DNA of 45,560 bases from positions 1 through 45,560 of the IMG/VR virus record IMGVR_UViG_3300026280_000004. The stretch is one strand, 5' to 3'. This document shows, piece by piece, positions 1 through 45,560 of the stretch. Each line of letters opens with the position of its first letter. Within the stretch, counting starts at the first letter, position 1. The position numbers and the translations under genes were made by a program. Origin of the DNA: a virus. The notes under the pieces were generated by a model. It made no database searches. It was not told where the DNA came from and saw only the letters and a program-made list of their open reading frames with translations.

Positions 1-57
1 AAATTCTAAATCTCTCATTTAAAATGAAAATATTGTCATCTCCTTTTATATAATCAT
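1..57 (-). pseudogene. 5' end of an unidentified gene at the window edge, apparently frame-disrupted
   Basis: A strong ribosome binding site (GGAGG at 66-70) precedes an ATG at 57-55, but this frame reads Met-Ile-Ile-stop (TAA at 48-46). In another frame the bases from 52 down to 1 translate as YIKGDDNIFILNERFRI without a stop, which looks like genuine protein. One extra T after ATGATT would join the ATG to this frame and give MIYIKGDD, very like the MIYITP start of the next gene. I infer a single-base deletion, either real or a sequencing error. Only about 19 residues are in the window, so no family can be named. Confidence 0.4.
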
Positions 58-120
58 TTTTTTTACCTCCTTTAGTTTTTATTAAAAACTGCTATAATAT
101 TAGTATGATATTTACCTGAT

Positions 121-236
121 TCAAAATAATCCAATTTCAACCTCTACAGTTTCATCAGACTTAGACTGACATCCTTCTAAGTCTATAAAATTTCTAAGCT
201 TATAATCTAAATGGATTTCAGAACATACTCTTTTTT
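121..236 (-). other. Out-of-frame continuation of the gene at 218-445
   Basis: About 38 codons in the frame offset from the upstream ORF run from the A6 tract at 231-236 to a TGA at 121-123. They contain no ATG, GTG or TTG and no ribosome binding site, so they are unlikely to be an independent gene. Amino acid content matches neighbouring genes (Asp, Glu, Leu and Lys rich). It is best read as the missing C-terminus of the preceding protein. Confidence 0.45.
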
Positions 237-445
237 AATCTTATAAGCAAATTAACTAAGGTTGGTTTGTTTGGTAAGATAGATAGAACTCTAAATAGAT
301 AAGGCCAATCTTTCTTCTTAACATAAATATAATAGGAATTTTTATAATTTATAAAGATTGGTTTTTTCATTACTCTTTCTAAAACTAATTCCTTCCTTAA
401 CATAAAATCCTTTTTTACTTCAGAAACAGGAGTTATATAAATCAT
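218..445 (-). CDS. Small unknown protein, probably truncated by a frameshift
   Basis: This is a 75-residue ORF starting MIYITPVSEV after an AAAGGAGG ribosome binding site. I do not recognise it. It is basic and has a WPYLFRVLSILP segment. The frame ends in TGA at 218, but in a second frame the sequence continues as RVCSEIHLDYKLRNF and on to EVEIGLF before a TGA at 121-123. That continuation has coding-like composition and no start codon of its own. The switch lies at an A6 run (T6 on the plus strand, 231-236); removing one A would give a single protein of about 107 residues. The gene is therefore either frameshifted, mis-sequenced or translated by a +1 shift. Confidence 0.55.
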   Translation of the reverse strand: MIYITPVSEVKKDFMLRKELVLERVMKKPIFINYKNSYYIYVKKKDWPYLFRVLSILPNKPTLVNLLIRLKKSMF

Positions 446-506
446 TTTTAAACCTCCTTTAATTTTTTAATTTAATTAAAATTTTATTTATAAATAAATA
501 AAAAAT
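446..506 (-). promoter_or_regulatory. A/T-only spacer with a possible TATAAATA element
   Basis: Between the topoisomerase gene and the next gene lies an almost pure A/T stretch. On the minus strand it holds TATAAATA (485-492), about 40 bases before the ATG at 445, and then an AAAGGAGG ribosome binding site. TATAAATA is the T4 late promoter core. In such AT-rich DNA the match can easily be chance. Confidence 0.2.
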
Positions 507-2210
507 TTATTTGTATTGAAGCCATTGCTTTCTCCATTCTATACTCTCATGAGATTTAGAAAATAATCTTTCTAACCATACAGGAGTATCTTTTGTATAT
601 TCTAAAACCATTAAGTAGTTATCTAAATTAGAAAAGAATATTTTAAAGTCTTTCATGGTAAAAGAACCTAATCCTTTACAGTATTTTACTTCTTTATATT
701 TTTTATTAGAAGCTTGAAATTCTTTTATTGAAGCAAAGAATTCATTGTCTGCTTTAATTAATGGAGATACAAATCTATACAGCTTTCCTTCCTTAATAAT
801 TTCTGAAAAGTAAGAATAAAAGAAATTTATTAATAAAGCAGCAATAGCATTACCATCATAATCTAAATCAGACATAATAACTATTTTATCGAAAGTTTCG
901 TTCTTAAGAATATAGGAAAGATTTTTGAATTCTTCATTTTTATTTAGCTTATTGGTAGGAGCTGTAACATTAATAAATTTACCTCTTAATGAATAAAAAG
1001 CCATATTGGAAGATCTTACAGATTTACCAGCTAAAGCAGCTGATTCTCCTTCAGTAATAAATAGGATTTTATCTTTCTTAGAAGTAGCTTCAAAGTAATG
1101 AGGTATAGAAGATCTTTTTATCTTTCTAATTTCCTTTTCTATTTCTTTCTTATTAGCTACATTTCTTAAATCTAATAAATACTGATAAGTTTTAGATTCT
1201 TCTATAAAAGCTTTATTAATATAAAGGTTAGGAAAGTCTTTTCCTATAAATTTGTATTTATCTTGAGAAGAATATTTTGGTTCTTTAGTATTTAGAATAA
1301 GCAAAAAGCTTAAATTATTTTTAAGCAAATTCTGTAAATCTTCACTTACTCTAGAAGACAATTCTTTTAAAAGAAAATTTACATGATATCCATGCTCTAA
1401 AGTTAAATTTCCATTCACAAAAGATTCTCTTATCTTTATTTCGGAAGGATCGAATAAACAAAAGCTTAATTTTTTAGTCTCATAAATTTTATCTATATGA
1501 GTTGAATATAATTTACAATATTCTTCAAATGAAGTAATTTTAGGTAAAGCCTTTCCATTTAAATAGAATTGTATATGGTTAGCTTGATAAGTAAAATCAA
1601 TAATTCTTCTAATTAAGAAGTTTTTCGTATCTAAATTAAATTCGTATGGAATTTTACTTTCATCTAATATAAAGCTAACCTTTGTATAATTTTCTTTACA
1701 ATTGTCTATTTTTATATCTTTTTCTAAAGAATTATTTCTCCATTCTCCTATAAATCTTTCTCCATTTAAAGCAGTCTCTACTTTAAAATACTTAGAGAAA
1801 ATATTTACTAAAGAAGCTCCTACTCCATACATTCCAGTTACTTCTTGTTCTTGATTATCAAAATTACTACCAGCTCTTAAATAAGAGAATAAGACTTCAG
1901 GAAGATATTTATCATCTATAAATTTCTTAACTTCTATTCCTCCATTATCTTTTATTTCTATAAGAGGAGAATCTATTGTTATTTCTATTTTATTTAGCTT
2001 AGGATTTTTCTTACTTTCATCTATAGAATTAGTTAGGATCTCATCAAACATTTTATAAATGAAAATTTCTAAATTTATTTTTTTCCGAATTAGCTTTTCA
2101 TTTTCATATACAAAAGTTTCTATATTTATAGGAGAAGTTTCGCCTACATACATTGTAGGCCTTAATAAAACATGTTCTACATCAGAAAGAACTCTATATT
2201 TTTTAGTCAT
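507..2210 (-). CDS. Type II DNA topoisomerase, GyrB/gp39-like ATPase and Toprim subunit
   Basis: This is the ATP-driven subunit of a type II topoisomerase, which would relieve supercoils during phage DNA replication. The GHKL ATPase motifs are visible: EILTNSIDE near residues 57-65, DNGG at 88-91 and GMYGVGA at 126-132. The Toprim domain follows with EGESA at 387-391, DLDYDG at 448-453 and KGLG at 512-515. At 567 residues it is close to T4 gp39 and shorter than bacterial GyrB. The strand-cutting GyrA/ParC-like partner (T4 gp52) is not in this window. An AAAAAGGAGG ribosome binding site supports the start. RPTMYVG near the N-terminus is the family's usual first motif. A perfect hairpin lies inside the early coding region. 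Confident in family; assignment to gp39 rather than GyrB/ParE is by context. Confidence 0.93.
   Translation of the reverse strand: MTKKYRVLSDVEHVLLRPTMYVGETSPINIETFVYENEKLIRKKINLEIFIYKMFDEILTNSIDESKKNPKLNKIEITIDSPLIEIKDNGGIEVKKFIDDKYLPEVLFSYLRAGSNFDNQEQEVTGMYGVGASLVNIFSKYFKVETALNGERFIGEWRNNSLEKDIKIDNCKENYTKVSFILDESKIPYEFNLDTKNFLIRRIIDFTYQANHIQFYLNGKALPKITSFEEYCKLYSTHIDKIYETKKLSFCLFDPSEIKIRESFVNGNLTLEHGYHVNFLLKELSSRVSEDLQNLLKNNLSFLLILNTKEPKYSSQDKYKFIGKDFPNLYINKAFIEESKTYQYLLDLRNVANKKEIEKEIRKIKRSSIPHYFEATSKKDKILFITEGESAALAGKSVRSSNMAFYSLRGKFINVTAPTNKLNKNEEFKNLSYILKNETFDKIVIMSDLDYDGNAIAALLINFFYSYFSEIIKEGKLYRFVSPLIKADNEFFASIKEFQASNKKYKEVKYCKGLGSFTMKDFKIFFSNLDNYLMVLEYTKDTPVWLERLFSKSHESIEWRKQWLQYK
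2142..2160 (-). promoter_or_regulatory. Perfect hairpin in early topoisomerase coding sequence
   Basis: On the minus strand GCCTACA and TGTAGGC form a perfect 7-bp stem around a 5-base loop, at about +51 to +69 of the gene. It overlaps codons for the conserved RPTMYVG motif, so it may be coincidental. It resembles hairpins in three other genes here. Function unknown. Confidence 0.25.
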
Positions 2211-2241
2211 TTTTTTAGTACCTCCTTTTTAGTCTTCATCA

Positions 2242-2319
2242 TCAAAAATTATAGAGAATATACATTAAAAAAATGATAAGTGGTAAGAAAACAAAAAAAT
2301 ACCACCAACCAAAATCCAT
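2242..2319 (-). CDS. 25-residue single-pass membrane peptide
   Basis: A short ORF begins with ATG at 2319 after a strong AAGGAGG ribosome binding site and ends in TGA at 2242. It encodes MDFGWWYFFVFLPLIIFLMY plus ILYNF, nearly all hydrophobic and long enough for one membrane span. It fills the gap between the 207-residue gene upstream and the topoisomerase gene. I know no family for it. Small phage membrane peptides can act in lysis control, superinfection exclusion or membrane anchoring, but nothing here picks one of these. The support for it being real is the ribosome binding site, ATG start and exact fit to the gap. Confidence 0.6.
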   Translation of the reverse strand: MDFGWWYFFVFLPLIIFLMYILYNF

Positions 2320-2329
2320 ATAATCCTCC

Positions 2330-2953
2330 TTAGAAGAAAAGTGTAGAGCTCCATGTATTTTCACCTATAAGTAGCTTTACTACTTCAGACATTAAATATT
2401 TATTAGCTTTTACATTTCTTAAGAGACTTTCTGTTGCTATATATTTCTCTCCATATATTTTCTTAGTAGCTTTTTGTATATTTTTATAGGAAAGTGCATG
2501 AGATTTAGGAAGAAATATTGTAGAACTAATAGCTATTAAAGGCTCATTTAAAGTATTTTGGCTTATTGCCAAAGAATTTCTAACTCCTGTAGAAAATTCT
2601 CCTTCATCTTCTGATGGAAGAGATTGTATATATTCTACATATTCTTCGAATTTAGAAGCTAAATTTTCAGAAAATTCTAAAAAATCTTTTTCTGTTTTTT
2701 CTACTGAAGAAGTATCTACAAATAAAACTAATTTAGGATCTTCACCAGATATATGAAAATTGTCTGAAAATAATATAGTAGGAAAGAATACACCTAAATT
2801 TCCAAATGAAATTAAAGTTTGTACTGGAAATAAGCATGTTACTTTTTTACCTAAATTAAGATTAAATTCTTCTAATCTTCCAACTATTGTAATGTTATCC
2901 TCTTTCTCGAAAAAAGTATCATGTCTATTTTTATTATCTAATTCTAATATCAT
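2330..2953 (-). CDS. Unknown protein, 207 residues
   Basis: Not recognised. The start has a good ribosome binding site (AAAAGGAGATAAACT then ATG). The sequence has a beta-rich N-terminal half (NITIVGRLEEFNLNLGKKVT; LVLFVDTSSVEK), an acidic middle around SLPSEDEGEFS near residue 114, and a helical C-terminus. There is no signal peptide, membrane span or metal-binding cysteine cluster. It follows two other unknown genes at short spacing and precedes the 25-residue membrane peptide, so the group is probably co-transcribed. Replication genes on both sides suggest an early or middle gene, which is inference only. Confidence 0.7.
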   Translation of the reverse strand: MILELDNKNRHDTFFEKEDNITIVGRLEEFNLNLGKKVTCLFPVQTLISFGNLGVFFPTILFSDNFHISGEDPKLVLFVDTSSVEKTEKDFLEFSENLASKFEEYVEYIQSLPSEDEGEFSTGVRNSLAISQNTLNEPLIAISSTIFLPKSHALSYKNIQKATKKIYGEKYIATESLLRNVKANKYLMSEVVKLLIGENTWSSTLFF

Positions 2954-2972
2954 AGTTTATCTCCTTTTATTT

Positions 2973-3533
2973 TTAAACTAAATAGCGAATTGTATAAATT
3001 GTATTGTTTGCTATTATAGAAATATAAGAAGCATAGAATGGTACAATAAATTCCTTTCTAAATTTATCTAAATTTTCTTCACTTATAGTATATTCTTTTA
3101 ATAGCTCTATATTAGAAGGAATTGAAGCTAAAAACAAATGATTATTAATTTCTACATTAATTTTAGAAAGATTTTCATATTCATTCCTTCCTCCAAAAGA
3201 TAGAATTGGATTTATACCATCCATTTCAGCAAAAGTAAAAATAGTATGTAATTGGTACAATACTTCTTTATTTATTAAAGTACCATACTTTAATGGTGTA
3301 TCTATTTTAGAAGAATCTAAAAAGAATCCAGTTGTCAATCCTACGAATGGTTCAATTAGTACAAAACCAAACCCTCCATTAGAAATCATTAAATCTGAAA
3401 GAACATAAAAGGAATGTTTATTTCCTTCAAAGAAAAAATAATTACACCATAAAGTGTAATCATCATTTATTCTATGCTGAAGTAATTTTAGTGTAGGTGA
3501 TTGTTCTAAGTGATTTGAAATATCTATAATCAT
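2973..3533 (-). CDS. Unknown protein, 186 residues
   Basis: Not recognised. The ATG at 3533 follows AAAGGAGG and overlaps the stop of the upstream gene by four bases, so translation of the two is probably coupled. The protein is rich in aromatic and hydrophobic residues (YTLWCNYFFFEGNKHSFYVL near residues 27-46; GFGFVLIEPFVGLTTGFF near 54-71). It reads as a compact alpha/beta protein without a clear membrane helix. No catalytic motif was found. Confidence 0.7.
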   Translation of the reverse strand: MIIDISNHLEQSPTLKLLQHRINDDYTLWCNYFFFEGNKHSFYVLSDLMISNGGFGFVLIEPFVGLTTGFFLDSSKIDTPLKYGTLINKEVLYQLHTIFTFAEMDGINPILSFGGRNEYENLSKINVEINNHLFLASIPSNIELLKEYTISEENLDKFRKEFIVPFYASYISIIANNTIYTIRYLV

Positions 3534-4057
3534 TGTTTACCTCCTTTATTTTTGTGTGAATAAGCTTTTTTCGAAATTAAAGACCAATAATGGTCAAATA
3601 ATTCCTTATGCAAATTAACATTTCTAGCTCCATTTATTTCTATAGAAAGAATTTTACTACTTGAAAATAGGCTACTATTATATAAGTTTATTACAGATAT
3701 TATAAAATAATATTTTAAAGGTCCAAATACTTTTCTACTAAATAAAATTTCATATCCATAATAACTTTCTATATAAATAGAATCTTTTTTATAAGTCTTA
3801 GTAGAGCTTAAACCAATATAATTTTCTAAATTAAAATAATAAGCTAAAAAATTCTTAGCGAAATCAAAAGTTTTTTCTCCTATTTCTGAACTAGCTTTTG
3901 CAGCTTTTATATCAATTTCTAAATTAGGTTTTCCTTCTTTATAAGATATTTTTAAGTTCTGTGATAAGTTCTTATCTGTATTTAAATAATTTACTAAAAA
4001 AGCATTTTTATCAAAAACAATTTTTTCAAAATTTTCTCTCTTCTTTATAAAAATCAT
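3530..4057 (-). CDS. Unknown protein, 175 residues
   Basis: Not recognised. An AAAGGAG ribosome binding site precedes the ATG at 4057. The protein begins with basic and acidic residues (MIFIKKRENFEKIVFDKNAF), has an extended beta-like centre (NLEIDIKAAKASSEIGEKTF, about residues 45-64), and ends HKNKGGKQ. Its stop overlaps the next start as ATGA. It forms a tightly packed trio with the next two genes, which suggests a shared role. Confidence 0.7.
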   Translation of the reverse strand: MIFIKKRENFEKIVFDKNAFLVNYLNTDKNLSQNLKISYKEGKPNLEIDIKAAKASSEIGEKTFDFAKNFLAYYFNLENYIGLSSTKTYKKDSIYIESYYGYEILFSRKVFGPLKYYFIISVINLYNSSLFSSSKILSIEINGARNVNLHKELFDHYWSLISKKAYSHKNKGGKQ

Positions 4058-4130
4058 TTTTATTCTCCTTTATTTTTTAAAATTTAAAATATATTTAAAA
4101 AAATAAAAAAATAAATTTTTAGATAAGAAG

Positions 4131-4262
4131 TTATGTTTTATCTTTAGCATCTACAAATATTACTTTCTTATGAATTTCAGTAGAAGTAAGAGGGCCTGAA
4201 GGTAATTTCTTTTGTTTTGCAGAAGGCTTTCTTTCGCTAATATTATTTATACTACTTTTTTT
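4131..4262 (-). other. Out-of-frame C-terminal extension of the membrane protein
   Basis: The frame one base back from the membrane-protein frame reads SSINNISERKPSAKQKKLPS and then GPLTSTEIHKKVIFVDAKDK plus T to a TAA at 4131-4133. It has no start codon or ribosome binding site of its own, but its composition is protein-like and it continues the charged tail. Slippage or a miscalled base at the A9 tract would fuse it to the protein above. Confidence 0.45.
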
Positions 4263-4915
4263 TTATCTTCTTCTTCCTTAGCTTCTTCTATATTTTGAGG
4301 TTCTTCTATTTTTTCAGAAGTGGGTTTCTCTTCTTTAGGAAGTTCTTTTACTGTACTTTTTTCTTTTTTAGATTCTTTAGCTTTAGCCTCTTCTTTTTGT
4401 TTCATAGATTCTTCTTTATCTTCATAATAAGCTAATTTTTCTTCTTCTTTTTCTAATTTTAAAGTAAGTAAAGAATTTAAACTAACCAAAGTAAGAGCTA
4501 TAATAGGAATAGAGGAACTACTAATAATAAAAGTTAAAACAACTAAAGGATCTAACATAGAAATATTAGATAGTTCTAAATGAAATATTCCTAAATATTT
4601 AGAAATAGCATAATAAGTATTACCATAAAGGGTAATAACAAAGAAAAATGCTAAAGCTATATAAAGTAAAGTAGGTTTTTCTTTTGATTTTTTATATTCA
4701 GAAATACCATAAGCTATAGCAGGAAAGACTAAATCTATAGTAATAGCTAACATCCAAGGCACTAAACCACTTTCAGAATTTTCAGCTGTAGAAAACATAT
4801 ACTTTAGATGGTACAAACTTGAAAGTATTACTCCTACAATACCTAATCTTATTATTAGTAAAATTTGCTTAAATCTTTGAACTCTTCTTTCTATTAAAGA
4901 TTTTTGATTTCTCAT
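4247..4915 (-). CDS. Four-span membrane protein with a long charged tail, probably frameshifted at its end
   Basis: An AAGGAGG site precedes the ATG at 4915. The N-terminus is basic. Four hydrophobic segments follow, at about residues 17-40, 50-73, 82-104 and 121-150. From about residue 152 to 222 the chain is almost all Lys and Glu, likely a cytoplasmic coiled or disordered tail. The ORF stops just after an A9 tract (T9 on the plus strand, 4256-4264). A -1 shift there continues for about 44 more residues to a stop at 4131. No family identified. A membrane anchor for a phage complex, or a superinfection-exclusion factor, is possible but unsupported. Confidence 0.7.
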   Translation of the reverse strand: MRNQKSLIERRVQRFKQILLIIRLGIVGVILSSLYHLKYMFSTAENSESGLVPWMLAITIDLVFPAIAYGISEYKKSKEKPTLLYIALAFFFVITLYGNTYYAISKYLGIFHLELSNISMLDPLVVLTFIISSSSIPIIALTLVSLNSLLTLKLEKEEEKLAYYEDKEESMKQKEEAKAKESKKEKSTVKELPKEEKPTSEKIEEPQNIEEAKEEEDKKKVV

Positions 4916-4934
4916 ATTAAGTATTCCTCCTTAC

Positions 4935-5372
4935 TTAAATTTTTATTATTGGCATATATAAATGTACTTTTAATAATTTTAAAATTTCAGGTAGTTTTGA
5001 AAAGGTTTCATTCTCAGACTTATCTGAAACAAATAAAACTCTCTTTGACTTGAAAGTTTTTAAAAGATTTATCAGATCCATAAACTTATATATAAAATAA
5101 TTCTTTTGAGCTTCTGAAGCTGGAAAGATAGATATCCTAAAATCTATAACTATAAGAGAATATTTTTCTAAATAATTAAAATCTATAGAAACATCTTGCA
5201 TATATTCTATTTGTGTAAGAATTTTATATTTTAAGTTCTTTTCTTCATATATTCTAAAGATAGAATTCATAATCTCACTTTCTAAAAAATTTTCATCTTT
5301 GGTATAAATATAAATAGTAGAGTAATTTTTCAAAAGCTGAAGAAAGTTTTTTATTTTAGTATTATTATTCAT
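4935..5372 (-). CDS. Unknown protein, 145 residues
   Basis: Not recognised. A strong GTAGGAGGT site precedes the ATG at 5372. The pattern of short hydrophobic strands separated by helices (TIYIYTKD; SLIVIDFRISIF near residues 73-84; RVLFVSDKS near 110-118) suggests a Rossmann-like or P-loop-like alpha/beta fold, but there is no Walker A motif. It ends in a hydrophobic strand, LYMPIIKI. It sits between the membrane protein and a small coupled gene. Confidence 0.65.
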   Translation of the reverse strand: MNNNTKIKNFLQLLKNYSTIYIYTKDENFLESEIMNSIFRIYEEKNLKYKILTQIEYMQDVSIDFNYLEKYSLIVIDFRISIFPASEAQKNYFIYKFMDLINLLKTFKSKRVLFVSDKSENETFSKLPEILKLLKVHLYMPIIKI

Positions 5373-5381
5373 TTATACCTC

Positions 5382-5780
5382 CTACAATTCTAAATTATAA
5401 GGTGGACTAGCAAAATCTGCTTTAATTCTATTTATAGCTTCTTTAAGTTCTTCTTCTGTACAATATTGAAGAGATTTTACAAATGTTCCTGTTTCATTTA
5501 CCATTACTGGTAAGTAATGCGCTTTTAGATATTCTATAAAATCTCCATAAAATAATTCATAAATTTCATCTCTACTATAATATGGAGAATGAACCGCAAA
5601 TAATATTTTTTTAGCTAAAGAAAAGAATTGACCTGTTAATTCTACAGTTTTTGGAACTTTATCTTTAGGAAATACATAAACCTCTCTATCTATAATGGAT
5701 TCCAATTTATGGTCCATTCCTTCAATTTCCAATTCATAGGAGGATTCAGAGATCCTCCTAATTATTCTTCCTTTTATCAT
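5382..5780 (-). CDS. Unknown protein, 132 residues, coupled to the upstream gene
   Basis: Not recognised. The ATG at 5780 overlaps the upstream TGA as ATGA and has no clear ribosome binding site, so translation probably depends on coupling. The N-terminal third is beta-like (RIIRRISESSYELEIEGMDH) and the rest helical and acidic. Just inside the gene, codons for Arg-Arg-Ile carry an AGGAGG that is paired in a perfect 9-bp hairpin. Being next to the candidate ssDNA-binding protein, it may be an accessory replication protein; that is inference from position. Confidence 0.65.
   Translation of the reverse strand: MIKGRIIRRISESSYELEIEGMDHKLESIIDREVYVFPKDKVPKTVELTGQFFSLAKKILFAVHSPYYSRDEIYELFYGDFIEYLKAHYLPVMVNETGTFVKSLQYCTEEELKEAINRIKADFASPPYNLEL
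5737..5760 (-). promoter_or_regulatory. Perfect hairpin hiding an AGGAGG sequence
   Basis: On the minus strand TAGGAGGAT pairs perfectly with ATCCTCCTA across a 6-base loop, at about +21 to +44 of the 132-residue gene. The stem buries a consensus Shine-Dalgarno sequence. It could limit ribosome binding or stalling inside the gene, or affect coupling with the upstream gene. No in-frame start lies at a suitable distance. Confidence 0.35.
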
Positions 5781-6658
5781 TTTTTACTTAAATGTTCTTT
5801 TAATAATTTAAGTTCTTCTTCAGAGAGATCTGAATATTTAGATTTAAGATCAGAAGATCCTTCTTTAGAAAGACCCATACTTTCTGCCGCTTCTATAATA
5901 TGAGGAAATAATTCATAAACTTGATCTTTAGTAATAGGAGCAAAGAATTCATCTAAATTATAAAGACCTTCAAATGAAGGAGGTTCCTCAGATCCATATT
6001 TAATTAGTAAATCAGGCTTTTTAGTTTCAGAAAAATCTCTTATTAAGTATTCTATTTTTGTACCTTTTACTACCCTATGAATATAGATATCTATATCTAA
6101 AGTTCTATTAAATTTTAGGACTTCAGCGATTAATCTATCATAAAGAGCTTCCGAAATTCCTAAATCCATAGAGATTATATCTCCACTTGGAGTAGTAAAA
6201 GTTTTTTCACATAGAATACCTACTTTTTGCTTAACTCTATCATAAGCATTAAATACTACTCTCATTTTAGGAAAAGGATTTATATTAAATTTAGATCCTT
6301 CATTCTTATTATTAGCTAAGATAGGATGAGATGGATCTGTTTGTCTAATAGTTTGTAAAGCTTTATATAAGATAAAAGATTTATCTACTTCTGGTCTCAT
6401 TCCTTTTCCTTTAACTTTAGGCCAATACACTCTAACTAATCTTCCATCTTTATTTTTTACTCTAGAAAAGAAGATAAATTTTGGGCTTTCTGGTTCTACG
6501 GAAAATTCAGGCAGCCCTTTGGCATACAATCTGACCACTACTGGTCCTTCATTTAAGCCAATCCAACTATACTCAACTTGAGCTTCTCTTTTTGCTTCGT
6601 TACCCTTTTCTAAATCTTCTACGTATTTTATTAGCAAATCTATTTGATTTTGATCCAT
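5777..6658 (-). CDS. Candidate ssDNA-binding protein (gp32-like)
   Basis: This 293-residue protein resembles T4 gp32 in layout. A short helical N-terminus (about 1-28) is followed by a beta-rich core near 29-215 with SWIGLNEGPVVVRLYAKG and RVVFNAYDRVKQKVGILCEK, as in OB-fold ssDNA-binding proteins, and then a separate C-terminal region. gp32-like proteins coat ssDNA and work with the recombinase and replisome. The location, in an operon with RecA and next to a nuclease-like gene, supports this. Against it: no obvious zinc-binding Cys/His set, and the C-terminus (ELKLLKEHLSKK) is not the strongly acidic tip of gp32. The start is supported by AAGGAGA upstream. The reading is tentative. Confidence 0.4.
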   Translation of the reverse strand: MDQNQIDLLIKYVEDLEKGNEAKREAQVEYSWIGLNEGPVVVRLYAKGLPEFSVEPESPKFIFFSRVKNKDGRLVRVYWPKVKGKGMRPEVDKSFILYKALQTIRQTDPSHPILANNKNEGSKFNINPFPKMRVVFNAYDRVKQKVGILCEKTFTTPSGDIISMDLGISEALYDRLIAEVLKFNRTLDIDIYIHRVVKGTKIEYLIRDFSETKKPDLLIKYGSEEPPSFEGLYNLDEFFAPITKDQVYELFPHIIEAAESMGLSKEGSSDLKSKYSDLSEEELKLLKEHLSKK

Positions 6659-7038
6659 AAGTGTCTCCTTAGTTTATATTCTTTTAGTGAGTTAGCTCTG
6701 AGGTAAAATAAATATACCTCATTAGGAGCTAAAAAAATATTTTCTTCTCCTTTGAAAAAACTTTTTTTATTAGTAAGAAAGGAGTGAAATCCTCTAGCTA
6801 TAAATATTACATTTTCCATAGAAAATTTTAGTTCAGGATGAGTAGATCTACTAAATATATGAGCTAGATCTATAGCTGTTGAATTTAAATATAATACATC
6901 TTTACGAACTCTTTTCTTTTCTTCTTCAGTAAGTGAGTTCCATACAAAACAATATTTTTTCCATTTCTTAGGATCTAAATATTCAGTCCCAAAAAGAGCT
7001 ATAGCTAATTCTTTTCTTAAATCTTTTAAAGAACTCAT
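6640..7038 (-). CDS. HNH-like endonuclease, 132 residues
   Basis: The segment from about residue 51 to 90 has HNH-fold spacing: DLAHI (Asp57, His60), ENVI (Asn76) and GFHSF (His85). HNH enzymes use this His-Asn-His set with a metal ion to cut DNA. The usual zinc-binding cysteines are absent. The protein lies between RecA and the candidate ssDNA-binding protein, overlapping both (ATGA with RecA, 19 bases downstream), so it is co-translated with recombination genes. A role in recombination or repair is more likely than homing, given this fixed operon position. It could also be an unrelated protein with a chance motif. Confidence 0.45.
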   Translation of the reverse strand: MSSLKDLRKELAIALFGTEYLDPKKWKKYCFVWNSLTEEEKKRVRKDVLYLNSTAIDLAHIFSRSTHPELKFSMENVIFIARGFHSFLTNKKSFFKGEENIFLAPNEVYLFYLRANSLKEYKLRRHLWIKIK

Positions 7039-7982
7039 AATTCTAAGATTTTTGAATAGATAGCTTTTTGTAAGTCAGGATTTTCTATTACAGTTTGTAA
7101 AGAAGCTGGTCTATTTCCTCCTAATTTTTGTCCTTCAAAGAAATAAGAATTTCCTTCTCTAGTAATTACACCTAATTCTATAGCTCCAAAGAATAAAGAA
7201 TGGATTTCATCAAATCCTTCTGTAGGAATTAAAATTAGAGAACAAGATTTATAAGGTATAGTTAATTTATTTTTTACTGCTTTTACTTCTAATTCAAATC
7301 CTTTATATAAAGAACTATCTTCTGAGGCTATTAAATTTTTTCTTTTTACTGAAAGTCTAATAGAAGAATAGAATTTTAAAGCATTTCCTCCAGGAGTAAT
7401 TTCTGGAGATCCATAAGTTCCTATAGAGCTTCTAGTTTGATTAATAAAAATTAAGCTAGTTTTCTCTTTTCCTAATTGAGGAACTAAAATTCTTAAAGCT
7501 TGTCCTAACATTCTAGCTTGTAATCCAATATTAGCTTCTCCAATATCTCCATCTATTTCAGCTTTTGGAACTAAAGCTGCAACGCTATCTACAATAATTA
7601 ATCCTACTTTTCCTATAGCTTCTCTTACAATATTAAGAGCTTCTTCTCCATAAGTAGGTTGAACAAAGATTTGATCTTCTACATTAAAGACTTTTAAATA
7701 ATCTAAATCTAAAGCATGTTCTGCATCTATATAAAGAATTGGATATCCTGATTCCTTAAAAGATTTAGCTATTTGTAAACATATAGAAGTTTTTCCTGAA
7801 GAAGGTGCTCCATAAATTTCTATTAATCTTCCGAAAGGAACTCCTCCTCCTAAAACCCAATCTAAATTAGCTAATTTTGTACTAATAGTTTCTATCTGAA
7901 GATGGTTTTTTTCAGGATTCTGAAAATCTATTACAGAATTAGGAAACTTCTTTTTTAATAGATTTTTTAAGTCCTCATTCAT
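7035..7982 (-). CDS. recA: RecA/UvsX-type recombinase
   Basis: This protein catalyses homologous pairing and strand exchange and would drive recombination-dependent replication. Visible motifs: Walker A GAPSSGKT (residues 58-65), the YIDAEHALD block with the ATP-activating Glu at 88, Walker B LIIVDS (128-133), and FINQTR (179-184) followed by the loop ending in PGGNALKFYSS. These match bacterial RecA more closely than T4 UvsX. At 315 residues it is shorter than bacterial RecA (about 350), mostly at the C-terminus. Start at the first of two nearby ATGs follows an AGGAGG site. It heads a coupled operon with the HNH-like and ssDNA-binding candidates. Confidence 0.95.
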   Translation of the reverse strand: MNEDLKNLLKKKFPNSVIDFQNPEKNHLQIETISTKLANLDWVLGGGVPFGRLIEIYGAPSSGKTSICLQIAKSFKESGYPILYIDAEHALDLDYLKVFNVEDQIFVQPTYGEEALNIVREAIGKVGLIIVDSVAALVPKAEIDGDIGEANIGLQARMLGQALRILVPQLGKEKTSLIFINQTRSSIGTYGSPEITPGGNALKFYSSIRLSVKRKNLIASEDSSLYKGFELEVKAVKNKLTIPYKSCSLILIPTEGFDEIHSLFFGAIELGVITREGNSYFFEGQKLGGNRPASLQTVIENPDLQKAIYSKILEL

Positions 7983-8014
7983 AAATTTTACCTCCTAATT
8001 AATTTTTATCAAAT

Positions 8015-8022
8015 TATTTATA
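8015..8022 (-). promoter_or_regulatory. Possible TATAAATA promoter element before recA
   Basis: The 46-base gap upstream of recA contains TATAAATA on the minus strand, 33 bases before the start codon, with the AGGAGG site between. It equals the T4 late promoter core, and the window encodes a possible sigma-like factor. Chance occurrence is quite possible at this base composition. Confidence 0.2.
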
Positions 8023-8028
8023 TTAGTC

Positions 8029-8445
8029 CTATTGTAAATTAGATTTATATAAATTTAGTGATTTGACTAAAGTTTTTATAAAAGTAATTACAAAATCTTT
8101 AGCTTCCTCTATTTTTTTAGAATTTTCAGAAGAATCTTCTTCTTCAGACGCTATAAGTTTTATATTTTTCTTAGAAATCCAATCTTCCAAAATAAGATCT
8201 AAAAAATTAGATAAAATTAAATCTACTTGTTTAGCTAAAGTAATAGGATTACCTCTTGAAGATTCATATATTTTAGCTAATTTTTCTATAATATCCTTTA
8301 TGTAGGAATTGGATATATAAGTATCCTGTCTTTCTGATTTAAAAAGATCAGAAAGTTCTTCACTTGAAGCTTCTAATAATAACAATTGCTCTTTGTCTAC
8401 TTTAATTTTAGCTTTCAATTCTTGTATATTTAATTGGTCTTTCAT
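8029..8445 (-). CDS. Unknown helical protein, 138 residues
   Basis: Not recognised. The ATG at 8445 follows AAGAGGT and overlaps the upstream gene by 38 bases. The protein is almost entirely alpha-helical by composition, with a coiled-coil-like N-terminus (LKAKIKVDKEQLLLLEASSE) and an acidic stretch near residues 100-106 (SEEEDSS). Its position directly before recA is where a UvsY-like recombination mediator might sit, and its small helical nature would fit, but there is no motif to confirm that. Confidence 0.65.
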   Translation of the reverse strand: MKDQLNIQELKAKIKVDKEQLLLLEASSEELSDLFKSERQDTYISNSYIKDIIEKLAKIYESSRGNPITLAKQVDLILSNFLDLILEDWISKKNIKLIASEEEDSSENSKKIEEAKDFVITFIKTLVKSLNLYKSNLQ

Positions 8446-9082
8446 CTTTTAGTACCTCTTTTAAATAGTTTTCTAAGTTAAAATCATTTATAAATTTTAT
8501 AGTATAAGGATAGATTTTTATAATTTTATTCTCTTTATCATATAGAATAGCATTGGAATTTATCTTTAGTAAGTAATTCAAAAAGAAGGATGGATCTTTT
8601 CTTACTATTTTAGAAAAGGATTTTTTTCCTATAAAAAAAGCATTAGTATGATTAATTTCTAAAGTATAGTCTTTTTTTCTAGATTCTCTTAAGAGAGAAG
8701 ATAAAGGCTTTTTAGCTGCAAATAAAAGTATTGTTTCTCCATCATTTATATTTAGTCTAAATATATCTTCTAATAGATAAATTCTATCAATTTTAGCTTT
8801 TCTAATTTGTAAATTTTCTGTTAGAATTAGATTATAATTAAAATGTACTTCAGGAAAGAATGGATAGAACTTATACGTTATAAAGATTTTTATATCATCT
8901 AAAGAATCTACATACTTTAAAGGATTTATATAATTAAACTTATAATTAGATAAAATAAGTAGAGGTTTTTCCTTTATGATAGGAAGAGGTAAATGTAAAA
9001 TATATTTTTCTACTAGATTTTCTACCTTACCCTCTTCGAACCTGTTGAATATCAACTTCTGAGTTTGTACTTGTTGTTCCAT
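8408..9082 (-). CDS. Unknown protein, 224 residues
   Basis: Not recognised. The start at 9082 has a very good site (AAGGAGGAACAA then ATG) although it lies 56 bases inside the upstream gene, so the overlap is probably real. The protein is beta-rich and aromatic (SNYKFNYINPL; YKFYPFFPEVHFNYNLIL near residues 70-87) with many Lys and Ile. No cysteine cluster, Walker motif or membrane span is visible. It belongs to the run between the candidate clamp and recA, so a DNA-metabolism role is plausible only from position. Confidence 0.65.
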   Translation of the reverse strand: MEQQVQTQKLIFNRFEEGKVENLVEKYILHLPLPIIKEKPLLILSNYKFNYINPLKYVDSLDDIKIFITYKFYPFFPEVHFNYNLILTENLQIRKAKIDRIYLLEDIFRLNINDGETILLFAAKKPLSSLLRESRKKDYTLEINHTNAFFIGKKSFSKIVRKDPSFFLNYLLKINSNAILYDKENKIIKIYPYTIKFINDFNLENYLKEVLKDERPIKYTRIES

Positions 9083-9392
9083 TTGTTCCTCCTTCTTGAT
9101 TTTTTACTCTTCTAAATTCTCTAACTTGATAAAGACTGTAACTTCCTACTACATTAAAGATTAGAACCTCTATTAAATCTAAAGCTCTTCCCAATAGAGA
9201 ATTCATTTGATTCACATCAATATTTATAAAATTTTTATTTATAATAATAAATAAAAAAATTATTAGAAAGGTGAAATAAATAATTATTGCAATGCTAAAA
9301 AAAATTAAGCTTAATAGGGCTAATCCTTTAGTGTAAGACTTATTATTTACTCTTTCATCAAAAAATAATAAATTTTCTAATTTTTTAAACAT
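9027..9392 (-). CDS. Small membrane protein, 121 residues
   Basis: Not recognised. A very hydrophobic stretch (about residues 22-53, LLSLIFFSIAIIIYFTFLII and on) could span the membrane, and a second weaker one lies near 74-92. The tail is hydrophilic and ends in Gly/Thr/Asn-rich sequence (EGGTNGTTSTNSEVD) and RRG. There is no clear ribosome binding site at the ATG at 9392. The last 56 bases overlap the following gene in another frame. Confidence 0.55.
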   Translation of the reverse strand: MFKKLENLLFFDERVNNKSYTKGLALLSLIFFSIAIIIYFTFLIIFLFIIINKNFINIDVNQMNSLLGRALDLIEVLIFNVVGSYSLYQVREFRRVKNQEGGTNGTTSTNSEVDIQQVRRG

Positions 9393-9399
9393 ATATTTA

Positions 9400-10557
9400 T
9401 TATAGTAAAATTAAATTTTCAAAATCTGAATAAACTTCTTTAGCTAATTCTATTCTTCCTTTTACTAAGAAATTATCTTTTTCAGAAATTCCTATTTCTA
9501 AAAAAGACATATTTTTTAGATGAGCTATATATGATAAAATAAACATAGGAATATTTACAGCAATAGATTCTTTAAATGTAGAATAAGCATTTTCAATATA
9601 TCTTTCCATAGTATAGGATTCTAAATCTACTGCCATATAAATATACTTATCAAAAAACTTTAAACTTATAAGATCGTTCTTTCTAGTAGAAAATGTTCTT
9701 AAAGAAAATTTTAAGAAATTAACAAACTCTGTTGGATCACGAAATACACTCTTATATTTAAAGTCTTCATTTTCAAAAGAAATAATATTAGATGGTTTTA
9801 AGCTATAAAACATTACATCCCTACAAAAAGAAGGATTTACCATAAAATAAGTTTCATTTTCAAAAACATCAAAATAAAAATCTTTTATCTTAAATCCTCT
9901 TATTTTAAATCTATTATGGTCATATCTTAATTTCCATCCATCTACAGATAAATAAAAATATTTAGCTAATAAATATAAAACTTCTAAATTGAAAGAAAAA
10001 GGACTTTCTATTTCTGAAGGTAAAGTAAACTTAAATTTCATATTTCCTTTCTGATAGATTAATAGATTCTCTTTCATAAGACCTTCATAATTTTTATGGC
10101 TAAGATCTAAAAAGAATAAAGAAGAAGCTATATTAGCTACAGGAATGGAATATATTTTTGTAAAAGGTTTACTTTCTACTATAGATTTTATACTGTCAAA
10201 ATTAATATAAGCTAGGCTATTTTCTTTTATGTTATCTTTCAGAACTAAATTAATATCTATAAACTTAGTAATTAGGAATTCTTTAGTAATTTCAAATTCT
10301 ACATTAAGAGTTTTTAGCTTATGTTCTCTTATAGCTTTTAGATATTTAAAAGGACTAACAATATCATAAGCTAAATCAGGAATATTAGAAGTAATTTCAT
10401 ATTCAAAAAATATAGCTATTTCTGTAGTCTTATAAGAAATTAAAAAGAAAGGAACATTATCTTTTACTACAAAAAAGAAAGTAGGTGGTCTTATTCCTTT
10501 TACCAATGCTATAAATAATGAGGCTAATATTTTTGGAGTTAATTTTGCTTTAATCAT
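9400..10557 (-). CDS. Candidate DNA sliding clamp (DnaN-like)
   Basis: This 385-residue protein has the size of a bacterial beta clamp (about 370) and a long beta/alpha repeating pattern without catalytic motifs. The C-terminal part resembles the third clamp domain: NDLISLKFFDKYIYMAVDLE, then AVNIPMFILSYIAHLKNMSF and LEIGISEKDNFLVKGRIEL. Clamps encircle DNA and tether the polymerase. In T4 the clamp gene is close to genes 46 and 47, as here. The start is coupled to the upstream gene (ATGA) and has GAGGA before it. No clamp loader was recognised. This is a weak fold-level guess; a structural or unknown protein remains possible. Confidence 0.35.
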   Translation of the reverse strand: MIKAKLTPKILASLFIALVKGIRPPTFFFVVKDNVPFFLISYKTTEIAIFFEYEITSNIPDLAYDIVSPFKYLKAIREHKLKTLNVEFEITKEFLITKFIDINLVLKDNIKENSLAYINFDSIKSIVESKPFTKIYSIPVANIASSLFFLDLSHKNYEGLMKENLLIYQKGNMKFKFTLPSEIESPFSFNLEVLYLLAKYFYLSVDGWKLRYDHNRFKIRGFKIKDFYFDVFENETYFMVNPSFCRDVMFYSLKPSNIISFENEDFKYKSVFRDPTEFVNFLKFSLRTFSTRKNDLISLKFFDKYIYMAVDLESYTMERYIENAYSTFKESIAVNIPMFILSYIAHLKNMSFLEIGISEKDNFLVKGRIELAKEVYSDFENLILL

Positions 10558-10946
10558 AAAAAGTCCTCAAAAGCTATTTCTTTATAATTTGATAAATCTA
10601 TCATATCAATTCTAAATTGTAAAGAATTCTCTTTTTTAGTAAAAAGGTAAGTTAAATCATCTTCTTCCATTAAATCTCTTTTTTTAAAATGATTTAATGC
10701 TACATAAGAAAAAAGATTTCTAAGAGAAGATAGTAAAAAAGTTCTATAATTTTCTTTATTTAAGAAATATTCTCCTCTTTCTGTCAAATAAATAGCCGCA
10801 TCTAAAAAAACATCAAATTTAAGATCCTTCTTAGTTTTAAGCTTTATTCTAAAATGTAAGTGAGGAAATGATTCTTCAAAATGTTGGGTCATTATATCGC
10901 CTACTTTTATAGCAGGAGAATATAATAAAAGTTCATGTCTACTCAT
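10554..10946 (-). CDS. Unknown protein, 130 residues
   Basis: Not recognised. It lies between the gp46-like gene and the candidate clamp, overlapping the latter by four bases. The sequence is mixed alpha/beta (HLHFRIKLKTKKDLKFDVFL near residues 30-49) and acidic at the end. In T4 the small gene rpbA lies in the corresponding place between genes 45 and 46, but I see no sequence evidence that this is RpbA. Confidence 0.65.
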   Translation of the reverse strand: MSRHELLLYSPAIKVGDIMTQHFEESFPHLHFRIKLKTKKDLKFDVFLDAAIYLTERGEYFLNKENYRTFLLSSLRNLFSYVALNHFKKRDLMEEDDLTYLFTKKENSLQFRIDMIDLSNYKEIAFEDFL

Positions 10947-10960
10947 TGTTCTTTATATAA

Positions 10961-13114
10961 TCATAGTAAGATAAAATTTGCTATATACTTATTACTATCC
11001 AAATACTTTTTATGAGAAACATAGAATATTTGAAACTCTTTTAAATTAGTTAAAAAGTCAAATAATTTTTCTGAATTATCTTCAGAGGCAGATTCATCAG
11101 CTTCGTCTAATATTAGCAAATTATAATTATAGAATTTAGAAAAGCTAGCTCTTAAGGCTAAAGATAATAATTGCAATTCAAATCCAGAAGCTAAATCTAT
11201 AGAAACATATTGATTATTAGAATCTAAATAATAAATCTTTAAGGTATTATTTTCGTATTCTATTTTTATTTTGTATTTAGGATATACTTCTTCTAGAAAA
11301 GAATTTACTATAGTTTCTATAGCAGTTATTCCTTCTTGTAAAATAAAAGCAGAAAAATTTCCTAAAGCATATTTTATAAAATCCTTAATTAAAGAAATTT
11401 TAGTTTCTAATAATCCTATGTTTGTAGTATTAGATTCCATAATAGTTTTTATTTCATTTATCTTTTTAAAATTTTCTTTTAATTCAGCTAAAAGATTTTC
11501 TTTAGATATATACTTCTCATAAATATCTTTAATCCATTTTTCTTTAGTAAAAGATGGTCTATTTCTTATTTTTAAATTAGAAGGAATCGCCTTTAAATCT
11601 TTTAAAGTTTTTTCATATTCTTCTCTTATAGAAGATTCCTCTTTTAGAAAGTTTTCAGTATATAATAAAGCTGATTTCAATCTAGTTTTTAAAATCTTAA
11701 ATCTATCTAATTTTCTTTCTATATTACTTTTTTCTAATTCTAATTTTTTTAGAAGCTTTTTATCATACTTAGGCTTTATAGAAAGAATTTTTTCTTTAAG
11801 AGCAGAAATTTCTTTATTTTTATCTTCTAAGTCTATTTCTAAAGATTCTTTTTTAGCTAAAGCTTTTTCATAAGTAGCTTTTAATTTTCTTTTTTCCTCT
11901 AATCTTAAAGAAAGAGTTTCTAATTCTTCTTTTAATTTCTTTTCTTCTTGAATTAAATGATCTAAGCTAGTATGAAATTTCGAACCACAAACAAAACATT
12001 CTCCTAGTTCAGCTGCTTTCTTTTGATTAGCATTCTTTTCTAAGCTATATTGTAAGGAAGATTTTTTCTTTTCTAAATTTATTATTGAAGATTCTATATC
12101 TTTTAGACCTTCTTTTGAGAAAGATTCAAATTCCTTAAAATGCTTTCTTATAGAACTTCTTTTTGATTTTAAAGACATATATTCCTTAAATAAAGTTATT
12201 TTTTCTTTAGCTAATAATAGATTTTCATTTTGATCTTTTAATTGGTCCTTAATTAAAAGAAGATTAGAATTTAATACAGTTTCTTTTTGTTCTATTAAAG
12301 AAAATAATCTTTCTATTTTTTCTTTATAATATTTTTTGGCTTTAATAGAAACTAATTTTTCATTTAATTCTTCTTTTTTTGATTCTAATCTCTTTTTCTT
12401 TTCTATTAGATTTACTTCTTCTAAGTATTTAATTAAATCTTCTTCATATTTTTGTTTAAGTTGGTTAAGCTTATTATAAATCTTTTTAGCTTTTCTTATT
12501 TTTTTAGAATCTATATTAGATAGTTTTTTCTCTATAGAAGAAAAATTATTTAAAGAAACTTCATAAGCTTTATTGGTTTCAATAAGAACTTTTATATTAT
12601 CAGAAAATTCTTTAGCTTTGTCCTTTAAAAGATTTTCTAATAGCCTTAGCTTTTCTATTCTAAATAGATCTCTTAATAATTTAGCTTTAGTAGCATCTGA
12701 AGAAAAGATAAAATCAGTACTTCTATGTTGTAAAGAAATACAAGAATTTAAGAAAATATCTTTCTCTAATCCAATTGAATTTAAATACTCATAAATCTCA
12801 GCCTTTTTTGTAAGAGTTTTATTCTTTAGTCTCAATTCTACTTCCTTATTGGAAGAATCTACATAAATTCTAGAAGTTATAGGACCAACTGATGGAACTT
12901 CATATTCTAAAATTATTTCTAAAAATCTTTTTCCTTTCTTTATATATTCAGTTAAAGAAGTAGAAGAATTAGGTAATAAGGCTATTTTTATAGCTTCTAT
13001 TAAAGAAGATTTTCCAGAACCATTAGGTCCTTTTATTATATTTATATGGTCAAAATTTAATTTAATATGATCTAAGCTTTTAAAGTTTTTTACTTCTAAA
13101 CTTTTTATATACAT
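10961..13114 (-). CDS. Recombination endonuclease subunit gp46 (SbcC/Rad50-like ATPase)
   Basis: This is the SMC-type ATPase that pairs with the Mre11-like nuclease encoded 1.4 kb upstream. Walker A GPNGSGKSS lies at residues 29-37, a Q-loop region near SLQHRS (about 127-132), and long coiled coils cover about 170-370 and 380-560. A zinc-hook CFVC sits at 373-376, and LASGFELQLLSLALRA serves as the ABC signature. Walker B ILDEADE is near 668-674 and the switch His is in YVSHKK. The complex resects DNA ends for recombination-dependent replication and degrades host DNA. At 717 residues it is longer than T4 gp46 (about 560) and shorter than SbcC. An AGGAGG site supports the start. Confidence 0.93.
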   Translation of the reverse strand: MYIKSLEVKNFKSLDHIKLNFDHINIIKGPNGSGKSSLIEAIKIALLPNSSTSLTEYIKKGKRFLEIILEYEVPSVGPITSRIYVDSSNKEVELRLKNKTLTKKAEIYEYLNSIGLEKDIFLNSCISLQHRSTDFIFSSDATKAKLLRDLFRIEKLRLLENLLKDKAKEFSDNIKVLIETNKAYEVSLNNFSSIEKKLSNIDSKKIRKAKKIYNKLNQLKQKYEEDLIKYLEEVNLIEKKKRLESKKEELNEKLVSIKAKKYYKEKIERLFSLIEQKETVLNSNLLLIKDQLKDQNENLLLAKEKITLFKEYMSLKSKRSSIRKHFKEFESFSKEGLKDIESSIINLEKKKSSLQYSLEKNANQKKAAELGECFVCGSKFHTSLDHLIQEEKKLKEELETLSLRLEEKRKLKATYEKALAKKESLEIDLEDKNKEISALKEKILSIKPKYDKKLLKKLELEKSNIERKLDRFKILKTRLKSALLYTENFLKEESSIREEYEKTLKDLKAIPSNLKIRNRPSFTKEKWIKDIYEKYISKENLLAELKENFKKINEIKTIMESNTTNIGLLETKISLIKDFIKYALGNFSAFILQEGITAIETIVNSFLEEVYPKYKIKIEYENNTLKIYYLDSNNQYVSIDLASGFELQLLSLALRASFSKFYNYNLLILDEADESASEDNSEKLFDFLTNLKEFQIFYVSHKKYLDSNKYIANFILL

Positions 13115-13154
13115 AAAATTTTATCCTCCTAAACTTTACTATTAAGTATATAAT

Positions 13155-13736
13155 ATGAATAATAAATACAGTGTACATACAAAACAATTTGAACATGAAG
13201 CCATAGCTAAAAAAATTTTATATATTTTTAGTACAGATAAAGAAGCTAAATTAATTTTAAAAGGATTTGATGGAGCCTTATCTTTAGTCTATCCTAGACC
13301 TGATATTCTTTATGGACTTATATTTAAAGATGAATTTTTTCAAACTCACTACGGTACTCTTCATATAGAATATTATACTATACAACAAGAAGAAATTCCT
13401 TTTGGTGATTATGAATTCTATTCTTCTAAATTATTAAAGACTTTAGTAGAAATTATAAAAGAGGAAGAAGAATCTTTAAAGAAACCAGATCCTCATACAT
13501 TACCATTTCATGCTTCTATAACTAGATTAGGAACTAATCTTAAGAAAATTAGTTCTGAAATAAATTCAATTCATATTTCTTATAAATTATATTTAACTCT
13601 TAGCTTAACAGATGATACTTTTAAATTTGATAAAAATAAAGTACCTTCAGCTATTAAGATTAGTTCTGGTAATATTTCTTTAATTCCTTCTCCTGAAGGA
13701 ATAGTAACTTCTTCAGAGAGTTCTCAAGGAGAATAG
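13155..13736 (+). CDS. Unknown protein, the only plus-strand gene
   Basis: Not recognised. It is 193 residues, MNNKYSVHTKQFEHEAIAKK at the start and a Ser/Glu-rich end (VTSSESSQGE). A beta-like core (THYGTLHIEYYTIQQEEIPF, near 69-88) is followed by a Glu/Lys helix. Codon choice matches neighbouring genes and no minus-strand ORF covers this stretch, so it is probably real. It has no clear ribosome binding site. TATAAT at 13149-13154 directly abuts the ATG, too close to be its promoter. Its last 77 bases overlap the primase gene in antisense. A lone inverted gene often marks a separately acquired accessory gene, but no function can be inferred. Confidence 0.6.
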   Translation: MNNKYSVHTKQFEHEAIAKKILYIFSTDKEAKLILKGFDGALSLVYPRPDILYGLIFKDEFFQTHYGTLHIEYYTIQQEEIPFGDYEFYSSKLLKTLVEIIKEEEESLKKPDPHTLPFHASITRLGTNLKKISSEINSIHISYKLYLTLSLTDDTFKFDKNKVPSAIKISSGNISLIPSPEGIVTSSESSQGE

Positions 13737-14559
13737 GATATATTTCTTTAAAGGAGTAAATTCTATTAAAGTATTTTAAAAAGTCTTCTTCTGAATCATC
13801 TACTGAAATTACAAAATATAATTTTTCCTCCTCTATATTTTTTATAAAATTTAAAATCATTTTCTTTCCAGCTTCATCTAAATCAGGAACCAATATAATT
13901 CTTTTAAATTTAGAAAGTATTTTAAACTGTTCGGTAGTTACATTACTACTTAATGTAGCAGTAACATTTTTAGAAATGTGATTCCATATTTTAGCTATTC
14001 CTGAAATTCCTTCTTTTACATATAGTTCTTTAGAGAAATCTAGATTTTCTTGATTAAAAATAAAATCTTTTTCCATATTTTTTGGATAAAGAACTTTAGG
14101 CTGATTTCTATTAGAAGGAACTTCTTTTATTTTTCTTAGCTCATAATTATCTTTAGGTAAAGGAATAATACAATATCCTTCTTTTCTAGTATATAATCTA
14201 ATATTAAAATTTCTTACAAAAGGTAAAGTCCATCCTCTCTTAATACAATATTCAAAGCTATTTGGATTTACGTATGGATATTTAAAGTAATCTATTTTTG
14301 GTTTAAAAGGAATTACATTTTTAGTCTTATCTAAAAAGATTTTTCTAAAAGAACCTTGCTTAAAAAGAAAATTAGGTACAAATTTACCACAAGAAAAACA
14401 TTTAAAATTAGCAGAAGAATCTTCTGATATAAAAATAAAAGCATTACCAAATTCTCTATCATTATGAAAAGGGCATAAGACTTCAAAATAGTCTTCATAT
14501 ATTTTACCTATTTTTAAATTTTTATTCTTCGCTAATTGTATATAATTGCCTAAATGCAT
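13660..14559 (-). CDS. DnaG-type DNA primase
   Basis: This enzyme would make RNA primers for lagging-strand synthesis. An N-terminal zinc-binding set is visible as CPFH (Cys29, His32) and CFSC (Cys54, Cys57). A Toprim-type catalytic region follows with KEG (Glu183) and PDLDEAG (Asp226, Asp228). At 299 residues it is compact, like T4 gp61 (about 340), and lacks the helicase-binding C-terminal domain of DnaG. GAGGAGGT precedes the ATG. It overlaps gp47 by 38 bases upstream and the plus-strand gene by 77 bases at its 3' end. The DnaB-type helicase four genes upstream is its natural partner. Confidence 0.85.
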   Translation of the reverse strand: MHLGNYIQLAKNKNLKIGKIYEDYFEVLCPFHNDREFGNAFIFISEDSSANFKCFSCGKFVPNFLFKQGSFRKIFLDKTKNVIPFKPKIDYFKYPYVNPNSFEYCIKRGWTLPFVRNFNIRLYTRKEGYCIIPLPKDNYELRKIKEVPSNRNQPKVLYPKNMEKDFIFNQENLDFSKELYVKEGISGIAKIWNHISKNVTATLSSNVTTEQFKILSKFKRIILVPDLDEAGKKMILNFIKNIEEEKLYFVISVDDSEEDFLKYFNRIYSFKEIYPILLENSLKKLLFLQEKELKKYYQN

Positions 14560-15496
14560 CTTTTACCTCCTCTAAAATTAAACCATATTTCTTTTCTAAT
14601 TCTTTTGTTAAGAATTTTTCTAAAAATATTTTTTCTAAATTCATATTTTGAAAAGTAGAAGAATCTATATTTACATTTAGTTCCATTTCTTTCTTTTTAG
14701 TTGTAGATTCTATTATTTTATATTCTATTCCTAATTTTTGTAATTTTTCTTTAGCTTCTATAAGATTAGGACAATTATAAACTAAATAAATATTTAGTTC
14801 TTCTTTATTTACTTGATCTAAATCTTTATAATCTATAGGAACATACTTTAAGAATTCTGGTATTTCTTTTACTTCGTACTTTCCATCTTCTATTTCTAAG
14901 TAATATTTTCTAGTAGTATGTTCTCCAAATCTAGTAGGTAATACAGAACCTAAACATAATTTTTTATCTTTAGGAACAAAGAAAGAATTATGAATATGTC
15001 CTATTATTTCTAAGCTTTTAGGAGTATAAGGAAGTTGAATTTCGTCTGGTTGACCAAAATTAGAACCTACAAAAGCATAATGACCTAAAGTAAAATTAGG
15101 TATTTCTTTAGGAATATAATCTAAATATTTTTCTCTATCTAAGAAAGGGTAGAAGCCAAATAAATTATGTTCTATTTCAATAAAAGATAATTCTTCTATT
15201 ATATGAACATTTTTTAAAGGTTCAAAAATAGTTAAAGCATTTCCTTTAGAATTTTTATCATGATTTCCTGTTACTAAATATACTTCTTTAAATTTAGAAA
15301 GAACTTTATAAAATTCTTTTATAAAGAAAAAATTAAAATCATTAGGAGAATCTAAAACATCTCCAGAAAAGATTACTGTATTTTTATCATTAGCATAATT
15401 TTCTTCTAACCATTTTAAGAATTCTAATATAGCTAAACTATAATTGTTTTTGTGCAAATACTTAGGCAAATGTAAGTCTCCAAATATTAAAATCAT
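14522..15496 (-). CDS. Recombination endonuclease subunit gp47 (SbcD/Mre11-like)
   Basis: This is the metal-dependent nuclease partner of the gp46-like ATPase. All calcineurin-type phosphoesterase motifs are present: GDLH (Asp7, His9), SGDVLD (Asp46), TGNHDK (Asn78, His79), LGH (His139) and GHIHN (His167, His169). The length of 324 residues matches T4 gp47 (about 339). AAGGAGG precedes the ATG. It is separated from gp46 by the primase and the plus-strand gene, whereas in T4 genes 46 and 47 are neighbours. Confidence 0.93.
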   Translation of the reverse strand: MILIFGDLHLPKYLHKNNYSLAILEFLKWLEENYANDKNTVIFSGDVLDSPNDFNFFFIKEFYKVLSKFKEVYLVTGNHDKNSKGNALTIFEPLKNVHIIEELSFIEIEHNLFGFYPFLDREKYLDYIPKEIPNFTLGHYAFVGSNFGQPDEIQLPYTPKSLEIIGHIHNSFFVPKDKKLCLGSVLPTRFGEHTTRKYYLEIEDGKYEVKEIPEFLKYVPIDYKDLDQVNKEELNIYLVYNCPNLIEAKEKLQKLGIEYKIIESTTKKKEMELNVNIDSSTFQNMNLEKIFLEKFLTKELEKKYGLILEEVKDAFRQLYTISEE

Positions 15497-15509
15497 TTTT
15501 TAATCCTCC

Positions 15510-15956
15510 TTAATTTAAAAAAATTTCTTCAAATGAATATTTAGCTCTTACCTCTTTCAAGAAATAAACATAATATTTTTTTATATAAATAAAAAAATCA
15601 TTTTTTGAAAGATGTCTTTTTGTTCCTATAAATATCCCTTTTTTACATTTTATAAAGAAAAAAGAATTTTTATCTTCAGGAAGTTTGCTTATTATTTTTT
15701 CTAAAGTATTAAGATCATTTAAAGTAAAATTAGAATAATATTTAGCTTCTATATAGAGAGAATCTATCCTAGGATCTTCTAAAAAGCAAATTAGATCTCC
15801 ACAAAGCTTAGAAGATTTATTATGTAGATAAGTAGTACCAGATCCTAAATCTCTCCAAAATATTAAGTCTTTAGCTTTTTCATCTTTAAAATACCATTTA
15901 GATAATATTTTAGCTAATTCTCTTTCAAATTGATTTCCTTTCCTTTTTGGATTCAT
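15510..15956 (-). CDS. PD-(D/E)XK nuclease, possibly a Holliday junction resolvase
   Basis: The 148-residue protein has the restriction-fold pattern: GNQFERELAKILSK with Glu11 and Glu13, then GSGTTYLHNKSSKLCGDLIC with Asp54, then YIEAKYYS with Glu70 and Lys72. This layout is common in archaeal-type Hjc and phage resolvase-like nucleases that cut branched DNA. It lies between gp47 and the helicase in the recombination operon, which fits a junction-resolving or end-processing job. No ribosome binding site is visible and it closely follows the zinc-ribbon gene, so coupling is likely. It could also be a different PD-(D/E)XK nuclease. Confidence 0.65.
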   Translation of the reverse strand: MNPKRKGNQFERELAKILSKWYFKDEKAKDLIFWRDLGSGTTYLHNKSSKLCGDLICFLEDPRIDSLYIEAKYYSNFTLNDLNTLEKIISKLPEDKNSFFFIKCKKGIFIGTKRHLSKNDFFIYIKKYYVYFLKEVRAKYSFEEIFLN

Positions 15957-15959
15957 ATT

Positions 15960-16211
15960 TTAGATCCAAGTAGAATTTTCAACTCCATAGTAGCTAGGTT
16001 TTCTAGGAGAAGAACCAGCACTATGATAAATTCCTAATTCATCAGTATAGCCTTTTTGAATTAAAGGACCTTTAGGAATATTAGGAATATGATTTTTAGG
16101 ACTCTTTTGTTTTTTATTACAATATTGACAAGTAAAAGTTTTAGCAGTCATTTCTATGACTGTATATTTCGAACAATATTTACATTTAACTGGCTTATAA
16201 GCTTTTCTCAT
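15960..16211 (-). CDS. Small zinc-ribbon protein, 83 residues
   Basis: Two CxxC pairs (Cys10/Cys13 in CKYC and Cys28/Cys31 in CQYC) form a classic zinc ribbon. The rest is Pro, Ser, Gly and Tyr rich and probably unstructured (IPNIPKGPLIQKGYTDELGI). AAGGAGG precedes the ATG. Such proteins bind nucleic acid or act as adaptors. Lying between the helicase and the resolvase-like nuclease, it may assist replication or recombination; that is inference from position. Confidence 0.65.
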   Translation of the reverse strand: MRKAYKPVKCKYCSKYTVIEMTAKTFTCQYCNKKQKSPKNHIPNIPKGPLIQKGYTDELGIYHSAGSSPRKPSYYGVENSTWI

Positions 16212-16220
16212 ATTTCCTCC

Positions 16221-17570
16221 TTAATTTTTACTGGAATATAATTGCTCAAAGCTTTTTTCTAAATCCTCAAATACTTCTTCTTCTTTTCTAACTAGATCTT
16301 CTTCATCATATTCTTCTACTCTAAAATTAGAAGAATTAAATCTATATATAGCTGTTCCTAAATCTCCATCATTTTGCTTAACAATATTAAAATAAATTAA
16401 GTCTTCCTCGTCTTTTATATCAAATTTTAAGTTTTGTCCAAAGAATTCTTTCTTATACACTAAAGGTCTATTTATAAATAAAACTAATCTTGCTCTAGCT
16501 GCATAATAAGAACTTCCATAAATATCATATTTAGTAACAGAAAAATTATCAAATTCTTCAGGATTTTTAAAGTTTCCTCCTCTTAATTTATTTTCATTAG
16601 CTTGTACTGTACCTACTAAATGTATTTTATGTTTTCTTACTAAAGAATGTAAAATTTCCATTTGTTCTTTTATAAAAGAAGGAGAAGTAAATCCTTCTAA
16701 CATATCTAAAGAGTCTACAAATACTATTACTCTATCTGTTTTAAAACCTCTCTTCTTTAAAATTTCCTTTCCTTTTTCTACTAAAGAGAATAAAGAATAA
16801 GAATTTAAAAATTCTTGACCATTATATAAGTAAGGTAATGAAATTAATTCTCTTTTAGCTTCTTCTAAAATTTTATTTTCCTCTTCATTAGTATATTTAT
16901 AAAGGATTTTTAAGAAAGGAATGCCAGTAAAGATAGATAATATTCTACAAATATTGGATCTTAAGCTCATTTCTAAATTAAAAGAAAGAACAGGTATTTT
17001 TTGCTTTACTAAATTTATTTCTAAATTCTTAATTACAGAAGATTTACCCATTCCTTTCTGACCTACTAATATAGTAATTTCTTCAGGTTCTAAAGGAGAT
17101 GTAACTAGTTTATCTAATTTGTCTAGTCCAAAAGATAGCTTAGTATATTTTTTATGTTTTTCTAATTCTAAAATCATTTCTTCTAATGTTTTAAAAGAAA
17201 AATCTTCTTCAGCTTTTTTATCTATAGAAAGGTTTTCTCTATATTTTTCATCTAAAATCTCTCTAAATTCTTTTAAAGATTTAGAGCTTATTAATCTATA
17301 AGCTAAGTCAGATTTAAAATATTCTAAATATACTTCTTCTAAAATCTTATCAAATTGCTTTATATCTACTTTTGTTTTATAGAATTTTTCTAATTCTTCT
17401 AAAGAATAAGTTGTATTAGTAGTTAAAAGAATTAAGTCATTAGTGTTAGATTCTTTTATTGTTAGTAAAAGCTCTTTGATTCGCTTATTTTTAATGAAAT
17501 TTAAATTTATTTTATGAGCTATCTCATGATCTTGAAGTACATAAGGTATAAGCTTTTCTTCATTAGTCAT
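16221..17570 (-). CDS. DnaB-type replicative helicase
   Basis: This RecA-fold hexameric helicase would unwind DNA at the fork. Walker A GQKGMGKSS starts at residue 170, followed by the VLSFNLEMS strand with its Glu at 200. Walker B VFVDSLDML has Asp286, and VGTVQANENK has the sensor Gln at 323. The first 150 residues are helical, as in T4 gp41 and DnaB N-terminal domains. At 449 residues it matches the family (450-475). AGGAGG supports the start. It lies four genes upstream of the primase. Confidence 0.9.
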   Translation of the reverse strand: MTNEEKLIPYVLQDHEIAHKINLNFIKNKRIKELLLTIKESNTNDLILLTTNTTYSLEELEKFYKTKVDIKQFDKILEEVYLEYFKSDLAYRLISSKSLKEFREILDEKYRENLSIDKKAEEDFSFKTLEEMILELEKHKKYTKLSFGLDKLDKLVTSPLEPEEITILVGQKGMGKSSVIKNLEINLVKQKIPVLSFNLEMSLRSNICRILSIFTGIPFLKILYKYTNEEENKILEEAKRELISLPYLYNGQEFLNSYSLFSLVEKGKEILKKRGFKTDRVIVFVDSLDMLEGFTSPSFIKEQMEILHSLVRKHKIHLVGTVQANENKLRGGNFKNPEEFDNFSVTKYDIYGSSYYAARARLVLFINRPLVYKKEFFGQNLKFDIKDEEDLIYFNIVKQNDGDLGTAIYRFNSSNFRVEEYDEEDLVRKEEEVFEDLEKSFEQLYSSKN

Positions 17571-17598
17571 TTTTTCCTCCTAAAATATTTTAAAAGTA

Positions 17599-18003
17599 TT
17601 ACTCATTAGAATCTTCTAAAATTAATTTTGAATATAATTTACTATAATCTATAGTTTTATCTTCCAAAGCTTCCTTTTGAGCCTCTATAGTTTTAATAGA
17701 AGGAATTTTATCTTCTTTTATTAAAGTAGCTTGATTTACAGTAATTCCTCTTTGAGAAGAAAAGATAGGTGTTAATAAATTAGAATCTGCTTCTGCTAAT
17801 ACTTTATAAATATAAGCTATTTCTTTTAAGGAGAGCCCTTCTCCTTGATTATCAATTTTATCTTCTATTAAAAGCAATAATTTTTGCTTTATAATAGATC
17901 TTGAAGTTAAATCTTCTTTTATTAAATTTAAAAAATTAGTTAAAGTTTTCTTATAGTTTTCTTCATAATTGTCTTTAGGTTTTATGTTAATTTCTTTATC
18001 CAT
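17599..18003 (-). CDS. Unknown protein, 134 residues, directly upstream of the helicase
   Basis: Not recognised. I chose the ATG at 18003, which has AAGGA at the right distance, over a TTG two codons earlier. The protein is largely helical (TLTNFLNLIKEDLTSRSIIK; LSLKEIAYIYKVLAEADSNL) and ends acidic. A small helical protein just before a DnaB helicase could be a loader like T4 gp59, but there is no motif for that. Confidence 0.65.
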   Translation of the reverse strand: MDKEINIKPKDNYEENYKKTLTNFLNLIKEDLTSRSIIKQKLLLLIEDKIDNQGEGLSLKEIAYIYKVLAEADSNLLTPIFSSQRGITVNQATLIKEDKIPSIKTIEAQKEALEDKTIDYSKLYSKLILEDSNE

Positions 18004-18030
18004 AAGCAATTCCTTTTTTAATTTAAATAA

Positions 18031-18471
18031 TTATTCTATTTTTTCAATAAGAAAATTCCAAAGTTCTAAATCTAGTTCCTCTTTAAATGTAGAGACTTTT
18101 TCTCTAATTAAAGATAAATTTCTATGCTTTAATAAAAATGCATAATTTTCAGGTATTCTTTTCTTAATAATATTTACAGCCTCATTAAAAGGATGACCTT
18201 TATATTCTAATAAAATAATAAAAGAAATTATTGTAGCTTCTATATAATCTTTTTTAGGAGGAACTTTTATAAATTTTCCTGAGAAGATAGTAATAAATTC
18301 TTCTAATTTATTTAAGTCTAATAAATTTGCTAAATAGAAAAATCCATCTGAAATATTTTCGTTTTCTTTAGATAAAATATACAAAGCTAAAACCTTTAAG
18401 TATTTTTCTAAATTTTCAGAATCTTTTTCTATAAGCTCTTTTGTTTTGCTTATAATTTCTTTGTCTTCCAT
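18031..18471 (-). CDS. Unknown helical protein, 146 residues
   Basis: Not recognised. GAGGAGGT precedes the ATG at 18471. The chain is helical throughout, with leucine-rich stretches (NLEKYLKVLALYILSKENEN; FFYLANLLDLNKLEEF) and no Cys cluster or P-loop. It begins two bases after the stop of the sigma-like gene and leads to the helicase genes, so it is in the same operon. Confidence 0.65.
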   Translation of the reverse strand: MEDKEIISKTKELIEKDSENLEKYLKVLALYILSKENENISDGFFYLANLLDLNKLEEFITIFSGKFIKVPPKKDYIEATIISFIILLEYKGHPFNEAVNIIKKRIPENYAFLLKHRNLSLIREKVSTFKEELDLELWNFLIEKIE

Positions 18472-18473
18472 TT

Positions 18474-19289
18474 TTATACCTCCTCAATTTCTTTTAAGAA
18501 TTTTTTAAAAATTAAATAAGGAATTATTTTTTTTGGATCTCCTTCTATAAAACTTTTCACTTTGTGAATGTTTTTGGTAGAGAAATAAATTATTATTAAT
18601 AAAAGAAAAGTAGGTAAAAATTCAGATCCTCTAAAAAAATCTATATAATTGTTTAGAATATTTTCTACTTCAATTTTATTAAAGAATTTAGAAGTCTTAT
18701 TACATTCTATTCTATAGAAAATTTTATCTATCTTTCTAGAATCTAATTTTTCATCTTGAGAATTATCAGATAAATATTCAAATTTTATATTTTTATTAGA
18801 ATAGAGAATTTGAATGATTTTATATTTTATAAAGCTTCCAAAGCTTCTAGCTATATATAATTCTCTCTTTTTTATTCTTTCTAAAAAAATTATAGCTACT
18901 TCTTTAGAAACATCATCTAAAAATTCTTCATCTTCTAAAAGAGAAGCTTTCTTATTTTTAAGATAAGACTTTAAAATATTTTTAGAGTAAGAAGTTATTT
19001 CATTATACATTTTAGTTAATAGAATATCTTCTTTACCTAAATTTTTATAAAGCTTCTCTTGAAGAATTCTTAAAGTTCTTTCATTAGAATCTTTTTCTAA
19101 AATACAAAACCAACTTTTACAATTTGGACAAGAGGCATATTCGGATACCCATTTTTCAGTATCTTCTATAGTAAAAATATGATTACATATTTGGCATTTA
19201 AATACATGAGACTTTGAAAAGGTAGAAATTCCATCTTTAAAATAGTTCTTTAAAAATCGTATTATAAAGTCTTTTTGTTTGGATGGCAT
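18474..19289 (-). CDS. Zinc-ribbon protein with a sigma region 2-like segment
   Basis: The N-terminal 60 residues hold two CxxC pairs (Cys32/Cys35 and Cys54/Cys57), a zinc ribbon. Residues about 85-165 look like sigma-70 region 2: LLTKMYNEITSYSKNILKSY, then EEFLDDVSKEVAIIFLERIK, then SFGSFIKYKIIQILYSN. In sigma factors this region binds core RNA polymerase and the -10 element. T4 gp55 is a small late sigma factor of comparable design. If correct, this protein would redirect host RNA polymerase to late promoters. The C-terminal 100 residues are helical with no clear region 4. The start lacks a good ribosome binding site and follows the giant gene's stop by four bases... in transcription order the giant gene comes first, so coupling is likely. 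A DNA-binding protein of another kind is possible. Confidence 0.4.
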   Translation of the reverse strand: MPSKQKDFIIRFLKNYFKDGISTFSKSHVFKCQICNHIFTIEDTEKWVSEYASCPNCKSWFCILEKDSNERTLRILQEKLYKNLGKEDILLTKMYNEITSYSKNILKSYLKNKKASLLEDEEFLDDVSKEVAIIFLERIKKRELYIARSFGSFIKYKIIQILYSNKNIKFEYLSDNSQDEKLDSRKIDKIFYRIECNKTSKFFNKIEVENILNNYIDFFRGSEFLPTFLLLIIIYFSTKNIHKVKSFIEGDPKKIIPYLIFKKFLKEIEEV

Positions 19290-19293
19290 ATTT

Positions 19294-22200
19294 TTATCTT
19301 CTAATATCAGTAATTAAAATATCATTTGTATTAAATTTATCTACTAATTTTGGAATGTACATTCCATTTTTTGTATTCTTTTCGAAAACTATATGTTTAT
19401 TTTCTACTATAGCTCTTATTACTAATTTAGAAAATTTATATAGGTCATTATCTTCTTGAATAGTTAATAAATCTCTTAGTCTAGCTAAATTAAAAGAAAA
19501 ACCATTTCTTAAAGCAAAAGATCTAAAATCTTCTCCTAATTCTTTGCTATTTAGTAATCCTTTTATAGTATAAAACTCATTTTCAGTCATATCTTTCATA
19601 GAAATATTTGAAAACTCAAATTTTCCTATACTTTTTTGATCTATAAAAGATATATCATTGCTAAATAATTTTGTTATAAAATGAGTTTTTTGTTTAATTG
19701 CTATACCAAACATGCCATTACCTGGAACTGTATGAGTAAAATAAGTAGAAATATTTAAAGCAAAAGTTACAAATTCAGAATTAGCTTTTTTATTAGGAAG
19801 AAATACATTAAATAATCTTTTTACAATAAAGTTATCTTCTATTGAAATATTCTTTTCAGAAGAAAATATAGAAGCTATAGAATTAGCTAAATAATAGAGG
19901 TAGATAGGATTATTTTTCAATATGTTATTATTAGAAGGATCTAATAATCCTAATTCTAAAGCTAATAAAATTAAAGCATTTGGTATATCTATAGTAGTTA
20001 ATCCTATTACTTTCCATCTTTGTAAAATAGTAGGTATAATAGAAGAAAGTATTTTTACACTTTTTGAACTAGTTGCATTCTCTACTATTTGTTCAATAAG
20101 AGATATGGTATCGCTAGAAAGATCTTTATTAGCTCCAGCACCTATCTGCATCAAAATTGCATAAAATTCTCTACTTATTATAGAAGGAACTTCAACTTTT
20201 TCTGGTTCATACGTTTCTTCTGTACCAGCTATTTCTTGAGCTGTTTCATCAGAAACTACTTCAGCTTCAAATTCTTTATCTTTATGAGAAATAGTTTTAG
20301 TAATATCTTCTACTCCTATAACAGATAACATTCTATATAAGTCTTTATTCTTAACAAATAATGAGAAGAAAGAATTTATTTGGACAGAATGAAATGTTTT
20401 ATTGAATGTTCTATATACAGATTCATAATATAAAAATTTCTTATCTAAATTTTCTAGACTTTCTGTATACTCATTAGAAGTAGCCAAATTTTGTAAAGTA
20501 TTTCTAAAATCTTTATCATTTTCAGGAATACCTAAATAATGTAAAATAAAATCTAAAACTCTAGGATTAACCTCTCCATTCTCAATTGATCTTCTTAGTA
20601 AGAAGATAAGATAGTGTAAAAATATTATATAAAATTCTTTTTTTACTAAGTTAACAATTTTTCCTGTAGAATAAAATTCTACAACAAAAGGATTGTTCTC
20701 GTTTTTGAGTTTTTCTATAATAGAAGCTTTGTAAAAGTCTTTATATTTATTTAGAACCTCATCAAGATCTTTTCCTTCAAAAGAAGCTACTTTGATGTAT
20801 TCAGCATTTTTGAATATAGAATAATAAATATTAGCTAAGAATTTTTTGAGAAGTAAAGTAATAAAATTATCATCAATTAGGCTATTGCGTAAATCTCTAT
20901 TAAGATTTTTATAATCTATACGATTTCCTTCTAAAGAAGAATTTAATAAAGAAAGTAAAGATTTCATTGATTGCTTAGAAAATTGAGAATTTAATTTTCT
21001 TTCAAAGTATCCATTAAACATATTTTGAAGAATTAAATAAGTTAAATTTGGTTTATATATTACTTCTTTTCTTCTAGTAACATGTATAGGATCAAACTGA
21101 GAAAGAAATTGTTGTATTACAGAATCTCTAAATAAAGAGAATATATAATTTCTTTCTGGAATTACTATATCTGAAGCAAAAGTTCTAGAGTCTAAATTAG
21201 GACTCAAATAAAATACAATTTTTTTATTTAAGATTTTTTTGAGAATTTCTAAATAAAATTTAGCTGTATCATAATTAATTGTATATTTGTCTAAAATTCT
21301 TTCTAAATTTTTAGTTTCTTCTGTATCCTTAGCAGAAGAGATTTTTTTTCTTAAATATTTAGAAATCATACTAAAATTTGAATCTAAAATTTTATCTAAA
21401 AGAGATATATTTAAATTTCCATCCTTATCTATTATATTAGAATTAGAAAAATAACGAAGTTCTTGAGAAGCTGCATCCTTAATATTTTCTGATTTAAAAA
21501 AATAAAAGAATTTTGAATCAGTGCTTAATTTTGTAGAAATAGAATAAGCTAAATATTTATCTTCTTTAAGAATTTTTGAAAAATTTAGTTGAATATTTAC
21601 TACTAACCTCTTAGCCTCTTCATCTTTATCCTTAGGCTTAAAGAAATCTTCTCCTAATAAGAATTTCTTTATAGCTATAGCTAATATTTCATTAAAAAGT
21701 TCAGCTTTAGAGTTTATTTTTTCTATAAAAAAATTAGCTTTATCCTTTATAAATTTATCATAACCTTTGATATTAATATCTAAAAGTTCTCCTAAATTTG
21801 TAATACCTAAATGGTCTTTATAAAAAGAAGAATTTGATATAACTAAGTATTCAAATTTTGAAATTAAATTACCAAATTCTTCTAAAGCTCTTCTTTCTAT
21901 AAATTCTTTTAAATTTCTTTCTTCTTCTGTTTCTACCTCATCTGAAGACATTTGATCTACTTCTTCTATTTTAGCAGCTGATTTAGAAGCACCTATTTTT
22001 ACTTTAACATTACTAAAATTTTCAGTACGTACTGTTGATTCAAAACTATTATAAGATTTTACTAAAGTATCTTCAAATGAACTAAAATTCTCTATTACTT
22101 CTAGGAATTCTAAAAGATAAATTTCCAAATACTGAAAAATTCTAAAAGATTTAAGGTAATAAACATTACTAGAAACAGACTTATAAATCTCAAAAAGTTT

Positions 22201-24990
22201 TTGATCTTCTTCATTTTTAGAGTTTTTAAGTTTTCTAGCTTTTAATGTAATATAATTGTTCAAATGCTTATTTATAAATAGAAATGTATCTCTTAAAGCT
22301 TTTGTGGTACATACGAACATTTTAGAAGTCGTAGGTGTTAAATTTTCAGTTACAGCAAAATAAACAGCCTCATTATAAAGATCTTTATTTTTTCTAATTA
22401 AATTAATAATTTCAAAAGCAATAGGATATTTTTTCTCAAGAATAGAATTAGTAGCTAAATAATTTAAGTAATTTCTAGCAACTGCTAATATTAATCTAGT
22501 CATATCATCTGAAGAAAGTGATTCTACTTTATTAGAAGCTAAATCTAAATAGAATCTTAATTTCTTTAAGAATTTTATTACAGGATCTTCTTTAGGTTTT
22601 TCTGTAGGATTCTCTATAAATTTCTTTATATTTTCTTCTGTAGGAAAGAGATTAAGTAAATCTATTATGAATTTTTTTATAGAGTCTTCAAATATATGAT
22701 TTAGAATTTGTTCTAAAGATTCTGAATCAGAACTAGATAATTTATTAGAAGCTAAAGATAATATCTTAATATAAATATTTTTTACCTCTTCATCAAGAAC
22801 TTTAAAGTCTTTCTGGTTTAAATTATTTTTTAATAAGTCTAAAAATTTTGGATTGTTTAATTGCTCAAATAATTCTCTCTCACTTATTTTTAAATCAGAA
22901 GGCCTAATACTAGATTTTCTTTCATATACGAAAAACGAATTTTTAAAAAATTCTAAAAGCTTATTACGTACTTCTGGATCTGAAAAATAATCTTTTAGAA
23001 CTTCTGTAATCTCATTTATTAAATATGTATGATTTTGTTTATCTCTTAAAGAATTCTCAGCAGCCTTATTCAATAATTCTTCAATAGCCTTAAAATTAAC
23101 TTGTAAAATATTGTTTTCCTTTTGTATAAATTTTAAAAGATTTAAAAATATAGGACTAATAAAAGCTATTTTAAAAGCTTTTATATATGTATCTATTATG
23201 TTATAAAGTTTTTTTACTAAAAGGTCTACTCTTTCAAAAAGATTATCTGAAAAAGATATATCCAAATTTCTAAATTCTGAAATAGAATCTTTTATATTTA
23301 AGAGAAATTCAGAAAAATTTGGATCATTGATTAAAGAATCTATTCTTTTTAAATTAAGAGAAATAAGGTCTTCTAATTTTTCTTCATCAAATTCATTATT
23401 ATTAAAAGCAGCTACAATAAAGCCTTCAACAATATCTTCTATTTCTTTAGAAGAAATATTAGTAGTTTCAAAATGAACAGAAATGTTCTTTATGAGAATA
23501 TCTTTAAGTTCTTCTAGTCGTTTTTTTGATCTTACTGATTTGGTAAAAGGTTTAAATAATAGACTAAAATTTAAAGCTAATTCTATTAGAGGAACAGAAT
23601 ATTGTAAAGCAAAAATTATTTCTTCCTTAAAAACATTTACGACTATAGTTTGTCCTTTAGTAGATTTTCTTGTTTCACTTTTAGATTGATCTTCTTTTTC
23701 TAAAAATTTCTTTATAGCAGTTTTATTTTTAGAAAGTTGTTCTTTAATTTTTTTCTTAAGCTCATTTATAACTTCTAATTTTACTTCTAAAGGATTTGAA
23801 GATTTTTCAAAAATTAAAAGAGGGTTTGAAGGAATTCTTTTAGAGTCGGTTTCTTTAGTAAAAGGATATTCTAATTTTTTAGATATATAGGATTCTACAT
23901 CAAAAATATTAGAAGATTTCTTTAAAATAGATTCCAAATAATCTAAAGAAGATAAAGCTAAATTATGTAATAAATACATGTGATACCTAAAAAGTCTAGG
24001 TCCTGAAGTACTATCTTCATAAATATTTTTACCAACTAAAGACCTAATAGTAGAATTATATTTGTATTCTAATTCATAAAATTGTTGATTATCCTTGATT
24101 CCAGAATATAAAGATTCTATTTTAGGAATATCCTCTCTAAAATCATAAAGAAGAAATTTCTTTAAGTTAGAAATATAAGATACAGAAGATAATGGAGTGT
24201 CTTCAGAAGTAGGAGCTTTTATATCTAATTTCCTTAAGAATTTTTTCAAATTAAAAACTAAAACTTTAAAAAAGAAAGAAGAATCTTCTATTTCTAATTT
24301 TTTTACTGGATCTTCATCTGTAGTAGCAAAATATTGAAGTATGATACCTAATTTTAGTAGAGCTAAAGAAAAAATAGAATCTGGTATATGTAAGTATCTT
24401 CTTTTAGATATTAATTTAGAAGCATCTAAGTCATCAAACTTGTCATCATCAGAACTAATCTTTTCCATTGTTAATGGATTTATAAATTTTTCTTCTAATT
24501 CTTTAATATAATCTCTATTTTCAGATATAGTTTCATTTTTAATTTTATTATAAGCTTCAAGTACATCTTCTGTAGGAATAGTTTTGTAATAATTTTCTTT
24601 TATGCTAGTACTTAAATTTAATACTATTTGTTCTTTTTTGGTTTCAGTTTCAGAAATGTCTTTAGATAAAGAATTTATTGCTGTATGTAATACTACACCT
24701 TCTATCTTAGATATAAGAGTATTTTCTAATTGAGAAAATTTTTCGTATGGAATTAGAGATCCTGCTAAATAAAATGCATAATAAGGAACTGATGAAGATA
24801 AAAATTTCTCATTGCTTAAATTTAATTTTTCTTGTAGATTTGTAGTTAATAAAGATGATAAAAGAGATTTTTGAACAATTACTTCTTCAGAAGAAATTTC
24901 TGATATTCTGTTAATTACTTCAGAATCTTGCAAGTCTAAATTATGGACTAAATTTAAAAGATTTTTAGGCAAATACAGTCTACTTTTCAT
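19294..24990 (-). CDS. Giant unknown protein, 1898 residues
   Basis: This is by far the largest gene in the window, and I do not recognise it. The sequence is overwhelmingly alpha-helical, rich in Lys, Leu, Ile, Asn, Ser and Phe, with no signal peptide, membrane span, Walker motif, Cys cluster or RNA polymerase DxDGD-like motif. Acidic linkers near residues 172-190 (SSDDDKFDDLDAS), 1003-1025 (EEVDQMSSDEVETEEERN) and 1570-1595 (VVSDETAQEIAGTEETYEPE) suggest at least three globular blocks. It has only a weak AAGGG site, with TATAAT 31 bases upstream. It lies between the polymerase and the sigma-like gene. Possible roles include a virion-packaged ejection protein or a host-takeover scaffold; both are speculation. 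Confidence 0.85.
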   Translation of the reverse strand: MKSRLYLPKNLLNLVHNLDLQDSEVINRISEISSEEVIVQKSLLSSLLTTNLQEKLNLSNEKFLSSSVPYYAFYLAGSLIPYEKFSQLENTLISKIEGVVLHTAINSLSKDISETETKKEQIVLNLSTSIKENYYKTIPTEDVLEAYNKIKNETISENRDYIKELEEKFINPLTMEKISSDDDKFDDLDASKLISKRRYLHIPDSIFSLALLKLGIILQYFATTDEDPVKKLEIEDSSFFFKVLVFNLKKFLRKLDIKAPTSEDTPLSSVSYISNLKKFLLYDFREDIPKIESLYSGIKDNQQFYELEYKYNSTIRSLVGKNIYEDSTSGPRLFRYHMYLLHNLALSSLDYLESILKKSSNIFDVESYISKKLEYPFTKETDSKRIPSNPLLIFEKSSNPLEVKLEVINELKKKIKEQLSKNKTAIKKFLEKEDQSKSETRKSTKGQTIVVNVFKEEIIFALQYSVPLIELALNFSLLFKPFTKSVRSKKRLEELKDILIKNISVHFETTNISSKEIEDIVEGFIVAAFNNNEFDEEKLEDLISLNLKRIDSLINDPNFSEFLLNIKDSISEFRNLDISFSDNLFERVDLLVKKLYNIIDTYIKAFKIAFISPIFLNLLKFIQKENNILQVNFKAIEELLNKAAENSLRDKQNHTYLINEITEVLKDYFSDPEVRNKLLEFFKNSFFVYERKSSIRPSDLKISERELFEQLNNPKFLDLLKNNLNQKDFKVLDEEVKNIYIKILSLASNKLSSSDSESLEQILNHIFEDSIKKFIIDLLNLFPTEENIKKFIENPTEKPKEDPVIKFLKKLRFYLDLASNKVESLSSDDMTRLILAVARNYLNYLATNSILEKKYPIAFEIINLIRKNKDLYNEAVYFAVTENLTPTTSKMFVCTTKALRDTFLFINKHLNNYITLKARKLKNSKNEEDQKLFEIYKSVSSNVYYLKSFRIFQYLEIYLLEFLEVIENFSSFEDTLVKSYNSFESTVRTENFSNVKVKIGASKSAAKIEEVDQMSSDEVETEEERNLKEFIERRALEEFGNLISKFEYLVISNSSFYKDHLGITNLGELLDINIKGYDKFIKDKANFFIEKINSKAELFNEILAIAIKKFLLGEDFFKPKDKDEEAKRLVVNIQLNFSKILKEDKYLAYSISTKLSTDSKFFYFFKSENIKDAASQELRYFSNSNIIDKDGNLNISLLDKILDSNFSMISKYLRKKISSAKDTEETKNLERILDKYTINYDTAKFYLEILKKILNKKIVFYLSPNLDSRTFASDIVIPERNYIFSLFRDSVIQQFLSQFDPIHVTRRKEVIYKPNLTYLILQNMFNGYFERKLNSQFSKQSMKSLLSLLNSSLEGNRIDYKNLNRDLRNSLIDDNFITLLLKKFLANIYYSIFKNAEYIKVASFEGKDLDEVLNKYKDFYKASIIEKLKNENNPFVVEFYSTGKIVNLVKKEFYIIFLHYLIFLLRRSIENGEVNPRVLDFILHYLGIPENDKDFRNTLQNLATSNEYTESLENLDKKFLYYESVYRTFNKTFHSVQINSFFSLFVKNKDLYRMLSVIGVEDITKTISHKDKEFEAEVVSDETAQEIAGTEETYEPEKVEVPSIISREFYAILMQIGAGANKDLSSDTISLIEQIVENATSSKSVKILSSIIPTILQRWKVIGLTTIDIPNALILLALELGLLDPSNNNILKNNPIYLYYLANSIASIFSSEKNISIEDNFIVKRLFNVFLPNKKANSEFVTFALNISTYFTHTVPGNGMFGIAIKQKTHFITKLFSNDISFIDQKSIGKFEFSNISMKDMTENEFYTIKGLLNSKELGEDFRSFALRNGFSFNLARLRDLLTIQEDNDLYKFSKLVIRAIVENKHIVFEKNTKNGMYIPKLVDKFNTNDILITDIRR

Positions 24991-25033
24991 ATTTTATGAC
25001 CCTTATAACAGTTATATAATATTATAGTATCTC

Positions 25034-27679
25034 TTATTCGTAACTAATGATATTAGGCATATTCTTTTCAAAAAAGCCTAAGTCTTCTTCAGAAAGACCT
25101 TTCTTAGCTGAACATTTTAAAGGTAAGTCTATTTTTGGTTCTATATAATGATTAATATTAGTCATATATTCTTTAATAATTTCTAAATCTTGTTCATAAT
25201 CTTCTCTATAAAAGTCAAATAAGATAGAGTCATGAACTGACAATAAAGCTTTAGACCTTCTTAGAGAATTATATATATTGATAAAAGCTAAAATGGTAAT
25301 ATTAGAGGCAGAAGATTGTACTGGAAAATTTATGCAAGTTCTTATTAAAGAAGGCTTATCTAAATATTTAGATAAAGAATGTTTTAAGCTTCTCATGTAA
25401 AGTCTTTTTCCTAATAAAGAATAGATAGGAATACCATTAGTTGCATCTAATTCTATCTTTTTCATATAGCTATAAATTTCTGGAAAGGTATCATAATAAT
25501 TTTCTAAAATTTGTTGAGCTTCTTCTTTAGAAATTCCTGTTACACCCATTACTGCTTTATAAGAACCTCCATATTGAGCAGTAAATGAAACATTCTTACA
25601 TAATCCTCTAAATTTAGCAAATTCAGGAACTCCCTCTAATTTAGCTTTTTGATAAAATTCTTCATAAGTTATTTCACCTTTTAGCTTATTCCAAAGCTTA
25701 TAACCAAAATAAGAGTGAATATCCATTCCATCTCTTAAAACTTGATATAAAGGTCCTTCTCCAACTATATGAGCTAATATTAAAATTTCCATAGAATCAA
25801 AGTCTATTTCTAATAAAAATCCATCTTTTCCAAATCTAGAAGTATAAATTTTTCTATAGTCTTTATATTTAGGAAGTCCTAAGAAATTCACACTTCCTCT
25901 TAAAGAGTTAGCAGAAGCCATTCTTCCTGAAATTGTTTTAAATAAAGAAGTAGCTACATATACGTATCCATCTTCATAAGTAGTTAATAGTCCTTTATCT
26001 AACTTAGTATAGATTTTTTTATCAAAAATATCTATCCTTTGTAATAAATCTATTAATTTTTCAGAATCTATATTAGATTCTTTATAAAAGAGAGAATATA
26101 TATCAGAAATAGACAAATGGCTAAGTAGAGTTAATAATCTATTCCTTTTAGCTAAATATTTAGCAAAAGGTAAGTTTAATGTTTTTTCATATTGTTCTAA
26201 AGTATCTGAATTTATTAAGATTTGAGAAGTTTTTTCTGAAAATTTTAGTTTATCTTTTATTTCAGGATATCTACTTAATATAGCTTCAGTTAATTGTTTA
26301 GCTGATCTAAAGTTTATTTCTCCTAATTCTTTATATAAATTTTCATCTAACCATTTTAGGTATTTAGCTAATTCAATAGAAAAAGATCTATAATAATCTG
26401 TATCTATTTTTATACCTTCTCTTTCTATTGAAGGAATAGTTTTTACGCAAGGTATATAGAAATTCTTATAATGTTTTTCCACATTTTTATCTTCTGATAT
26501 TTCTTTTTTAAGAGAAGACCAAATTTGAAAAGTAATCGCTGCATCATAAGCAGCATATTGTCTAAAAGTCTCATAATCTATATCTCCAAAAGAAGATTTT
26601 TCTTCTAATTCTTCTTTTAAATCTCTTTCATATCCTCCATAATAGGTATAAAAATAAGCTAATGTTTTTAAGGAATATCTAAAATTAGGTTCTAAAGAAT
26701 ACTTAGCTAATAAAGTATCTCCTTCTACTTCAAAATTTCCTTTTTCAAAAAATTCTTTTTCTAATAAGAATTTAATATCAAAGAATCCATTATGAAATAT
26801 AAATCTTTTAGATTTAAGAAATCTTTTTATAGCCTCTTTGCTTACTTTAGTATTTTTTAAATACAAAAAATAAGCTTTATGAGGATAATCTGAAAATTGG
26901 ATAGACAAAATTTCTCCATCTTTAAAATTTAAAGATGTAGTTTCTATATCTAATGAAAATACTTCTCTATTTGAATCATTTGTTATTTCATCTAGCTGTT
27001 CATCTGAAGTAATATCTATTATTTTAATTAATTTTTCAGATTCTACTCTTTCTACAATATGCATTTGATTATGAACATAAGTTAAAGCTGAAAATAAAAC
27101 TTTTCTAAAAAATCTATTTAAAAAATGTTCTTCTTCTTTTTCTAAAAAGAATAAAGGTTCTTCCATAAGAAAAACTCTAGTTTTAAGTTCAGTCCACCAA
27201 AAAGAGAAATTTCTTAAATTAGAATAATCAGATAAAGCTATATGGTCTTTAAAAGATACTCCTAATATTTTGCTAGAAAATAAAGATGTAGCTATAATAG
27301 TTTTAATATTTAATTTTTGTAAAATCTTAAAAGTATTAATAGAGAAACATTTTGATTGTATTGTACTACTTATTCCTTTTAAGGAAAATTTAGTAGGAGT
27401 ACAGCCTAAATAAGGAATAATCAAAATAGATTTTCCTTTAGCTATAAAGGTTTTTTCTACTTCCTTAAATAGCTTTAAAATAAATTCAGAAAAAATCTCT
27501 TTAGGATAATAATATCCTAAAAGTAAAACTATATCAATTTCTTTATTAAGCAAATTTTCTTCTCTAATTACTGAGAAATTCTTAGAACCTAAATCTTTTA
27601 TATAAAAGAACCCATTCTCAACAGTATATCTCATCATTGCTTTTGAATGAATAGCACATTTACAATTAGGCATCTCCAT
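25034..27679 (-). CDS. Family A DNA polymerase with a UDG-like N-terminal domain
   Basis: I chose the ATG at 27679 (881 residues), nine bases after AGGAGG; a TTG three codons earlier is less likely. Residues about 235-395 are a 3'-5' exonuclease: SLDIETT (Asp244, Glu246), FHNGFFDIKF (Asn297, Asp301) and YAAYD (Tyr375, Asp379). The polymerase domain has motif A EIDFDSMEILILAH (Asp626, Glu631), motif B RGLCKNVSFTAQYGG (Arg691, Lys695, Tyr703), FPVQSSASN, and motif C SVHDS (His816, Asp817). The first 200 residues resemble a family 4 uracil-DNA glycosylase with four Cys (6, 8, 93, 111) but no catalytic HPS. The 3' end of the ThyX gene overlaps its start. This is the main replicative polymerase. 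Confidence 0.93.
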   Translation of the reverse strand: MEMPNCKCAIHSKAMMRYTVENGFFYIKDLGSKNFSVIREENLLNKEIDIVLLLGYYYPKEIFSEFILKLFKEVEKTFIAKGKSILIIPYLGCTPTKFSLKGISSTIQSKCFSINTFKILQKLNIKTIIATSLFSSKILGVSFKDHIALSDYSNLRNFSFWWTELKTRVFLMEEPLFFLEKEEEHFLNRFFRKVLFSALTYVHNQMHIVERVESEKLIKIIDITSDEQLDEITNDSNREVFSLDIETTSLNFKDGEILSIQFSDYPHKAYFLYLKNTKVSKEAIKRFLKSKRFIFHNGFFDIKFLLEKEFFEKGNFEVEGDTLLAKYSLEPNFRYSLKTLAYFYTYYGGYERDLKEELEEKSSFGDIDYETFRQYAAYDAAITFQIWSSLKKEISEDKNVEKHYKNFYIPCVKTIPSIEREGIKIDTDYYRSFSIELAKYLKWLDENLYKELGEINFRSAKQLTEAILSRYPEIKDKLKFSEKTSQILINSDTLEQYEKTLNLPFAKYLAKRNRLLTLLSHLSISDIYSLFYKESNIDSEKLIDLLQRIDIFDKKIYTKLDKGLLTTYEDGYVYVATSLFKTISGRMASANSLRGSVNFLGLPKYKDYRKIYTSRFGKDGFLLEIDFDSMEILILAHIVGEGPLYQVLRDGMDIHSYFGYKLWNKLKGEITYEEFYQKAKLEGVPEFAKFRGLCKNVSFTAQYGGSYKAVMGVTGISKEEAQQILENYYDTFPEIYSYMKKIELDATNGIPIYSLLGKRLYMRSLKHSLSKYLDKPSLIRTCINFPVQSSASNITILAFINIYNSLRRSKALLSVHDSILFDFYREDYEQDLEIIKEYMTNINHYIEPKIDLPLKCSAKKGLSEEDLGFFEKNMPNIISYE

Positions 27680-28613
27680 ATTTTTCAACCTCCTTACTCA
27701 TTTTTTCAACTAAATCTCTGATATTTGGATCAGCATATTGACTTAATCTTTGTTCTTTTATACAATTAAATTGATATTCAGTACAAGTATATACTAAAAC
27801 TGTATCTGTATCTTGTAGCAAATAACCTGATAAAAATCCTCTTAAAGTTTTTTTTTCTAAAAGATCTTTAGTTTTATAAGAATTTAATATATGATTATAA
27901 GCATATAAGCTTAAATTATGTACAATATTAAGTAGAATTTTATCTAAAGGATTAAGCTTTATAGGCATAGCCTCATTTACTAATTTTGATTCTCCTTTAG
28001 AGACATATCTAGTAGATTCTTGACTTACACAATATTCAGTATTATGTCTTAATAATTCTAAAGAAGTTCTTCTAGAAGTTTGTATAAAAAAAGAATAAAT
28101 ATTCTCTAAAAAATTATAAGGTTCAATTACAGAATATTTATCAGGTATGATTTCTAATAATTTATTGTATTTAGCCTCTATTCCAAATTCTTTATAAGCT
28201 AAAGCTAAATCTCTAGTTACTTCACTTATAGTATCATTTTCTAAATCTTCTATTAAATGTCTTAAGCTAAGAATAACATAAAAATTCTTATTAGGATCTT
28301 GTCTTAAATAAGTTCGTTTATGAACGCTTATATAATTTAAAAAATTTTTCATATTTTTAATTCTGAAAAATTTCATCCAATGGCCAAAGATAGAATAATG
28401 CTTAGATTCTATAATATGTTTAAAATATTCTACAGTAGGCCTATTTTTAGAATTAGGTCTTCCAGAATTATAACATATTCTTCCAGCAAATTCTACTAAA
28501 GAAACCATAGGAGAAAAGGAAGAAAGGACCTTATCTTCATAAGGTCCATAAATAGAATCAAAATCTTTTAAAAGATTTTGATTTTTTACAAGGAGATGTA
28601 CTTTATTTTTCAT
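27666..28613 (-). CDS. thyX: Flavin-dependent thymidylate synthase (ThyX), variant motif
   Basis: ThyX makes dTMP from dUMP with FAD, NADPH and methylene-tetrahydrofolate. Support: RICYNS near residue 45, KHYSIFGHWMKFFRI (71-85), the signature-like LLRHNTEYCVSQESTRYVS (187-205) and C-terminal EQRLSQYADPNIRDLVEKM (287-305), matching the ThyX R-x-x-x-A-Q/E block. The classical RHRX7S reads RHNX8S here, and about 90 residues are inserted between the His block and the signature, explaining the length of 315 versus the usual 220-250. AAAGGAG precedes the ATG. dCMP deaminase in the same region could supply dUMP. Family is fairly sure; unaltered activity is not. Confidence 0.8.
   Translation of the reverse strand: MKNKVHLLVKNQNLLKDFDSIYGPYEDKVLSSFSPMVSLVEFAGRICYNSGRPNSKNRPTVEYFKHIIESKHYSIFGHWMKFFRIKNMKNFLNYISVHKRTYLRQDPNKNFYVILSLRHLIEDLENDTISEVTRDLALAYKEFGIEAKYNKLLEIIPDKYSVIEPYNFLENIYSFFIQTSRRTSLELLRHNTEYCVSQESTRYVSKGESKLVNEAMPIKLNPLDKILLNIVHNLSLYAYNHILNSYKTKDLLEKKTLRGFLSGYLLQDTDTVLVYTCTEYQFNCIKEQRLSQYADPNIRDLVEKMSKEVEKYGDA
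28526..28547 (-). promoter_or_regulatory. Perfect 9-bp hairpin early in thyX
   Basis: On the minus strand GGACCTTAT pairs with ATAAGGTCC across a GAAG tetraloop, at about +67 to +88 of thyX. Such a GC-containing perfect stem is unusual here. There is no T tract, so it is not a simple terminator. It might attenuate translation or mark an mRNA processing site. Confidence 0.3.
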
Positions 28614-28616
28614 TTG

Positions 28617-28895
28617 TTAGCTCCTTTTCTTAGAAGTTTCCTTAGCTACTTTTTTAGCTTTAGGTTCTGATTTTTTAGTTGCAGTTTTTTTAGCTTTAGT
28701 AGTTGTATTTTTCTCAGCTATTTTCTTAACAGCCATCTTCTTATCTCCTCCATTTATTATTGGTTTAGGTGGTTTTTTAGGTTCTTCTGAAGGCTTAGAT
28801 TCTTTAATATTAGCCTTCATAGAACCTTCTTTTAAAGGTGAATTACCTTTTTTAATTAAAAGTTTTGCTATACTGTCTAAAACTTTTGAAATCAT
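28617..28895 (-). CDS. Histone H1-like basic protein, 92 residues
   Basis: After a short helical start (MISKVLDSIAKLLIKKGN), the chain is dominated by Lys, Ala, Thr, Ser and Pro, with repeats such as KKTATKKSEPKAKKVAKETS at the end. This is the composition of histone H1 tails and bacterial H1-like proteins (for example Hc1), which bind and condense DNA. AAAGGAGG precedes the ATG. A phage version could compact DNA before packaging or bind host DNA. A disordered linker protein of another role cannot be excluded. Confidence 0.55.
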   Translation of the reverse strand: MISKVLDSIAKLLIKKGNSPLKEGSMKANIKESKPSEEPKKPPKPIINGGDKKMAVKKIAEKNTTTKAKKTATKKSEPKAKKVAKETSKKRS

Positions 28896-28911
28896 TTTTA
28901 AGTTTCCTCCT

Positions 28912-29526
28912 TTATAATTGATTTAAATCAATTAAATTAGTATGCTCTTTATAAATAAAATAAGAATTAGTTCCTTCATATTCAAAATTAGGCAATCTCC
29001 ATATTCTAGTCAAATCATTAACTTTAGAATCTATTTCTGGAATTTCCGTCTTTATAGAATAAATTAATCCTTTAACTAAGTATCTTAAATCTAAAAGACC
29101 TTTTTCACTAAATTTAGTTAGATCTAAAGGTAGAAAATTTACTACTATATGAGCTCTATATTGGTTAGGTTTTATTTCTCTTAAACAAATATCTAAAGAA
29201 TCTTCAGATATAAAAAATTCTTCAAGCTTTTTAATTATTTCTTTTAATCTTTCTTCAGAAATTAAAGTATCTATATCTAATAAGATTCTATGGAATTTAT
29301 AGATATTATCTATAGACCTAGAAGAAGGGTCTTTATAGGAATTTAAAGATACACATAAATTAGGATATTCTTTAGCAAAATCTAAAACTTTATCTAATTT
29401 TTCTGGTGTAAAAAAGAAATTTTGTATGAAAGGATGTTTTTCAGAAGGTAAAGCTACTAAACAAAAAGTTTCATCACTAGCTGCTTTTTCTGGTAAAATT
29501 AAATTTTTAGTTTTTTGTAAAACCAT
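28912..29526 (-). CDS. AEP-like primase/PrimPol domain protein, 204 residues
   Basis: Three motifs match the archaeo-eukaryotic primase superfamily: RILLDIDT (Asp84, Asp86, metal binding), QYRAHIVVNF (His126, nucleotide binding) and NDLTRIWRLPNFE (Asp171, Arg174, Arg177). This order and spacing is seen in PrimPol and plasmid RepB'-type primases that start or extend primers. The usual Ser-Gly before the motif II His is replaced by Tyr-Arg-Ala. There is no zinc or helicase domain. AAAAGGAG precedes the ATG. Since a DnaG-type primase is encoded elsewhere, this may serve origin priming, lesion bypass or repair. Identification is from motifs only. Confidence 0.5.
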   Translation of the reverse strand: MVLQKTKNLILPEKAASDETFCLVALPSEKHPFIQNFFFTPEKLDKVLDFAKEYPNLCVSLNSYKDPSSRSIDNIYKFHRILLDIDTLISEERLKEIIKKLEEFFISEDSLDICLREIKPNQYRAHIVVNFLPLDLTKFSEKGLLDLRYLVKGLIYSIKTEIPEIDSKVNDLTRIWRLPNFEYEGTNSYFIYKEHTNLIDLNQL

Positions 29527-29583
29527 ATTTTACTCCTTTTATTTATTTTATAAAAAATTTTTTTAAAAAAATATAAAAAAAAA
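29527..29583 (-). promoter_or_regulatory. A/T-only spacer
   Basis: A 57-base gap downstream of the kinase gene is almost purely A and T, with A and T tracts and TATAAAATAAATA just before the AAAAGGAG site of the next gene. It may hold a promoter, but no -35 element is evident. Confidence 0.2.
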
Positions 29584-30285
29584 TTATTTGATAAGTTGAA
29601 TATCATATATATCAAAAAACTTTATTTTTTTATAGAATTTTTTATTTATATTAGAAGCTATTTCAATATACCTATCATATAATTCTGGATTATTAGAGTA
29701 TACTTTTTTATAATTTTTAGGCAATAGTAGTAAAAAATAAGATCTTTCTAAGCTAAAAATTTGGCTTATTTCCACTAAATAATCTTCTATTTTATATTCT
29801 GGATGATATACAAATTGAGAAATAAAAAATCTATCTAGTAAGAGAGTATGTCCTTCTACCATTCCATAATTATTATAGAATTCTATAAAAAGCTCTAAAT
29901 TATATTTGAAGAAAGAAGAATCATATCTTGTAGGATCTTTTCTATTTAGTCTAACAGGTAAAAAATAATTTTTTTTATTTAAAGCTTCTAAATTTTTTAG
30001 AATAGTACTTTTTCCTACTTTATTAGGTCCATCTACAAATAGATACTTTATATTTTTAGATACAATTAAATTATTTAGCAAAATAGGAATGTCTTCGAAA
30101 TCTATTTTATTTTTTAAAAAAAATTTATATCTATCAAATTCTAAATAGCCTTTTTCTATATAAGGAACTTTTTCTAAAAAAAGAATTTTTGGAGGAAATA
30201 GGCTTAGATTGTCTAATAATAAATATAAAAAAGCTTTTTCCGAAATTGATGGGTCGACTTCTCTATAGTAAATTGTGTATTCCAT
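29584..30285 (-). CDS. Deoxynucleoside monophosphate kinase (thymidylate kinase-like)
   Basis: A P-loop GPNKVGKS lies at residues 86-93 after the strand YLFVD, and LLLDRFFIS with Asp151-Arg152 matches the DRY/DRF motif of thymidylate and dNMP kinases. These enzymes convert dNMPs to dNDPs. The first 80 residues are an extra domain of unknown function. T4 gp1 phosphorylates hydroxymethyl-dCMP, and the overlapping upstream genes for a dCMP hydroxymethylase-like enzyme and a glycosyltransferase suggest the same substrate here. AGGAGG precedes the ATG. Substrate is inferred; ordinary dTMP kinase activity is the main alternative. Confidence 0.65.
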   Translation of the reverse strand: MEYTIYYREVDPSISEKAFLYLLLDNLSLFPPKILFLEKVPYIEKGYLEFDRYKFFLKNKIDFEDIPILLNNLIVSKNIKYLFVDGPNKVGKSTILKNLEALNKKNYFLPVRLNRKDPTRYDSSFFKYNLELFIEFYNNYGMVEGHTLLLDRFFISQFVYHPEYKIEDYLVEISQIFSLERSYFLLLLPKNYKKVYSNNPELYDRYIEIASNINKKFYKKIKFFDIYDIQLIK

Positions 30286-30292
30286 ATATTTT

Positions 30293-31003
30293 TTAACCTC
30301 CTAAAATTAATGATAACCATTCTTTTTTATTTTTAATATAATGTATACCACAAAAATATTTTTTAGCAAATTTTACTAAATCTTCTGTAGGTTCATTAAG
30401 ACCTAAAAATAATTTATCAGAAATATTCTTAGCTGAATGCTCAAAGAAAAATTCTGAAATAGACCATTGATCGAAGAAATGTATTTCTTTTTCTAATATA
30501 AGAGGTCTATCGAAAAATTCTTTAATTTTTTTATTAAAAATCTCATTTTGAACAAATTCTTTAGCTTTCTTAAAATATTCTTTAGAGTAAATAGAAAATC
30601 CAAAATTAAAGCAATTAAATACTTTAAAAACTTTAGAGAAAGTATTTCTACTAAAAGGATCTCTTACAGCTGCTAATTCATATTCTTTTAAATCAAATCC
30701 TCTAAAGAAATAAATATCATCATCAGAAATTATAATTCTATCGTAATGTTCAATAATCTTATTGATTTCTTCATGAATCATTAGAACTAATTTAAAAGTA
30801 CTAGGATGGAAATAGCTTACATAAAATTTATGTTCTAAATCTAAATCATCAAAATAAAGTATAGTATCTTCTGAATAGTAAGATTTTTCAGTAGGCCCTT
30901 CTATTCTATATATATCTAAATTAGGAAAACTTCTTTTAAAGGATTCTTTAGTTATAGGGTAAAAATCTATATATCCATTTAAAATAAAAACACAAGCTTT
31001 CAT
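30293..31003 (-). CDS. GT8-like glycosyltransferase, candidate DNA-base glycosyltransferase
   Basis: The 236-residue protein follows the GT-A family 8 pattern: IIISDDDIYF with the metal-binding DxD at residues 94-96, YELAAVRDP near 108-116, FNFGFSIYS (132-140, the FNxG motif), FFDQW with DQ at 178-179, and GIHYIKNKKEW (219-229) as the final His and Lys-Trp block. GT8 enzymes move a sugar from a UDP-sugar. Its ATG overlaps the TGA of the hydroxymethylase-like gene, and the kinase follows eight bases later. That suggests the acceptor is hydroxymethylcytosine in DNA, as for T4 glucosyltransferases, which belong to other families. Glycosylation of a virion or host surface is the alternative. Confidence 0.6.
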   Translation of the reverse strand: MKACVFILNGYIDFYPITKESFKRSFPNLDIYRIEGPTEKSYYSEDTILYFDDLDLEHKFYVSYFHPSTFKLVLMIHEEINKIIEHYDRIIISDDDIYFFRGFDLKEYELAAVRDPFSRNTFSKVFKVFNCFNFGFSIYSKEYFKKAKEFVQNEIFNKKIKEFFDRPLILEKEIHFFDQWSISEFFFEHSAKNISDKLFLGLNEPTEDLVKFAKKYFCGIHYIKNKKEWLSLILGG

Positions 31004-31680
31004 TTTAAACCTCCTTTTATTTCAAAATAAATCTCTTCTAATTTTTTAAAGTCTTTTTCATAAACATGAAGATTGGTAACAATCCAAGTTAAATTTCCAG
31101 TTTTAGCTTTAGGAAAATTCTTTAATACTTTTTCAAATAACAAAGAAGCCCATATAAAATCATAAAAAAATCCAAATATTAAATCATTAGATCTCATATA
31201 AATTGTAGCATTTAAGAAATTATCTAAAGTAAAATAAAATTGCATAGCGATAGTACATACCATATCTATAGATTCTCCATTTTGTATAATACCTAAATTT
31301 TCTATAGAACCATAATAAATTATAGCTCTAGTAGTAAACATATCATTTTGTAATTCCTTAATTACATTAGGTAATTGTTTTAAAGCTTTTTCACCGTAAT
31401 TTGAAAATATTTTTCCTCCATCAAAATACTCTTTCCATATTTTATATTTTTTAATTCTTTTAGTATTTTCTTCATTAGGATTCAAATACCAATTCAATTC
31501 ATCTATCAAATATTGTATACTTAAAGGTCTGCTTTTATAGGTTTTTATAACTCCTGGTTTTAGGACAATTATAGGATTAAACAAGCATTTGCACTTTACT
31601 CCTCTTTTTGATAGGAAATAACCTTTTTCGTACATTTGAATAAAAACTTCATCTAAATTATTATAAACTGTAGGTGTCAT
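31000..31680 (-). CDS. ThyA-family enzyme with dCMP-type specificity, putative dCMP hydroxymethylase
   Basis: The 226-residue chain matches the thymidylate synthase fold: LIDELNWYL (58-66), TTRAIIYYG (116-124), nucleophile region VCTIAMQFYF (Cys142, Gln147), RSNDLIFG (Arg163, Ser164, Asp166, Gly170) and LHVYEKD (His205, Tyr207). The position that is Asn177 in E. coli TS, which recognises uracil, is Asp174 here (FFYDF). Asp at this site is known in T4 dCMP hydroxymethylase, and the Asn-to-Asp mutation in TS shifts it towards dCMP. Pro-Cys-His is Val-Cys-Thr. Size is near T4 gp42 (246). With ThyX present, a second TS is not needed. It overlaps dCMP deaminase and the glycosyltransferase. Confidence 0.7.
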   Translation of the reverse strand: MTPTVYNNLDEVFIQMYEKGYFLSKRGVKCKCLFNPIIVLKPGVIKTYKSRPLSIQYLIDELNWYLNPNEENTKRIKKYKIWKEYFDGGKIFSNYGEKALKQLPNVIKELQNDMFTTRAIIYYGSIENLGIIQNGESIDMVCTIAMQFYFTLDNFLNATIYMRSNDLIFGFFYDFIWASLLFEKVLKNFPKAKTGNLTWIVTNLHVYEKDFKKLEEIYFEIKGGLK

Positions 31681-32131
31681 GTGTATTTACCTCCTTTAAA
31701 TTTATTAGTTCTACATTAGCTTTTTTAAAAAGATTTTCTGAGTTTCCTCTGTAATCTTCTAAATATAAAACAGCAGAAATTCCTGCTCTAATAATTAATC
31801 CTGAACAGTATAAGCAAGGTTTAGTTACAGTTAATAGAACACATCCTTCTGTTCTTATACCAAATCTTGCAGCTGAAGCTATTAAATTAGCTTCAGCATG
31901 AGTACATATTCCATAATCTATAGAAGATTTATCTTTTAACATACATCTTTCACATTCTTCAGGATTAGACTTAGAAGGAGGAGAATTCCATCCCTCTAAG
32001 ATTATAGTATTTTCTTTTATTAAAATACATCCTGTTTTTCTAGATAAGCATTCAGAATTATTAGATACTGCATATACTACTTTTAGAAAATAATCAAGCA
32101 ATTTAGGCTTAATATATTTTTCTAAACTCAT
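31661..32131 (-). CDS. dCMP deaminase
   Basis: This zinc enzyme turns dCMP into dUMP, the substrate of ThyX. The HAE motif (His78, Glu80, in CTHAEANLIASAA) and PCLYC (Cys106, Cys109) form the catalytic zinc site. Extra cysteines in ECERCM (Cys60, Cys63) and Cys76 resemble the second, structural zinc site of T4 dCMP deaminase. Length of 156 is usual for the family. Its 3' end overlaps the hydroxymethylase-like gene by 20 bases. Both use dCMP, so this cassette would split dCMP between dTMP supply and base modification. The start lacks a strong ribosome binding site beyond AGGCC. Confidence 0.88.
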   Translation of the reverse strand: MSLEKYIKPKLLDYFLKVVYAVSNNSECLSRKTGCILIKENTIILEGWNSPPSKSNPEECERCMLKDKSSIDYGICTHAEANLIASAARFGIRTEGCVLLTVTKPCLYCSGLIIRAGISAVLYLEDYRGNSENLFKKANVELINLKEVNTHDTYSL

Positions 32132-32132
32132 A

Positions 32133-32678
32133 TTAGGCCTCCAAGCTTTTTAAGAATTTATTCCATTCTTCAGGATGTTGAACAAACCATAAAGGACATA
32201 GCTTTCCTGTAATATCATGATGTCTTATGATTGGTATATTTCCATATATAAATCTTAAATAGAGTAATAATCTTCTTAAGCCTTCTAAAGATTCATTAGT
32301 AAATTTTCCTGTAGCATCAGGATGACATACTTCTATTCCTATTGAATATAGATTAGGATCTATATATCCTTTTGGAGTTGTAAATAATTTTTTAGCTAAA
32401 TCTGTATAAGATCTTCCACCTCCATGCCAAGATACTTCTTCTTTAGGAATTATTTCATAAATATCTCCATTAAGATCTATTATATAATTAGAAGAGGCTG
32501 CAGGATATTTATCATTAGAATCTCCTATAATTCTAAACCAATTTCTAACTATTTTAGCAGTATGACCAGGTCCTCCTGTATAATGAACTACTAAAGCTCT
32601 AGTTTCAGGTCTTTTTATTCCTGGTCTACTTTTTCTTCTAATTGGTAAATGGTCTTCTATTATTTTTAGTTCAAGCAT
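32133..32678 (-). CDS. N-acetylmuramoyl-L-alanine amidase, T7 lysozyme type (endolysin)
   Basis: I start it at the ATG at 32678, which follows AAAGGAGG; an earlier start would lie further inside the dUTPase gene. The protein is 181 residues and resembles the amidase_2 family: VVHYTGG with zinc ligand His32, YEIIPKEEVSWHGGG (74-88), SIGIEVCHP (112-120) and IRHHDITGKLCP with His153, Lys159 and Cys161, matching His122, Lys128 and Cys130 of T7 lysozyme. It cuts the amide bond between sugar and peptide in peptidoglycan. There is no signal peptide, so a holin would be needed; none is recognised nearby. The stop of dUTPase overlaps by eight bases. Confidence 0.9.
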   Translation of the reverse strand: MLELKIIEDHLPIRRKSRPGIKRPETRALVVHYTGGPGHTAKIVRNWFRIIGDSNDKYPAASSNYIIDLNGDIYEIIPKEEVSWHGGGRSYTDLAKKLFTTPKGYIDPNLYSIGIEVCHPDATGKFTNESLEGLRRLLLYLRFIYGNIPIIRHHDITGKLCPLWFVQHPEEWNKFLKSLEA

Positions 32679-33177
32679 AAGAAACCTCCTTTTTATCTGA
32701 ACTTCCAAATCCTCCTCCTCTATCTTCTAAATCAGAAGGATATTGATCTAATTCAGTTATTTGAATTTTAGGAACTGGTAATAATAGGAATTGAGCTATT
32801 TTTTGGCCAAATTCTAGAACTAATGGTTCATTTTTAATATAGAAAAAATGTAAATGTATTTCACCTCTATAAGCTTCATCTATTACACAAGCTCCTATAT
32901 CTAATCCAATTTTAGAAGATACAGAACTTCTATTAAAAGCTACTAAGCAATAACCTTGAGGAATAATAGATTTGATTCCTGAAGGAATTAAAATATTATT
33001 AGTATCTTGAAAAACAATAGAATTTCCTTCTACATAAACTCTTTTATTTTTAGCTCTTAAATCCTCTATAAAAGATTCTTCTTTTTCTGGTATAAAAAAA
33101 TCTATACCAGCATCACTTTCTACATTTTTTCTAGGTAACTTCACATTTCTTACTTTATAAAATTTTACTTCAAGCAT
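32671..33177 (-). CDS. dut: dUTPase
   Basis: dUTPase hydrolyses dUTP to dUMP, keeping uracil out of DNA and feeding thymidylate synthesis. All five trimeric dUTPase motifs are visible: DAGIDFFIP (22-30), NRSS (82-85), GACVIDEAYRGEI (95-107), FGQKIAQFLLLP (123-134) and RGGGFGSS (153-160). AGGAGG precedes the ATG. It fits with ThyX, dCMP deaminase and the uracil-DNA glycosylase as a uracil-control set. Confidence 0.94.
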   Translation of the reverse strand: MLEVKFYKVRNVKLPRKNVESDAGIDFFIPEKEESFIEDLRAKNKRVYVEGNSIVFQDTNNILIPSGIKSIIPQGYCLVAFNRSSVSSKIGLDIGACVIDEAYRGEIHLHFFYIKNEPLVLEFGQKIAQFLLLPVPKIQITELDQYPSDLEDRGGGFGSSDKKEVSYA

Positions 33178-33186
33178 TTTTCCTCC

Positions 33187-34359
33187 TTACTTAGAATGTT
33201 TTTGAATAATTAAATCTAATACTTCTGCAGCTTTTTCTAAAGAAGATTTTTCATAAATATTTTTTCTCATCCAATTTATTAAGTTTTGATCTTTTTGAGA
33301 ATTTAAACAATCATAAATTTTATTAGCTAAATCTTCTTCATCTATTTCAAAAGATCCAGATTTTAGATTTACAAAGAATGGATAATCTTCAGGAGCTCTT
33401 TTAGCATATTCAAATACTTTAGGCATAATAGGATAAGCTCCTGCATAAATTGCTTCTGTATTAGCACATCCTCCATATAGCTCATATAAAAATAAATTAA
33501 TTACACAATAGGCTTTTTTCAAAATATATAAATATTCTTCTCTAGATAGAAGATTTGTAGGAATATAATTCTTAAACATAGATTTAAAATCTTCTTTAGT
33601 ATAGTATTTGCCGCTAGGATTAGCTATGAATAGATTAAATTTAAAGTCAGGATATTTAGATTCTATAATTTGAATTGCTTTAGCAAATTTTTCAAAATTA
33701 GTATAATCAGGTTTAGAGATTCTATTAGGAAAAAATACTATAGGTAAAGATTCATCATATTGATATTTAAAATTAAATTTATTCGCATCAAAAGAATCTA
33801 TTTCAAAAGCTGAAAATCCTACATCTAAAATATAGGTAGGTTTATTTTCTAAGATCTCTCTAGTAGTTTTAGGAGCATTCTGAATAAAATCTTCTCTAAT
33901 ACTTTCTGTAGTAAAGGTTAGAATATCTGAACTTATAGCTCCTTCTAATTGTTTAGGATATAAAGAAGCTCCTTGAGTTTTAGGATATGTAGGAGTATCT
34001 ATAAAATAATTAGCATACATTAATGGTACATCATAATAGATAGTTTTTATTTCTTTGGCTTTTTCAGGAATATTGTTTTGTATAAAATCATAATCCATTT
34101 TAGGAATAGAATTTATACCTACCTTAAATCTAGCCTCATAAGTATTTAGAGGATAATCCCATTGATATACATATCCATATTTTTCAAATTGAGTATGGTA
34201 TCCATCTGTTAATTTAGGAAGTACATGAACCCATTTATATTTAGAACCTATTTTTCTAAGCATTCCTAGTTGAACACCAATTCCAGAATCTCTATGAGAA
34301 TAAACTTTTCTCTCATAATCAATTACTGAAGGTTGTAATATAGTTAATATTTTTTTCAT
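33187..34359 (-). CDS. GT-B fold glycosyltransferase (GT4-like)
   Basis: I start at the ATG at 34359, six bases after AGGAGGT, giving 390 residues; a TTG eight codons earlier is less likely. The N-terminal half has glycine-rich loops (HRDSGIGVQLGML). The C-terminal half shows IVFFPNRISKPDYTNFEKFA as the nucleotide-sugar domain start and ELYGGCANTEAIYAGAYPIM as the E-x-G-x-x-x-x-EA motif of GT4-type enzymes. Donor and acceptor are unknown. Because it lies near base-modification genes, it might add a sugar to modified DNA, but virion protein or host surface glycan modification is equally possible. Confidence 0.7.
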   Translation of the reverse strand: MKKILTILQPSVIDYERKVYSHRDSGIGVQLGMLRKIGSKYKWVHVLPKLTDGYHTQFEKYGYVYQWDYPLNTYEARFKVGINSIPKMDYDFIQNNIPEKAKEIKTIYYDVPLMYANYFIDTPTYPKTQGASLYPKQLEGAISSDILTFTTESIREDFIQNAPKTTREILENKPTYILDVGFSAFEIDSFDANKFNFKYQYDESLPIVFFPNRISKPDYTNFEKFAKAIQIIESKYPDFKFNLFIANPSGKYYTKEDFKSMFKNYIPTNLLSREEYLYILKKAYCVINLFLYELYGGCANTEAIYAGAYPIMPKVFEYAKRAPEDYPFFVNLKSGSFEIDEEDLANKIYDCLNSQKDQNLINWMRKNIYEKSSLEKAAEVLDLIIQKHSK

Positions 34360-34379
34360 ATTTTTACCTCCTATATAAA

Positions 34380-34802
34380 TCAAAGTTTAATAGCTTTAGA
34401 TATTAAATTTTTTACACTATCTGAAACTAGAGTTTCTTCTTCAATCTCATAAGAACCTGTTAAATCATTATATTTACATATTCTTATAGAGCCTTCTCCA
34501 AAAGAATAAAAAGAAGTTTCTCCTTCTTCTATAACTTCTAAAATCATATCTATTATACTTAGTCTTTCGCTCATAGTTAAAGAGACTCCTTCTTTGTAAA
34601 GTAAATTTATAAACTCTTTAAAGAAAGATTCTAATTCTTCTGGTACTGAATCAGATAAAAATTCTACCTCTTTATTCTTATCTAAAATTAGAGGTACTAT
34701 AAGTGAACCAGTATCAATCTCTGTTTCGTCATACCTAATTAAATCCTTTAAAGAATTTAGCCATAAGATTTTTGTTCTTTTAGTGATAGTCATTGTATTC
34801 AT
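34380..34802 (-). CDS. Unknown acidic protein, 140 residues
   Basis: Not recognised. GGAGGAATAAAAA precedes the ATG at 34802. The protein is strongly acidic (EEGETSFYSFGEG; YEIEEETLVSDSV) with a helical middle (ELESFFKEFINLLYKEGVSL). No motif or membrane span is visible. It lies between the UDG and the glycosyltransferase. Confidence 0.65.
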   Translation of the reverse strand: MNTMTITKRTKILWLNSLKDLIRYDETEIDTGSLIVPLILDKNKEVEFLSDSVPEELESFFKEFINLLYKEGVSLTMSERLSIIDMILEVIEEGETSFYSFGEGSIRICKYNDLTGSYEIEEETLVSDSVKNLISKAIKL

Positions 34803-34880
34803 TTTTTATTCCTCCATTTATTAAAATTTAATTTTATTTTTTCTAATAAATTCACTCGTAAATTAAAATTTTATTTTATA
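34803..34880 (-). promoter_or_regulatory. AT-rich spacer
   Basis: The 78-base gap downstream of the UDG gene is nearly all A and T. It contains TATAAAAT and two AAATTTTAA-like blocks on the minus strand, then a GGAGG site for the 140-residue gene. A promoter may lie here but no clear -35/-10 pair was found. Confidence 0.2.
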
Positions 34881-35525
34881 TTAAAAAAAAGTTCCATCTG
34901 GAAGAGGTTTTACTTCTATATTATAAATAGGAACCATATTTTCAGGATGAGCTTTATTTTTATATAAAAAATCTTCTAATTTTTCAGAATCATACATATA
35001 GTCAATAGACTCATAATTGTACCTATAATAGCTAGGATGATGTAAAATCAAAGTAGGTTTTAAAAATTCAGCTACTCTATAATGTTTAGAAGCAGATTCA
35101 GAAAAAACTACTACTACTTTAGGCTTAACTATTTTTATTTGATCTATTAAATAATCTTTACAATTTAAAAAATGTTTTTCTTTAAAGCTTATATTTCTAG
35201 GCTTTCTACATTTAATTAAATTAGTAAAAAAGATATATTGTTCTACAAATTCTTTACTAAAAAAGATTTTAGTCAGAAAAGAACCAAACTTTGAAGTAAG
35301 AAAAGTATCTAAGTATCTTTGATAAAATTCTTCTTGAGGTTCTTCTTTTTGATTATATTCATCTTTTACCCATTCTAATCCTGGATTTAGGCCTACTACA
35401 AATATTTGAGGATTTTTAGACTTATACCAACAAGGCATACTATTCGGAGTAACTCTTCTTAGAATAGGACACTTATTACATAAATGAATTTGTTTGGAAA
35501 TTATTTTTAAAACCTCTTCATTCAT
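34881..35525 (-). CDS. Uracil-DNA glycosylase, family 4/5-like
   Basis: This enzyme removes uracil from DNA. Four cysteines for an Fe-S cluster are at 16, 19, 106 and 122 (LCNKCP; NLIKCRKP; FLNCKDYL), with the family 4 spacing of 15 residues between the last two. The catalytic-site motif VVGLNPGLEW (43-52) and the C-terminal LHHPSYYR (161-168) are intact. AGGAGG supports the start. It is unusual in phages to have a UDG beside dUTPase; it may repair deaminated cytosine. If the DNA carries modified cytosine, it could also discriminate against foreign DNA, which is speculation. Confidence 0.85.
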   Translation of the reverse strand: MNEEVLKIISKQIHLCNKCPILRRVTPNSMPCWYKSKNPQIFVVGLNPGLEWVKDEYNQKEEPQEEFYQRYLDTFLTSKFGSFLTKIFFSKEFVEQYIFFTNLIKCRKPRNISFKEKHFLNCKDYLIDQIKIVKPKVVVVFSESASKHYRVAEFLKPTLILHHPSYYRYNYESIDYMYDSEKLEDFLYKNKAHPENMVPIYNIEVKPLPDGTFF

Positions 35526-35590
35526 TATAACCTCCTAAATAAATTTTATTATTTTAAATAATAATAAAAAAATTTTTTTGTTTGTGAGTA
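35526..35590 (-). promoter_or_regulatory. A/T-only spacer at the structural/metabolic boundary
   Basis: This gap lies after the last recognised structural gene and before the UDG gene. It has an A7T7 palindrome (near 35565-35579) and repeated ATT/AAT triplets. It may contain a weak terminator or a promoter separating two transcription units. No GC stem is present. Confidence 0.2.
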
Positions 35591-36787
35591 TTATGGAAAA
35601 GAAGTAATTTCTATATCTTCAATAGCAAAAGTAACACTATATGTCATAGCTTCAGTTGCTTCTTGACTAAAATTAATTCCAGAAATAGAAATAGGATACA
35701 TTCCATGAATTATAAATAATGGAAAAGTTCCTAATCTATTTTCATCAGGAAATTCTAATCCTTTAAAATTAAATCTAGTAGACATAGGAGCTACAGGAAT
35801 TATTATAGCAGAAGCTCTAACTTTTGATAAATCATTTCTAAAAATATAATCTTTAGCAGGATCAGAATAAAATACTCCTTGATCTCTATGCCTAAATGCT
35901 CTACTTCTCCAAGTATCTAAAAATCTAAGAACCATTCCTCTTTTAGATTCATTAAAAGTCATTTCAATAGTATCAGGAGCTTTTATACTTTTGAAATAAT
36001 AATAAGGAGCTTCTCCTAATCTTTCTACTTCTACACTAGGAAAATTTAAATTATTAATTTCTTTTACAAAATATTTAATAAGCACTGATTCAAAAAATAA
36101 AAAGGATAAAGTTACGAATAAGGTCTTAGATAGTTTATTTATACTAATTCCTTTAGTATCTAAATTAGCTAAATTATCTAATTCTTCTTTTATACCAGCT
36201 AAATAATAGAATTTTCTAGCAAAATAAAAAAGATTTTTAGCAATATCTGAAACAGAATTTCCACTAGTCCAAATTAAAGAAGCTATTTCAGAAGGTATTA
36301 AATAATTAGAAGTTTGCCTTGGATCTAAAAAAATAATTTCAAATTTATTTTTATATAAAGGATCTTCACTAATAGAAAAGAATTTAAATAAAGCTCTTTG
36401 ATAAAGAGAAGGAGAAAGGAAATTAGGAACTCCTTCTAATACAATATTAGCTAAAGTTAATAAGAATTTTTCTAAAGTAGATCTAGCTCTTTGTTTCTTT
36501 TCTGCTTGCTGTCTTAAATATAAATAAATTATTTTTTCTTGATCTGAAAGCTTATTAAATTTATTAAATTCTTCTAAAGTTTCAAATAAATAATCTAAAG
36601 GACTTTGCTGTACAAAAGGAGAATCTAATTTAAATCTAGTACCACCAGAAAAAATTTCAGATTGTTCAATTACATAAGGTCTATCCGAAGAAACACCAAA
36701 TTTATCTCTAGTAATAAATCTTCCTTTAGGAGGAAGATGACCTATGGTAGGTCCATAGGTCGGATTAAAACCAGAATCACCCATCAT
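35591..36787 (-). CDS. Virion protein with a tail tube-like C-terminal region
   Basis: The 398-residue protein has a helical N-terminal part (about 60-260) and a C-terminal part (about 270-398) resembling tail tube proteins such as T4 gp19 and gp54: RASAIIIPVAPMSTRFNFKG, then FPLFIIHGMYPISISGINFS, then AMTYSVTFAIEDIEIT. It directly follows the tube gene. It may be a tail terminator or tube-baseplate junction protein. A perfect 9-bp hairpin lies just inside the gene. The ribosome binding site is weak (AGGA). The role is inferred from position and a partial pattern match. Confidence 0.55.
   Translation of the reverse strand: MMGDSGFNPTYGPTIGHLPPKGRFITRDKFGVSSDRPYVIEQSEIFSGGTRFKLDSPFVQQSPLDYLFETLEEFNKFNKLSDQEKIIYLYLRQQAEKKQRARSTLEKFLLTLANIVLEGVPNFLSPSLYQRALFKFFSISEDPLYKNKFEIIFLDPRQTSNYLIPSEIASLIWTSGNSVSDIAKNLFYFARKFYYLAGIKEELDNLANLDTKGISINKLSKTLFVTLSFLFFESVLIKYFVKEINNLNFPSVEVERLGEAPYYYFKSIKAPDTIEMTFNESKRGMVLRFLDTWRSRAFRHRDQGVFYSDPAKDYIFRNDLSKVRASAIIIPVAPMSTRFNFKGLEFPDENRLGTFPLFIIHGMYPISISGINFSQEATEAMTYSVTFAIEDIEITSFP
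36739..36761 (-). promoter_or_regulatory. Perfect 9-bp hairpin early in the tube-like gene
   Basis: On the minus strand GACCTATGG pairs with CCATAGGTC across a 5-base loop, at about +27 to +49. It falls within ribosome footprint distance of the start codon, so it could slow initiation. No T tract follows. Confidence 0.3.
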
Positions 36788-36797
36788 AGATCAAATC

Positions 36798-37508
36798 CTA
36801 TGGGTTAAATAATTGAACAAATGGATGATCTAATTTATAATCTGGGTAGTTAGGTAATTCTGGTAAGGTTGTATCAGGATATTTAGCATCATTTAAATTT
36901 AAGGAACATCTATCACCAGTAGTAATATATTCTAAATGATACATATATACAAAATCTACTGTAGCTTTTAGAGGTTCAGAAGCAGAATGTTCTGGTTCTT
37001 CTAATTGTAAACCACTTATTCTACAAGCTTGAAATATAATAGCATATCTAGGTGGCTTATTGAAAGAGAAAGATTGATTTGTTCCTATTTTATTAAAACC
37101 AACAAATTCTAATACAATTGGAAATCTATTATCAGCTTCACAACCAACTAATCCATTTAAATCATCAAAAGATCTTCTATATAATCTATTAAGCATTGAA
37201 TAAGTTTCAAAATTTTCGTCAATTAAGAAAGTTAAAGAAAATTGCTTAGAGGTATTTTCTACAGGAGCCATATAAGTAGCTTTTAAACCTTGAAAATTTC
37301 TTTCAAAAGTTCCTGTTTCTCTTTTAGGAATTGGAAAAGATCCATCTTGTCTTAAAGTAAGTCCTGGAATTGTAGGAAATACATTAGATAATCCTGTAAC
37401 TTGAGCTGTTACTCCAGGTATTCCTTTAGGAAACATTACCCTATATTGTGATTTTATTTGGTATCCACCAAGTTCAAACAGTTGTTCTATTAAAGGTTTA
37501 TTAGCCAT
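36798..37508 (-). CDS. Tail tube protein (gp19-like)
   Basis: The 236-residue protein follows the sheath gene directly, the usual place for the tube protein of contractile tails. It begins with helices and then YRVMFPKGIPGVTAQVTGLS and PTIPGLTLRQDGSFPIPKR, typical of the tube fold in which the inner beta-barrel forms the DNA channel. KQFSLTFLIDENFETYSMLN (88-107) matches the F/D-rich strand of tube proteins. AAGGAGG supports the start. The identification rests on context and this general pattern. Confidence 0.75.
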   Translation of the reverse strand: MANKPLIEQLFELGGYQIKSQYRVMFPKGIPGVTAQVTGLSNVFPTIPGLTLRQDGSFPIPKRETGTFERNFQGLKATYMAPVENTSKQFSLTFLIDENFETYSMLNRLYRRSFDDLNGLVGCEADNRFPIVLEFVGFNKIGTNQSFSFNKPPRYAIIFQACRISGLQLEEPEHSASEPLKATVDFVYMYHLEYITTGDRCSLNLNDAKYPDTTLPELPNYPDYKLDHPFVQLFNP

Positions 37509-37524
37509 AATGATTCCTCCTTAA

Positions 37525-39753
37525 TTATTGTTGTACATTAATAGTTGGTCCACTTCTAGTAAATCTTAAATGAATTCTTTGAATAGATGGTGGTACAGAG
37601 ATAAATACATCTACAATTAATTTTCTACCACCTTTAGCTAATTCTTCTTTATTATTATTTTCATCACATTGAACTACTGGATTAGTAATTGCTCCTGATG
37701 CTAAAGCTGCTGTTAAAATCTCCATTATTTCTAATTCTACTTGCTTTCTTAATACAGGAGTATTTAGAGCTCCAATAGTTTTAGCTAAGACTCTTCTAAT
37801 AATTTTTTCTATTAAATTAGAAGAAACTCTTCTTTCATTAATATATACTCTAGGGTCTAGAGTTCTATCTCCATAAGCCATTAAACCATAAATTTCATCT
37901 ATTACTATTGGATTCACTAAAGCCTTATCTAAAGCTTCTTTTTCAGATTCAGTTAAATCATATTCTAATTCTATAGGAGTAAAATAAGTTAATTGACCTC
38001 CATAACCATTTTCTCTATCTACAAAAGCTGGAGAGAATCCATCAAAATCAGGTTCTTGTTCCATAAATCTTGTAGCTAAATCTCCTAATCCACTTACATA
38101 AACTTCAGATCTAGTATAAGGATGTAGAATTTTGATTCTATTAAAATATAAAGCTACTGCATCATCTTTTAAATTTAAAGATCTAGCATATAGAATAGCA
38201 TTTGAAGGATTTATTCCATTAGGAACTCTAGTTATACCAAAAGCATAGAAATGTTGATTTTTGATTAAACTAGAAAGTTTTTGAGCAAATCCTCCATATA
38301 AATCAACTAATAAATGAGATCTATATTTTTTATGATTTACTTTATCCCAAGCTAAACTTAATTCAGTTGTTGTAATGGTTCCTCCAGAAGAACCTCCAGA
38401 TAAATTAACTATAGGAGAAGTTCCTAAATTCATTGTACCATTAAAATTAGGATTTAAGACTGGCTTAATATATTCATTATTTTTAAATACTTCTTCTATA
38501 TAAATAGAAAAACCAAATTGATCTCTAGCATTAGGATCTAAAGAATAAGTATATTCTCCTATTTCTGTATAATTTCCATTAGCATATTCATATAAAACTA
38601 AAGTATAGGTATTATCTGGATTTTGAGTAATCTGTATAGCTAAATTATAAAAATCATCATTATATTTAGAAAAAGCATAGAAGCTATGACTTATGTTAGA
38701 AGTATCTACATCATTATATTTTACATAAATTTCTATATCAGTATCATAAGAAGGAATATCTCCAGTAGGATCTGTAGAAGAAGCAGTTTCATTTATTTCA
38801 ATAGGAGAGGACGAATCAAACAATACTGGTATAGCTGAACTTAAAGTAAAATTAGAAGGTTTAGTAATTTTTATTCTACCTTCTGTAGAAGAAGCAATAG
38901 TTCCTGTAATTACTAAATATTCATTTGGAGGGTAGGAAGTACTATCTATACTAAAAGGAGATATACTTAATCCTGTAGCTGATTGAAAAGCTGAATTTAA
39001 AGCATTAGCTATATCTGAAGCTGTAGCATAGTTTCCACTAGATAAAGTTAAATTTAATACTACAATATTATCTAAATATAAGTTAAATCCTATATCATTA
39101 GCTAAAGTTAAACCAGCAGACAAATTAATACCATTAGTTAAATTAGAACAATTTAATTTGGCTACTTGACCAGGAGTACCTGTAAAATTCAAACTAAATT
39201 GGTTTCCTGAAAAAGCTAAAGTACTATTATTTCCAAATGTATAAGAAATACCATCATTAGTAGATAAGGTAATTCTATTTCCTCCAATATATAATTCAGC
39301 TGAATAAGGAATATAAGTATCATTAGAATCTGAATAAGGAAAAGTTCCACTATAGGAAGCAGTTAAACCATCAGAATCACCTGCTTTAAATCTAACAGCT
39401 CTTCGAATATTAGAAAAAGAATAAGTAGTTCTTCTAGCTCCAGGACCAAAAGGTACAATTTCTGTTTCTGAAACATCTACACCTGCATAAGAAGCATCAG
39501 GATGAATTGCTCTTACTAAATAAGCAGGAAATCTATTTATATAAGGTAATACTTCTAATACTCCATTTCTTTGATTAGTAGGAGTACCATATAATCTAAA
39601 TAAATCATTTACATTATCTACTAAATAAGGATAGTCAGGACCCATTTCTGAATCTATAACAAATATAGCTTTTCTAGTAGGTTCTACTGTAATTTGTGGT
39701 AATATGTTAGTTTCTGTTATAGTAATTCTATAATTACCTGTTTGTGTAATCAT
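37525..39753 (-). CDS. Contractile tail sheath protein (gp18-like)
   Basis: The sheath surrounds the tail tube and contracts during infection. The N-terminus (YRITITETNILPQITVEPTR, VIDSEMGPDYPYLV, PAYLVRAIHPDASYAG) and C-terminus (YGLMAYGDRTLDPRVYINER, then ITNPVVQCDENNNKEELAKG, then VDVFISVPPSIQRIHLRF) are the conserved sheath ends. Residues about 100-480 form Ser/Thr/Asn-rich inserted domains that probably face outward. At 742 residues it is longer than T4 gp18 (659). TTGGAGGT precedes the ATG. It proves a contractile tail. Confidence 0.93.
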   Translation of the reverse strand: MITQTGNYRITITETNILPQITVEPTRKAIFVIDSEMGPDYPYLVDNVNDLFRLYGTPTNQRNGVLEVLPYINRFPAYLVRAIHPDASYAGVDVSETEIVPFGPGARRTTYSFSNIRRAVRFKAGDSDGLTASYSGTFPYSDSNDTYIPYSAELYIGGNRITLSTNDGISYTFGNNSTLAFSGNQFSLNFTGTPGQVAKLNCSNLTNGINLSAGLTLANDIGFNLYLDNIVVLNLTLSSGNYATASDIANALNSAFQSATGLSISPFSIDSTSYPPNEYLVITGTIASSTEGRIKITKPSNFTLSSAIPVLFDSSSPIEINETASSTDPTGDIPSYDTDIEIYVKYNDVDTSNISHSFYAFSKYNDDFYNLAIQITQNPDNTYTLVLYEYANGNYTEIGEYTYSLDPNARDQFGFSIYIEEVFKNNEYIKPVLNPNFNGTMNLGTSPIVNLSGGSSGGTITTTELSLAWDKVNHKKYRSHLLVDLYGGFAQKLSSLIKNQHFYAFGITRVPNGINPSNAILYARSLNLKDDAVALYFNRIKILHPYTRSEVYVSGLGDLATRFMEQEPDFDGFSPAFVDRENGYGGQLTYFTPIELEYDLTESEKEALDKALVNPIVIDEIYGLMAYGDRTLDPRVYINERRVSSNLIEKIIRRVLAKTIGALNTPVLRKQVELEIMEILTAALASGAITNPVVQCDENNNKEELAKGGRKLIVDVFISVPPSIQRIHLRFTRSGPTINVQQ

Positions 39754-39774
39754 TTAATTACCTCCAATTATATA

Positions 39775-40812
39775 TTATAGTATTTCTCCTCTTAACAATA
39801 CAACATCAGGAATTTGTCTCCAGCCTTCTTTTAATACTTCATTATAAATAAATTCAGCTTTAGTTCTTAAAGCATCTGCATTTATTCGTCTATCAATTTG
39901 AGAATCTTCATATAGAGCAGCAAAATCAGCTACTAAGTATAATAGATTCATTCTAGCTAAATTAATTACATCATTAATTCTTTCAAATCTTACATCTTTA
40001 AAATTTAAAGAATATTTAGCCCATGTAAAATTCAAAAAAGCAGCAAAGCTGCAATAAGCTATTATTTTTCTATTAGGATAGTCTATTTTTATTTTATAAG
40101 TACCTAAATTACTGTAAGTATCATAAACAGCTTTAGCCATTAAGTTAAGCTGATTCAATTGATTAAAATTAAATTTAGAACCATATACTCCAATAGATTT
40201 AGGTACTAAACTTGGATATAGAGTTTGAAATCTTATAATATCCCAAAAAGAACTACTAGTATAAGTTTCTCCTTTTCCTACTATTCTAGCATCTAGAACT
40301 CCATAAGTAAAATCATCTGGAAAAGGAATTTCTATAGCATTACTTACAGCTACTTGATCTTCTACAGTAATAGGAAATTTTCTAAAATATTCTAATAAAG
40401 CTGGATAGACTGCATATTTCTTTATATCAGCATCAGAAATTCCAAACTCATCTAAAAAAGGTTTTCCTATTACTTGTTTTATTAGATCTAAATGTTTTTC
40501 ATCTATAATTATTTCATCTTCCTTTACAGGAGAGGATTTTAAATGAGGAACTATTTCTAAAGTATCCTCTTTTTCATATCTATTGTTATTTATAAAGTAG
40601 ATAAATTTAATTAAGTAAGAACCTATTTGATTAATTTTTAATTTAAAAGAAAAAACTCCTTTTGACTTAATTTCAGGAATAGATTCAGTTATATTTAAAG
40701 AAGGAATTTTCAAAATAGGAGGTAAATCTGGATCTACTAACTCATTAGGATTGTTTGGATTTCTTACCTCTAATATTAATTCAAATTCTTCATCTACAAA
40801 TTTCTTTATCAT
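39775..40812 (-). CDS. Neck or connector protein candidate, 345 residues
   Basis: Residues 1-95 form a predicted beta-sandwich (FELILEVRNPNNPNELVDPD; GVFSFKLKINQIGSYLIKFI), like an Ig-type domain, followed by a mixed domain with PALLEYFRKFPITVEDQ and a helical end DRRINADALRTKAEFIYNEV. It lies between the terminase and sheath genes, where T4-like phages carry neck proteins (gp13-gp15). The start overlaps the upstream stop as ATGA. Assignment is mainly from position. Confidence 0.5.
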   Translation of the reverse strand: MIKKFVDEEFELILEVRNPNNPNELVDPDLPPILKIPSLNITESIPEIKSKGVFSFKLKINQIGSYLIKFIYFINNNRYEKEDTLEIVPHLKSSPVKEDEIIIDEKHLDLIKQVIGKPFLDEFGISDADIKKYAVYPALLEYFRKFPITVEDQVAVSNAIEIPFPDDFTYGVLDARIVGKGETYTSSSFWDIIRFQTLYPSLVPKSIGVYGSKFNFNQLNQLNLMAKAVYDTYSNLGTYKIKIDYPNRKIIAYCSFAAFLNFTWAKYSLNFKDVRFERINDVINLARMNLLYLVADFAALYEDSQIDRRINADALRTKAEFIYNEVLKEGWRQIPDVVLLRGEIL

Positions 40813-41222
40813 AAGTTAGGATCTATGTAAACCGCCTTCATTACAATTTTTATAGTTTCTAAAGAACTAGTTTGTATACTTAAATTATTTAATGTAGCTC
40901 CTACTGGTAAAGGCCAATCGATAGCTACAAATTTATTAAAAGGTATCCGTAAAGTATTAGTTACAGAATTTAAAGTATAATCTAAAGTTAAGATATTTAT
41001 CACAGTTTTTTGAATAATTCCAGGAACAATAAATATTAGATAAGCTAATTCAGAGGTTCCTACATTAATAGGTAAAGTAAAATTAACTGCTCCATCAGTC
41101 CTTTTAATCAAAAATCCTCTAGATTCTTCTAAATTATAAGCTTTTGAAATTACATATTCAAAATCTGTTTGAATTAAGTCTTTCTTTCCGCTTAATACTA
41201 CTGAATAATTTTGTGTCCTCAT
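40809..41222 (-). CDS. Structural protein candidate, 137 residues
   Basis: Not recognised by sequence. It is beta-rich and Asn/Thr/Leu rich (DGAVNFTLPINVGTSELAYL; VNILTLDYTLNSVTNTLRIP) with little charge, typical of small virion proteins. It lies four bases downstream of the terminase's... start-side neighbour order: terminase first, then this gene, then the neck candidate, with which it overlaps. It may be a head-tail adaptor or a head decoration protein. No clear ribosome binding site. Confidence 0.5.
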   Translation of the reverse strand: MRTQNYSVVLSGKKDLIQTDFEYVISKAYNLEESRGFLIKRTDGAVNFTLPINVGTSELAYLIFIVPGIIQKTVINILTLDYTLNSVTNTLRIPFNKFVAIDWPLPVGATLNNLSIQTSSLETIKIVMKAVYIDPNL

Positions 41223-41226
41223 ATTA

Positions 41227-43317
41227 TTAATAGTACTTTAAAATTTTATAATTTCTTAAAATAAAGTCTTTTCTTTTTTCTAAATAAAAATCTAAATCAT
41301 TAGCTTTAATTTGTTCTTTTTGTAAAAATTCTTCAGTAGTTATTTCTAAATTTTCTACTTTTTCTAAATCTTTTTGAGCTTCTTCTACTGAATACCAATC
41401 TATAATTGAATCTATTACATCATCATTATGTAAATTATAATAGCACAAAATAGCTTGTACTAAAGAGTCAGAAACGTCTTTAGCATTTTTACCAGCTTTA
41501 CTATGTTCAAAATCTCCATCATATTCTTTAATAAGTTCTCCTTTAGTATGGTCTATTAATTCTACTAATTGACCAGCTTTCTTTTCTACTCTTCTAGAAA
41601 GTGATAATAAATTATTTTTTAAAAAAATATTTTTTCCAGAAATAATTTTACAACTATGAACTAAAGAAACTAATAAATAATAATGAGTAACATTTCTAGG
41701 CATCATTGAATTAGTTATAGTTTTTATATTCCATCTACTTAGAAATTGTCTTAATTGTTCTGAGTTATTACTTTCTACAGAAACTCCTCTAATAGGTAAT
41801 TCTCCTAAATATAATAAGTCTCTAATGAATAATTGTATAGCTTCTAAAGAAATTCTAGAATTTTTAGCTGTAATAGCAAAGGAAAAATCTACTACAAATA
41901 TTTTTTCTCCTTCTTTAGATAAAGCAGGATGTACACAACTAATAGCTGCCATATCTCCTTCACTTGAAGCAGCTATGTCTAATCCAATATATCTAGGAGC
42001 TTTAGGATTTAGATAAAATTTATAAGCTTTTAAAGTATATTTTTCAAATAAATAATCTTTTACTTGATCCCATATTTGTCCTTCTGGAGAGAATATAGAT
42101 TCAGCTAATACATAGGATTCTATATTTCTTAGATTATCCTTAAACATAGCTCTAACATACATAGGATAGAAAATCTTAGATTCAGAAGTAACAGGCATTC
42201 CTAAAATATCACAAATAGATCTATGAAGGTTTCTCTCAAAAGATTTTTTATAATCTATAGGAATATCGAATACTAAATCTTGAGGTACTTTTTTTAATAA
42301 ATCTTTATTTTGTTCATGAATAATAACTGGAGGTAATTTAGTATCTCCTATAAATACTTTAAAAGTTTTTCCAGTTTCTTTCCATTTAGGACAATTTTTT
42401 TCAGCTACTTGAGGAATATCCCATCTTGACCTTCTAACAAAATATGCTTCTTTATCAAATCTTAATTTATTCCATATATAGTCTTCTATTCTATTTTCTA
42501 ATGTATAAGCAGAAGTATCTAAATATGAAAAAGCTAATTTCTTTTTTCCTACTGTAGCTTGTATACGTTCTAAGGTATCTGTATAGAATCTAAAAATTTC
42601 ATCATCATTTATACCTCCTACTTCAACAAAATAAGAAATCTCTGAAATATATACTTGTATTAGGTCAGAACCTAAAGCATTTATGGCTTTCTTATTACCA
42701 CTAGCTATTTGTACATTAAAAGGAAATCTAAAATTAATATGAGAGGATTTATTAGCAGTAGGTATATATGGTATAAAATCTACTCCATACTTATGTCTAT
42801 ATTCTTCTAATTGAAGAGTTCTAGTACATTTTATCATTCTTTCAGAAATGCTAAATAAATTTTCTAAAGGAGATAAATAAATTTCATTTACTTTTTCATA
42901 TTTAAATGAAGCTATGAAAATGGATAAATTAGTAATAGGAGATACATTATAGAAAGCTGAAATAGATTTTAAATAATTACAAAAAACTACTGTATAAAAA
43001 ATAAGCAATCTAGCTAAATAGGATTTTCCTTGACGAGTACAGCCATAAATAGAAATTGTATGATAATACTTATTAGAATCTACAATATTTACAAAATCAT
43101 CTATTACAGTATCATATAATTCATTAACTAAGCTTTCAGGTAACCAACCCTCTTTTGGATCTAAAAATTGCTTAGCTGTAGGAGGAGGTTTTATGAATAC
43201 TAATTTTTCTAATTCAAACTTAAGTTCAGGAACTTTTTTTATTATGTCTAAATCTTCTTCAGTAAGCTCTTCATTATTATGAATCTTTTTAAGAATCTGT
43301 TTTTCTAGTTCATCCAT
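41227..43317 (-). CDS. Large terminase subunit (gp17-like)
   Basis: This motor cuts and pumps DNA into the head. Starting at the ATG at 43317 (MDELEKQ) gives 696 residues; a TTG 22 codons earlier would add a hydrophobic leader and overlap the capsid gene, so I reject it. Walker A GCTRQGKS is at residues 92-99 and a Walker B-like VYISEIS follows near 225. The RNase H-like nuclease begins YIGLDIAASSEGDMAA near residue 445, with GVSVESNN and the late SDSLVQAILCYY providing further acidic residues. There is no consensus ribosome binding site; the start is 12 bases past a terminator hairpin. Confidence 0.9.
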   Translation of the reverse strand: MDELEKQILKKIHNNEELTEEDLDIIKKVPELKFELEKLVFIKPPPTAKQFLDPKEGWLPESLVNELYDTVIDDFVNIVDSNKYYHTISIYGCTRQGKSYLARLLIFYTVVFCNYLKSISAFYNVSPITNLSIFIASFKYEKVNEIYLSPLENLFSISERMIKCTRTLQLEEYRHKYGVDFIPYIPTANKSSHINFRFPFNVQIASGNKKAINALGSDLIQVYISEISYFVEVGGINDDEIFRFYTDTLERIQATVGKKKLAFSYLDTSAYTLENRIEDYIWNKLRFDKEAYFVRRSRWDIPQVAEKNCPKWKETGKTFKVFIGDTKLPPVIIHEQNKDLLKKVPQDLVFDIPIDYKKSFERNLHRSICDILGMPVTSESKIFYPMYVRAMFKDNLRNIESYVLAESIFSPEGQIWDQVKDYLFEKYTLKAYKFYLNPKAPRYIGLDIAASSEGDMAAISCVHPALSKEGEKIFVVDFSFAITAKNSRISLEAIQLFIRDLLYLGELPIRGVSVESNNSEQLRQFLSRWNIKTITNSMMPRNVTHYYLLVSLVHSCKIISGKNIFLKNNLLSLSRRVEKKAGQLVELIDHTKGELIKEYDGDFEHSKAGKNAKDVSDSLVQAILCYYNLHNDDVIDSIIDWYSVEEAQKDLEKVENLEITTEEFLQKEQIKANDLDFYLEKRKDFILRNYKILKYY

Positions 43318-43347
43318 AGAAAAAAAAATGGAGCCATAAAGGCTCCA
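43318..43347 (-). terminator. Rho-independent terminator after the capsid gene
   Basis: On the minus strand TGGAGCC, loop TTTAT, GGCTCCA form a perfect 7-bp stem (43329-43335 with 43341-43347), followed by nine T residues (43328-43320). This is a textbook intrinsic terminator. It sits 16 bases past the capsid stop and immediately before the terminase start, so it could lower terminase expression relative to capsid. Confidence 0.85.
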
Positions 43348-43363
43348 ATAAATAAGAAAAATA

Positions 43364-44971
43364 TTATTGACCAAAAGCTCCAATATTAGTAATGGTCATT
43401 TTTCTTATGAATCTTCTTTGAACTACTATTTGGTCTTCTATAGAAGCAATAACAGACTTTCTATATAGTTCTGGGTAATCTAGTGTCGCTGCTAGTTCTG
43501 TTAAAACTCCAAAAGCTATAGAAGGTTCTCCTTCGTTGGTTGGATTTTTATAAATTAGAAGCATATCAGAATTATACCTACCATTTCCAATATCTACATC
43601 ATTTACAGTATTTGGATTAGCAGGAGTTACATATATTTCTATACCATCTATTCTACCAGCTAAATAAGATGGACCAACTCTAGGTTGAGATTTATCAGGT
43701 TCAAATCTAATTAATTTAGCTAAATAAGATTTTCCTATTGGAGTGGTGATTATTTTATTAATCTCTCCACGTTTTAATTCATTGTAGATATCACCACTTA
43801 CAGCATTTACCGCTGTTAGGAAACGTTGTGCATGGTTAAAATCGTTATCTTCATTTGCTCCTGCAAAATCTGCATCAAATGTATAGGTTCTATTGCTATT
43901 AGCTAACTGTCTAGCATATACAAAAGCTTGGTAGTCTCGTCTCATTGCATGCTCTTCACCAACAGCTTTAATGAGCATGTCTTCAATATCTCCAAGCTTT
44001 GTAGTTTCTAGAGTTAATCGAGCCATGTGTGTGAAGCTGTAGGAGATTGGGTATGGTCTTGGTCTAAATCTTAGAGATTTTACACTAATTTTAACACTAC
44101 CCATTTTGTTAAAATTAGTGTTTAATTCAGTATCAAAATTATATTGTACTTCTATGCTTTGTATATTACTAAAGAAGTTAACTAAATCAGCAGCGTTTGG
44201 TAATCCAGAACCACCTAAATTAGTAGTAGCGTTTGTCTCAAAGGTAATTGTAATAGCTCCAGTAGAATAATTTACTGTACTACTAGAAGGATTTATTAAT
44301 AATGGAGAAGCCGTTTGCTGATAAATATTATTAGAGAAAATATCATATATTCTACCATCTCCACCATCATAACCAATATACATTCTTTGATTACCAGGAC
44401 CTATGGCTACAATTCTTATAGAACCTACTGTAATAGGAACTTGAGAAGTGATAGCTATTGAAGCTGTTTGACCATTTATAGATCCTGGACCAGCTGAAAG
44501 AGTAAGAGCATCTACTTCTATCTCAGTTGGGTATCTCCATTCATTTGGAGTCATTTCAAAGATAAAATCACCTGCATTAGCTCCTCTTAAAGAGTCTGCA
44601 TGCTCTTTGAAAATGAAGTAGATAGCATCATGCATTGTGAGCAATGGATACTCTGTAAATATTCTATCTCTATTAGAATTAGCAACTCCTAAACGAACAA
44701 TCTTTAAAACATTTTGAGGAGTTGTTAAGAAATATTGAGAAATGTTAACTCCACTTTCTTTTAAGTATTTTAAGTGTCGAGCCTGATTTTCTAATAAAAT
44801 AGCAATATTTCTAGCTTTTTCAGGATTTCTAGAATAAGTTTCATCTAATTTTTTACCTGGCTCTGTTCTACACCATTTCTCAACTAAATAATCACCAAAC
44901 TGTTTTCTCTTTTCGAAAATCAGTTGTAATTCTTCCATTGAAGCTGGCGTTGACTCATTTAATCTGTACAT
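43364..44971 (-). CDS. Major capsid protein (gp23-like, HK97 fold)
   Basis: This forms the head shell. The 535-residue chain resembles T4 gp23-type capsid proteins: an N-terminal helix region (ARNIAILLENQARHLKYLKE), an inserted beta domain around 165-290 with SSSTVNYSTGAITITFETN, then the conserved core (HMARLTLETTKLGDIEDMLI; NKIITTPIGKSYLAKLIRFE) and a C-terminal strand region with SVIASIEDQIVVQRRFIRKM. Length matches gp23 (521). A strong GGAGGT precedes the ATG. The core uses more C-ending codons (TTC, TAC, CAC, ATC) and CGT/CGA than other genes, suggesting very high expression. A terminator follows. Confidence 0.88.
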   Translation of the reverse strand: MYRLNESTPASMEELQLIFEKRKQFGDYLVEKWCRTEPGKKLDETYSRNPEKARNIAILLENQARHLKYLKESGVNISQYFLTTPQNVLKIVRLGVANSNRDRIFTEYPLLTMHDAIYFIFKEHADSLRGANAGDFIFEMTPNEWRYPTEIEVDALTLSAGPGSINGQTASIAITSQVPITVGSIRIVAIGPGNQRMYIGYDGGDGRIYDIFSNNIYQQTASPLLINPSSSTVNYSTGAITITFETNATTNLGGSGLPNAADLVNFFSNIQSIEVQYNFDTELNTNFNKMGSVKISVKSLRFRPRPYPISYSFTHMARLTLETTKLGDIEDMLIKAVGEEHAMRRDYQAFVYARQLANSNRTYTFDADFAGANEDNDFNHAQRFLTAVNAVSGDIYNELKRGEINKIITTPIGKSYLAKLIRFEPDKSQPRVGPSYLAGRIDGIEIYVTPANPNTVNDVDIGNGRYNSDMLLIYKNPTNEGEPSIAFGVLTELAATLDYPELYRKSVIASIEDQIVVQRRFIRKMTITNIGAFGQ

Positions 44972-45032
44972 AGTTAATATACCTCCATCTATAGTGTTAA
45001 TTTACTTTGATTTACCTTCTTCCTTTCATTTC

Positions 45033-45560
45033 TTAGAATAAACTTCCAGATAGCCAGTCATCCTCATAATTTTTTAAAGAAGAAATTCTGTTAGTTGATT
45101 CATTTAAATTAATAAGCGGATCTTCCTTTAATTTCTTAGTATAACGTTCAATTTTTTTAATTGCTTCTACTGTAGTTTTGGAACCTAAAATATCATGACT
45201 AAAAAATTCTAATTCAGGAATTTCTTTTTTAGCTTCTTCAAAAATTAATTTTATTTTTTCTTTTGTCATTTTTTCCTCATCTAATCTAGCAAAAGTTGAA
45301 GTTACAGGCTTTTCTATCTTTATATTACTTGGATCTGCTAATTTATAAACTCCTTTATTTCTAATTCTAAATTCAATAGCTGGATCTATAGAAATAGTTT
45401 GAGCATCTGACTTAGTCCATATCACTTCATTGTTTCTCAAAGGATGGTCTTCATTTTCATTAGGATGTTCTTTCTTTTCAGAATCTAAATAAATATAAGG
45501 ACGATCACCTACATCTTCTTTTAAAACTTTTTTCTTATCTTTTTTCTTTTTAGATTCTTT
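45033..45560 (-). CDS. Head-region protein, N-terminus beyond the window edge
   Basis: The frame ending in TAA at 45033 is open all the way to the window edge, so this is the C-terminal part of a longer gene (at least 175 residues visible). The visible N-terminal portion is Lys/Asp/Glu rich (KESKKKKDKKKVLKEDVGDR), and the end reads SSLKNYEDDWLSGSLF. A TTG at 45440 is just an internal codon. Its place immediately before the capsid gene is where T4-like phages encode scaffold or prohead protease genes. The charged, helical character would fit a scaffold, but the identity is not established. Confidence 0.6.
   Translation of the reverse strand, partial: KESKKKKDKKKVLKEDVGDRPYIYLDSEKKEHPNENEDHPLRNNEVIWTKSDAQTISIDPAIEFRIRNKGVYKLADPSNIKIEKPVTSTFARLDEEKMTKEKIKLIFEEAKKEIPELEFFSHDILGSKTTVEAIKKIERYTKKLKEDPLINLNESTNRISSLKNYEDDWLSGSLF

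Follow-up and report, generated by a model that had tools for sequence, protein, structure and literature searches.

The window analysed here, a linear virus fragment of 45,560 nt (IMGVR_UViG_3300026280_000004), carries four tightly packed genes on its minus strand at positions 29584-32131. In the order of transcription, they encode a dCMP deaminase (31661-32131), a ThyA-family protein (31000-31680), a GT8-like protein (30293-31003) and a kinase (29584-30285). An earlier note on this DNA had listed these genes in this sequence, giving overlaps of 20 and 4 bases followed by a gap of 7, and this layout is borne out in every detail. The four open reading frames are not chance stretches, since their lengths of 156-236 codons exceed the longest open stretch found in 500 shuffles of the same 2.5 kb (136 codons) and a GGAG(G)-type ribosome-binding site lies upstream of each of them.

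The ThyA-family protein (226 aa) is very probably a dCMP hydroxymethylase (HMase) of the T4 gp42 type. It matches PF00303 above the cut-off (1.7e-16) with its catalytic Cys142 aligned, and its top match among solved structures in the PDB is T4 dCMP hydroxymethylase (1b49, 1.5e-14), with all thymidylate synthases ranking lower. We aligned it with 77 viral relatives, T4 and Aeromonas gp42, E. coli ThyA, SPO1 gp29 and a Yuavirus ThyA homolog. The dCMP-type Asp that the earlier note had read in this protein is confirmed by the alignment, in which D174 in RSNDLIFGFFYD falls in the column of the T4 gp42 Asp and of Asn177 in E. coli ThyA. This column holds Asp in 77/77 viral relatives as well as in T4, and Asn in E. 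coli ThyA, SPO1 gp29 and the Yuavirus protein. An association study has described E. coli ThyA positions 147 and 177 as separating the homologs of cytosine-modified contigs from ordinary ones, the modified-type residue at position 177 being Asp (PMC8670742); the window protein has Thr143 and Asp174 at these two positions. In a tree that contains no dCMP methylase (the Xp12 enzyme is absent), it joins the gp42 clade with a support of 88/87, on a long branch and apart from E. coli ThyA and the dUMP hydroxymethylases.

A reservation on this assignment comes from that long branch and from the phosphate region, where Thr117 (31330-31332) occupies a position that is Arg in all the other aligned sequences, E. 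coli ThyA included. Of the Arg pair contributed by the partner subunit (R126/R127 in E. coli, Thr117-Arg118 here), the first Arg, which is not known to be needed for product type, is thus lost and the second retained. Both features would favour an inactive or dUMP-using protein engaged in ordinary nucleotide metabolism of a phage with unmodified DNA. However, the remaining catalytic positions are all retained, Asp174 included, and the enzyme is not needed for dTMP because a separate ThyX is present, making this explanation very improbable. We give about as little credence to a dCMP methylase activity of the ThyA homolog, yielding 5-methylcytosine as in phage Xp12. The Asn-to-Asp change by itself makes a thymidylate synthase a dCMP methylase (PMC8670742), and sequence gives no certain readout of the water-versus-hydride step; however, the protein groups with T4 and Aeromonas gp42, it has the SNYG motif that is common to the 77 viral relatives and missing from E. 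coli ThyA, and a hydroxyl as sugar acceptor suits its transferase-like neighbours. Separately, we noticed that gp60 of Microbacterium phage BelmontSKP (L009:4007-4912), annotated as thymidylate synthase, carries the dCMP-type Asp in spite of clustering with E. coli ThyA and having no SNYG, and may be a methylase or hydroxymethylase acting on dCMP.

The dCMP deaminase (156 aa; PF00383 7.7e-17, phrog_174 3.8e-33) would feed dUMP to the ThyX thymidylate synthase (27666-28613, minus strand, 315 aa; PF02511 4.9e-16, TIGR02170 3.2e-14). Together with a dUTPase (32671-33177, minus strand, 168 aa; PF00692 4.1e-14, phrog_135 5.3e-29), these enzymes would run the dTMP supply separately from the ThyA homolog. 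Such companions are found elsewhere, with a dCMP deaminase within 1 kb in 70/168 HMase loci and dUTPase genes in several other HMase loci. No dCTPase was found in this 45,560-nt fragment, and the replacement of cytosine may be partial. An endolysin/amidase gene (32133-32708; phrog_9611 5.5e-21) sits between the deaminase and dUTPase genes, inside the nucleotide-modification block.

The last cassette gene encodes a TMK-like P-loop kinase (233 aa) that is extended at its N-terminus by about 78 residues and has only a weak family match (phrog_761, thymidylate kinase, 3.5e-6). A homolog (1.3e-6) lies within a kinase-transferase-HMase operon of another IMG/VR contig, L126, and TMK-like ORFs adjoin HMases in four more distinct loci. 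We infer from this company that the window kinase would be a hydroxymethyl-dCMP kinase. The proposal of a T4-like hydroxymethyl-dCMP pathway, also made in the earlier note, is supported by the position of the ThyA homolog in the tree, on the side of the dCMP hydroxymethylases, by the deaminase and TMK-like kinase alongside it and by the separate ThyX. At one locus where a TMK-like kinase adjoins an HMase (L026:2258-6708), an ORF farther upstream resembles UDP-galactopyranose mutase by eye, which, if the likeness holds, would suggest a galactofuranose-type donor there.

The GT8-like ORF (236 aa) owes its label to the landmarks SDDD, FNFG, DQ and HYIKNKKEW, which follow one another in GT8 order and spacing. 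Scored for DxD, NxG, DQ and H-x-K-P-W, it reaches 12/16, with the Pro of KPW and the Asn after DQ missing; this score was attained by 3/5000 shuffles and by 0/176 real ORFs. Moderate evidence thus points to a GT-A/GT8-like enzyme, falling short of family membership. Nothing in Pfam, NCBIfam or PHROG matches the ORF and nothing in the PDB does so meaningfully, the GT8 profile PF01501 finds no match in the window at E <= 10, and custom-built GT8 profiles do not place the ORF above shuffles. Searches for relatives among viral contigs, GTDB contigs, phages and 398 genomes returned nothing or chance matches. An apparent link to an ORF of Rhizobium phage N34 (L010:5621-6259) was rejected, the N34 protein being dNMP-kinase-like. 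Single-sequence structure prediction gave unusable models for this protein and for the GT-B-like protein described below (pLDDT 35 and 34). Support for the GT8 label is thus weak, with four collinear landmarks on one side and failure in every profile test on the other.

Since no relative was found, it is operon position alone that ties the GT8-like ORF to DNA modification. The earlier note had gone further and made it the DNA glycosyltransferase of this phage, acting on hydroxymethylcytosine (hmC) in place of the T4 glucosyltransferase families. Its location between the HMase and kinase genes, with a 4-bp overlap with the former, and its collinear landmarks would agree with a role as sole DNA glycosyltransferase. 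However, it lacks a GT8 profile match, no GT8 occurs within 1 kb of 168 HMases, no homolog of the ORF stands beside any other HMase, and a better-linked transferase-like gene is found 1.5 kb away. The substitution is thus not supported as stated, and we consider a sole GT8-like transferase quite unlikely. The protein might contribute a second sugar-transfer step to the pathway, or might use another substrate altogether.

The better-linked gene (33187-34359, minus strand), which lies outside 29584-32131 and was not listed in the earlier note, encodes a GT-B-like glycosyltransferase candidate of 390 aa and starts with an ATG preceded by AGGAGG. The sole distant relatives found are in L131 (1.4e-30) and L126 (1.9e-27), at 31-32% identity, where the gene is directly upstream of the HMase gene, overlapping it by 4 bp and the kinase gene by a few bp. 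Both contigs were chosen for containing an HMase, and the association is thus partly ascertained. Despite this we take it to be real, because the overlapping adjacency is seen in both loci and the family has no match in phage records, plasmids and 398 genomes, except for one short chance match.

The GT-B label itself is a motif-level judgement. The ORF has no secure family profile match, and neither of the GT4 profiles PF13692 and PF00534 matches the family. Its C-terminal region, which is conserved (ELYGGC....E, PKVFEY), looks by eye like the half of GT-B enzymes that binds the donor. When compared as a single sequence with T4 alpha-GT, it gave an hhalign E of 0.0025 at the C-terminal region, above 150 shuffles; this weak similarity was lost with the 3-sequence profile, and in a control 2/100 unrelated-looking real ORFs came near the score of the GT-B-like ORF or proved to be its own copy. 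A match of the GT-B-like profile to SelB in the PDB (E 0.008) was judged to be chance. Taken together, the sequence and its neighbourhoods make this ORF the best candidate for sugar transfer to hmC.

It is conceivable that hmC in this phage is unglycosylated or otherwise decorated, and that the targets of both transferase-like proteins are glycans of the cell surface or proteins of the virion. Neither of them has a secure glycosyltransferase profile match, and in Bacteroides phage BF486P2 an HMase is paired with a carbamoyltransferase. We regard this as unlikely, given that in L126 and L131 the GT-B-like and HMase genes overlap and that T4-type glycosyltransferases occupy comparable positions in many other HMase loci. 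Homologs of T4 alpha-GT lie within 1 kb in 18/168 HMase loci and homologs of beta-GT in 11/168, with HMase-locus clusters 5 and 12 matching T4 alpha-GT at 1e-119 and beta-GT at 1e-108.

The hmC transferases of phages come from unrelated families, alpha-GT and beta-GT being GT-B and TAGT being GT-A enzymes, with at least two independent recruitments reported (PMC13216743). Arabinosylation is seen in RB69 (PMC6024577) and a pentose in Thanatos (PMC12838424), adding to this diversity. In the T4 pathway of gp42, gp1 kinase, alpha-GT and beta-GT, the window has its counterparts in a gp42-type enzyme with the Asp, a dCMP deaminase, a dNMP kinase and a transferase-like gene near the HMase. It differs from T4 in having a TMK-like kinase, ThyX rather than a ThyA-type synthase for dTMP, a UDG-superfamily gene and a probable hot-spring habitat, and its transferases fall outside the T4 families by profile. 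L126 and L131 share with the window homologous UDG-superfamily, kinase, GT-B-like and HMase genes. There, the overlapping kinase/transferase/HMase operons have the same order, each preceded by the UDG-superfamily gene, whereas the window has them in a different arrangement, interspersed with dUTPase, amidase and GT8-like genes; L126 and L131 additionally carry an epimerase and other sugar genes.

Two further systems share parts of this set. Bacillus phage G (gp306-gp319) has a kinase and a UDG-like domain, a dCMP deaminase, a D-type ThyA homolog and transferases. Its gp315 (L188:8928-9923) is a kinase domain (3e-11) fused to a UDG-like domain (3e-11), and is encoded two genes before the dCMP deaminase, four before the D-type ThyA homolog and near two alpha-GT homologs. 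Phage G thus differs from the window in joining kinase and UDG in one protein and in having the two alpha-GT homologs instead of the GT-B-like family. In the hmC carbamoyltransferase clusters, a dCMP deaminase co-occurs with a D-type HMase (PMC8670742). These clusters, including that of Bacteroides phage BF486P2, where a dUTPase adjoins, resemble the window in the D-type HMase but decorate the base with a carbamoyltransferase rather than a sugar transferase. Within 6 kb, the BF486P2 locus (L004:9644-15672) combines the carbamoyltransferase with two divergent ThyA paralogs of the D type, suggesting carbamoylated hmC in that phage.

The virus is best read as a thermophilic myovirus. Its gene set includes topoisomerase II, UvsX/RecA, SbcC, a primase, DnaB, a family A polymerase, a tail tube and a sheath, and the G+C content of the window is 24.7%. 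The sole near relative found is IMGVR_UViG_3300002493_000006, whose matched proteins are 99% identical; the sequence compared runs from the late genes through the dUTPase, with the four-gene cassette outside it. Metagenome 3300002493 represents the undermat of Mushroom Spring, Yellowstone, at 60 C at the time of sampling (PMC6338057). A hot-spring origin of the window itself would follow from this 99%-identical relative, and an IVYWREL-based temperature estimate for the window proteins (66 C) agrees with it. The family A DNA polymerase gene (25034-27688, minus strand; PF00476 1e-41, phrog_17 3.2e-73) is directly followed downstream by an ORF of 1898 residues (19294-24990) without any PHROG match.

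From the gene identities, active-site residues, tree position and conserved neighbourhoods that the sequence provides, we favour, with a probability of roughly 0.6, a thermophilic myovirus with glycosylated hmC, in which the GT-B-like protein adds the sugar in a divergent version of the T4 system. The gp42-like enzyme would convert dCMP to 5-hydroxymethyl-dCMP, which the nearby TMK-like kinase would phosphorylate for incorporation at replication by a polymerase that would need to accept the modified nucleotide. The GT-B-like protein would then add a sugar to the hydroxymethyl group. The most likely purpose of such a modification would be shielding from host nucleases. Glycosylated cytosine is among the best-studied phage shields against restriction and CRISPR, and the characterised DNA glycosyltransferases belong to few families. 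A hot-spring member with transferases outside the known profiles would add new, possibly heat-stable enzymes.

A UDG-superfamily protein of 214 aa (34881-35525, minus strand) with GLNPGLE and HPSY motifs is also encoded in the window. It matches PF03167 above the cut-off (2.9e-14) with motifs A and B present; its top NCBIfam match, type-4 UDG (1.1e-15), is below the cut-off of that model. Orthologs lie upstream of the kinase gene in L126 (5043-5606) and L131 (5550-6146), and motif A among the UDG-fold proteins of the module reads G[LR]NPGLE. Among the HMase loci covered, just a few have a UDG-superfamily gene nearby. At the corresponding motif A site, TDG/MUG and SMUG enzymes carry Asn, and some of them act on 5-substituted uracils. 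Because deamination of hmC gives hmU, a repair role is a natural hypothesis, the more so at 60 C; alternatively, the protein may act on nucleotides. By its neighbourhoods, it belongs to the kinase/transferase/HMase module. We would only tentatively propose, as a combination less likely than not, that hmC genomes have a dedicated partner in the UDG-fold protein, for example a glycosylase removing hmU, and that the GT-B-like proteins of the window, L126 and L131 form a new family of hmC-DNA glycosyltransferases. If so, the kinase/transferase/HMase/UDG module would by itself suffice both to make and to proofread a modified genome. The UDG-fold gene in the module, fused to the kinase in phage G, poses the question of how the deamination product of a modified base is handled. 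The N-terminus of the window polymerase was tested for a UDG-like domain and none was found; the DNA polymerase of SPO1 begins with one (2e-8).
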